Made by a program: the position numbers and the translations under genes. Positions 1 to 41,188 of a stretch of 41,188 nucleotides of DNA are shown in pieces. Where the stretch lies: contig JAFRGQ010000049.1 of NCBI GenBank assembly GCA_017433725.1, forward strand, positions 1 to 41,188, in the 5' to 3' direction. The notes below the pieces were generated by a model that did no database searches, was not told the DNA's origin, and saw only the letters and a list, made by a program, of their open reading frames with translations. The DNA comes from Lachnospiraceae bacterium (lineage in GTDB: Bacteria > Bacillota > Clostridia > Lachnospirales > Lachnospiraceae). Within the stretch, counting starts at the first letter, position 1. Every line of letters begins with the position of its first letter.

Positions 1-284
1 CTTTTACTTCCGTAATTTTTGAGACCGCGGCATTGAATTTCCCTGCCGGCTACGGAAGTACAGGCATAAACCTCTTTTACTTCCGTAATTTTTAAGGCCT
101 AAGGCATTGAATTCCTTTGCCGGCTACGGAAGTACAGGCATAAACCTCTTTCACTTCCGTAATTTGTTCCTCCAGGGTCAGGCGACCATGCTTGCATGGT
201 CATCTGACCCGCCAATCAAAGTTTGAAAGTTTACTTTCAAACTTTTGACAGCTCAGCATCGAATTTCATTGCCAGCTACGGAAG
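1..284. repeat. Tandem palindromic repeats, third copy interrupted
   Basis: Two adjacent units of 73 and 74 bases (1-73, 74-147) each contain a segment bounded by the perfect inverted ends TACTTCCGTA and TACGGAAGTA (5-14 with 51-60; 78-87 with 125-134). A third unit begins at about 148, is broken at about 166, and its right arm TACGGAAG reappears at 277-284. The interrupting stretch holds two further hairpins: 175-210 (outer GGGTCAG/CTGACCC, inner GACCATG/CATGGTC) and 216-248 (AGTTTGAAAGT/ACTTTCAAACT around TT). No protein-like reading frame fits. It may be a REP/MITE-like array that has taken a second insertion. The array may continue left of the window. Confidence 0.75.
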
Positions 285-406
285 CTTTTTCACCTTCACA
301 CCGGTCATATTCGTCTCTGACGTATGTATAGACTGCAACATTAAACCCGGAACCGTATCGGTTCCAATTCACACACCACAGAACCTGCTGCAAAGGGGGT
401 ATGACA

Positions 407-1438
407 ATGGGCTATGTTCTGAGTAACGACGGATTTGAACAGGTCGTACAGGCACTTTCTGACAAGTATCGCCTGTTCGCACCTGTACGCAAAGAAGGAA
501 TGGGCCGCTTCACGGACATCGATGTGATCATGTACGACGAAGTCCGCCACGCCGATGAAATCGAGCTGGCACAGAAATCGGACTATTCCTTCAAGGAATT
601 TCTGACGCCGCTGTCCGAAACGCTCTTCTACTTCACGGAGAGCCAGTGCCGCGAGGCCGAGCTTCCGGACAAGCCGGTCCTGATCTTCCTTCGGAGCTGC
701 GACATGCACGCGTTGAAGCGGCTCGACCAGATTTATCTCGACAACGGACCGGAAAAAGACTGGTTCTACCTGAGAAGAAGAAACCTGGTAAAATTCGCAC
801 TGATCGGCTGCACGGAAAGTTTCGAAAACTGCTTCTGCGCAAGCATGGGCGCCAACAAGACAGAGGACGGCTACGAGTTCAGTGTTGAACTGTCCGATGA
901 CGGCGTTCGCTGCGACGTGGCGGAGGCATCTCTTGAGAAGCTGTTTCAGGCAAATGCGCTCCGCCCCGAAACCTTCTCCCCCGCCTTCGTGACGGAAAAC
1001 AAGGTAAAGGTGGAGATACCGAAGAAAGTTCCGGCAAGCATCCTGAAAGACCCGCTCTGGGATGAGTACACAACACGCTGTATTAACTGCGGCAGATGTA
1101 ATTTTGTCTGTCCCACCTGCACCTGCTACACAATGCAGGACGTCTTCTACACCGACAACGGCAAAGTCGGCGAGCGCAGGAGAGTCGGAGGATCCTGCAT
1201 GGTCGACGGCTACACCAACGTCGCCGGCGGAGGTCAGTATCGCCGCACTAACGGCGAGCGCATGCGCTTCAAAGTTCTCCACAAGATCGTGGATTACAGA
1301 AAGCGTTTCGGCTATGACATGTGCGTAGGCTGCGGACGATGCGACGACGTATGTCCGGAATACATTTCCTACACCAACATAATTAAGAAAGTCTTCGATG
1401 CATCCGCAGATGAAAACAAGGAGGTGAGTGATAAATGA
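407..1438 (+). CDS. asrA: Anaerobic sulfite reductase subunit A
   Basis: Electron-transfer subunit of the dissimilatory-type AsrABC complex, which reduces sulfite to sulfide in the cytoplasm. The protein of about 343 residues carries two ferredoxin-like Cys clusters, CINCGRCNFVCPTC at about 225-238 and CVGCGRCDDVCP at about 305-316, separated by the GGS..DGYTN stretch typical of AsrA and related hydrogenase/heterodisulfide electron carriers. An earlier in-frame ATG exists at 401, but it directly abuts the AAAGGGGG ribosome site (392-399). The ATG at 407 has proper spacing and gives the usual N-terminus MGYVLS. The stop overlaps the asrB start (ATGA), so the two are translationally coupled. 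Family and operon order together make the call firm. Confidence 0.93.
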   Translation: MGYVLSNDGFEQVVQALSDKYRLFAPVRKEGMGRFTDIDVIMYDEVRHADEIELAQKSDYSFKEFLTPLSETLFYFTESQCREAELPDKPVLIFLRSCDMHALKRLDQIYLDNGPEKDWFYLRRRNLVKFALIGCTESFENCFCASMGANKTEDGYEFSVELSDDGVRCDVAEASLEKLFQANALRPETFSPAFVTENKVKVEIPKKVPASILKDPLWDEYTTRCINCGRCNFVCPTCTCYTMQDVFYTDNGKVGERRRVGGSCMVDGYTNVAGGGQYRRTNGERMRFKVLHKIVDYRKRFGYDMCVGCGRCDDVCPEYISYTNIIKKVFDASADENKEVSDK

Positions 1439-2283
1439 AAAATTCCCACATTCCATTCTCCTCTAAAATACTGGACACTATTATTCACAAGGATTTAAAG
1501 AATCCCTACATCCCGTTCCCGTCTGAGATTCTCGAGGTAATCAAGCACACGGAAAAAGAGTACACGTTCCGGATGGAATTTAAGGGCAAATGCAAACCCG
1601 GCCAGTTCTTCGAAGTCTCCATGCCGAAATACGGCGAAGCTCCTATCTCCATCAGCGGTATCGGTAAGAACTATGTGGACCTCACGATCCGAAAGGTCGG
1701 ACGCGTGACGGACGAGGTATTTGAACACTATGCCGGCCAGATACTGCTTCTGCGCGGACCGTACGGTAACGGATTTGACACAGACCTGTACGCTGACGGC
1801 GAAACGGTCGTCGTAGCCGGCGGAACCGGCGTCTCTCCGGTCCGCGGCGTAATCGAGGCGCTTAGCAACATGCCGAACGCGAAAGACAAATATGTCATCG
1901 CCGGTTTCAAGAGCCCCTCCGACATGCTCTTCCGCGATGATCTCAAACGCTGGGCTGACAAGCTCAATTTAATTCTCACGGTCGACGGAGCTCCCGAAGG
2001 CTATGAGGGAAATATCGGTCTCGTAACAAAATACGTGGCAGACCTGCCGCTTCGCGACCCTGCTAACTGCAAGGCCGTTGTGGTCGGACCGCCGCCGATG
2101 ATGCGCTTTACAATAATCGAACTGCAGAAAAAAGGCTTTAAGGATGAGAATATTACGGTCTCCTATGAGAGAAAGATGTGCTGCGGTCTCGGCAAGTGCG
2201 GACACTGCCGTGTGAACGACAAGTACATCTGCCTGGACGGACCTGTCTTCAACTACACTGAAGCCAAAGAGATGATGGACTAA
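1435..2283 (+). CDS. asrB: Anaerobic sulfite reductase subunit B (FAD/NAD(P)H, 2Fe-2S)
   Basis: Flavin subunit that takes electrons from NAD(P)H and passes them to AsrA/AsrC. It is a ferredoxin-NADP reductase-like protein of 282 residues: an FAD-binding barrel with APISIS near 63-68, the nucleotide loop GGTGVSP at about 129-135, and a C-terminal 2Fe-2S Cys cluster CCGLGKCGHC at about 249-258 with a fourth Cys in ICLDGP. The start is preceded by AAGGAGGTG (1418-1426). Odd feature: residues 3-18 and 23-38 are imperfect copies of each other (N-x-x-IPF-x-S-x-IL...I-x-H). The second copy corresponds to where this family normally starts, so about 20 extra N-terminal residues appear duplicated. Confidence 0.92.
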   Translation: MKNSHIPFSSKILDTIIHKDLKNPYIPFPSEILEVIKHTEKEYTFRMEFKGKCKPGQFFEVSMPKYGEAPISISGIGKNYVDLTIRKVGRVTDEVFEHYAGQILLLRGPYGNGFDTDLYADGETVVVAGGTGVSPVRGVIEALSNMPNAKDKYVIAGFKSPSDMLFRDDLKRWADKLNLILTVDGAPEGYEGNIGLVTKYVADLPLRDPANCKAVVVGPPPMMRFTIIELQKKGFKDENITVSYERKMCCGLGKCGHCRVNDKYICLDGPVFNYTEAKEMMD

Positions 2284-2299
2284 GGGAAGGAGGTATATT

Positions 2300-3280
2300 A
2301 TGGGAAATTTAGATATTAACATCGGAAAACTCAAAAAGAACGCCTTCCGCTACTCCAAGGTCAGGGGCGAGACAGCTTCCAGAATCCGTATTCCCGGCGG
2401 CGTGATTGACGCAGCCTCCCTGGGCAAAGTCGTGGAAATCGCAGAGAAATACGGCAAAGGCGTCATTGACATCACTAATCGTCAGGGTATCGAGATTCCC
2501 GGAATCAAGCTCACGGATATGGACGCTGTGAACAAGGAAATCCAGGAAATTATCGAAGCCCTTGAAATCAACCAGAAAGAACCCGGAATGGGCTATCCCT
2601 CCTCCGGCACAAGAAACATTCAGGCATGTCCCGGCGCGCGCCTCTGTCCGTTCGGATGCTATGACACGACGGCATTTGCTCAGAAAATGGAGAAGCTGGT
2701 CTATCCGAATGACCGCCACGTAAAGATCGCCTTTACGGGCTGCTCCAACGACTGCGGCAAAGTCAGAATGGCTGACTTCGGCATCATCGGCATGACCGAG
2801 CCTCAGTACGATCCGAACCGCTGCGTGGGCTGTGAACAGTGCATCAACTTCTGCAGGAGGAGGTCCGTAGGTGCGCTCTCACTCGTCAACGGCAAAGTCG
2901 TGCGCGATACCGCCAAGTGCATCGGCTGCGGCGTCTGCGTAGCTTACTGCCCGACAAGAGCATGGACACGCAGCAAGGAGCACTATTTCCGTCTGGTCCT
3001 GCTCGGCCGTACCGGCAAGAGAAATCCGCGCCTCGCGGAGGACTTCATCAAGTGGTGCGATGAGGAGAGTATCCTGAAGATCGTCAAGAATTCCTACGCT
3101 TATATCGAGGAATACATAGATCCGAACGCGGTAGAGCACAAGGAGCATATCGGCTACATTGTGGACCGCACGGGATTCGAGGAGTTCTTCAAGTACATCA
3201 TGGAGGGCGTTGAGCTGCCGGAGAAGGCTGAAGTCTCGAAGAGGCTTTACTGGGGCGGCAATCATTATGATCACTATTGA
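2300..3280 (+). CDS. asrC: Anaerobic sulfite reductase subunit C (siroheme)
   Basis: Catalytic subunit: siroheme-[4Fe-4S] sulfite reductase, six-electron reduction of sulfite to sulfide. The 326-residue protein has an N-terminal nitrite/sulfite reductase ferredoxin-like domain. Siroheme/Fe-S cysteines follow in CPGARLCPFGC (about 110-120) and CSNDCGK (about 148-154). Two inserted 4Fe-4S motifs, CVGCEQCINFC (about 175-185) and CIGCGVCVAYCP (about 207-218), distinguish AsrC from assimilatory enzymes. It starts 16 bases after asrB behind GGAAGGAGGT and is followed by a strong terminator, so asrABC is one closed operon. Substrate could in principle be nitrite, but the three-subunit context favours sulfite. 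Confidence 0.92.
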   Translation: MGNLDINIGKLKKNAFRYSKVRGETASRIRIPGGVIDAASLGKVVEIAEKYGKGVIDITNRQGIEIPGIKLTDMDAVNKEIQEIIEALEINQKEPGMGYPSSGTRNIQACPGARLCPFGCYDTTAFAQKMEKLVYPNDRHVKIAFTGCSNDCGKVRMADFGIIGMTEPQYDPNRCVGCEQCINFCRRRSVGALSLVNGKVVRDTAKCIGCGVCVAYCPTRAWTRSKEHYFRLVLLGRTGKRNPRLAEDFIKWCDEESILKIVKNSYAYIEEYIDPNAVEHKEHIGYIVDRTGFEEFFKYIMEGVELPEKAEVSKRLYWGGNHYDHY

Positions 3281-3311
3281 TTCATAGATACTTCCTATGT
3301 GCTATGGCACG

Positions 3312-3362
3312 AAAAAGCCGCATGATTCATCGTGAAAACACGATTTTCATGCGGCTTTTTTT
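3312..3362 (+). terminator. Rho-independent terminator after asrC
   Basis: The long stem AAAAAGCCGCATGA (3312-3325) pairs with TCATGCGGCTTTTT (3348-3361). An inner CGTG/CACG stem closes an AAAA loop, and a run of T follows. It lies 31 bases after the asrC stop. Confidence 0.9.
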
Positions 3363-3464
3363 GCTGCCTTGCTCACAGGCGAACGTACGAAGAAATCCTC
3401 ACGCCGTCTCTGTCTGAGCTTTATCAAATTCCCGCTGACTGACAGCGAAGATCATGACATAATT

Positions 3465-3638
3465 TCAGTTGCCGTAGAATCCGATATTCTCGTCTCTCCA
3501 GCCTGCTTTGACCAGTCCGTCTCTCTCTCCCTTACTTCCCGTAAAGAAGTGATATCCTGACCTGGCGTTCGGATTGTACAGGCGATACATCGGAACCGTT
3601 TTCTCCGAATCGGAGTAGAAGCCGATTCCTTCATACAC
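3465..3638 (-). pseudogene. In-frame continuation of the repeat protein beyond an amber stop
   Basis: Directly after TAG (3639-3641) the same frame codes 57 residues and then TGA (3465-3467). It begins VYEGIGFYSD, continues with a third repeat VPMYRLYNPNARSGYHFF, then LVKAGW, and ends NIGFYGN. This is the natural completion of repeat 2 plus a full repeat 3, so the original product was about 792 residues. A single G-to-A change (TGG to TAG) explains the stop. It is either a real nonsense mutation, a strain polymorphism or a sequencing error. It has no start of its own and is not listed as a separate gene. Confidence 0.85.
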
Positions 3639-5843
3639 CTAGCCTGCGCTGATCATTGCCTTTCGCTCATTATTACTTATCGTGAACATGTGGTCGCCGT
3701 TGCTCTTATTGTACAGACGGTAGACAGGCTTCGAAGATGTCTTCGGTACATGGCAGGCAATACCCTCGAGCTTCCATCCGGCCTTTATAAGCGCCTTGCG
3801 CTCCGTCTCACTGATTGTGTACATGTGGTCACCTGTCTTCCGGTTATAAAAGCGATACAACGGTACCCTCTCATACACTGTGATCGTGCAGACTGCTGTT
3901 TTCTTACCGTCTTTTGTTGTAACCGTAATCTTTGCTGTGCCGGTCTTCTTCGCCGTGACCTTACCGGTCTTGTCAACTGCAGCTACCGCAGAATTGCTGC
4001 TCTTCCATGTGACCGTCCTGTCAGTTGCTTTCGCCGGCGTAACGGTCGCCTTAAGCTGCAGTGTTTTGCCCTTAAGAAGCTTTGCGGATGTCTTGTTGAG
4101 CTTCACACCCGTCACACTGATAGCCTTGACCGTGAGCTTCGTTGTGTCCGTTCCGTTGGCATATACGACCTCGATCTTATGCTCGCCAATCTTCAGAGTT
4201 TTCTGGAATTCTTTCGTAAAGAGTACGGACAGATTGTCATTCGGTCCCATGGCCTCATAATCAGCGGGGGCACTCAGGGTCTTGCCGTCAACTTTAACAG
4301 CAAGCAGATATGCAGGATTGCCGTCTGTCGTAAGTCCGACCTGATCTGTCTCAAGCAGATCGATGCCGATTTCCTGGTCTCCTCCCATCGTTATCGTCGG
4401 AGCAACAAGCTTAAATGTGTAATCATCATGAGCCGCTGCTTTTACAGTCAGCTCATATTCGCCGCCGTCAAAGATCTTTTTCCCGTCAGATTCGACATTC
4501 AGGTCAATAGTTCCTGCCAAAGCCGTGACATTACCGTTCTCGTCCTTTACATCTGCCGTCGCGATGACAGGTGTTTCCTTATTATTGTACTCTGTACCGT
4601 TTACTGTAACAGTCTCGATCGCTCCGAGATAGGTAGCAAGCTGCTCTGCTGTCTGGTCATCCGCCTGAATGAGAGCCGGATTTGCGGCACTTTCATTGTA
4701 CTTCGCGATCTTATATGCGATCTCGCACGGATAATCGGTAATGGTACCGTTATTGAGATAGTATCGAATATTGGTAATTGTAGTTCCTGTCAGAGCTCCG
4801 AGCCTTGCGTCATCGTAATTCCAGCCGATCTGTGTATTTCTCCAAAGCTCGGCAACGTGGCGAAGTGCATACATACTGCCATTCTCATCCGTTACAACAA
4901 CGCCGCTTACATAAATCGGATCCTCTCCCTCTCCTGCTGCCGGAATCTCGACTCCGTTCAGTGTGATCTCGACATTGGCATGGCGAGCGTTCAGCTTGAC
5001 ATTTCCTGTCAACCCCTCGACTGTGTCCGCTTCACCGGTAGCTTTGTCAAATGCAAAAGCCCCGCTCTCATCCACCGTCAATTCCTTATATGACGCCGGC
5101 TCCGCTCCGAGCACGTAGAACGAATACGTCGGAGACTCAAAAAGTACTTCTTTACCGGTCAGCGTAACGGGAACTTCCTGACCGCGAAGTCTGATCGTGT
5201 ACGACTTCGAATCCTCGTCTGTTATGACAGTAATCTCTCCGCTATTAACCATCATAGCAAGGTCAAATAAATACTCGCTGCTTAACTTGACGGGATACGT
5301 AATACCTGTGATATCTTCGCCTGTCTCACTGACATGATAAGATCCGCCTGCGAGATTTGTAGCGCGCGGCTTCGCCTTTGTGGAGGAAGAAACAGCATCG
5401 ACATCATCATCACCTTCCGCTGCATAGAACTCAGCATACGGAATATTCACAAGTGCATAATACGAACCGTCGATTCCATCACCCAGCATCTCTTCCACGA
5501 GAGCTTCTTCCTCAGATGCCGCAATCTCGGTCAGTCCATCTTCACCCTTCTCTCCGACTGCCGCTTCAGTCTGAATCAAATCAGTTGGGCCGGTTTCCCC
5601 TACAGTCTCTTCTTCCTCGGAAAAATCGATTAAGCCGGTCTCACCGACATTTTCTTTGTCTTCGGTCAGATCGATCATATCGCCTTCTCCGGCAGCTGCA
5701 TCCTCTGCATTTTCATCTGCTATTATGCTGTCTTCGGTTACTTCCCGGGCGTATACTGCCTGTGCTGTGACCGGAGCTGATGAAAGTGTCATTGCGCCTG
5801 CCATGAGGAGAGCCATGAGTTTGTTGAACATTTTCCTTTTCAT
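3639..5843 (-). CDS. Secreted Ig-like (Big_2) protein with C-terminal YRLYN repeats, amber-truncated
   Basis: Predicted secreted or surface protein of 734 residues as read. A signal peptide (about 1-32, hydrophobic MALLMAGAMTLSSAP) is followed by an acidic low-complexity part (about 40-110) with near-repeats around VGETG/VGEKG. A long beta-rich region has no motif I can name. A bacterial Ig-like Big_2 domain sits at about 575-658. Short repeats of the YRxYNxxxGDHMxT type (DUF5648-like, usually in cell-wall or exported proteins) start at about 660. The reading frame ends at TAG 3639-3641 in the middle of the second repeat, exactly where repeat 1 has Trp (AGW). The same frame then runs on to 3465 with another complete repeat (see separate entry). 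Its promoter is at 5902-5930. Function unknown; adhesion or polymer binding is possible. Confidence 0.85.
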   Translation of the reverse strand: MKRKMFNKLMALLMAGAMTLSSAPVTAQAVYAREVTEDSIIADENAEDAAAGEGDMIDLTEDKENVGETGLIDFSEEEETVGETGPTDLIQTEAAVGEKGEDGLTEIAASEEEALVEEMLGDGIDGSYYALVNIPYAEFYAAEGDDDVDAVSSSTKAKPRATNLAGGSYHVSETGEDITGITYPVKLSSEYLFDLAMMVNSGEITVITDEDSKSYTIRLRGQEVPVTLTGKEVLFESPTYSFYVLGAEPASYKELTVDESGAFAFDKATGEADTVEGLTGNVKLNARHANVEITLNGVEIPAAGEGEDPIYVSGVVVTDENGSMYALRHVAELWRNTQIGWNYDDARLGALTGTTITNIRYYLNNGTITDYPCEIAYKIAKYNESAANPALIQADDQTAEQLATYLGAIETVTVNGTEYNNKETPVIATADVKDENGNVTALAGTIDLNVESDGKKIFDGGEYELTVKAAAHDDYTFKLVAPTITMGGDQEIGIDLLETDQVGLTTDGNPAYLLAVKVDGKTLSAPADYEAMGPNDNLSVLFTKEFQKTLKIGEHKIEVVYANGTDTTKLTVKAISVTGVKLNKTSAKLLKGKTLQLKATVTPAKATDRTVTWKSSNSAVAAVDKTGKVTAKKTGTAKITVTTKDGKKTAVCTITVYERVPLYRFYNRKTGDHMYTISETERKALIKAGWKLEGIACHVPKTSSKPVYRLYNKSNGDHMFTISNNERKAMISAG

Positions 5844-5871
5844 ATACCCCTCCCGGTAAACTTTATATTTA

Positions 5872-5930
5872 GTCGGCAGATATTTCTACCGACCCACGGT
5901 TAGCATATCTTAACCGTTTCTCAAAGTCAA
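5872..5930 (-). promoter_or_regulatory. Promoter, palindromic operator and 5' hairpin of the repeat-protein gene
   Basis: Read on the minus strand: -35 TTGACT (5925-5930), 17-base spacer, -10 TATGCT (5902-5907). The inverted repeat ACGGTTA-N8-TAACCGT (5896-5917) covers the -10, a good operator position. Just downstream, GTCGG.AGA/TCT.CCGAC (5872-5893) would form a hairpin at the very 5' end of the mRNA. The regulator is unknown. Confidence 0.6.
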
Positions 5931-5967
5931 TTCCCAAGGGAAGGCATTCGTCTTTCACAAAAAGATT

Positions 5968-6016
5968 TCAAGAATGACTCGGCGTTCTTGACAAGATGTA
6001 TGCGCCGTGTTAATCT
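5968..6016 (+). promoter_or_regulatory. Promoter of the twin glutamate-cysteine ligase operon with inverted repeat
   Basis: -35 TTGACA (5988-5993), 17 bases, extended -10 TGT-TAATCT (TG at 6008-6009; -10 at 6011-6016). The inverted repeat TCAAGAA-N10-TTCTTGA (5968-5991) overlaps the first four bases of the -35. The same 24-bp arrangement recurs at 26998-27021 over the -35 of the lipoprotein gene. Confidence 0.65.
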
Positions 6017-6066
6017 ACACTAAACCTACCGTTTTAGTATGATTAATAACAATTCGGAGAAAAGCC

Positions 6067-7449
6067 ATGTTAAATGATCACCTTCGATCCATGATTTATG
6101 ACAAATACATCAAACCCACCGAAAACCGTCGCGACACATACGCCGGTATCGAGATAGAGCTCCCCATCATCAACCTCGGCGGCAAAGCCACCGACCATAC
6201 GGTAAGCCGGGCAGCCATGAACAGTGCCGTGTCACACTTCGGCTTTCAGCCCCTGAAGTATGACGATGACGGCAATCTGCACGAAGCTCAGGATCCGGTG
6301 ACGGGGGATCTGTTCTCCTTCGACTGTTCCTACAATAACTTTGAAATGTCCTTCGCCAGATCGCAGAACCTGAACGATGTGGACGCCCGATTCCGCCGCT
6401 ACATCGAATATCTGAATAATGGCCTGATATTGAACAATCACCTTATCTCCGGTTTCGGGATCACTCCCTACTACAGGCTCTGCCGAAAAGACTACATACG
6501 ATGCGGTCGTTACGGAATGCTCGGAGGCTATCTCGGAAAGTGCTGTGAGTGGAAAAAGGAGGGGGGATGCCATGCCTATCCGCAGTTCGGTACATTTGCA
6601 AGCGCCTCCCAGATCCAGGTGGATGTAAGCACGGATGAGCTTCTTGACACACTCCGCACATTTTCTCTGTTGGAACCGGTCAAGTCGCTGCTCTTCGCCA
6701 ACTCCATGATGCCACAGGACGAGCCCGACTATCTGCTTATACGCGATAATCTCTGGGAGTACAGCACACACGGCATCAATCCGAGAAATGTGGGCGGGTA
6801 TGAGGCCATACCGGAAAGCATCGAGGAGCTCATAGAATATATCGCTTACACAAGCCTCTTCTGTACGGAGAGAGATGGAAAATATCTCTTCTTCGAACCC
6901 ATACCTCTCGTCGAGTACTTCACCAGGGATGTGATCGCCGGAGAATACTACGAGAACGGAAAATACTACAGCTTTCCGTTCAAACCGGAAGAGACTGACC
7001 TCGCGTATCTCAGGACCTACAAATTTCTGGATCTGACGGCCCGCGGAACAATCGAATACAGAAGTCTCTGCACTCAGCCGCTCGGACAAAGCTTTGCCGG
7101 AGCTGCATTCCAGCTCGGACTGCTGGCAAAGCGCGATGCACTCAGAGAGCTGTGGTCGCGCGAGATGATTCTCTATCACCACGGGCTCACGGCAAATGAA
7201 CTCCGCCGCCAGTTCAACAAAGGACACATTCCCGATGTGCTTGACCGGGAAGCTCTTCGGAGCCTTCTAATTGAAATCACAAGACTCTCAGAGGAGGGTC
7301 TGAGGGAACGCGGCTTTGGGGAAGAAAAGTATCTCCTGCCGGTATACGAGAGAGCGGAACGCATTTCTTCACCGGCGAAAGATATGAAAGACGCCCTGGC
7401 CGGTGGCAAGCCATTGTCTGAAATAATCCTCGCGCATGCGAAGCTGTGA
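6067..7449 (+). CDS. Glutamate-cysteine ligase-like enzyme, GCS2-type
   Basis: Predicted ATP-dependent carboxylate-amine ligase of 460 residues. The N-terminal GIEIELPII (about 27-35) and FDCSYNNFEMSF (about 84-95) match the acidic metal/ATP-binding strands of the GCS2 (plant/proteobacterial type) glutamate-cysteine ligase fold. RGTIEYRSLCTQP further on resembles the conserved substrate-side strand. It probably forms gamma-glutamylcysteine or another gamma-glutamyl amide in the cytosol. The start at 6067 has GGAG seven bases upstream. It is followed 45 bases later by a second, sequence-unlike ligase (7495-8763) in the same transcript. The exact acceptor amine is not determined; two enzymes for one reaction would be redundant, so a different acceptor is possible. 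Confidence 0.7.
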   Translation: MLNDHLRSMIYDKYIKPTENRRDTYAGIEIELPIINLGGKATDHTVSRAAMNSAVSHFGFQPLKYDDDGNLHEAQDPVTGDLFSFDCSYNNFEMSFARSQNLNDVDARFRRYIEYLNNGLILNNHLISGFGITPYYRLCRKDYIRCGRYGMLGGYLGKCCEWKKEGGCHAYPQFGTFASASQIQVDVSTDELLDTLRTFSLLEPVKSLLFANSMMPQDEPDYLLIRDNLWEYSTHGINPRNVGGYEAIPESIEELIEYIAYTSLFCTERDGKYLFFEPIPLVEYFTRDVIAGEYYENGKYYSFPFKPEETDLAYLRTYKFLDLTARGTIEYRSLCTQPLGQSFAGAAFQLGLLAKRDALRELWSREMILYHHGLTANELRRQFNKGHIPDVLDREALRSLLIEITRLSEEGLRERGFGEEKYLLPVYERAERISSPAKDMKDALAGGKPLSEIILAHAKL

Positions 7450-7494
7450 TTCAATCTGACTCACACTTCTTTTACCTAAAGAAAGGTTTCGGAT

Positions 7495-8763
7495 ATGTTA
7501 CATCATGAACATCCTGAAATAAAGAAACTGCTTCTCACAGGCAATTCCGGCCTTGAAAAAGAGTCTCTCCGCATTTGCTATGACGGTCATTTCTCACATA
7601 CGGCACATCCATTTCCGGATGATTCCTGCCTCGTGCGGGATTTCTGCGAGAACCAGCTGGAGATCAACACGAAAGTGGCCGCAACTCCGGAAGGCGCACT
7701 TCGTGATCTGATTGAGCATCACAGAAGGGCAGAGAAGGCTTTGCATGTGCTCCCGGTTCCGGAATATCTCTGGCCTTTTTCGAACCCGCCCTACATCCGG
7801 AACGAGGATGATATTCCGGTGGCACAGTTCTCGGGAGATCAGCGCTCCAAGACAGTCTATCGCAACTATCTGGCAGAGAAATACGGCAAGTACAAGATGA
7901 CTTTCTGCGGCATCCATTTTAACTATTCTCTGTCAGATGAGCTGCTTAACGCCGATTTTGTGTTCTCGGAAGAGACGAATTTTAACAAATACCGCGACCG
8001 GCTCTACCTGAACACGGCCAGAAATCTTATGCGGAACGGCTGGATCATAACGGTCCTGTGCGCCGCTTCGCCGCTGCTCGACGGCTCCTTTCTGAATCGG
8101 GATGACGCGGGCAAAACAGTCTTTTCGGGCATGGCCTCCACCCGCTGCAGTGAACTCGGCTACTGGAATCACTTCGTTCCGGTAATAAACTATCATTCTG
8201 TATTCACTTACGCTGACGGAATACGGGAAATGGTGCAGGATGGCATGATAGCAAGCCAGACGGAATACTATTATCCGGTCAGATTAAAATCCAGAGGGGA
8301 AAACAGTCTGGATGAGCTTGAAAAGACGGGAATCGATCACATTGAACTGAGAAATATAGATTTGAATCCATACGCGGAGGCAGGCATCTGTATCGAGGAT
8401 CTGAAGTTCATGCAGTTGCTCGTCGTATATGACAGCTGTATACATTCCGGGGAACTCAGCAAAGAGGAGCAGGTCACCGCGGAACTGAATTTTAAAAATG
8501 CTTCTCATTATGACATTGATATCGCAAAAATATTGTCAAATGGCGTTTCTCTCTCCGTAAGGCAGGCTTCCGCGAGGCTCCTGGATCAAATGGATACCTT
8601 CTTCACTGATAAGGATGCCCGGGAAATCATAGACTTCCAGCGGCAAAAGCTTACCGGGAAATCAGCCCGTTATGCCGTACGTGTGCATGCGGATTTCTCG
8701 GACGGCTTCGTGAAGCGAGGCCTGGAATATGCCATAAAGAAAGCTCCCGTCTCCGGCTCATGA
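7495..8763 (+). CDS. gshA: Glutamate-cysteine ligase, class I (GshA/GshAB N-domain type)
   Basis: Predicted gamma-glutamylcysteine synthetase, first step of glutathione-type thiol synthesis. GLEKESLRI near the N-terminus, ENQLEINT (about 63-70), the FCGIHFNYS stretch (about 137-145) and HIELRNIDLNPY (about 282-293) are hallmarks of the PF04262 family. At 422 residues it is shorter than E. coli GshA and has no ATP-grasp glutathione synthetase domain, so it is not a bifunctional GshAB. No gshB is in the window. It may accumulate gamma-Glu-Cys as the end thiol, or GshB may lie elsewhere. It is second in its operon; a palindromic element at 8816-8916 follows and may end transcription. Confidence 0.85.
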   Translation: MLHHEHPEIKKLLLTGNSGLEKESLRICYDGHFSHTAHPFPDDSCLVRDFCENQLEINTKVAATPEGALRDLIEHHRRAEKALHVLPVPEYLWPFSNPPYIRNEDDIPVAQFSGDQRSKTVYRNYLAEKYGKYKMTFCGIHFNYSLSDELLNADFVFSEETNFNKYRDRLYLNTARNLMRNGWIITVLCAASPLLDGSFLNRDDAGKTVFSGMASTRCSELGYWNHFVPVINYHSVFTYADGIREMVQDGMIASQTEYYYPVRLKSRGENSLDELEKTGIDHIELRNIDLNPYAEAGICIEDLKFMQLLVVYDSCIHSGELSKEEQVTAELNFKNASHYDIDIAKILSNGVSLSVRQASARLLDQMDTFFTDKDAREIIDFQRQKLTGKSARYAVRVHADFSDGFVKRGLEYAIKKAPVSGS

Positions 8764-8815
8764 ACCTCCGTCATGCACTGCCGGGGCTTTTACAGACATA
8801 GTGCTATTCAGCTTG

Positions 8816-8916
8816 AAGGGCTGTCGCATCAAGGCGTGATGCTGAAATATATTGCAGACGTTATTTGCAAATGTCTGCAATATATTGCGGCGACACTGTC
8901 TGATGCGGCAGCCCTT
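8816..8916 (+). repeat. 100-bp palindromic element, copy A
   Basis: The outer arms AAGGGCTGTCGCATCA (8816-8831) and TGATGCGGCAGCCCTT (8901-8916) pair with one mismatch. A perfect 14-bp inner stem, AATATATTGCAGAC (8846-8859) with GTCTGCAATATATT (8873-8886), sits inside. It lies between convergent genes and could act as a bidirectional terminator. The opposite-orientation relative at 13274-13370 shares 30 of the first 34 bases, so this is a dispersed element rather than a one-off terminator. Confidence 0.8.
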
Positions 8917-8928
8917 CTACCTGTCTTA

Positions 8929-9013
8929 TTCTTCATCGCACAATTCTCGTGACTTCAGCCGCGAGATTCGCGCGCATAGTGATGCTTTTCTTCATCGTGA
9001 GTACAATCTCGTG
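8929..9013. repeat. Two copies of a short intergenic motif
   Basis: TTCTTCATCG...CTCGTG occurs at 8929-8951 and again at 8988-9013. A third copy is at 23777-23799. All lie between a minus-strand stop codon and a terminator-like hairpin. No function is known. Confidence 0.5.
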
Positions 9014-9024
9014 ATAAATGCAAA

Positions 9025-10101
9025 TTACAGAACATGTACATTCTGCGGGTCAAACGCCACATAAGCTCTATCCCCGACCTCATACACCTTCTTATTCTTC
9101 GGATTGAAGTCCGTGATCTTGACCATCGTATCCCCGACCATAACATGATAGTTCTGATAACTTCCCATGAAGCAGCTGAGGATAACATCACAGGGCAGCT
9201 GACCCTTGTCAGCAATGACCGCCGATTCCGGGCGAAGAACAAGCGTACAGGGATCACCGATCGAGAAGTCGCCGACATCCTTGACTTCGACCTTCATGCC
9301 GTTGATCCTCGCCACACCGTCTTTGCCTTTTTTCGTTATCAGTTCGCCGCGAAGGAAATTCGCCTCACCGATAAAGTCGGCAACGAATTCGCTCTTCGGA
9401 TGATAATAGATTTCCTGCGGCGTTCCCATCTGTGCAACGACGCCCTTCTCCATGATGATGATCTTATCGGAGATAGCCATCGCCTCACTCTGGTCATGCG
9501 TGACGTAGACCGCCGTGATGCCGGCCTCCTGCTGGATCCTGCGGATCTCGGTACGCATCGTGACACGGAGCTTCGCATCCAGGTTGGACAGCGGCTCGTC
9601 GAAAAGAAGAACGCCCGGCTCAAGGACCAGCGCACGCGCGAGAGCAACACGCTGCTGCTGACCGCCGGAAAGCTGATTTGTCATACGGGCTTCCATGCCC
9701 TCAAGGCCGACAAGACCGAGAATGTGCGTGACCTTCGTCTTGATCGTCTCCTTGTCCATCTTGCGGAGCTTCAGGCCGTAAGCTACATTGTCGTAAATGT
9801 TGTAATGGGGAAGAAGCGCATAGCTCTGGAAAACCATAGCCGTGTCGCGCTTGTTCGGCGTGAGTGCGTTGATCGGCTCTTCACCGAGATAGATCTCGCC
9901 CTCATCCGGGCTCTCAAAACCTGCAATCATACGCAGGGTGGTCGTCTTGCCGCAGCCGGACGGACCGAGGAGCGTCACAAAACTGCCCGGCTCGATATCG
10001 AGCGAGGTATCGTGAACCGCGTAAAAATCCTTTTTCGTTTTCGGATCCTTATAGATCTTGGAAATATGTTCAAGGCGTACGCCCTTTTTCTCTTTAGCCA
10101 T
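9025..10101 (-). CDS. ABC transporter ATP-binding protein (Fe3+/spermidine/AfuC type)
   Basis: ATPase subunit of an import system, 358 residues: Walker A GPSGCGKTT (about 45-53), Q-loop VFQSYALLPH, signature LSGGQQQR (about 144-151), Walker B VLLFDEP, switch His in YVTHDQSEA, and a C-terminal TOBE-like domain (about 285-355). This architecture is shared by FbpC, PotA and AfuC transporters. It starts 6 bases after the permease stop and closes an SBP-permease-ATPase operon. The substrate is not readable from the ATPase; see the binding protein. Confidence 0.85.
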   Translation of the reverse strand: MAKEKKGVRLEHISKIYKDPKTKKDFYAVHDTSLDIEPGSFVTLLGPSGCGKTTTLRMIAGFESPDEGEIYLGEEPINALTPNKRDTAMVFQSYALLPHYNIYDNVAYGLKLRKMDKETIKTKVTHILGLVGLEGMEARMTNQLSGGQQQRVALARALVLEPGVLLFDEPLSNLDAKLRVTMRTEIRRIQQEAGITAVYVTHDQSEAMAISDKIIIMEKGVVAQMGTPQEIYYHPKSEFVADFIGEANFLRGELITKKGKDGVARINGMKVEVKDVGDFSIGDPCTLVLRPESAVIADKGQLPCDVILSCFMGSYQNYHVMVGDTMVKITDFNPKNKKVYEVGDRAYVAFDPQNVHVL

Positions 10102-10107
10102 AGCCCG

Positions 10108-11817
10108 TTAATCCTCCTTGTATGCCCGGCTCGTACCGAAATACTTGATGACCAGGTTCATTAACATAACCGCACTGTACGTTATCAAAATCAGGATCGT
10201 TGCAAATGCGCACGCGATACCGTATGCTCCCTTCTCCGCGAACTCATTGATCTGAACCGTAATGAGCAGGAACTGCGGAGTAACGAGAAGGATGATCGCA
10301 CTGATCGCCGTGATGCTTCGTACAAATGCTGTTACAAGACCGCTCAGGAAGCTGTCCTTGATGAGCGGCAGCGTGACCGTCATAAATACCGTAAAGCTGT
10401 CTGCACCCATATCGTATGCGGATTCCTCAATGCTCTTGTCGATCTGACGGAGAGCCGAGATACCGCTTCGTGTACCGGTCGGCAGGCTTCGCACGATAAA
10501 TACGATGACCAGAATCGTGCCTGTGCCGTAAAGTCCCTGCAGGAAACCGGTACGGAACACACCTGCTGAAAAACCGCGGATATATCCGATACCGAGAACC
10601 GTTCCGGGAACCGCCATGGCAAGCATCGAGACTGCCTCGATAAATCCCTTGGCTTTGAAGCTCCTCTTTACGACCAGATACGAAATGATCATGGAAAGCA
10701 GAGCGGTAATCGGCGCGGAGATAAAGGACAGGACGAAGGAATCCTTGAATGCCTTAAAGCCCTTGTATCTCGTGAATACCTGCCGGAACCATTTTGTCGT
10801 GAGGTGGAAATCGTATCCCCATGTCTTGAACAGTGCTCCGAATGGTACGCAGATGTACATAAGGCAGACGAAAAGTGCCAGTAGTGAGCAGAGGATTGTC
10901 AGCGGAATTGTTACGCTCTTGTCCTCGATAAGCATTCTCTGGCGGGAGGCCTTGCCAGAAAGGGTCGCGGTACTCTTTGCCTCCAGATAATACTTCTGGA
11001 CTATGAACATGATGAGCGTGATACACAGAAGAACAACAGCCATCGCAGAAGCGCCTTCCTTGTCATAAGCACCGGTAATCTGCAGGTAGATCGTCGTTGC
11101 GAGTGTATCGTAGGAACCACCGATGATCATCGGGTTCGCGAAATCGGCGATAGACTCGATGAAAGTTACCAGGAATGCGTTGCCGAGTCCGGGCAGGATC
11201 AGCGGCAGTGTTACCGTCATGAAAACGCCCCAGCGGGAAGCACCCATGTCGCGGGCTGCCTCCTCGAGGGAGGGATCGATATTTTTGAGAAGACCTCTCA
11301 TCATCATGTAGCAGACAGGGAAAAATGTCAGCGTCTGAACGATGGCAATGCCCCAGAATCCGTACACGTTATTGTCGTAGATATGCATAATATAGCGGGT
11401 AATGATACCGGCCTTTCCGAACAGCATGATCATGGACAGAGAGAGAACGAACGGCGGTGAGACGACCGGAAGCATGGAAACCACTTTGAAGAGTCCTTCC
11501 AACAGCCGTGTCTTTAATTTTACATATACTTCCACGTAGGCGAAGAGGAGTCCGATCAGCGCAGACGCAATACCTACCAGAAAGCCTACTTTCAATGTGT
11601 TCGAGATAGCTCTACGGAAGTTCTTCATGGCCATGATGCGCTTGAAGACTCCCAGACCTATGCCCTGATCCGTCACAAAACTGTCGACCAGAAGGATCGC
11701 CAGAGGGTAGAGGATGAACAGGGTAAGGAAGGCTATCAGTACGACAATTGTTGTCACCATGATAGGATCGGCAAAGAATTTCTTGCGATCCAGAGCGGCG
11801 CCCTGACTTTTAGCCAT
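10108..11817 (-). CDS. ABC transporter permease, fused two-domain (FbpB type)
   Basis: Membrane subunit of 569 residues with two consecutive BPD_transp_1 domains. Each has an EAA loop: EEAARDMGASRWGVFMTVTL in the first half and EESAYDMGADSFTVFMTVTL in the second. About 12 hydrophobic segments are seen. Such fused permeases are typical of ferric-iron (FbpB/SfuB) and sugar-phosphate (AfuB) importers. I place the start at ATG 11817 (MAKSQGAAL) because AAAGGGGG lies ten bases upstream. The longer open frame to 11898 would read through a hairpin and lacks a ribosome site. It sits 191 bases after the binding-protein gene. Confidence 0.85.
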   Translation of the reverse strand: MAKSQGAALDRKKFFADPIMVTTIVVLIAFLTLFILYPLAILLVDSFVTDQGIGLGVFKRIMAMKNFRRAISNTLKVGFLVGIASALIGLLFAYVEVYVKLKTRLLEGLFKVVSMLPVVSPPFVLSLSMIMLFGKAGIITRYIMHIYDNNVYGFWGIAIVQTLTFFPVCYMMMRGLLKNIDPSLEEAARDMGASRWGVFMTVTLPLILPGLGNAFLVTFIESIADFANPMIIGGSYDTLATTIYLQITGAYDKEGASAMAVVLLCITLIMFIVQKYYLEAKSTATLSGKASRQRMLIEDKSVTIPLTILCSLLALFVCLMYICVPFGALFKTWGYDFHLTTKWFRQVFTRYKGFKAFKDSFVLSFISAPITALLSMIISYLVVKRSFKAKGFIEAVSMLAMAVPGTVLGIGYIRGFSAGVFRTGFLQGLYGTGTILVIVFIVRSLPTGTRSGISALRQIDKSIEESAYDMGADSFTVFMTVTLPLIKDSFLSGLVTAFVRSITAISAIILLVTPQFLLITVQINEFAEKGAYGIACAFATILILITYSAVMLMNLVIKYFGTSRAYKED

Positions 11818-11868
11818 AGTGATAATTCCCCCTTTTATGAAAAACAAATTGGATAAACAGTAATACAT

Positions 11869-11919
11869 GAGGCTGCCGCGAAGCAACATGTCAGGCACTT
11901 CGCTTCCACCGGCAGCCTC
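11869..11919 (-). terminator. Intercistronic hairpin between binding protein and permease
   Basis: GAGGCTGCCG (11869-11878) pairs with CGGCAGCCTC (11910-11919), with an inner GCGAAG/CTTCGC stem. No T-run follows on the minus strand. It is more likely an attenuator or mRNA-stabilising stem, which would keep the binding protein in excess over the permease, than a full terminator. Confidence 0.6.
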
Positions 11920-12008
11920 TTACATTCTAGAATTTATGGTGCGCTGCGGAGAGCATAGTCATTTGCAAGTAAATTTCCCAGATTACACTTACCTTGCGCA
12001 AATGCCGC

Positions 12009-13133
12009 TTACTCAGTCTCGAAACGATCGTCAGCTGCGCTGCCGAGAGCATTCATGACTTCCTCAACGTACTTTGTAGTATTCTCTTTTGCATCCTCGA
12101 AATCATAGTCCATGACATTGTCTGGATCAAGACCGAAGTCAGCTGCGACTTTCGGCTGCTGAGCATTGTCAAGTACGAGGAACTGATAGGAGCCGTTCTG
12201 TGCTGCGAGCTCAACGCAGTCCGGGCTGAGCGCATACTCGATCCAAAGCTTAGCTGCATTCGGATGCTTGCAGCCCTTGAAGATGGCGGTAGCACCTACT
12301 TCGAAGGATGTGCCTGTGGACGGGATGATCAGGTCGATGTTGCCGTATCCGTTGTCCTCGATCTGTGTGATACCGTCATGCAGGAAACCGATACCGATGA
12401 CGCACTCGCCTGTACCGACGTTCTTGGACGGGCCGGAGCCGGACTTTGTGTAAACCTGAACGTTCTTGTCGAGATCGACAAGGTACTGGATACCTTCATC
12501 ATGTCCGTACTTCTGGATCATCGTGTTGACAACGAGCTTAGCAGTTCCGGCTGTGTTGTAGTTGGAGAGCCAGATGAGACCTTTGTACTTGGGATCAAGA
12601 AGATCCTTCCAGTCCTTCGGTTCCTCGATGCCCATACGATCGAGTTCGTCCCTGTTGACCATGAATCCGAGGATTCCCTTGTAGATGCCATACCAGTAAC
12701 CGTCTGCATCACGGTATACGTCGCCGATCAGATGGCTTGCATTCTCTGCCTCGTATGCTTCCAGAAGGCCTTCCGAAGCTGCAATGTTATAAGGATCTGT
12801 TGTGCCGCCGAACCAAACGTCGCCAGACGGATTGCCGGCTTCCTCTTCGATCTTGGACTGAACTTCACCTGTTGACAGTCTCTGATACTGAACTTCGATT
12901 CCGTACTTTTCCTGGAAATTCTCGCACGCGGTTGCAAGATATTCTTCTTCGCAGGATCCGTAAACGACCAGTTTTCCTTCTTCCTTGGCAGCTGCGACCA
13001 ACTCGGAATCCGCTGCTGCACCTGCTGTACTGGCGTCAGCTGCCGGTGCGGATGCGGAAGAACCACCGCCGCCGCATGCTGCCATGCCGAGCGCCATTGC
13101 ACCTGCCAGTAACAATGCCAAAACCTTTTTCAT
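12009..13133 (-). CDS. ABC transporter substrate-binding lipoprotein (Fe3+/AfuA-like family)
   Basis: Extracellular solute-binding protein of 374 residues anchored as a lipoprotein: signal MKKVLALLLAGAMALGMAAC with the lipidated Cys at 20, followed by a Gly/Ser/Ala-rich linker. The mature part begins AAKEEGKLVVYGSCEEE and contains DVWFGGTTDPY, as in SBP_bac_6 proteins (FbpA, AfuA). I do not see the paired tyrosines of classical ferric-binding FbpA near the C-terminus. A sugar-phosphate, phosphonate or carboxylate ligand is therefore at least as likely as iron. The start at 13133 has AAAGGAGG six bases upstream, better than upstream in-frame codons. First gene of the importer operon. Confidence 0.85.
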   Translation of the reverse strand: MKKVLALLLAGAMALGMAACGGGGSSASAPAADASTAGAAADSELVAAAKEEGKLVVYGSCEEEYLATACENFQEKYGIEVQYQRLSTGEVQSKIEEEAGNPSGDVWFGGTTDPYNIAASEGLLEAYEAENASHLIGDVYRDADGYWYGIYKGILGFMVNRDELDRMGIEEPKDWKDLLDPKYKGLIWLSNYNTAGTAKLVVNTMIQKYGHDEGIQYLVDLDKNVQVYTKSGSGPSKNVGTGECVIGIGFLHDGITQIEDNGYGNIDLIIPSTGTSFEVGATAIFKGCKHPNAAKLWIEYALSPDCVELAAQNGSYQFLVLDNAQQPKVAADFGLDPDNVMDYDFEDAKENTTKYVEEVMNALGSAADDRFETE

Positions 13134-13161
13134 GAGATACCTCCTTTGAACTTTTGTCGGC

Positions 13162-13246
13162 TTTCTTTGTGCGTTTTGCACAAAGAAATACCATTTTTCG
13201 TGTTCTTTCTGGCTATTATTCTAATACATTCGTGAGAAAAAGTAAA
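13162..13246 (-). promoter_or_regulatory. Promoter and leader palindrome of the ABC importer operon
   Basis: Minus-strand -35 TTTACT (13241-13246), 17 bases, -10 TAGAAT (13218-13223). About 30 bases downstream of the -10 lies a perfect 11-bp inverted repeat, TTTCTTTGTGC (13162-13172) with GCACAAAGAAA (13178-13188) around GTTTT. It could be an operator or a leader hairpin. Confidence 0.55.
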
Positions 13247-13273
13247 GTGTCCGTAAGATGACCTGCATGCAAA

Positions 13274-13370
13274 AAGGGCTGCCGCTGCAGGCGGTTTCGC
13301 TGCAATACTTAAGATATATGTACTTAATATCCACAGTATTGCAGCTTCGCGCCTTCATGCGACAGCCCTT
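13274..13370 (-). repeat. 100-bp palindromic element, copy B
   Basis: Outer arms AAGGGCTGCCGC (13274-13285) and GCGACAGCCCTT (13359-13370); inner stem GCTGCAATACT (13299-13309) with AGTATTGCAGC (13335-13345). Read in reverse complement, its first 34 bases match copy A (8816-8916) at 30 positions. It sits after the aldolase gene and before the importer promoter and probably also stops transcription. Confidence 0.8.
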
Positions 13371-13453
13371 ATTACTTGATTGAATCAGGAATACCTTTCT
13401 CCCGTTCCGCTATCGTACCTTCTGCATACCGATCCGCCCGAGACTTTTATTCT

Positions 13454-14356
13454 TCATCGCGAACACACAATCCCCTCTCTCTCGAAGATCTGTGCGATTT
13501 TTTCACGCTGCTCCTTCGTCACGCCCGGCATCGGAAAGCTGCATGCGCTGCTCTCGATGATTCCGCGCATCAGAGCCGCCTCCTTAATGACAGGAATGAA
13601 CAGCGGTCCGACCGCATAAATATCGAACAGCCTGTTGATCGTCTGCTGCCCGCGGGCGATTCCCTCGATGTCATTCTCCCGCATTGCCCGGATCCAAGCT
13701 GTGCAGATCTCCGGTACGATGTTGGAGAGCCCGCCGATGATCCCGTCACCGCCGGACATCACGTTATGGGCCGCATTATCGTCGAAGCCGGAATAGACCT
13801 CAAAATCCGGATAGACAGACTTCACGGTCTTGATCAGTTCTCTGGTATGGTCCATACCGCCGATCGTATCTTTGACTCCCACGAGATTCGAATGCCGTTC
13901 CCTCAAAGCGAGCACAGTCTCCGGGGCGATCGTATAGCCCGTCCTCTCCGGGAAATTGTAGAGATAGACCGGTCCCTCGATCTGATCTAACAGTTCGTCA
14001 TAATAGGCAAGCAGCTCACTGTCCGTGAACCGGAAATAATAGGGGCTTATAATCATCACGGCATCCGCGCCGTATTCCAGCATGTGGTTGGAAAATGGCA
14101 CGATTCTCTCATACATCATATCTGACGTGCCCACAATACACTTCGTGCGGTGCGCTATGGTATCTACGGCAAATTCAGCCAGTTCCCGCCGCTGCTCATA
14201 AGTCATCGCAAAGAACTCGCCTATACTTCCGTTCACAAGGATACCGTCTATCCCGTTTTTTATCAGATTCTCATAGAGAGAACCCTGACTCTTAAGGTCA
14301 AGGTTTCCGTCTGCTCCGAATATTGTTATTGCAGGCGTTATATAACTTGCTTTCAT
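13454..14356 (-). CDS. DapA/NanA-family aldolase, probably 2-keto-3-deoxy sugar-acid aldolase
   Basis: Class I (Schiff-base) aldolase of 300 residues. The catalytic Tyr is in YLYNFPERTGY (Tyr133), the Schiff-base Lys is Lys162 in GVKDT, and the carboxylate-binding loop is GSIGEF (43-48). Family members include dihydrodipicolinate synthase, N-acetylneuraminate lyase, and KDG and 2-keto-3-deoxypentonate aldolases. With a GntP permease and an IlvD/Edd dehydratase nearby, cleavage of a 2-keto-3-deoxy aldonate to pyruvate plus an aldehyde is the best reading; the same trio occurs in E. coli yjhHGF. It starts 2 bases after the GntR stop with AAAGGAG upstream. Confidence 0.82.
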   Translation of the reverse strand: MKASYITPAITIFGADGNLDLKSQGSLYENLIKNGIDGILVNGSIGEFFAMTYEQRRELAEFAVDTIAHRTKCIVGTSDMMYERIVPFSNHMLEYGADAVMIISPYYFRFTDSELLAYYDELLDQIEGPVYLYNFPERTGYTIAPETVLALRERHSNLVGVKDTIGGMDHTRELIKTVKSVYPDFEVYSGFDDNAAHNVMSGGDGIIGGLSNIVPEICTAWIRAMRENDIEGIARGQQTINRLFDIYAVGPLFIPVIKEAALMRGIIESSACSFPMPGVTKEQREKIAQIFEREGIVCSR

Positions 14357-14358
14357 GG

Positions 14359-15099
14359 TTAATTCTCCTTTAAGTCCTCTCTCCGTTCTTTCGATTTCCC
14401 CGCCTCCTCATCCAGCGTAGCTTTATTGGACAGAAGATGCTGAATCATAGCTATCCGTGCTGCCTCAGAATCATGAGCGGCTATCGCATCTACGATTGCT
14501 CTGTGTGTTGCAATCGTCTCCTCACGCAGCCGATTCTGATTCAGGGCGCCGAACAAACCGACCGAATATGTAATAACAGGAATCAGATTCGGAACCACGT
14601 CATTCTTTGTACATCTGGCAATACTTATATGTAGTCTGACATCGTTGGAAAGATGGTCAACACCGCTCCTTATATCGCGCTCAACATCCTCACATCTGGC
14701 CTTAATTTCCTCGATGTCTCTTTCTGTTGCACGCTGCGCTGCCATAGACGCCACCCAGGGCTCCAACTGCATTCTGACTTCCCACAGGTCAAAGGCCAGT
14801 TTCAACCGGTCTGTATAAAATGCAAATCCGAACGGATCCTCGACCCTCCCGGGATGATTGGCGATAAACGTACCTTTACCTCTCTTTATGGTCAGGATAT
14901 TGCGCGCCACAAGAATCTTGACGGCCTCCCGGATAGTTCCGCGTCCGACATTCAGAAGCGAACCCAGTTCGAACTCATTCGGGAGCTTGTCGCCGCTCTG
15001 CAGATTCCTGTTGATGATAAGCTGTGTGATCTGGTCCGCTGCTCTTTCGGGGAGAGGGAGATTATTTTTTGTTACATTCTGAAAACCGGACTCTTCCAT
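14359..15099 (-). CDS. GntR/FadR-family transcriptional regulator
   Basis: DNA-binding regulator of 246 residues. The N-terminal winged helix-turn-helix includes LPERAADQITQLI, LPNEFELGSLLNVGRGTIREA and the wing IKRGKGTF. A helical FCD effector domain follows, with the expected Asp/His metal or ligand positions (DVRLHISIA, THRAIVDAI). Such regulators respond to organic or sugar acids and bind palindromes. The start at 15099 (MEESGFQ) fits the family length; the frame could begin as early as 15168. It is cotranscribed with the aldolase. The two near-identical palindromes at 16975-16996 and 17140-17159 inside the divergent promoters are its likely targets. Confidence 0.85.
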   Translation of the reverse strand: MEESGFQNVTKNNLPLPERAADQITQLIINRNLQSGDKLPNEFELGSLLNVGRGTIREAVKILVARNILTIKRGKGTFIANHPGRVEDPFGFAFYTDRLKLAFDLWEVRMQLEPWVASMAAQRATERDIEEIKARCEDVERDIRSGVDHLSNDVRLHISIARCTKNDVVPNLIPVITYSVGLFGALNQNRLREETIATHRAIVDAIAAHDSEAARIAMIQHLLSNKATLDEEAGKSKERREDLKEN

Positions 15100-15245
15100 G
15101 ACTGACCTCGCTCTAAATTCACAACCCATGCTCTCCGCTTTGTATCTTATATATACAGAAGTCAACATTATAGTATTACATTTTCAAATATTAAGAAAAG
15201 TAGTTACTGTATGTGCAGAGTTCAAGTTCGTGATGCTCTATATCA

Positions 15246-15274
15246 AGTATATTGGAAGTTATGACTAAAATCAA
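15246..15274 (-). promoter_or_regulatory. Candidate promoter of the GntR-aldolase operon
   Basis: Minus-strand -35 TTGATT (15269-15274), 17 bases, -10 TATACT (15246-15251), about 150 bases before the GntR start. It lacks the GACGTC-centred palindrome seen in the two promoters at 16969-17164. Confidence 0.45.
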
Positions 15275-15395
15275 GGACACGTCATACATTATAGATAATT
15301 GTCATCCGCAATTATTGAACTTATCCGCATAAAACAGCCCGAAATACACATATTTCTGCCATTTTACGCGAAAAATATCTGATACTATATGATTT

Positions 15396-15430
15396 GATGC
15401 GAACCGGACATATGATGTCCGGTTCGCATC
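15396..15430 (-). terminator. Hairpin after the GntP permease gene
   Basis: Perfect 15-bp stem GATGCGAACCGGACA / TGTCCGGTTCGCATC around TATGA, 47 bases past the permease stop. The T-run is weak on both sides, but the stem is strong enough to act as a terminator or processing barrier. Confidence 0.65.
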
Positions 15431-15476
15431 TTTACTGAATTTTCCTGAGATTCGGAAATCTATTCTATGTAAGAGA

Positions 15477-16841
15477 TCACATCAATCCCGGAAGTACGCC
15501 CTGGAACAGACTCAGGATGCAGGCGAAAATCAGGATGGAAACGCCTGCCACGAAACCGCCGAGCGTCCAGCCGCGGATCGTATCCGTGACATCGATATGG
15601 AAGAATCTGGAAATTGCCCAGAAACCGGAGTCATTCGGGAGTGAGAGTCCGATACCGCCTGCGCAGATAGCGATTGCGCAAAGAATCGGAGACACACCTG
15701 ATGTTGCGGCAGCACTTGCCATGATTGCGGATGTCGTTGTAAGAGCAACTGTTGTGGAACCCTGTGCGCAACGAAGAACCTGAGAGATCACGAAGCAGAG
15801 TACAAGGATCGGGATATTGAAGTTTCCGAAGAAACCTGTGATAAAGTCAGCGATACCGGACGCCTGAAGGATTCCGCCGTAAGCTCCGCCGGCACCGGTG
15901 ATCAGGAGAATAAGACCAACCTTGTCAGCACCGTCAGACATAATGTCTGTGATGGAACGCTGCAGATAAGGACGGGAGACAACCGCTCCGTAGAGAACAC
16001 CGATCGTCATAGCTACGTTCTTGGAACCGAGGAATTTAATGATGTCCAGGAAACCGCCTTCCGGAAGGAACATAGGACCGAATGAGCCGAAGAGAATCAG
16101 AAGAATCGGAACCAGGAGGATGGAAAGAGCAAGACCTGCACTCATCTTCGGTTTTCCGCTTTCTTTGCCGGTCTCTTTGGTCGCAGCTTCGATTTCAGCA
16201 TCCATATCGGAGAAATCCCAGGTCTTTCCGGCCTTGCGATCCTGTCTGTTAAGGAAACCGCCGTAAAGGATACCGCCGACGAACATACCTACGAATGCGG
16301 AGATCAGTGCGTAGAAGAAGAAGATACCGACGTTGATACCCATATTCTCGGCAACTGCAAGAGGCGGTGCCGTCGGAAGAACCAGGGCAAATGTACATGT
16401 AGTAGCTACGGAAATCGCGCAGGCATAACCTGTCATGGAGTAGCCGGTTCTCTTGGAAAGAACACGGAGCATCGGAGCGAACATGATGTAAACTACATCA
16501 CCGAAAACCGGAATACCGGTAATAAATCCGGATACGGCAACTGCGAACTGTGACTTTTCATCGCCGAGCGCTTTCAGAATGCCGTTCGCGATATTGTCAA
16601 TACCGCCGGACTCGTACATGAACATACCGAGCATAACGCCGAGGCCGGTGACGATACCGATTCCGCCGAGCGTGGATCCGAATTTATTCGTGACGACGTC
16701 CGAGACATCTGCCAGAGGCATCATACATGCGATACCGGTGCCGTACGCTGTTACAAGGAGTGCTACGAATGCATTGAGTTTCAGCTTAATGATGCAGAAA
16801 AGCAGCACTGCGATCGAGATGAGAAAAATTACCATTAACAT
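15477..16841 (-). CDS. GntP-family gluconate/sugar-acid permease
   Basis: Inner-membrane H+ symporter of 454 residues with about 12-13 hydrophobic segments from the first residues on (VIFLISIAVLLFCIIKL). Conserved GntP features are GGIGIVTGLGVMLGMFMYESGG near the N-terminus, TGIPVFGDVVYIMFAP, CAQGSTTVALTTTSAI and SLPNDSGFWAISRFF. The family carries gluconate, idonate, xylonate and related acids. AAAAGGGAG lies nine bases before the ATG. It is expressed from the operator-bearing promoter at 16969-16997 and is divergent from the dehydrogenase-epimerase-dehydratase genes, so it very probably brings in their substrate. Confidence 0.9.
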   Translation of the reverse strand: MLMVIFLISIAVLLFCIIKLKLNAFVALLVTAYGTGIACMMPLADVSDVVTNKFGSTLGGIGIVTGLGVMLGMFMYESGGIDNIANGILKALGDEKSQFAVAVSGFITGIPVFGDVVYIMFAPMLRVLSKRTGYSMTGYACAISVATTCTFALVLPTAPPLAVAENMGINVGIFFFYALISAFVGMFVGGILYGGFLNRQDRKAGKTWDFSDMDAEIEAATKETGKESGKPKMSAGLALSILLVPILLILFGSFGPMFLPEGGFLDIIKFLGSKNVAMTIGVLYGAVVSRPYLQRSITDIMSDGADKVGLILLITGAGGAYGGILQASGIADFITGFFGNFNIPILVLCFVISQVLRCAQGSTTVALTTTSAIMASAAATSGVSPILCAIAICAGGIGLSLPNDSGFWAISRFFHIDVTDTIRGWTLGGFVAGVSILIFACILSLFQGVLPGLM

Positions 16842-16968
16842 AAAGCTTGTCTCCCTTTTATCATGTGTTGGTCAAAAGTGACTCTGATCCGGCCGGCGTC
16901 CCGGTCTCTTTCAGATATGCCGTCCTTGCAGTTCCCCTTTGCCTTGGGCGGTCAGATTTATTGATTTC

Positions 16969-16997
16969 AATATATGACATATGACGTCTGATGTCAA
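16969..16997 (-). promoter_or_regulatory. gntP promoter with operator in the spacer
   Basis: Minus-strand -35 TTGACA (16992-16997), 17 bases, -10 TATATT (16969-16974). The spacer and -35 edge form the palindrome TGACAT..GACGTC..ATGTCA (16975-16996). Its 16-base core CATATGACGTCTGATG (16978-16993) recurs exactly at 17142-17157. Confidence 0.75.
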
Positions 16998-17135
16998 TAC
17001 CGTTTTCGGAAAAAGCGCAAGATTGTTAATTTCGCGTATCAGTATGCCCTTTATTTTGTGCATAATGCCTTTTTCAGTACACTCTTTGTAATTTTTATAC
17101 AAATTCACACCAATAAATATAGAAGATATTCCGCC

Positions 17136-17164
17136 TTGCATCATATGACGTCTGATGATATGAT
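17136..17164 (+). promoter_or_regulatory. Dehydrogenase-operon promoter with operator in the spacer
   Basis: -35 TTGCAT (17136-17141), 17 bases, -10 TATGAT (17159-17164). The spacer carries CATATGACGTCTGATG (17142-17157), with palindromic flanks ATCAT/ATGAT around GACGTC. A repressor bound here would block both promoter elements. The intergenic region 16842-17331 otherwise holds only leader sequence and a weak TTTGTA/TACAAA repeat near 17086-17104. Confidence 0.72.
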
Positions 17165-17331
17165 GGCATCATAGAAATTGAAAGAGGCACGAATTCGCAG
17201 GAATCCCCTGTTCCCCTTCTGAGTTTTCACCGCCCGGATTCTTTTCTTAATTGGTACAGGAAGATATAGAACAGACCGCAGGAAACATTTTCATTCAGTA
17301 ATAAAAACAGCAAAGTCGAAGGAGAACAATA

Positions 17332-18357
17332 ATGAAAGCTATCAAATATGAGAAACCATGGAATGTAGCATGCGTAGAACAGGACAAGCCGATCTGCGGC
17401 AAAGGCCAGGCACTTATCAAGATCATGACAGCAGGTATCTGCGGCAGCGACATCGGAGCGTTCAGAGGAACGAACGGACTCGTCTCCTACCCCAGAGTCA
17501 TCGGCCATGAGCTCGCAGGCATTATTGAAGAAATCGACGAGGAGAACAACCCGAAGGGATTCAAAGTCGGAGACCGTGTCATCGTAGATCCCTATCTCTA
17601 TTGCGGACACTGCTATCCCTGCTCGATCGGAAGAACCAACTGCTGTACCGATCTTCATGTTCTCGGCGTTCATGTGGACGGCGGTATGGCCGAATATTTC
17701 ACTCATCCCGCTGATATGCTCGTAAAAATGCCGGACGACATGGACTGGACGCTGGCAGCAATGGCAGAGCCGCTCACAATCTCACTTCACGGCGTACACA
17801 GAGGTTCCCTTAAAGCCGGCGAATATGTCGCAATCTACGGTGCAGGTACAATCGGCGTTCTCGCAGCAATGACAGCTGAGGCTTACGGCGCACATGCCAT
17901 CATTATTGACCTTGTCCAGGAAAGACTTGACTTCGCAACGAGCGTAGGCGTTGAGTACACCATTAATTCCGGTAAGGAAGATGTCGTTTCCCGCATCGCC
18001 GAGATCACCGACGGAAACATGGCACAGCTTGTCATGGAGTGCACAGGTGCAAATGTGTGCATCCGCCAGACCCTCGATATCGTGAGCAATGCAGGCCGCA
18101 TCACCTTCACAGGATGGCCGAAGAACGAAACTTCTATTCCTACAGACGTCATCACAAAGAAAGAAGTCGACATCCGCGGCGCGAGAACGAGTGCGGGAGA
18201 GTTCGAGGAGGCTATCGAACTGATCATGTCCGGAAAAGTTGATATTCGCAAGATCCTGACAAAGACTGTCTCGATGGATGAAGCACCCGAGACTATCATC
18301 GATATCGAAAAGAATCCGGGCAACTACCTTAAGGTCGTTGTGAACGTAGGAATCTAA
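17332..18357 (+). CDS. Zinc-dependent medium-chain dehydrogenase (sugar-acid/polyol type)
   Basis: NAD(P)-dependent alcohol dehydrogenase of 341 residues. Catalytic zinc ligands are in GICGSD and GHE (about 38-65). The structural zinc loop is CGHCYPCSIGRTNC (about 92-105), and the nucleotide fold has YGAGTIGVLAA. It resembles the RspB/YjjN group, which oxidises L-gulonate or L-galactonate at C5, and the threonine/sorbitol dehydrogenases. It is the first gene after the operator-controlled promoter, with AAGGAGAA upstream. In this setting it most likely oxidises a hydroxyl of the imported sugar acid. The exact position cannot be read from sequence. Confidence 0.85.
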   Translation: MKAIKYEKPWNVACVEQDKPICGKGQALIKIMTAGICGSDIGAFRGTNGLVSYPRVIGHELAGIIEEIDEENNPKGFKVGDRVIVDPYLYCGHCYPCSIGRTNCCTDLHVLGVHVDGGMAEYFTHPADMLVKMPDDMDWTLAAMAEPLTISLHGVHRGSLKAGEYVAIYGAGTIGVLAAMTAEAYGAHAIIIDLVQERLDFATSVGVEYTINSGKEDVVSRIAEITDGNMAQLVMECTGANVCIRQTLDIVSNAGRITFTGWPKNETSIPTDVITKKEVDIRGARTSAGEFEEAIELIMSGKVDIRKILTKTVSMDEAPETIIDIEKNPGNYLKVVVNVGI

Positions 18358-18445
18358 TCTCAGACGCAGAATTCTTGTGACGTGAGTCTATAATGAATGT
18401 GTAATATGAAACTTGTCTTAGACATAGGCTCGAAAGGTGTTCAAA

Positions 18446-19744
18446 ATGAAGGAATTATATCTAACAGAAGAAAAAAACGGCATCTCCGCTTCTCAGCTGG
18501 ATGATATGATCGACAAGATGCTCGCCCAGTTTCCCGACATAAAGAAAGTCCTGATCATCCCGCCTGATTACACCAGATGTTATTCCTATGCGGGAATCAT
18601 CACACAGGTGATCTACAAAAAGATTGAGAAGATGAACGAAGGCCGTCCCGAAGATGAGCAAATCCACACCGACGTCATGCCGGCGCTCGGCACACATATG
18701 CCGATGACCGAAGAGGAACTGGACAAGTTCTTCGGAGATGTAGTACCCAGAGACAGGATCATCGTACATCATTGGCAGACCGATACCGTACGTCTTGGAT
18801 TCGTTCCGGCTGAAGTGTGCTCCGAAATCAGCAACGGGCTCTTCCCGGAACAGATCGACGTGGAAGTGAATCATCTGCTTGTCGATGGCGGCTACGATGT
18901 CATCTTCTCTGTCGGACAGGTCGTTCCCCATGAGGTTGTGGGTATGGCCAACTACTCCAAGAACATTTTCGTCGGAACCGGCGGACGTGAAATGATCAAC
19001 AAGTCTCACATGCTGAGCGCGATCTGCGGCATGGAAAAGGCTCTGGGCGTGACTGACAGTCCCGCAAGAAAGTTATATGATTATGCCCAGCAGCATTTTG
19101 TGGACGGAATTATTCCGATGGTCTACCTGCAGACTGTCACGACGAGCGAGAACGAGGAGGTAACCCTCAGGGGTCTGTACATCGGTGAGAGCAGACGGCC
19201 ATTTGAAAATGCAGCAGCCCTCTCTCAGAAACTCAACATCTTCCATGTGGAAAGGCGGGCTAAAAAAGTCGTCACCTATCTGGAACCCACCGAGCTCAAG
19301 ACCACTTGGGTCGGTAACAAAGGCGTTTACCGCACGAGAATGATCATCGAGGACGGCGGCGAGCTCATAGTCCTTGCACCGGGAGTGAAATCTTTCGGTG
19401 AAAATGAGGAGATGGATAAAATGACCCGCACCTACGGCTACACCGGCACGGACCACATTCTTGAGCTGTACCGTCAGGGCGTTTTTGAGGGCAGACTCAT
19501 GGCTGCAGCCCACCTCATGCAGGGATCCAGCGAAGGCAGATTTACGATCACCTATGCCACAAAACCGGAATTTATGAGCAGAGAAGAGATCGAAGGCGTC
19601 GGCTATAACTGGGCTGATTACGACGAGATCACAAAGCGTTACGATCCCGAAAAGTTGAAAGAGGGCTGGAACGTCCTTCCGGACGGTGAGGAAATCTATT
19701 TTGTCGGGACGCCGGCGCTCGGACTCTGGAAGTGCGACGACTGA
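18446..19744 (+). CDS. LarA-like nickel-pincer hydroxyacid racemase/epimerase
   Basis: Member of the lactate racemase (LarA, DUF2088) superfamily, 432 residues. Residues matching the LarA active site are visible: Arg44 in DYTR, His84 in LGTH, and His162 with Lys172 exactly ten residues apart (PHEVVGMANYSK), the pair that holds the nickel-pincer nucleotide. The superfamily includes racemases of lactate, malate and phenyllactate and a gluconate 2-epimerase. Here, between a sugar-acid dehydrogenase and a dehydratase, C2 epimerisation of an aldonate is the best guess. The start at 18446 has GAAAGGTG seven bases upstream; the frame also opens at GTG 18437. The LarB/C/E cofactor genes are not in the window. 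A TATAAT at 18389-18394 lacks a good -35. Confidence 0.82.
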   Translation: MKELYLTEEKNGISASQLDDMIDKMLAQFPDIKKVLIIPPDYTRCYSYAGIITQVIYKKIEKMNEGRPEDEQIHTDVMPALGTHMPMTEEELDKFFGDVVPRDRIIVHHWQTDTVRLGFVPAEVCSEISNGLFPEQIDVEVNHLLVDGGYDVIFSVGQVVPHEVVGMANYSKNIFVGTGGREMINKSHMLSAICGMEKALGVTDSPARKLYDYAQQHFVDGIIPMVYLQTVTTSENEEVTLRGLYIGESRRPFENAAALSQKLNIFHVERRAKKVVTYLEPTELKTTWVGNKGVYRTRMIIEDGGELIVLAPGVKSFGENEEMDKMTRTYGYTGTDHILELYRQGVFEGRLMAAAHLMQGSSEGRFTITYATKPEFMSREEIEGVGYNWADYDEITKRYDPEKLKEGWNVLPDGEEIYFVGTPALGLWKCDD

Positions 19745-19903
19745 AGGCAGGTTGCCGGCGATCCGGCTCCGGAAACGCGACAACATATATTACAAAGAAA
19801 TAGAATCTGTTAAAATAATGGCAGAGACAGCCTGAGCTGCTGCGGTCAAACTTGTCAGCAGATCGATGGCGCAATGCCCATCTGAATTTATATGGAGGAT
19901 GCT

Positions 19904-21661
19904 ATGAAGAATATTAAGGAAATGCCAAGCCAGGTATTCCGCGCAAATGCACCTGAGCTCGACCCGCTCCGCATCGGTACCGGCTGGAAACCGGAAGATC
20001 TCGGAAAGATCCAGGTATTTATTGAGAGCACATTCGGTGACAGTCACCCGGGCTCAGGACACCTGAACAAACTCGTGGAGGCGGCCCGCGAAGGCGTCCG
20101 CGAGGAGGGAGGATACGGTGCTCGCTATTTTACGACCGATATGTGCGACGGCGAAAGCCAGGGTAACGACGGCATCAATTACTCGCTCTGCAGCCGCGAA
20201 ATGATTGCCAATATGATTGAGATTCAGGCAAATGCAACACCCTTTGATGCAGGCGTCTATATTGCGAGCTGCGACAAGGGAATGCCCGGCAATCTGATCG
20301 GCCTTGCGCGTGTCAATATTCCGTCCGTCGTCGTGACAGGCGGAACCATGGCAGCAGGCCCGGACATGTTGACACTCGAGCAGCTGGGTATGTACTCCGC
20401 TCAGTATGAGCGCGGTGAGATCGATGAGGCGAAGCTGACATGGGCTAAACATAACGCATGTCCCAGCTGCGGCGCCTGCTCCTTCATCGGAACGGCTTCC
20501 ACCATGCAGATCATGGCAGAGTCTCTCGGACTTGCCCTGCCGGGCAGTGCACTTCTGCCTGCAACCAGCCCGGATCTCGTTGAGTACGCAAAAAATGCCG
20601 GAAAGCAGGCCGTAAAGCTTGCCAAAATCGGATTGAAACCGACAGATATCATAACCATGGACAGTTTTGAAAACGCCATCATGGTCCACGCAGCCATTTC
20701 CGGTTCCACAAATGCACTGATGCATATTCCGGCAATCGCGCATGAGTACGGGATTGAGATCTCCGGGGAGACATTTGACAAACTCCACAGAGGCGCACAC
20801 TATCTGCTGGATGTCCGTCCGGCAGGCAGATGGCCGGCAGAGTTCTTCTACTATGCAGGCGGCGTACCCGCAATCATGGAGGAAATTAAGAGCGTTCTTC
20901 ATCTGGACGTCATGACCGTGACAGGCAAGACTCTCGGCGAGAATCTGGAAGAACTGAAGCAGAACGGCTTCTACGAGAGATGCCAGGGCTGGCTGGATAA
21001 GGCCAATGAGAGATACGGAAGCCATGTCACGAAGGAAGATATCATCAGACCGTTTGACAAGGCCATCGGAACGGACGGATCGATTGCAATCCTTAAGGGA
21101 AATCTGGCACCGGAAGGCGCTGTCATCAAGCACACCGCCTGCCCGAAAGAGATGTTCAGCGCGGTTCTGAACGCAAGGCCGTTCGACAGCGAAGAGGAAT
21201 GCATCGACGCGGTCCTTCACCACAAAGTGAATCCCGGCGACGCTGTCTTCATCCGCTACGAGGGACCCAAGGCATCCGGTATGCCTGAAATGTTCTACAC
21301 ATCGGAGGCTATTTCCTCTGACAAAGAGCTCGGTAGAACGATTGCGCTGATCACAGACGGCAGATTCTCCGGCGCATCCACCGGACCGGTCATCGGACAC
21401 TGCAGTCCGGAGGCTCAGAGCGGCGGACCGATCGCTCTGGTCGAGGAAGGTGACCTCATCCATCTGGACGTCATGGGAAGAGTTCTTGAGATCGTCGGCG
21501 TGAAGGGCGAAAGAAAGACTCCGGAAGAGATGGACGAGATCCTCGCTGAGCGTAAGAAGAACTGGCAGCCGAAACCCATGAAGTATAAGAGGGGTGCGCT
21601 GAGGCTGTTCGCGGAGCATGCGGTATCGCCGATGAAGGGGGCTTATCTGGATTTTGAGTAA
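19904..21661 (+). CDS. IlvD/Edd-family sugar-acid dehydratase
   Basis: Fe-S dehydratase of 585 residues that would convert an aldonate to its 2-keto-3-deoxy acid. Cluster and metal residues are visible in DMCDGESQG (Cys81), SCDKGMPGN (Cys123) and CPSCGACSF (Cys192), with later GRFSGAS and GPVIGHCSPEA typical of the family's active-site lid. I favour sugar-acid over dihydroxyacid (IlvD proper) because of the GntP, aldolase and dehydrogenase neighbours. A YjhG/gluconate-dehydratase-like role fits. ATG 19904 is preferred: the GGAGG ribosome site itself forms part of an upstream in-frame ATG at 19892. The 160-base gap before it holds no clear terminator. Confidence 0.87.
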   Translation: MKNIKEMPSQVFRANAPELDPLRIGTGWKPEDLGKIQVFIESTFGDSHPGSGHLNKLVEAAREGVREEGGYGARYFTTDMCDGESQGNDGINYSLCSREMIANMIEIQANATPFDAGVYIASCDKGMPGNLIGLARVNIPSVVVTGGTMAAGPDMLTLEQLGMYSAQYERGEIDEAKLTWAKHNACPSCGACSFIGTASTMQIMAESLGLALPGSALLPATSPDLVEYAKNAGKQAVKLAKIGLKPTDIITMDSFENAIMVHAAISGSTNALMHIPAIAHEYGIEISGETFDKLHRGAHYLLDVRPAGRWPAEFFYYAGGVPAIMEEIKSVLHLDVMTVTGKTLGENLEELKQNGFYERCQGWLDKANERYGSHVTKEDIIRPFDKAIGTDGSIAILKGNLAPEGAVIKHTACPKEMFSAVLNARPFDSEEECIDAVLHHKVNPGDAVFIRYEGPKASGMPEMFYTSEAISSDKELGRTIALITDGRFSGASTGPVIGHCSPEAQSGGPIALVEEGDLIHLDVMGRVLEIVGVKGERKTPEEMDEILAERKKNWQPKPMKYKRGALRLFAEHAVSPMKGAYLDFE

Positions 21662-21757
21662 ACGTCGCGTCACGTGTCTTGCGCACGTCTTCGATCCGCC
21701 GAAGACTTTATTCTGCACCGGAAATAGTATTTCTGCGTCATGATTCAAAAAAAGTAT

Positions 21758-21786
21758 TTGACAAGACCAATTCATCATGTTAAAGT
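21758..21786 (+). promoter_or_regulatory. Promoter of the Trp T-box/trpB2 transcript
   Basis: -35 TTGACA (21758-21763), 17 bases, -10 TAAAGT (21781-21786). It starts the T-box leader. Confidence 0.75.
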
Positions 21787-21792
21787 GTTACC

Positions 21793-22086
21793 AACTTAAT
21801 ACAGCTACAAACCAATGAGGAAGAAATAGTAACACGAACCTCTTTCTGACCAGTGAGCCGCAGACAGTGGAAATGCGGAGAGAAATGCCGTGCGAATGGG
21901 CTTCCGAGGGCGAACCGAACCCCGAACGGGCAGTAGGCGAGACGGAGCAGGATCTCCGTGATCAAAATCCGGCATATGATGGTATGCATGAGAGGACGCA
22001 ATAAGCGTCAAGTTGGGTGGCACCGCAGGAGTTTATTATCGCTCTTGTCCCTTCAGTTCTGATGGGGACAAGAGCGTTTTCTTTTT
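21793..22086 (+). ncRNA. T-box riboswitch, tryptophan-specific
   Basis: tRNA-sensing leader. Stem I base GGAAG pairs with CUUCC, an AGUA loop-E element is present, and the specifier is GAA-UGG-G-CUUCC-GAG with UGG (Trp) at 21897-21899. The T-box core GGGTGGCACCGC is at 22015-22026. Its variable base C would pair with discriminator G73, as in bacterial tRNA-Trp. The terminator GCTCTTGTCCC (22041-22051) / GGGGACAAGAGC (22064-22075) plus a T-run (22076-22086) ends it. Uncharged tRNA-Trp would open the downstream gene. The following 22087-22256 shows no further structure. Confidence 0.92.
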
Positions 22087-22256
22087 GCATCACGCTCATC
22101 CCCCGACCATCATTACAAAACAGGATGAATCCGGCCATATGACATTTCTGTCCACACGGTTTCATCCAAATGTGCCGTTTCTTGCGAGCACAGACTGACG
22201 ATTCGCCGAGAGGCGACAAACAGCCGTTTCCCCGGCATGATGAAAGGAGAAAAAAC

Positions 22257-23651
22257 ATGAGCAAGAAGTATGATGTACCTTACAAGATGTATCTGGAAGA
22301 GAAAGAAATCCCGAAGAAATGGTATAACGTGAGAGCGGACATGAAGACCAAGCAGGCTCCGCTCCTGAACCCCGGAACCCTCGAGCCGATGGGCGCTGCA
22401 GATCTTGCTCCGGTCTTCTGCGAAGAACTCGTAGCGCAGGAGCTCGACGACAATACCCCGTACTACGACATCCCGAAAGAAATCCATGACTTCTACAAGA
22501 TCTATCGCCCGTCGCCGCTCATGCACGCGGAATATCTTGAGAAAGCACTGGGAACTCCGGCTCACATCTTCTATAAGTTCGAAGGAAACAACACATCCGG
22601 CAGCCACAAGCTGAACTCCGCGCTTGCCCAGGCATACTACGCCAAGAAACAGGGACTCAAAGGCGTCACAACCGAGACCGGTGCCGGCCAGTGGGGCACT
22701 GCCCTCTCCATGGCCTGCTCCTTCTTCGACCTCGACTGCAAGGTCTTCATGGTCAAAGTTTCCTACGAGCAGAAGCCGTTCCGCCGCGAAGTAATGCGCA
22801 CATACGGCGCAGACGTAACTCCGTCTCCGTCCGATACGACCAAGATCGGCCGCGAGATTCTTAAAGCACACCCGGGAACAACAGGTTCCCTCGGCTGCGC
22901 AATCTCCGAGGCGGTCGAAGTTGCCGTCTCAAATGAAGGTTACCGCTATGTTCTCGGCAGCGTTCTCAACCAGGTGCTCCTGCACCAGTCCGTAATCGGA
23001 CTTGAGACAAAACTCGCCTGCGATAAGTACGGAATTAAGCCGGACATGATCATCGGATGCGCCGGCGGCGGTTCAAACCTCGGCGGTCTGATTGCCCCGT
23101 TCATGGGCGAGAAGCTCCGCGGAGAAGCAGACTACGACATCGTGGCAGTCGAACCGGCATCCTGCCCGAGCTTCACACGAGGAAAATATGTCTATGATTT
23201 CTGCGACACCGGTATGGTCACACCGCTCGCCAAGATGTACACACTCGGCCACGATTTCATTCCTTCGGCAAATCACGCCGGCGGTCTTCGTTTCCACGGC
23301 ATGAGTCCGGTCCTCTCCCAGCTGTATCACGACGGCTACATGAGAGCGGTCTCCGTAGAGCAGACGGAAGTGTTCAAGGCAGCAGAGATGTTCGCACGCA
23401 CCGAGGGTATCCTTCCGGCACCGGAATCCAGCCATGCAATTCGTGCTGCAATCGACGAGGCTCTCAGATGTAAAGAAACCGGAGAGGAGAAGACAATCAT
23501 CTTCGGTCTCACCGGCACCGGCTACTTCGATATGGTGGCTTACGAGCAGTTCAACAACGGCACAATGAATGACTACATTCCTACCGATGAGGATCTTGCC
23601 CGCGGATTTGCAAGCATTCCGAAGAAAGCTGACGGAAGCTTTATCGAATAA
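22257..23651 (+). CDS. trpB2: TrpB2-type tryptophan synthase beta subunit, stand-alone
   Basis: PLP enzyme of 464 residues making L-tryptophan from indole and serine. The PLP lysine is Lys118 in NTSGSHKLNSA, and the phosphate-binding loop is GCAGGGSNLGG (about 268-278). The extra length at the N-terminus (YNVRADM..PLLNPGTLEP) and the RPSPL motif mark the TrpB2 branch rather than classic TrpB. There is no trpA or other trp gene beside it, so external or salvaged indole is the likely substrate. The start follows AAAGGAG with seven-base spacing. The upstream Trp T-box makes expression depend on tryptophan shortage, which supports a biosynthetic role. Confidence 0.92.
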   Translation: MSKKYDVPYKMYLEEKEIPKKWYNVRADMKTKQAPLLNPGTLEPMGAADLAPVFCEELVAQELDDNTPYYDIPKEIHDFYKIYRPSPLMHAEYLEKALGTPAHIFYKFEGNNTSGSHKLNSALAQAYYAKKQGLKGVTTETGAGQWGTALSMACSFFDLDCKVFMVKVSYEQKPFRREVMRTYGADVTPSPSDTTKIGREILKAHPGTTGSLGCAISEAVEVAVSNEGYRYVLGSVLNQVLLHQSVIGLETKLACDKYGIKPDMIIGCAGGGSNLGGLIAPFMGEKLRGEADYDIVAVEPASCPSFTRGKYVYDFCDTGMVTPLAKMYTLGHDFIPSANHAGGLRFHGMSPVLSQLYHDGYMRAVSVEQTEVFKAAEMFARTEGILPAPESSHAIRAAIDEALRCKETGEEKTIIFGLTGTGYFDMVAYEQFNNGTMNDYIPTDEDLARGFASIPKKADGSFIE

Positions 23652-23718
23652 TATAATTACAGTGCCTCAAATATCATTCTGACACTTGGCTTGCTCGAGT
23701 GGAACTTTCATAACATAA

Positions 23719-23775
23719 AGAGCCGGTTCTGCCAATACGATCTTTTCGTATCGACAGAGCCGGCTCTACATTTTT
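23719..23775 (+). terminator. Rho-independent terminator after trpB2
   Basis: AGAGCCGG (23719-23726) pairs with CCGGCTCT (23760-23767), with inner ATACGA/TCGTAT, then ACATTTTTG. A copy of the TTCTTCATCG..CTCGTG motif follows at 23777-23799. It lies between convergent genes and may serve both. Confidence 0.8.
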
Positions 23776-23864
23776 GTTCTTCATCGCGCAATGCTCGTGG
23801 CATTAATCATTGACGCAGAATTAATTGACTGTAATCATAAGATGCGTACCCGTCTCAAAATCCG

Positions 23865-24326
23865 TCACATTCCGAATTCGGCGCAAAGATTTGCGAACCG
23901 CACCTTTTCTTTATCCTTGATTGCTTTAGAGAGGTCATTCATGCAGTGATGGATAACGTCGGCGTCCTTCAGCACCTCGTCCATCGGTCCGTCCGTGACA
24001 AGCTTATCATCGTGGTGATAAATAGCCGAGCATATCATCTCTGTCTCAGCTTCATCTGTAAGAGAGAGCTCTCCCAAAATCTTCCTCGCGAGTTCCGCAC
24101 CCTTATGCGCATGATCCTCATAAGAACCGGTCTTATAGGCGTGCATATCGTGCAGCATCGCCGCCATGGATGCGATTTCCGGGTCAAGCCCCCGCTTTTT
24201 TGCGATCATGGTCGCGGCAAGAGAAACGCCGTAAAGGTGTACAATAGCCGAATTTCTTCTGTCGGCATCCTCCATCTTATTGAGTTCGCTCTCAACATAC
24301 TTTCGAAGTTCTTTTAATCTTCCCAT
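23865..24326 (-). CDS. HD-domain protein
   Basis: Small cytosolic protein of 153 residues with the metal-binding pattern of HD phosphohydrolases: HLYGVSLAA (first His), MLHDMHAY (HD), DHAHKG, then IYHHDDK and a late Asp in LKDADVIHH. The substrate is unknown; family members cleave nucleotides or cyclic dinucleotides. A start at 24326 gives a natural length. It follows the AAA/PD-(D/E)XK gene by 14 bases on the same strand and is probably cotranscribed, though the two functions are not known to be related. Confidence 0.75.
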   Translation of the reverse strand: MGRLKELRKYVESELNKMEDADRRNSAIVHLYGVSLAATMIAKKRGLDPEIASMAAMLHDMHAYKTGSYEDHAHKGAELARKILGELSLTDEAETEMICSAIYHHDDKLVTDGPMDEVLKDADVIHHCMNDLSKAIKDKEKVRFANLCAEFGM

Positions 24327-24340
24327 CTTACTTTATCCTT

Positions 24341-26098
24341 TCACTTATATTCGTAAAGCCCCACAACACAGCTCTTCTTACAGAAACATATGCCATATGA
24401 CACCACGCCTGCATACCCGTCCTCAAGTATACCTTCAGCATAGCGCTTTGTACCGATCTGAGCAAATGCCTCTTCGAGGCCGCCCTGCATCTCATTAAAC
24501 TTTTTACGAACCTTGCATTCAAATATGTAGGCCGGATCTGATGGATTTTCAGGATACAGCACTATGTCCGGTCGTCCATCCCCTTCTTCCCGATTTGATC
24601 TTGCAGTGTAATCCTTCATACCGATCAACATAGAAAGGAGGTATCCATGATAAAACCCTTCGTCACTGTCAAAAGTGCTGATAGATCGCTTCAGAAAACC
24701 TGTCAGTATTTTACCGATTTTGCCCTCATCCTTTTCGATGACAGCAGCATACAGCTCTCTACGGTCCGCATTTTTAACAACATTATCGAACCATCCCTTG
24801 ATCTGATTTCGATATAAACTCCTTACTTCAAGGTTCGGTATACACATAGTGACATATATATCTTCCCCTTCTATTCTCTCCGAAACCTTTTTCAGGTATC
24901 CGGTAAAAAAGAGAAAGTTCCAGAAATTATCTTCCGACTGATAAATATCCCCGTACGTTATATCTTCATGAATCTTTTTCTCGATTGTACCTCCTCCGAT
25001 CAGGACATCCAATTCCTCTCTGACTTTCTCATCCGCCTTGAAAACCAATTCTCTCAATATTACATTTGAAGAGGTATTGGCCCAATACGGCTCCGGGAAA
25101 GCTTCCGGCATTGGAAGGTGTTCATATACATATTTCGTAACACTCCAGGGATTATAAATCTCATCCTTACCGAACAGGTAACCGTCGTACCATTTCCTGA
25201 CCTCATCAGATTTGTCTGCCATGCCGTATTCATCTATCATCCACATGGTTTCCTCTTCCGTAAAACCGAAAGACTCCGAAAATCTGCCCGAGCGTATGGA
25301 AATAATATTGAGATTGTTCATGCCCGTAAAAATGCTCTCCTTGCTTATTCGGAGGCATCCGGTGATTACCGCAAATGCAAGCGCATCATTCGTTTTCAGC
25401 GCCGCCTCAAAGAGCGACCGGATGAATCCCGACATTTCCTCATAGAAGCCTTCATGCCATGCATTTTCCAGCGGGACATCATACTCGTCAAGAAGAATGA
25501 CAGTACTGACGCCATGATATTTCTCCAGAAGTTCACTCAAAAGTTTTAATGCTTCTGCATATTTCACATATTCATCCTGAATAGCTTTGTTTCGTTCTTC
25601 CGGATTTTTAAACAGCTTCGCCCGTTCCATCCACGAACTTTCACCATGCATAAACTCCTGCGCAATTCTACGCTCCTCTCCTGTGAGAATTTCGGAGTTC
25701 GCAAGATAACTATGTCTTGAAAATTCGCTGTTGATTTCTCTTCTAAGTGCAAGAAATGCACCGGCAAAATCCTTCTGCTTAGCGCCCTTAAGGCTCAGCT
25801 TAATGACCGGATACTTTCCCATCTCACAGAGAACCGCATCGCCGCATTTCATTACTTTCATGCCCTCGAAGTATCTGCGCTTATCGATGACATTACCGTT
25901 CCGGTCGTACTCGATTTCGAAAAAGGTACGGAGCATGGACAGACCCAAGGTCTTTCCGAAACGTCTTGGACGGGTCAGGAGCGTTACCTTGCCGCCATTT
26001 TCCAGAATATCACGGACAAGCAGAGTTTTATCTACATAATACAGATCCTGGTCTATAAACTCTTTATAATTCTCGTATCCGATTCCGATCTTCTTCAA
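24341..26098 (-). CDS. AAA-ATPase-like / PD-(D/E)XK nuclease-like protein
   Basis: Protein of 585 residues of a type often found in many copies in Clostridia and Bacteroidetes (PF09820 plus PF08011). The N-terminus IGYENYKEFIDQDLYYVDKT leads into a Walker A TRPRRFGKTL (about 42-51). Walker B is VILLDEYDVP. The C-terminal nuclease motif is GRPDIVLYP...YIFECKV, with the Asp and Glu-x-Lys of PD-(D/E)XK enzymes. Biological role unknown; the family has been discussed as mobile or defence-linked, but nothing here proves it. No flanking repeats or transposase were seen. Confidence 0.82.
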   Translation of the reverse strand: MKKIGIGYENYKEFIDQDLYYVDKTLLVRDILENGGKVTLLTRPRRFGKTLGLSMLRTFFEIEYDRNGNVIDKRRYFEGMKVMKCGDAVLCEMGKYPVIKLSLKGAKQKDFAGAFLALRREINSEFSRHSYLANSEILTGEERRIAQEFMHGESSWMERAKLFKNPEERNKAIQDEYVKYAEALKLLSELLEKYHGVSTVILLDEYDVPLENAWHEGFYEEMSGFIRSLFEAALKTNDALAFAVITGCLRISKESIFTGMNNLNIISIRSGRFSESFGFTEEETMWMIDEYGMADKSDEVRKWYDGYLFGKDEIYNPWSVTKYVYEHLPMPEAFPEPYWANTSSNVILRELVFKADEKVREELDVLIGGGTIEKKIHEDITYGDIYQSEDNFWNFLFFTGYLKKVSERIEGEDIYVTMCIPNLEVRSLYRNQIKGWFDNVVKNADRRELYAAVIEKDEGKIGKILTGFLKRSISTFDSDEGFYHGYLLSMLIGMKDYTARSNREEGDGRPDIVLYPENPSDPAYIFECKVRKKFNEMQGGLEEAFAQIGTKRYAEGILEDGYAGVVSYGICFCKKSCVVGLYEYK

Positions 26099-26124
26099 CT
26101 TATGTTCCTCACGAATATATGCTT

Positions 26125-26910
26125 TTACTCCAACGTCTCGAACTTATCAAGAATCTCCTGAAAATTATCTCCGCCAAACTCCGAAAATCCAGTCACAAAA
26201 ATCACCGATGCATATTGTCCCTTCTGCTTTGATATCATCTGATACCACATCTCGGTCGTATACTCATCGGAAAGCGCCAGATCGCCCTTCACTCCGATCG
26301 CCGTGATGTCCTTCCCAAGGAATTTTGCCTCGGTCGTCGTCTTCTGAAGTTTCGTCAGTCCGGCTGCCTCCGCTTCCGAATAAAGTGTATCAGCGAGGAT
26401 CGCATTCCGCTCTTCATCCGAACCTACCACATCCGCAAGCCCGATCTTGACCAGCTTAACAACAATGGAGTTTCCGGTGACGGTGTTATTGGCGACCATA
26501 TCCGTGTAGACATTGTCAGCCTTGGCGAGTTTTGCAAATGTCGCATCCCCCTCAGACTCCTTAACTACCGCCTGATTCATCTGCTCAAGTTCCTTATCCG
26601 TTGCAAATTCCCAGTCCTCGTCGAGAACCAGCCTATATCCGAAATGCTCTTGCAGATAGACCTTCTGCGTGACTTTTTCATCTTCTGCACCGGCATCATC
26701 AGTGCTCGTATCTTTCTCCTGATCCTTTGCTGCCTGCTCAGACACTTTCTCATCCGGAATGCCTGACTCGTCCCAAACCCCGGACTCGTCTGCACTTATA
26801 TATACCTGGGTCTCCGTGACCTTACCGCCAAGAGACCGCGCGCTCTCTGCACATCCGCCGAGGGACAGGGCGAGGATGCCTGTCAGAAACAGTGCTGTCC
26901 ATTTCTTCAT
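26125..26910 (-). CDS. Lipoprotein of unknown function
   Basis: Exported lipoprotein of 261 residues: signal MKKWTALFLTGILALSLGGC with lipidated Cys20. An acidic Asp/Glu-rich linker (about 45-80) is followed by a compact domain beginning YLQEHFGYRLVLDEDWEF, which I do not recognise (perhaps a PsbP/Mog1-like fold, a guess). The ribosome site is weak (AAAAGA). Its promoter overlaps a 24-bp inverted repeat nearly identical to that of the glutamate-cysteine ligase operon, so the two may be co-regulated. It lies 26 bases before the AAA-ATPase gene start. Confidence 0.75.
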   Translation of the reverse strand: MKKWTALFLTGILALSLGGCAESARSLGGKVTETQVYISADESGVWDESGIPDEKVSEQAAKDQEKDTSTDDAGAEDEKVTQKVYLQEHFGYRLVLDEDWEFATDKELEQMNQAVVKESEGDATFAKLAKADNVYTDMVANNTVTGNSIVVKLVKIGLADVVGSDEERNAILADTLYSEAEAAGLTKLQKTTTEAKFLGKDITAIGVKGDLALSDEYTTEMWYQMISKQKGQYASVIFVTGFSEFGGDNFQEILDKFETLE

Positions 26911-26972
26911 AATCTTTTAAGCGCTGTACCCCGCTTCATTTAAGAGGCGGAGGAGCGCTCTTTCTCCTTTCA

Positions 26973-27021
26973 GATATAAGTACTGCATATCCACCTTTCA
27001 AGAACGCCTCGATGTTCTTGA
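26973..27021 (-). promoter_or_regulatory. Lipoprotein promoter with inverted repeat over the -35
   Basis: Minus strand: -35 TTGAAA (26996-27001), then TATATC (26973-26978) at 17 bases or TTATAT at 16. The palindrome TCAAGAAC-N8-GTTCTTGA (26998-27021) overlaps the -35 exactly as at 5968-5991; 18 of 24 bases agree, including all of GGCGTTCTTGA. The rest of 26911-27223 shows only a CTATAA/TTATAG repeat (27043-27075) and no gene. Confidence 0.55.
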
Positions 27022-27223
27022 CACGGCATGCAGCGGCTGCATCCTATAAGGCACAGCCTATGAGGCGTATTATAGCAGAAACCTGCTGTATTCGCACCCG
27101 GAATTGAGCCAATACACAAAATGCTCATATTTTCCTTCAGAAGAATAGCTGCTTTATAACTCCCTGACTAACAATTCTGAATTCACGAAAATGTGCCGGC
27201 TATTCTGATAATGCGATACATGC

Positions 27224-27814
27224 TCATATAATTCCTGCTTCCGTGATCACCGCCTGCATCTTCACATCATACCCGCAGACAGGAACCTCTCTTGCCTCCT
27301 GTACATCAAATGCCACCGCAACCAGATACGCATTCTCACACTTCTCAAGATACCTGTCATAGTACCCGGCACCCATTCCCAGCCTGCTCAATTCTCTGTC
27401 AAAGGCCGTGCACGGGCAAATCACAAGATCTATTTTCTCCGGTTCCACTTCTTCGGCGTATGCGGGGTTCGGTTCCGGTATTCCGAAAGCGCCCTTTTTC
27501 CATGCCTGCTCATCTGCTATATCAGCCTTATATGCACGCATCTGCGTTTTATCGACACACAGCGGATAGACATACTTCTTGTCCGGTGCAAGGTCCGGGA
27601 GTGTATCGAGTCGGACCTCTCCTCTGACCGCGCGGTAAAGCATGACGGTTTCCGCTTTTTTAAAAAAATCGCTGTCTAAAATATGCTGCATGATCATGGA
27701 AGATTTCTCACGCCGTTCTTCTCTAGTAAGGGAATCTCTCGCAGAAACTTTCTTTCTGCGGAGCTTTCTCTTCATATAGTCAAAATCGTATGCAGGTTGA
27801 AAGTAATCATACAT
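27224..27814 (-). CDS. 5-formyltetrahydrofolate cyclo-ligase
   Basis: ATP-dependent enzyme of folate one-carbon metabolism that converts 5-formyl-THF to 5,10-methenyl-THF. The 196-residue protein has the N-terminal basic helix KRKLRRKKVSARDSL, then VMLYRAVRGEVRLDTL. The family signature CPCTAFDRELSRLGMGAGYYDRYL contains the Gly-rich ATP loop (given here in two parts: CPCTAFDRE and LGMGAGYYDRYL). I chose ATG 27814 because GAGG lies eight bases upstream; the frame extends to 27877 but without a ribosome site. It is a housekeeping gene, with no clear tie to the neighbours. Confidence 0.9.
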   Translation of the reverse strand: MYDYFQPAYDFDYMKRKLRRKKVSARDSLTREERREKSSMIMQHILDSDFFKKAETVMLYRAVRGEVRLDTLPDLAPDKKYVYPLCVDKTQMRAYKADIADEQAWKKGAFGIPEPNPAYAEEVEPEKIDLVICPCTAFDRELSRLGMGAGYYDRYLEKCENAYLVAVAFDVQEAREVPVCGYDVKMQAVITEAGII

Positions 27815-27848
27815 TGTATATTCCTCAGTCTTTGTGTAGTCGGATTCT

Positions 27849-27962
27849 TGTGCATTCCTGCATGCTCTTGCAAACACAGTCAGTTGCTATGAGAAACGGT
27901 GCTGCTAAGAGTATCAAACCATATCACTGTGCATCTCTGCACGCCACTGCAAGCATAGTCAG
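27849..27962. repeat. Diverged 35-bp tandem repeat
   Basis: Segments at 27849-27883 and 27928-27962, offset by 79 bases, agree at roughly three quarters of positions (shared TGTGCAT, CTGCA, TGCAA, AGTCAG). It sits between the ABC exporter and the cyclo-ligase genes, with no coding sense. Confidence 0.4.
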
Positions 27963-27991
27963 CAGTAGGGGATCCTAATAGTGCTGATGTA

Positions 27992-29854
27992 TCAGCTCAG
28001 TCTCCCGCTCTCCATCTTGTAGATTCTGTCTGCAATCGAGAGCGTCGACTTTCTGTGCGACACCAGCAGCACAGTCTTCTCACCCGACCTCATGGACTCA
28101 GCCAGAGACTTCAGTATGATACCTTCGTTCAGAGAATCCAGGTTGCTCGTCGGCTCATCGAGCAACATAAGAGGTGCGTCGTGGAGAAAAGCCCTCGCAA
28201 TCCCGATCCGCTGCCGCTCGCCTCCGGAGAGTGTATCACCGAGCTCTCCGACTTCCGTGTCGTATCCATCCGGCAGCGTCATGATAAATTCATGAATAGA
28301 AGCTTTCTTCGCGGCTTCAACGATTTCCTCACGTGTCGCGTCAAGCCGCCCGATGGCGATATTGTTGGCGATAGAGTCATGGAACAGATATGTATCCTGC
28401 TCAACATAGGATTCCATATCGCGCAGGCTCGCGGTGTTGATCTCACGGATATCCACGCCCGACAGGCGGATTTGTCCGCTGTTTACATCCCAGAAACGCA
28501 TGAGGAGCCTCAGAAGCGTAGATTTTCCGGACCCCGATGCACCGTAGATGCCGACAACTTTGCCTTTCGGGATTTCGATCGTGTAATCGCTCAGGATATT
28601 TTCGCTGCTTTCCGCTTTTGCATTAACTGCATCTTCGGCTTCATCTTCCACTCCTGCAAGTTTGATGCTTTTGCCGCTGCTTTCCTCTTTCGTTTTTCTT
28701 CTGCTCTTTTTATTTCGGCCTGTCTCGCGGGTGTAATCACTATTATGCTCATCGTATGCAAATGTCACCCCATACGCTCCCGCGCCGTCAAATGCTTCAA
28801 CATCCATCCCATCCGTCACCTCCACGACCTGCGGTTCCTCCTCAAGGATCGACAGCACGCGCTCACCGGCGGCAAGCGTCTGGTTGAGACTGTTTGCGAG
28901 ATTTGAAAGTGCCAGGACAGGTCCGAAGGAGCCCATCATGGAGACGGTAGCCAGCAGTACATTTGAAAATGTCACATTCCCCTCTTTGTACTCATACATC
29001 ATAAAGAACAGCATGACGAAGGAGAAAATGAGGATTGCGGCATTTGTCAGAGAAGTCTGCGTCGCCTCGAGCCCGGCAAGCCCGCGCTGCAGCTTGCTCA
29101 GTCTGACCGAGCGATCCGCAATGTCCTTGCGTCGCATTTCTCCGCCATCATACTGAATCGTCTCGTCGACCCCGCGGATGGAATCAAGCACGTAACTGTT
29201 CAGCTCACCGAACCCGTTCCGGAACGCGAGCCCGCGCTCTCCTCCGGCGCGTCCGATCGCGAGCGGAATTGCCACACCGACTGTCAGGTAGGCTATGCAT
29301 GCGAGCAGACCGGCGAGAGCGCTCTGACGCCCGATAAACGCCGTCATAAATATGCTGACGATCACGGCAATCGCAATCGGCGAAATCGTATGCGCGTAGA
29401 ATACTTCGAGCAGTTCAATGTCCGAAGTGATGATTGAGATCAGATCGCCTCGGTCTTTCCCTTCAAGTTTTGCAGGGCAGAGGCGGCGTAAATTGGCAAA
29501 TACCTTATGTCTCACGATTGCGAGCAGTTTAAATGCGATGAAATGATTACAATATTGCTCTCCGTAATGGAGCACGCCTCGAAGTACCGCCACAAGAAAC
29601 AGGATCACGAAAAAGCTGCCGGTCGCTATAGGAAGTCTCACCGCGCCTTCGAGCGCCACGCCGCCGCTCGACAGCGAGTCAGACAGACCTTCGAGAAGCT
29701 TTGCCGCAGCCAGGATCGTGAGCGAGATGGCACACAGAAAACCGTTCACGCCGAGCATGATGGACAGCAGCATAACGGGAAGAAGGGGCTTTACGAGACC
29801 GATCAGCTGACCCATGATGACGATGCCGGGTCTGCGTTTACTGGTTTTCTTCAT
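27992..29854 (-). CDS. cydC: ABC exporter, CydC-like half-transporter
   Basis: Fused membrane/ATPase half-transporter of 620 residues. Six hydrophobic helices fill about 15-320. The ATPase has Walker A GASGSGKST, signature LSGGERQR, Walker B LMLLDEPTSNLD and switch His in VSHRKST. Pairing with a second half-transporter overlapping by 17 bases and its general look fit CydDC-type thiol exporters, but no cytochrome bd genes are present, so a lipid or peptide exporter is possible. Odd feature: between the first ATPase strand (VTFAY) and the next strand (YTIEIPKGK) there is a charged insert of about 50 residues rich in Lys, Glu and Ser. The partner has a similar insert at the same place. Confidence 0.78.
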   Translation of the reverse strand: MKKTSKRRPGIVIMGQLIGLVKPLLPVMLLSIMLGVNGFLCAISLTILAAAKLLEGLSDSLSSGGVALEGAVRLPIATGSFFVILFLVAVLRGVLHYGEQYCNHFIAFKLLAIVRHKVFANLRRLCPAKLEGKDRGDLISIITSDIELLEVFYAHTISPIAIAVIVSIFMTAFIGRQSALAGLLACIAYLTVGVAIPLAIGRAGGERGLAFRNGFGELNSYVLDSIRGVDETIQYDGGEMRRKDIADRSVRLSKLQRGLAGLEATQTSLTNAAILIFSFVMLFFMMYEYKEGNVTFSNVLLATVSMMGSFGPVLALSNLANSLNQTLAAGERVLSILEEEPQVVEVTDGMDVEAFDGAGAYGVTFAYDEHNSDYTRETGRNKKSRRKTKEESSGKSIKLAGVEDEAEDAVNAKAESSENILSDYTIEIPKGKVVGIYGASGSGKSTLLRLLMRFWDVNSGQIRLSGVDIREINTASLRDMESYVEQDTYLFHDSIANNIAIGRLDATREEIVEAAKKASIHEFIMTLPDGYDTEVGELGDTLSGGERQRIGIARAFLHDAPLMLLDEPTSNLDSLNEGIILKSLAESMRSGEKTVLLVSHRKSTLSIADRIYKMESGRLS

Positions 29855-31748
29855 GTTTCGGCCTCCTTTCTGTCTTCACAGCCGGCTTCCTCCTGCGGCC
29901 GGCGGCTGCATCTTTCTGTCCCTTACCGTAGGATTCCAACGCACGTTGCCGTCTGAACAGCTTTCGGTAGGAGCCTCCATTTGTTATGAGCTCCCTGTGC
30001 GTACCGCTCTCGATGATCCGCCCGCCCTCGAGCATGTAGATGCGGTCGGAGGAGACGACATTTGCAAGTCTGTGGGAGATCAGGATAACGGTCCTGGTCT
30101 TCGCGAGCTGATGAATCACCCTCATGATCAGCTCCTCACTCTCCATATCAATGTTGGAGGTAGCTTCGTCAAATATATACACCGGCGTATTATGCAGCAA
30201 AGCCCTTGCGAGCGCGAGCCGCTGGCGCTGACCGCCGGACAGATTGCTGCCGTTCTCGGCGATATCGGTGTCAAGATCCTTCTCTTTATCAAGATTGACC
30301 AGTTTCAGAATCTGCGTCAACTGCTCATCCGTCGCTTGTGGATTCCCGAGTGAAAGATTCTCCCTGACTGTCCCCTTGAACAGGTGGCTGTTATTCGACA
30401 CCAGCGTGATCGTATCCATGAGACTCTTCTCATTGATTTCCGAGAGCTCGCTCCCGCCTATCGTCACACTGCCGCGATAGCCCCGGTTTCGTCCCATGAG
30501 GATGCCGGCCACCGTGCTTTTTCCGCAGCCGGACAGTCCTACGAGGGATGTAAAGGAACCCATCGGGAAGTCCATGGAGATATTCCGGAGAACATCGCGG
30601 GGTGCCTCATCAGCCTCATATCCGGTCCTTTCGTCGGACTTCTCTTTGGCTGCACCCGCCTTCTTCGTTTTCTTTCCACCGGACATTACTTCTGCTTCAA
30701 GCCCCGCCTTCCTCGCAGCATATGCGAAGGAAAGGTCGCGGATACATATGTCATAACTCCCCTCACCGATCTCAATCGTCTTCTTCTCCGGCTCCGGGAG
30801 ATCCAGCAGGTGAAAGATCTTGTCACTGGCCGCCATACCGTTCATCGCGATGTGGAAATAGGAGCCGAGAAGACGCATCGGCAAGAAGAACTCAACTGCG
30901 AGCAGGATGATCCAAAGCGCTCCGGGAAAATCGATCTCCCCGTTCAGGTAACCGTTTATCGTGATGATCATACCCAGAGCCGCTCCGCCGTAGGCAATGA
31001 CGTCCATAATGATGATGGAGTTCAGCTGCATTTGAAGTACTTTCATCGTGATGACGCGAAAGCGCTCGCTCTCAGCATCCATCTGCTTGGCCTTCTTTGC
31101 GTCCGCGCGGTATATTTTCAGCGTTGTCATGCCCTGCAGGTTCTCGAGGAAGCTGTCGCCGAGACCTGCGTAAATATCCCAGTACTTTGAGAGAAGCCGC
31201 TTGGCTATTTTCTGGACCATCATAATGACGCCCGGAATAAGAGGAACGCACACGAGCAATACAAGACTCGCTTTCAGGCTCACACGGAAGAGTACGGCAA
31301 ACAGCGTCAGCGGCGCGATCAGGCTGTAAAAAAACTGGGAGAGAAATTTTCCGAAGTAGGTCTCGAGCTGTTCAACTCCCTCTCCCGCCAGCTGCACGAT
31401 CTCCGAAGTCGGCACCTGCTCGCGGTAGGAAGCGCCCAGTCGAAGAAGCTTGGCGTAAATCTTATCGCGTAGAATGCGTTTGACGTCAACACTCGCTTCA
31501 AATGAAGCCCTGGCCGCTCGTCGGTTCGCAATAAAACGTGCAAGGCCCGCGACGGCGATCATGATCATATACCGCCTGTAAACGAACGCATCACCGTACG
31601 TCACGGAACAAAGAACGCCCCAGAGGAGATGGGTGATTGAATACATCAGAACAATCTGGGCAATGAGGGCGACCCATTGCCAGAAAACCTGGAAAATGAT
31701 GTATTTCCTTGCGTGTGACAGCATCTTAATTAGTCTTGTCTTGATCAT
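29838..31748 (-). CDS. cydD: ABC exporter, CydD-like half-transporter
   Basis: Half-transporter of 636 residues: transmembrane part about 10-320, then an ATPase with Walker A GLSGCGKST, signature LSGGQRQRLALARALL, Walker B VYIFDEATSNID and switch His in ISHRLAN. It is translated first, and its end overlaps the partner gene, so a heterodimer is expected. Like the partner it carries a charged insert (about 45 residues, Lys/Glu/Ala-rich) after LSFAYAA, between the A-loop strand and the strand before Walker A. The start at 31748 lies eleven bases after AAGGAG. If it is a true CydDC, cysteine or a glutathione-like thiol would be exported, which would connect with the two glutamate-cysteine ligases. 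That link is only an inference. Confidence 0.78.
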   Translation of the reverse strand: MIKTRLIKMLSHARKYIIFQVFWQWVALIAQIVLMYSITHLLWGVLCSVTYGDAFVYRRYMIMIAVAGLARFIANRRAARASFEASVDVKRILRDKIYAKLLRLGASYREQVPTSEIVQLAGEGVEQLETYFGKFLSQFFYSLIAPLTLFAVLFRVSLKASLVLLVCVPLIPGVIMMVQKIAKRLLSKYWDIYAGLGDSFLENLQGMTTLKIYRADAKKAKQMDAESERFRVITMKVLQMQLNSIIIMDVIAYGGAALGMIITINGYLNGEIDFPGALWIILLAVEFFLPMRLLGSYFHIAMNGMAASDKIFHLLDLPEPEKKTIEIGEGSYDICIRDLSFAYAARKAGLEAEVMSGGKKTKKAGAAKEKSDERTGYEADEAPRDVLRNISMDFPMGSFTSLVGLSGCGKSTVAGILMGRNRGYRGSVTIGGSELSEINEKSLMDTITLVSNNSHLFKGTVRENLSLGNPQATDEQLTQILKLVNLDKEKDLDTDIAENGSNLSGGQRQRLALARALLHNTPVYIFDEATSNIDMESEELIMRVIHQLAKTRTVILISHRLANVVSSDRIYMLEGGRIIESGTHRELITNGGSYRKLFRRQRALESYGKGQKDAAAGRRRKPAVKTERRPKHEENQ

Positions 31749-31889
31749 CCTCTGTAATACTCCTTGATTAGTAACTGTACTGCTATCGAAAAATTTCTTT
31801 AAGAATTTTTAGCCCTCATAAGCACGGCTCCGTATAACTATATGTAAACAAACTAAACTAAAACAAAAAAGAAAATGGGAGAAAATAAA

Positions 31890-32267
31890 ATGGAAGCACT
31901 TAACAATGTTGATTTTTCAATGTCTATGCCGTCAATGACATCACTCATCTTCAGCGTCGCAATTCTTGTCCTCACAGCAGTAATCCTCTACAAGCTTTTC
32001 GAGAAAGCCGGCGTACCGAGCTGGAAGGCACTGATTCCGTTCTATAATATTTTTACACTGTATGAGATCTCATGGGGCAACGGCTTCTACTGCCTGCTTC
32101 TTCTCATCCCGATCGTAAACTTCATCGCTATGGCTATTACAGCATACAAGCTGGCTAAGGCTTTCGGCAAGGGAACAGGATTCGCTATCGGCCTCTTCTT
32201 CTTCCCAATGATCGGCGAAGGCATCCTTGCTTTCGACAATTCCAAGTACCTCGGTGTACAGGCTTAA
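31890..32267 (+). CDS. Small integral membrane protein, DUF5684-like
   Basis: Protein of 125 residues with four hydrophobic segments: LIFSVAILVLTAVILYKLF (about 18-36), a middle pair around YCLLLLIPIVNFIAMAI, and FAIGLFFFPMIGEGILAF. The motif KAGVPSWKALIPFYN is typical of DUF5684-type proteins, whose function is unknown. GGGAG eight bases upstream supports ATG 31890 over the in-frame ATG at 31875. It is monocistronic, ended by the hairpin at 32317-32343. Confidence 0.72.
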   Translation: MEALNNVDFSMSMPSMTSLIFSVAILVLTAVILYKLFEKAGVPSWKALIPFYNIFTLYEISWGNGFYCLLLLIPIVNFIAMAITAYKLAKAFGKGTGFAIGLFFFPMIGEGILAFDNSKYLGVQA

Positions 32268-32316
32268 GCCTTTACGAAGCAGGGATAATAACAATAGATA
32301 TATCACACACTTAAAA

Positions 32317-32343
32317 AAGAGGATGTCGAATCGACATCCTCTT
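32317..32343. terminator. Bidirectional terminator
   Basis: AAGAGGATGTCGA pairs with TCGACATCCTCTT, with an A-run before it and a pyrimidine-rich end after it. It lies between the convergent membrane-protein gene and HPr gene. Confidence 0.85.
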
Positions 32344-32363
32344 CCATTCGCGTATAATTCTAA

Positions 32364-32621
32364 TTACAGATTAGCCTTAAGGAAAGCTTCCAGAGCTGCT
32401 GCGTTGTCAGCCTCTGCTCCGCCGGAAACCTGAACTTCGATTTCGTTGCCCTGCTTTACGCCGAGGGACATGAGGTTCATGAGCTTCTTGCCATCTGCAG
32501 ACTTGCCGTTTGCAAGAACCTTAACATCGGAATCATACTTCTTGATTTCCTTAACGAGAGCGCCTGCCGGACGAGCATGGATACCAACCGGATCTGTGAT
32601 TACATACTTGAATGATGTCAT
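32364..32621 (-). CDS. ptsH: HPr-family phosphocarrier protein
   Basis: PTS phosphocarrier of 85 residues that relays phosphate from enzyme I to sugar-specific EIIA proteins. The active His15 sits in VGIHARPAG, and the family's MSLGVKQG follows at 51-58. Residue 46, the Ser phosphorylated by HPr kinase for catabolite repression in Bacilli, is Lys here (GKKLMNLMSLG), so CcpA-type signalling through this HPr should not work. AAAGGAG precedes the start. It lies next to a 6-phospho-beta-glucosidase gene, a PTS-linked hydrolase, but has its own promoter. Confidence 0.92.
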   Translation of the reverse strand: MTSFKYVITDPVGIHARPAGALVKEIKKYDSDVKVLANGKSADGKKLMNLMSLGVKQGNEIEVQVSGGAEADNAAALEAFLKANL

Positions 32622-32711
32622 AGTTATCTGTTCTCCTTTACATTTTGTTGCGGGTTTGTATTTTTCATCGCGGCATCCTGCCGAAATGTTCCCTTTCCGC
32701 TGTTAGGGATT

Positions 32712-32741
32712 ATTATATCATATTCACGCGGAATGTGACAA
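32712..32741 (-). promoter_or_regulatory. HPr promoter
   Basis: Minus-strand -35 TTGTCA (32736-32741), 18 bases, consensus -10 TATAAT (32712-32717). It lies between the GH1 stop and the HPr start. Confidence 0.7.
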
Positions 32742-32795
32742 ACGAATCGCTTTTTTTCAACTTCTTTTAGCAATTTTTTCCTGAAAATACGGGCT

Positions 32796-34265
<1,470 letters not shown>

Positions 34266-34434
34266 TCACCTGCCTAAATCTGCCTTATACCTGTTGTCAC
34301 ATGCTCTCATGCCCCGAAAATTCTGCTGCATTTTGTTAAATATGCACAGCTTCTCGTTATCGCATAGACATATTTATTATACAACAAACCAAGAAATAAT
34401 CATATACCCAAACCATTTTTGTGCAAAAAAGCGA

Positions 34435-34458
34435 AACCCCGGCCTCCCGGCCGGGGTT
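34435..34458 (-). terminator. Terminator of the oxidoreductase operon
   Basis: Perfect 10-bp stem AACCCCGGCC / GGCCGGGGTT around TCCC. On the minus strand it is followed by TTTCGCTTTTTTG, 14 bases past the last gene. Confidence 0.88.
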
Positions 34459-34472
34459 GTATTTATACTTAT

Positions 34473-35000
34473 TTAATCAAGATATGTCTTCAGCGCTGCC
34501 AGATTAGCCGGAAGGAATTTAGCCTTGCGGCCTGAGAACATCTTCTCGATCTGCTCACGCACGGTCTCCTCTTTCACGATTCCTGTCTCCTTCAGAATCG
34601 CACTCAGCATGACGATGTTGGACGCTCTCTCATTGCCGAGATCATGCGCGATATCGTTGCACGGAATCTCGAACACATCGCAGTCCTTGCGGTCGGAGGT
34701 CACCGGAACGAGAGAACTGTTGATAAAGATCTTGCCTCCCGGAACCACCATCGACTGGAACTTTGTCAGAGACGGCAGATTCATAACTACGAGCACATCT
34801 GCCTCGTTGATCAGCGGGCAACTGATCGCACGATCGGAAACGACCACGGTGCAGTTGGCTGTGCCGCCGCGCATCTCCGGGCCGTAAGACGGCAGCCATG
34901 TTACTTCAAGTCCTTCTTCCATTGCCGCTTTGGCGATCATCTGGCCGATTGCAAGGGCGCCCTGTCCGCCTGCGCCGGCAAAAAACAATTTTTTCTTCAT
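34473..35000 (-). CDS. 2-oxoacid:ferredoxin oxidoreductase, gamma subunit
   Basis: Gamma subunit (175 residues) of a four-subunit VOR/KOR-type enzyme that interconverts 2-oxoacids plus CoA with acyl-CoA, CO2 and reduced ferredoxin. The N-terminal FFAGAGGQGALAIGQMIAKAA and the later YGPEMRGGTANC are the family's conserved parts; together they contact the CoA and TPP region. The start at 35000 follows GGAGGG and is one base after the beta stop; the frame extends to 35066 only by running through beta. Last gene before the terminator. Confidence 0.88.
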   Translation of the reverse strand: MKKKLFFAGAGGQGALAIGQMIAKAAMEEGLEVTWLPSYGPEMRGGTANCTVVVSDRAISCPLINEADVLVVMNLPSLTKFQSMVVPGGKIFINSSLVPVTSDRKDCDVFEIPCNDIAHDLGNERASNIVMLSAILKETGIVKEETVREQIEKMFSGRKAKFLPANLAALKTYLD

Positions 35001-35001
35001 A

Positions 35002-35745
35002 TTAAAATCCCTCCGGTGTCTTGAAATTTCTGACCGGATAATAATCGGCCATGTTCTGTCCCACATAGTTCAGAGCGTCCTTCGGAGCAAGACCCCAGTT
35101 GGTGGGACATGAAGAAAGGAATTCTACAAATGTAAATCCGAGACGGGCATCCTGAATATCCAGAGCCTTCTTGACCGCAGCCTTGGCTTTACGGACATTT
35201 GCCGGGTTGTTCAGCATGACGCGCTCAACAAATACCGCGCAGTCGATCTGGGAAAGGATCTCGCACATGCGGAGCGGCAGACCTGCCTGCTCTACTGTAC
35301 GGCCGTTTACGGATGTCGTGGTCTTCTGACCGATGAGAGTCGTCGGCGCCATCTGTCCGCCTGTCATTCCGTAGATAGCATTATTAATGAAGAAAGTCGT
35401 GAATTTCTCGCCGCGGTGTGCCGCATGAATGATCTCAGCGGTACCGATGGAGGCAAGGTCACCGTCGCCCTGATATGTAAAAACGACCTGATCCGGGTGC
35501 ACGCGGCGGATGCCGGCAGCAATCGCCGGAGCGCGTCCGTGTGTGGACTCGCACATATCAACATTCATGAAATGATGCGCATTGATCGCGCAGCCGATCG
35601 GCACGACGCCGATCGTGTTGCCGAGAGATCCTCTCTCCTCGAGGCACTCCATGATAATTCGATGTGCGATACCGTGTCCGCAGCCCGGACAGTAGGATGT
35701 ATCGACAGGGATCATACCCTTGGTTGGCTCAAATATTGTTTTCAT
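35002..35745 (-). CDS. 2-oxoacid:ferredoxin oxidoreductase, beta subunit (TPP)
   Basis: TPP-binding subunit of 247 residues: cluster/TPP-associated CPGCGHG (19-25), PIGCAIN, the TPP motif GDGDLASIG (about 93-101) ending at FFINNAIYGMTGGQ. Length and order (delta-alpha-beta-gamma) fit branched-chain (VorDABC) or 2-oxoglutarate (KorDABC) enzymes, not the long indolepyruvate IorA. It overlaps alpha by four bases (ATGA). With an acyl-CoA ligase upstream and an Ile T-box, a branched-chain substrate is favoured. Confidence 0.9.
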   Translation of the reverse strand: MKTIFEPTKGMIPVDTSYCPGCGHGIAHRIIMECLEERGSLGNTIGVVPIGCAINAHHFMNVDMCESTHGRAPAIAAGIRRVHPDQVVFTYQGDGDLASIGTAEIIHAAHRGEKFTTFFINNAIYGMTGGQMAPTTLIGQKTTTSVNGRTVEQAGLPLRMCEILSQIDCAVFVERVMLNNPANVRKAKAAVKKALDIQDARLGFTFVEFLSSCPTNWGLAPKDALNYVGQNMADYYPVRNFKTPEGF

Positions 35746-36821
35746 TTCGTCGCCTCCTTTAATGCTTTTTCCGCGCGGTCCGCGATCTCAATGGATGACG
35801 GGACCATACCGCCTGTACGGTTGATGAGGCTTACCGGCCAGCGGCCCTGAACTGCTGTCTTAACATCCGTGATCATCTGTCCCATGGAGAGCTCCGTGGA
35901 GATAACGACCTTGCAGTTCTTGCCGATCTTGTCAAATGCTGCGTTCGGATACGGCCACAGCGAAATCGGACGAATGAGACCTGCCTTGATTCCGCGCTCC
36001 TCGAGAAGTTCGATGGCCTCCACGCAGAGTCTCGACATAGTTCCGAATGCGACAAATACGATCTCGGCATCCTCAAGTCCCTGATCTGTCCAGCGAACGA
36101 GTTCCTTCTCAGCCTTTGCATACTTTTCGAACATATCGAAGCAATGGTTCTCAAGGACCTGCGGATCAAGACGCAGTGAATAGACAACGTTTCTCTCCGG
36201 ATGATTATCCGTACCCGTGATTGCCCACGGTCTTTCATCATTGATCTTCTCGACCGGCGTGATGCCTCTTGCTTCCGGCAGCTCGACCGGCTCCATCATC
36301 TGTCCCAGCATACCGTCTGCCAGGATGACGACCGGATTTCTGTACTCATCAGCGATGTCAAAGCATTCGTAGATGAGATTTGCACACTCCTGAATGCTGG
36401 ACGGTGCAAATACCGGCACCCTCACGTCGCCGTTATATCCGCCGCGGGTGACCTGCAGATAGTCTGCCTGACCCGGCTGAATACCGCCGACGCCGGGGCC
36501 GCCGCGGGAAACATTCAAAATAACGAGCGGTACTTCGCAGGATGCAATGAAACCGATACCTTCCTGCATCAGCGCGAGACCCGGTGAACTTGTGGAAATG
36601 AAAACTCTTCCGCCGCTCGCCGATGCTCCGAACGCCATATTAATGGCAGCAAGCTCGGACTCAGCCTGGATAAAAGCGCCGCCGGCCTTCGGGAGCTCAT
36701 GGCTCATATACTCGGGGATTTCATTCTGCGGCGTGATGGGGTAGCCGAAATAACATTTGACGCCTGCGCGGATCGCCGCTTCCGCAAATGCCTCATTACC
36801 TTTCATCAGGACTCTGCTCAT
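35742..36821 (-). CDS. 2-oxoacid:ferredoxin oxidoreductase, alpha subunit
   Basis: Alpha subunit of 359 residues: N-terminal pyrimidine-binding half with LMKGNEAFAEAAIRAG, YPITPQNEI and ESELAAINMAFGASASG, then SSPGLALMQEGIG. The transketolase C-terminal half includes FVAFGTMSRLCVEAIELL. It pairs with beta to form the TPP site. It overlaps both the ferredoxin subunit (upstream) and beta (downstream) by four bases, so all subunits are translationally coupled. Confidence 0.9.
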   Translation of the reverse strand: MSRVLMKGNEAFAEAAIRAGVKCYFGYPITPQNEIPEYMSHELPKAGGAFIQAESELAAINMAFGASASGGRVFISTSSPGLALMQEGIGFIASCEVPLVILNVSRGGPGVGGIQPGQADYLQVTRGGYNGDVRVPVFAPSSIQECANLIYECFDIADEYRNPVVILADGMLGQMMEPVELPEARGITPVEKINDERPWAITGTDNHPERNVVYSLRLDPQVLENHCFDMFEKYAKAEKELVRWTDQGLEDAEIVFVAFGTMSRLCVEAIELLEERGIKAGLIRPISLWPYPNAAFDKIGKNCKVVISTELSMGQMITDVKTAVQGRWPVSLINRTGGMVPSSIEIADRAEKALKEATK

Positions 36822-37054
36822 GACTCACCCTCCTCTAACTGATAAATGCTGATGCAATAATCCGGACACATTGTGGCGCAGCTTGCGCAGCCGATGCAGC
36901 TTTCCTGATCGGTGATGCCTGCGGGATGATATCCCTTGGCGTTCACTTCCGGATCCAGAGCAAGAATTTTCTTTGGACAGAAATTAATGCAAAGCTCGCA
37001 GCCCTTGCATTTTTCCCGGTTGAAAACAACCTTGAATCTTTTCTTCATTTTCAT
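36818..37054 (-). CDS. 2-oxoacid:ferredoxin oxidoreductase, delta (ferredoxin) subunit
   Basis: Small 78-residue 2x[4Fe-4S] ferredoxin-like subunit: CKGCELCINFCP and CIGCASCATMCP. It carries electrons between the TPP centre and free ferredoxin. AAGGAGAG lies just before ATG 37054. An in-frame ATG two codons later is equally possible. First subunit of the complex, 88 bases after the ligase stop, with no terminator between. Confidence 0.9.
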   Translation of the reverse strand: MKMKKRFKVVFNREKCKGCELCINFCPKKILALDPEVNAKGYHPAGITDQESCIGCASCATMCPDYCISIYQLEEGES

Positions 37055-37142
37055 GTCTCTCCTTTATTGATTCATCGCGGCAGAAACCCTGACACGCAAT
37101 TTCGCATGCCAGGGTGTTCGTTACGCATCGTCCAACGACACA

Positions 37143-39464
37143 TTATAGCTGATTGCGAATGATTTTTCCACTGATTGTCTTCGGCAACTCGCTCTTAAAT
37201 ACAACTATTCTCGGATACTTGTAAGGAGCAGTACGCTTCTTGACATAATTCTGGATCTCTTTCTTGAGTTCCTCGCTCTCTTCCGTACCCTTCACAAGGA
37301 CAATACTTGCCTTGACGACCTGGCCGCGGATATCGTCCTTCTCGGCAGATACGCCGCACTCCAGAACATACGGAAGTTCCATGATAACGCTCTCGATCTC
37401 GAACGGTCCGATGCGGTATCCGGAGGACTTGATGATGTCATCCGTACGTCCCACATACCAGAAGTAACCGTCCTCATCCTTCCATGCAAGGTCTCCGGTG
37501 TGATACCAGCCGTCACGTTTGCAGGCGTCGGTCGCTTCACGATTATTAAGGTACTCTTTGAAGAGTCCGCACGGCTCACTTCCGCCGTAGCGCACGCATA
37601 CCTCACCGGACTCACCGACATTCACTTCCTTGCCGTCCGGATCCAGAAGCGACACCTTGTACATCGGGCTCGGCTTGCCCATCGAACCCGGCTTAGGCGT
37701 CATACCGATAAAGTTACCGACGGTAAGCGTGGTCTCTGTCTGGCCGAAGCCTTCCATGATGGAGATGCCGGTCGCCTCGCGGAAGCGTGTGAAGACCTCC
37801 GGATTCATCGCCTCGCCCGCGATGCTTGCGTGGCGGATGGAGGAGAGATCGTATTTGCTGAGATCTTCCTTAATAAAGAAGCGATACATCGTCGGCGGCG
37901 CACAGAATGTCGTGATCTTATACTGCGCGAAAAGCGGCAGGATATCGTCGGCGTGGAAGCGGTCGAAGTCGTAGACAAATGTTGCTCCGCCGTTCATCCA
38001 CTGTCCGTACAGCTTGCCCCAGAGAGCCTTGCCCCAGCCGGTGTCGGAGATCGTCAGATGAAGTCCTTCCGCATGTACACACTGCCAGTAGCGGGCGGTG
38101 ACAAAGTGGCCGAGGGCGTATTTGCAGCTGTGAACGACCGCCTTCGGATATCCCGAAGTTCCGGACGAGAACAGCATCAGCATCTTGTCATTGCCCTTGA
38201 TGGACTCGCCTGTGCGGCGGTAGCGGCTGGAATACATCTCGTATTCATCGTCAAATGAATGCCAGCCCTCACGTCTTCCCGCCGTCGTGAAGAGATGCTC
38301 GACCGACGGGCAGTTGGCCATTGCCTTCTCGACTTCTTCAATACAAGCTGTCTCCGCGTTGCAACAGACTGCCTTGACATTGGCGGTCTGGAAACGGTAT
38401 TCCAGATCCTTCTGCTTCAGCTGATCCGTTGCCGGGATTGCAACGGCACCCAGTTTATGAAGACCAACGATGATCGGCCAGAACTCCCAGTTCCTGCGAA
38501 GGAGGAGCATTACGCTGTCGCCCTTCTTGATGCCCTGTGCCTTGAAGTAGTTCGCAGCACGTGCGCTCATCTTCTTCATTTCAAGGAATGTGAAACGGCG
38601 CTCGAATTTGTTCTTATCCAAATGGATCATGCAGAGGCGGTCCGGCTCCTTCTCGGCGATCGCATCTACAACGTCAAATGCAAAGTTGAACTTCTCCGTA
38701 TTCTTGAACGTAACGCTCTCCGGATAGCCGTCCTCGCGCTCTTTGACCGAGACAAAGTTCGAGACAAAGTTCGGGGCGCTCAGAGCGGACGGGGAGACCT
38801 CCTTCTGGATCACATCGGCCGGAACCTTGGATCTCAGACGGCCTTTTTCCCATTCCACCTCGGCTCCTTCCTCGGGAAGGACGATAGCCAGGAAGCGGAC
38901 ATCCTGTCCACCGACTGCGATGATACCGTGAGGATTGGAGGAGTTATAGAAAATGCTGTCGCCGGCATGGAGGATTTCCTCATTATCCTTGATCTTGATC
39001 TTCAGGGATCCCTCAAGGACATAGTCGAATTCCTGGCCCGGATGTGTCACCTGCTCGATCGGCTCGTGCTGCTGTGCCTCATCATAGTTGTAAATAACGA
39101 AGTATGGATCTGCAATCCTGTCCTTAAAGAGCGGAGCAATGTTCTTGATCAGAACGCCCGGCTCCTGCGAGGTGAGCTGTCCGCCGCCTGCACGGGTCAG
39201 TGTGTAGCCCGTCAGAAGGGGTGTACGGCCTTCCAGAAGCTCCATAATTTCTACGTCGAATACGGATGCGCATTTATGAATGAACGAGAACGGCAGATCC
39301 GCCCTTCCGCCCTCATAATCGATGTAATCCGTGAGGGAGAAACCGGTCATGTCCGCCATTTGCTCCTGTGTGTAACCACTGTCGACACGAAGCGCCATGA
39401 TACGGCTGGCGACTTCCTTTTCCATGTCGCTTGCTGCTCGCTGGTGTGCTGCGTTTGTAGGCAT
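37143..39464 (-). CDS. XRE-cupin-acyl-CoA ligase fusion protein
   Basis: Three-part protein of 773 residues. Residues about 15-80 are an XRE-type helix-turn-helix (GYTQEQMADMTGFSLTDYIDY). About 105-205 is a cupin (HPGQEFDYVLEGSL, HAGDSIFYNSSNPHGI). About 255-773 is an adenylate-forming ligase with LFSSGTSGYPKAVVHS (P-loop), EGFGQTET, WYHTGDL, GRTDDIIKSSGYRIGP and the C-terminal catalytic Lys in KTISGKI. The ligase resembles medium/branched or aryl acyl-CoA synthetases. The XRE-cupin pair is normally a free regulator, so this may be an enzyme that also controls its own operon. AGGAGG seven bases before the ATG sets the start. It is transcribed from the Ile T-box leader. Confidence 0.88.
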   Translation of the reverse strand: MPTNAAHQRAASDMEKEVASRIMALRVDSGYTQEQMADMTGFSLTDYIDYEGGRADLPFSFIHKCASVFDVEIMELLEGRTPLLTGYTLTRAGGGQLTSQEPGVLIKNIAPLFKDRIADPYFVIYNYDEAQQHEPIEQVTHPGQEFDYVLEGSLKIKIKDNEEILHAGDSIFYNSSNPHGIIAVGGQDVRFLAIVLPEEGAEVEWEKGRLRSKVPADVIQKEVSPSALSAPNFVSNFVSVKEREDGYPESVTFKNTEKFNFAFDVVDAIAEKEPDRLCMIHLDKNKFERRFTFLEMKKMSARAANYFKAQGIKKGDSVMLLLRRNWEFWPIIVGLHKLGAVAIPATDQLKQKDLEYRFQTANVKAVCCNAETACIEEVEKAMANCPSVEHLFTTAGRREGWHSFDDEYEMYSSRYRRTGESIKGNDKMLMLFSSGTSGYPKAVVHSCKYALGHFVTARYWQCVHAEGLHLTISDTGWGKALWGKLYGQWMNGGATFVYDFDRFHADDILPLFAQYKITTFCAPPTMYRFFIKEDLSKYDLSSIRHASIAGEAMNPEVFTRFREATGISIMEGFGQTETTLTVGNFIGMTPKPGSMGKPSPMYKVSLLDPDGKEVNVGESGEVCVRYGGSEPCGLFKEYLNNREATDACKRDGWYHTGDLAWKDEDGYFWYVGRTDDIIKSSGYRIGPFEIESVIMELPYVLECGVSAEKDDIRGQVVKASIVLVKGTEESEELKKEIQNYVKKRTAPYKYPRIVVFKSELPKTISGKIIRNQL

Positions 39465-39497
39465 TTTGCTACCTCCTCATTTTAGAAAATATGTAAC

Positions 39498-39648
39498 TAT
39501 TCAGCATCCCACGAAAATGAATGATTTACAGGACGAAATGCTTGCATTTCGGATATAATCATTCATTTTTGTGGGCGGACAAGGCGCGAAGCGCCTCTGA
39601 CCGCAACATGAGCGAGGCGCGAAGCGCCTGCGAATGGGATGCTGAATA
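39498..39648. mobile_element. TA-flanked MITE-like palindromic element
   Basis: The perfect terminal repeats TATTCAGCATCCCA (39498-39511) and TGGGATGCTGAATA (39635-39648) end in TA, as in IS630/mariner-type insertions. Inside are AAAATGAATGATT/AATCATTCATTTT, a CGAAATG-CTTG-CATTTCG hairpin and two direct copies of the palindrome GGCGCGAAGCGCC (39583-39595, 39616-39628). It has no transposase and no gene. It lies between the T-box terminator and the ligase start. Confidence 0.65.
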
Positions 39649-39651
39649 ATT

Positions 39652-39945
39652 AAAAAAATAAAAACCCGTCCCAAAGGATTCTTTGAGACGGGCATAATAA
39701 ACATGCTCGCGGTACCACTCAAATTGCGCCGTGCGGCGCCTCTCAACGGACTCCATCAAGTCCCGGGCACTAACGCAGCCTTCGCGGGAGTACCTAACGG
39801 CAAGTGCCGCTCAGCGCTCCGACTCGGAAGTGATAAATCATTGAAAGCGCCTTCTTCCTGCTCTCAGCAAATGCAGAATCTCTGTGTTCCGGACATCTCT
39901 CGATCGTCTTCGTCATAGTCTTTGTATGAATTTTCGTGCTTTAAC
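39652..39945 (-). ncRNA. T-box riboswitch, isoleucine-specific
   Basis: tRNA-sensing leader read on the minus strand. Stem I has GAAG pairing with CUUC, the CAGAGA bulge and a UUGCUGAGA distal loop. The specifier region AUC-A-CUUCC-GAG matches the layout of the Trp T-box at 21897 (codon, one purine, CUUCC, GAG), giving AUC (Ile) at 39832-39834. The T-box core GTGGTACCGCG is at 39709-39719. Its variable U fits discriminator A73 of tRNA-Ile. The terminator CCCGTC..CAAAG/CTTTG..GACGGG (39665-39692) with a long U-run (39652-39664) follows. Confidence 0.88.
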
Positions 39946-39956
39946 GCTGAAGAGAA

Positions 39957-39985
39957 TTTTAGCAGATAACATAGGGGGTGTCAAC
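39957..39985 (-). promoter_or_regulatory. Promoter of the Ile T-box operon
   Basis: On the minus strand TTGACA is followed by 17 bases and TAAAAT, a near-consensus sigma-A promoter that would start the transcript close to 39950. The -35 is at 39980-39985 and the -10 at 39957-39962. Confidence 0.75.
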
Positions 39986-40030
39986 ATTTTTTTTTGCTTT
40001 GCCGTGACAACTCCTGTTCGATTACTTTTC

Positions 40031-40059
40031 TTGACAACCTCACCTTGGTCTCAGATAAT
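40031..40059 (+). promoter_or_regulatory. Promoter of the P-loop protein gene
   Basis: -35 TTGACA (40031-40036), 17 bases, -10 GATAAT (40054-40059). It is divergent from the T-box promoter about 45 bases away. Confidence 0.65.
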
Positions 40060-40148
40060 AAATTCATAAATGTATATACATATGCGAAAAAAACTACTAA
40101 CGCGCGAACAAAGCTCAGCATTTGCGTCACAATACGAGGAAATCAAAC

Positions 40149-40886
40149 ATGAAAAACTTCCTGAAAAGTATAGCCACCGGTCCCCGCATCATCCTCGTGA
40201 CCGGACACTTCGGCAGCGGAAAAACCGAATTTTCCGTCTCCCTTGCCTTCGCCCTCGCGGCGATGCGCGATGAAGGCGTCGCCGACCTGCCGTCTCTCGC
40301 TCTCTGCGATCTCGACCTTGAGAATCCCTACTTCCGGAGCCGTGAACTCACGGAAGAAATGGAGAGCATAGGAATCCGGGTCTACTCCGACCCATACCAC
40401 GGCCGCAACGGCTCGGAGCTCCAGACACTTGACCCGGCCATTCTCGCCCCTGTTCAGAACCCCGACTGCCATGTCATCATGGACACCGGCGGAAACAACA
40501 CAGGCGCCATGATCCTCAACCAGTTCCGCAAGCACTTCGGCGGTGAATACCGCATGCTCTACGTGGTCAACAAGAACCGTCCCGGTACCGACACGGTCGA
40601 AAAGAACCTTGAAGAAATAAAAGCGATCGAGGCCACGACCGGACTCATCGTGACAGGTCTTGTTTCCAACAGCCATTTTATCCGTGAGACAACGGCAGAG
40701 GACGTAAAGGAGGGCTACGCATTTGCCTGCGAAGTCGGCGCGAAGAGCGGTCTCCCGGTCCTTTGCGCCTGCTGCAGCGCGGAGATAGCCCGTGAACTGG
40801 AGGAAGACGATACGGCAGATGCATCCATGGAAATCTTCCCCATCGGGCTCTACATGCGACAGACATATCTGGACAAGAAAGTGTAA
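40149..40886 (+). CDS. P-loop NTPase, CobQ/MinD-like
   Basis: Cytosolic ATP/GTP-binding protein of 245 residues. Walker A is TGHFGSGKTEF (about 18-28), then LALCDLDLENPYFRSRE and HVIMDTGGNNTGA resemble the switch and Walker B parts of the MinD/CobQ/ParA class. LYVVNKNRPGTDTVE could supply base recognition. A Cys-rich stretch LCACCSAEIA occurs near the end. Specific role unknown. GAGGA nine bases before ATG 40149 is a better start than the in-frame ATG at 40122. It is divergent from the acyl-CoA ligase/oxidoreductase operon, which may hint at a shared pathway. Confidence 0.75.
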   Translation: MKNFLKSIATGPRIILVTGHFGSGKTEFSVSLAFALAAMRDEGVADLPSLALCDLDLENPYFRSRELTEEMESIGIRVYSDPYHGRNGSELQTLDPAILAPVQNPDCHVIMDTGGNNTGAMILNQFRKHFGGEYRMLYVVNKNRPGTDTVEKNLEEIKAIEATTGLIVTGLVSNSHFIRETTAEDVKEGYAFACEVGAKSGLPVLCACCSAEIARELEEDDTADASMEIFPIGLYMRQTYLDKKV

Positions 40887-40911
40887 AAATAAGGAGGTGA
40901 AATCCAAACCA

Positions 40912-41067
40912 ATGCTCCCTTTCAAATTACGCCCCACCCACAAAGCCGGAACGAGGATCCTGCCCCTTGCACTTGTCCTCAGCCTGCTCTTTACAGGCTG
41001 CAACGGCGACATCCTTCCCTCAGACAACAAATGGATAGATTCCAACAGTCAGCTTCTCGGAGATTGA
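40912..41067 (+). CDS. Short lipoprotein ORF, possibly truncated
   Basis: Reading frame of 51 residues: basic N-terminus, hydrophobic LPLALVLSLLFTGC (lipobox, Cys at about 30), then only about 20 residues ending SNSQLLGD. AAGGAGGTG lies thirteen bases upstream, a long spacing. The lipoprotein signal plus a tiny mature part suggests a larger gene cut short. The stop lies inside the perfect palindrome CTCGGAGATT-G-AATCTCCGAG (41056-41076). Beyond it the same frame stays open to the window end, but the sequence is GC-rich with a further GC-rich hairpin and looks unlike a protein. The start KWIDSN recalls some exported peptidases, but that is too little to name it. Confidence 0.5.
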   Translation: MLPFKLRPTHKAGTRILPLALVLSLLFTGCNGDILPSDNKWIDSNSQLLGD

Positions 41068-41188
41068 ATCTCCGAGCTTGCTGGTCCGCCGCGGGAGTCT
41101 TTCTCTGCTTCGCGGGCGGAAAAGCAACCTTGTCCGGATACAGCAGGCGCGCCACCCTTCCCGCAGGATAAGGTGGTGGAGGTCCGCC
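41056..41188. other. GC-rich hairpin region at window end
   Basis: A perfect 10-bp palindrome (41056-41076) is followed by CCGCC...GGCGG-type pairing around 41088-41120. No convincing gene is seen. It could be a repeat element or terminator region; the window stops before it can be judged. Confidence 0.35.

Follow-up and report, generated by a model that had tools for sequence, protein, structure and literature searches.

T-box leaders switch genes on when their amino acid is scarce, and their known targets are biosynthesis and aminoacyl-tRNA synthetase genes. Members of the family (Rfam RF00230) combine a stem I containing a K-turn and a specifier loop with a UGGN T-loop and a terminator. 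Branched volatile acids have been known as amino-acid precursors of rumen anaerobes for about 50 years or more (1966 and 1971 references in PMC7356843). In the available parts of two sources, rumen anaerobes and Methanobrevibacter ruminantium convert 2-methylbutyrate to isoleucine and isobutyrate to valine, and a route to leucine by carboxylation of isovalerate is named in the title of a cited reference (PMC7356843; PMC2812497). For the rumen anaerobes this is physiology, and for M. ruminantium a genome-based inference. Among acid-activating enzymes, the accessible text reports that MacsMa prefers 2-methylbutyrate (PMC10455477) and that MbcS of S. aureus activates both 2-methylbutyrate and isobutyrate (PMC10026030).

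The window, a stretch of 41,188 nucleotides from a Lachnospiraceae bacterium, carries an operon that is very probably the isoleucine arm of a pathway salvaging branched-chain acids as branched-chain amino acids. The net reaction proposed is that of the rumen carboxylation, but here it would have dedicated genes and a T-box for each amino acid. In contrast to known T-box targets, the controlled functions are acid activation and a 2-oxoacid:ferredoxin oxidoreductase (VOR). The features are the following:

39956..39984, minus strand, sigma-70-like promoter, TTGACA-N17-TAAAAT, second hexamer preceded by TG
39681..39925, minus strand, T-box leader, stem I to antiterminator (RF00230, 71 bits, E 2.4e-15), kept in relatives
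39832..39834, minus strand, specifier triplet AUC (isoleucine)
39714..39717, minus strand, T-loop UGGU, with variable base U pairing with discriminator A
39664..39693, minus strand, intrinsic terminator of the leader, 13 pairs followed by a U-rich tail
39498..39662, minus strand, palindromic, MITE-like element of 165 nt between leader terminator and start codon
37143..39464, minus strand, XRE-cupin-acyl-CoA ligase, 773 aa, isoleucine type, Gly478
36818..37054, minus strand, VOR delta subunit (2x[4Fe-4S] ferredoxin)
35742..36821, minus strand, VOR alpha subunit (VorB type)
35002..35745, minus strand, VOR beta subunit (TPP-binding)
34473..35000, minus strand, VOR gamma subunit
34435..34458, minus strand, closing hairpin/terminator
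40152..40886, plus strand, P-loop ATPase, divergent from the operon

In a permissive scan the leader matches the RF00230 covariance model over its full length (positions 1-219 of 219). Because its score lies below the gathering score of 93, the default Rfam scan misses it. Nine orthologous leaders ahead of the same gene range from 77 to 99 bits, and four of these exceed the gathering score (99.2, 96.8, 96.8 and 93.6). Reading by hand gives a GACU/AGUC basal helix, a K-turn, GAAG/CUUC and, directly 5' of CUUC, AUC-A, a position that identifies AUC as the specifier. Both the covariance match and the hand reading therefore bear out the original prediction of a T-box with specifier AUC and variable base U, and the isoleucine specifier is conserved. 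Among 97 parsed leaders, the pairs of the helix adjoining the specifier loop are standard in 94 to 96. Folded by itself for minimum energy, the leader is unremarkable (z -1.27). The promoter, likewise predicted as near-consensus, agrees at 11 of 12 positions, and in L035, a close relative, TTGACA-N17-TACAAT can be read by eye 5' of the T-box. The leader is expected to respond to uncharged tRNA-Ile, which would build up, bind the AUC T-box and let transcription pass the leader terminator.

Coordinates and domain matches corroborate the order ligase-delta-alpha-beta-gamma on one strand, as first proposed. All four VOR subunits are present. The alpha subunit passes the cut-off of the VorB subfamily, 2-oxoisovalerate ferredoxin oxidoreductase (NF005507, 474.3 bits, cut-off 399), and of no other NCBIfam model, those for indolepyruvate and other 2-oxoacid oxidoreductases matching below their cut-offs. 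No NCBIfam model reaches its cut-off for beta, gamma or delta; beta exceeds that of Pfam TPP_enzyme_C, and gamma, whose start was placed manually at the ATG of position 35000, matches PF01558 with 142.5 bits when scanned as 34473-35009. Since a strong hairpin, together with a promoter-like site, separates ligase from delta, transcription of the operon as a single unit is no more than likely. The one closing terminator that had been anticipated is found as a hairpin of 10 pairs (34458-34435) with the tail TCGCTTTTTT, in which the U run is not immediate.

The ligase exceeds the Pfam cut-offs for AMP-binding, AMP-binding_C and Cupin_2, and its N-terminal XRE-like helix-turn-helix scores just below that of HTH_19 (27.8 against 30.2); the XRE-like and cupin parts are additions to its earlier description. 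Around an adenylate-forming core, its nearest sequence kin are MacsMa and MbcS. The closest solved structure is PDB 3ETC (624.6 bits, E 2.2e-186), which we take to be MacsMa, the medium-chain acyl-CoA synthetase of M. acetivorans. The best NCBIfam match is MbcS, at 439 bits against an equivalog cut-off of 850, so the protein is kin of MbcS and not MbcS itself. All 133 rows of the ligase family retain the Trp that aligns with the one in the MacsMa pocket. The N-terminal XRE-cupin fusion, T-box control, the VOR partner and a valine-type paralogue with Ala478 distinguish the present system from both enzymes. By this kinship the substrate would be 2-methylbutyrate, converted by the ligase to 2-methylbutyryl-CoA, from which the VOR, with CO2 and reduced ferredoxin, would form 3-methyl-2-oxopentanoate; a branched-chain aminotransferase would then yield isoleucine. 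The operon in the window has no aminotransferase, and in the same genome ilvE passes its cut-off on another contig.

The named loci from relatives represent the 80 top matches to fused ligases rather than a random sample. Among the relatives fetched, a T-box lies 5' of 98 of 117 fused ligases, with 69 AUC (Ile) and 29 GUN (Val) specifiers, and the other 19 have no called T-box; none of the 16 unfused ligases has one within 1.5 kb. These counts exclude L107, which is cut at a contig end, and treat as none the unscored T-box of L111, whose specifier is ambiguous (AUC or UCA). L002 and L005 duplicate the window, rows L016 and L097 are almost identical to each other, and further near-copies were kept. 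Where a start had been miscalled or the regex had failed, the labels of L061_5728, L113_8403 and L100_8766 and the specifier of L112:7504 were set by eye. Many relatives appear to have a valine arm as well, in which a separate Val T-box precedes a ligase paralogue whose acyl pocket is presumably smaller, to suit isobutyrate, and all 21 loci with both arms have the order Ile then Val. The original prediction covered the isoleucine arm only.

Specifier and ligase type agree throughout: residue 478, presumably equivalent to Val310 of Salmonella Acs, is Gly in every one of the 69 Ile ligases of the alignment and Ala in every one of the 29 Val ligases. Ala478 is predicted to narrow the acyl pocket, a claim based on the alignment because the AlphaFold model of the ligase, for which 12 rows were used, was of poor quality, with a mean pLDDT of 65.3, and was left aside. 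Of the 15 unfused ligases of the tree, which have no T-box, 7 also carry Ala478, so that this residue is not by itself a mark of valine control. On the tree, from which L021 was left out, the Val ligases form one clade except for one row, L051, in which specifier and residue 478 have switched together. The Val label needs 2 changes, compared with a mean of 25.1 for shuffled labels (0 of 500 shuffles as low), and Val monophyly is rejected (p-AU 0.005; 59 of 133 rows). Judged from tree and alignment, L051 is an independent specifier switch.

The survey of related genomes that had been suggested favours the association of T-box, ligase and VOR. In a 40-genome sample, 14 with the ligase and 26 without, VorB is found in 14 of 14 against 2 of 26 (Fisher p 5e-9) and ilvC in 1 of 14 against 25 of 26 (Fisher p 1.6e-8), kinship being ignored in both tests. 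The sample omits G004 (contamination 6), one of the 20 non-matching genomes shown, and uses 7 of 34 genomes that have a match but no intact fused ligase. Nearly all the ligase-bearing genomes combine VorB and ilvE with an absence of ilvC. Acetolactate synthase, over its cut-off in 9 of 14 against 26 of 26 and also in the window's genome, is a weak discriminator. A loss of ilvA or cimA had been suggested as a check; no genome of the 40 reaches the cut-off of the cimA model, which is uninformative, and ilvC proved informative instead. No ilvC was found in the window's genome, which is 76.8% complete, so that this absence is weak when taken alone; ilvC passes its cut-off in G185. Among named ligase-bearing genomes it does so in 7 of the 50 searched, five with a T-box and two without (the search covered 50 of 80, omitting L081-L096, L099-L102, L104-L111, L113 and L114). 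By locus, 31 have VorB, 25 have too little downstream DNA, and 24 show no VOR in the 5 kb or more of DNA available downstream of the ligase. A branched-chain aminotransferase is present in 18 of 33 VorB-containing loci, and ligase, VOR and aminotransferase occur together in relatives' clusters. The isoleucine specifier, the kinship with MacsMa and MbcS, genomes with VorB and ilvE but no ilvC, and the clustered aminotransferase together support the salvage of isoleucine that was first proposed, and its mostly replacing de novo synthesis is the best reading of these genomes.

VOR enzymes are reversible, and the usual account of them in peptide fermenters is oxidative. The operon could on that ground be catabolic, the VOR forming acyl-CoA by oxidative decarboxylation of branched 2-oxoacids while the ligase, forward or reversed, handles the acid. 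This is very unlikely: a T-box turns genes on under amino acid scarcity, an AMP-forming ligase run in reverse is poor at conserving ATP, and the Ile and Val T-boxes match the ligase type. Moreover, without salvage the 13 of 14 sampled ligase genomes that lack ilvC would depend on uptake. That absence of ilvC from most such genomes also argues against the ligase being a source of branched acyl-CoA primers for membrane lipids, a role suggested by its likeness to MbcS and by the role described for that enzyme in the accessible text (PMC10026030). Amino-acid-specific T-boxes and a cluster shared with VOR and aminotransferase are equally out of keeping with lipid priming, which we consider very improbable as the operon's purpose; double use of the ligase, for primers and for salvage, is possible.

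The below-cut-off matches of alpha to indolepyruvate and other oxidoreductase models could instead indicate a complex acting on other acids, for example aryl acids such as indoleacetate or phenylacetate, with an incidental Ile T-box. Its likelihood is slight indeed, given that alpha passes the VorB cut-off only, that all 98 T-box-bearing ligases have Ile or Val specifiers and that the pocket Trp is invariant. Under the preferred salvage of isoleucine, the source bacterium, from gut or rumen, probably builds this amino acid from a fatty acid that neighbouring organisms release.

A third unit in the window's own genome comprises a Leu T-box, a LeuA-like protein and a TIM-barrel/AMP ligase, the last found in 13 of 14 genomes with the fused ligase against 0 of 26 without (40-genome sample). 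Synthesis of leucine via LeuA is doubted here because the LeuA-like proteins have no RDG, a LeuA hallmark, near the N-terminus and small LeuD-like genes are missing, with matches below cut-off only. The Leu unit perhaps serves the activation and reductive carboxylation of isovalerate. On balance, we lean slightly towards a three-armed salvage island that largely replaces de novo synthesis of Ile, Val and Leu in a lineage of gut and rumen Clostridia. Ile, Val and Leu T-boxes would each drive their own acid:CoA ligase, two of these being XRE-cupin fusions and the third a fusion of TIM barrel and AMP ligase, and all three would supply a single VOR and a single aminotransferase. The specifier codon would co-evolve with the ligase pocket, and the LeuA-like protein of the Leu arm, its N-terminal RDG lost, may sense leucine.

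The physiology is decades old; the gene set, its T-box control and the agreement of specifier and pocket are apparently unreported. Our search found no literature report of these genes, their T-boxes or that agreement, and 'ferredoxin' and 'acyl-CoA' are absent from the main text of T-box/riboswitch papers searched by term only. The locus offers candidate genes for the old physiology, a tRNA-based control from which each arm's product can be read, and a prediction of substrate size from one residue (478). Many gut and rumen genomes that seem to be Ile-Val-Leu auxotrophs for lack of ilvC may be acid-dependent prototrophs, which would affect cross-feeding models and the use of branched-acid feed supplements. 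In the available part of a pathway table from a published gut reconstruction, ilv/leu variants are given but a carboxylation route is not (PMC9026213).

Two further elements accompany the operon. The MITE-like element folds strongly (39495-39665, -76.9 kcal/mol, z -10), is partly matched at two further sites of the window's genome and recurs in reversed orientation in the L035 leader; its position between leader and ligase gene counts against the salvage reading. The divergent P-loop ATPase, with no Pfam or NCBIfam match, is related to the P-loop gene of relatives (33% identity to L101:12663-13322, E 4e-34), which is present in 32 of 33 VorB-containing loci, window included.

The operon occupies the minus strand from 39984 to 34435, and promoter, ligase, the four subunits of a 2-oxoacid:ferredoxin oxidoreductase (VOR) and the closing terminator are all located there, in the order that the original prediction gave:

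39984-39956, minus strand: promoter
39925-39681, minus strand: T-box leader, RF00230 match
39693-39664, minus strand: leader terminator
39662-39498, minus strand: palindromic MITE-like element of 165 nt, between the T-box terminator and the ligase start
39464-37143, minus strand: fused XRE-cupin-acyl-CoA ligase
37054-34473, minus strand: VOR delta, alpha, beta and gamma, in that order
34458-34435, minus strand: closing hairpin, 3' of VOR gamma

The covariance search with RF00230 matches the leader at 71 bits (E 2.4e-15, under the gathering score). The specifier, taken as the triplet 1 base 5' of the helix closing the specifier loop, is AUC, and the T-loop is UGGU, which fits a tRNA with discriminator A; the predicted isoleucine specifier and variable base U are thereby borne out. 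The MITE-like element also lies between T-box and ligase in a close relative (L035, 488-645), with reversed orientation and ~87% identity, and partial copies occur at 2 further places in the window's genome.

A search of 298 genomes from the window's family gave ligase matches (E <= 1e-100) in 48; 14 of these contain an intact fused ligase, which adjoins a T-box in 10 (the window's genome and nine others). No T-box was found next to the fused ligase in G176, G192, G274 and G196, the contig of G196 starting at the gene. A second search used an alignment of 12 fused ligases against named species genomes; the best 80 loci of at least 584 confirmed stretches form a sample of the closest matches, and their records are mostly MAGs labelled Clostridia or families within Clostridia, many of ruminant origin. 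With these best 80 included among the loci compared, a T-box lies upstream of 98 of 117 fused ligase genes, at a median of 61 nt from the start codon (95 ligases with an automatic call). The 19 fused ligases counted as lacking one comprise two with too little upstream DNA (L010, L106), five second ligases behind one bearing a T-box, a member of the Val clade (L011), a clade of six (L098, L099, L103, L104, L105, L110), one with an unscored T-box (L111), and L009, L012, L083 and L087. The clade of six keeps ilvC, the marker of the textbook pathway, in both genomes searched (L098, L103). No T-box occurs within 1.5 kb of any of 16 unfused ligases (L019-L034). With the specifier as anchor, 97 of 100 Ile and Val leaders could be parsed: the helix beside the specifier loop forms its pairs in 94, 94, 94, and 96 of the 97, with A-U/G-C exchanges, and the basal helix in 84, 94, 96, and 69, the last pair often being G-A.

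Many relatives carry a larger cluster, in which an Ile T-box and a Val T-box, each with its ligase, are joined by genes for a ParA-like P-loop ATPase, the VOR subunits (delta-alpha-beta-gamma) and a branched-chain aminotransferase (in L101, 497.6 bits against NF009897, cut-off 307). In the survey of relatives for T-box, ligase and VOR that the original prediction proposed, the alpha subunit VorB is present in 33 of 94 ligase loci (the window, L006-L018 and the best 80, L035-L114), accompanied within the DNA examined per locus by the P-loop gene in 32 and the aminotransferase in 18. No VOR lies downstream of the ligase in 24 loci having at least 5 kb there, but the oxidoreductase can sit at another place in a genome, as in G079 and G103. 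In the window, the P-loop gene (40152-40886, plus strand) is opposite to the operon; its product is possibly, at a guess, an iron-sulphur or complex assembly factor. Contig 53 of the window's genome (L120:3263-5850) has an XRE-cupin regulator and a ligase as two neighbouring genes, as do G079 and G103, where VOR lies elsewhere in the genome, beside this split pair. Such similar unfused pairs suggest that the window's ligase arose by fusion of an adjacent XRE-cupin regulator. A cluster of ligase, aminotransferase, P-loop and VOR genes also appears in a record labelled Spirochaetales (L107), either by horizontal transfer or through a mislabelled MAG contig.

The specifier is AUC at 69 ligases and GUA, GUC or GUG at 29, and where both arms are present Ile precedes Val (21 of 21 loci). 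In a quick tree of 133 ligases (SH-aLRT support, no bootstrap), 28 of the 29 Val-labelled enzymes fall within one clade of 34 (SH-aLRT 100), and the label requires 2 changes, where shuffled labels average 25.1. At residue 478 (window numbering, within ISDTGWGK) 69/69 Ile ligases have Gly and 29/29 Val ligases have Ala, as do all six Val-clade rows that bear no label. This residue is the best group separator within the ligase domain, and 3 XRE-cupin positions likewise separate the groups. The remaining Val ligase, L051 (specifier GUG), groups with the Ile-type L037; it carries Ala478 and also Ser578 and Ile581, which are frequent in the Val clade, and its N-terminal positions 50, 64, and 121 remain Ile-like. 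Given this placement and the rejection of Val monophyly (p-AU 0.005, 59-row subset), specifier and residue 478 switched together at least twice. Presumably, the counterpart of residue 478 in acetyl-CoA synthetase is part of the acetate pocket, and Gly to Ala would suit an acid one methylene smaller, isobutyrate as against 2-methylbutyrate. Seven of the tree's 15 unfused ligases have Ala478 too, which counts against over-reading this residue.

The M. acetivorans acyl-CoA synthetase MacsMa prefers 2-methylbutyrate, with Trp259 in its pocket (PMC10455477), and S. aureus MbcS accepts 2-methylbutyrate and isobutyrate, and isovalerate poorly (PMC10026030). By manual count Trp259 aligns with ligase residue 460, which is Trp in 133/133 rows. 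For M. ruminantium, isoleucine is believed to arise by reductive carboxylation of 2-methylbutyrate (PMC2812497), and in the rumen isobutyrate and 2-methylbutyrate are precursors of valine and isoleucine, respectively, an isovalerate carboxylation route to leucine being named in a reference title (PMC7356843).

The comparison covered forty family genomes, of which 14 have the fused ligase and 26 do not (19 of the 20 non-matching genomes listed and 7 of the 34 matching ones lacking an intact fused ligase). With kinship ignored, ilvC exceeds its cut-off in 1/14 against 25/26 (Fisher p 1.6e-8) and VorB in 14/14 against 2/26 (Fisher p 5e-9); the corresponding counts are 13/14 and 24/26 for ilvE, and 9/14 (two with an internal stop) and 26/26 for acetolactate synthase. 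G175, which is of the same genus and 98% complete, has ilvC but neither ligase nor VorB. In a set of 50 ligase-bearing named genomes (completeness unstated, no matched background), ilvC exceeds its cut-off in 7, namely those of L036, L040, L043, L045 and L062, with T-box, and L098 and L103, without.

A third T-box, whose specifier is CUC or CUG by script in 13 loci and CUC by eye in L077 and L078, precedes a LeuA-like protein in 15 loci. In most of these it is followed by a TIM-barrel/AMP-ligase protein (~830 aa), in some by an amidohydrolase. Contig 56 of the window's genome (L119:903-5304) holds such a T-box (CUC), a LeuA-like protein lacking RDG and a TIM-barrel/AMP-ligase fusion of 832 aa. 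Single runs join aminotransferase, LeuA-like, TIM/AMP ligase, P-loop and VOR genes in G192, and LeuA-like, TIM/AMP ligase and both XRE-cupin ligases in G176; the TIM/AMP genes of G176 and G060 have one in-frame stop apiece. The TIM/AMP ligase (E <= 1e-150) is present in 13/13 genomes with the fused ligase and without ilvC, and in 0/27 others of the forty. The leuD cut-off is reached in none of the genomes searched; a small LeuD-like ORF (156 to 302 aa) scores beneath it in 26/26 ligase-less genomes and G185, and was not matched even below cut-off in the 13 genomes with ligase and without ilvC. In the window's genome and G274, LeuD is matched solely within ORFs that are 602 and 649 aa long. RDG was not found in the first 60 residues of 16/16 LeuA-like ORFs, three of which (L075, L108, L112) do not display their real N-terminus. 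Given the missing RDG, the missing small LeuD-like ORF and the occurrence of the TIM/AMP ligase in ilvC-less genomes, activation of isovalerate for leucine by this enzyme is a fair guess; as a substrate isovalerate is the more tentative because the AMP ligase lacks close similarity to MacsMa.

The association of T-box, ligase and VOR is thus real and conserved, and extends beyond the original prediction to Val T-box units in relatives and Leu T-box units in relatives and the window's own genome. Slightly more likely than not is the boldest reading, a three-armed Ile/Val/Leu T-box salvage island, its specifier and pocket evolving together, that largely replaces de novo branched-chain synthesis. 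This confidence is held down by two genomes that have ilvC, one (L040) alongside LeuA-like and TIM/AMP ligase genes and the other (L045) alongside a Leu T-box and LeuA-like gene; because of them, exclusion between TIM/AMP ligase and ilvC is no rule. The component parts are of known kinds; their combination, the T-box control amino acid by amino acid and the agreement of specifier and pocket appear new. A T-box combined with this pathway was not found in the literature searched, most subscription papers and T-box databases lying outside its scope, so that a prior listing is possible; "ferredoxin" and "acyl-CoA" are both absent, by term search, from the main text of four T-box or riboswitch papers.

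Directly downstream of the ligase of L006 in G060 lie two tandem copies of Clostridiales-1 RNA (RF01699; 1182-1499). The window has a second T-box (21806-22055, 68.6 bits) 5' of a TrpB2-like gene (22260-23651), and at 401-3280 asrA and asrC, genes of anaerobic sulfite reductase that are both over cut-off, with one ORF between them.
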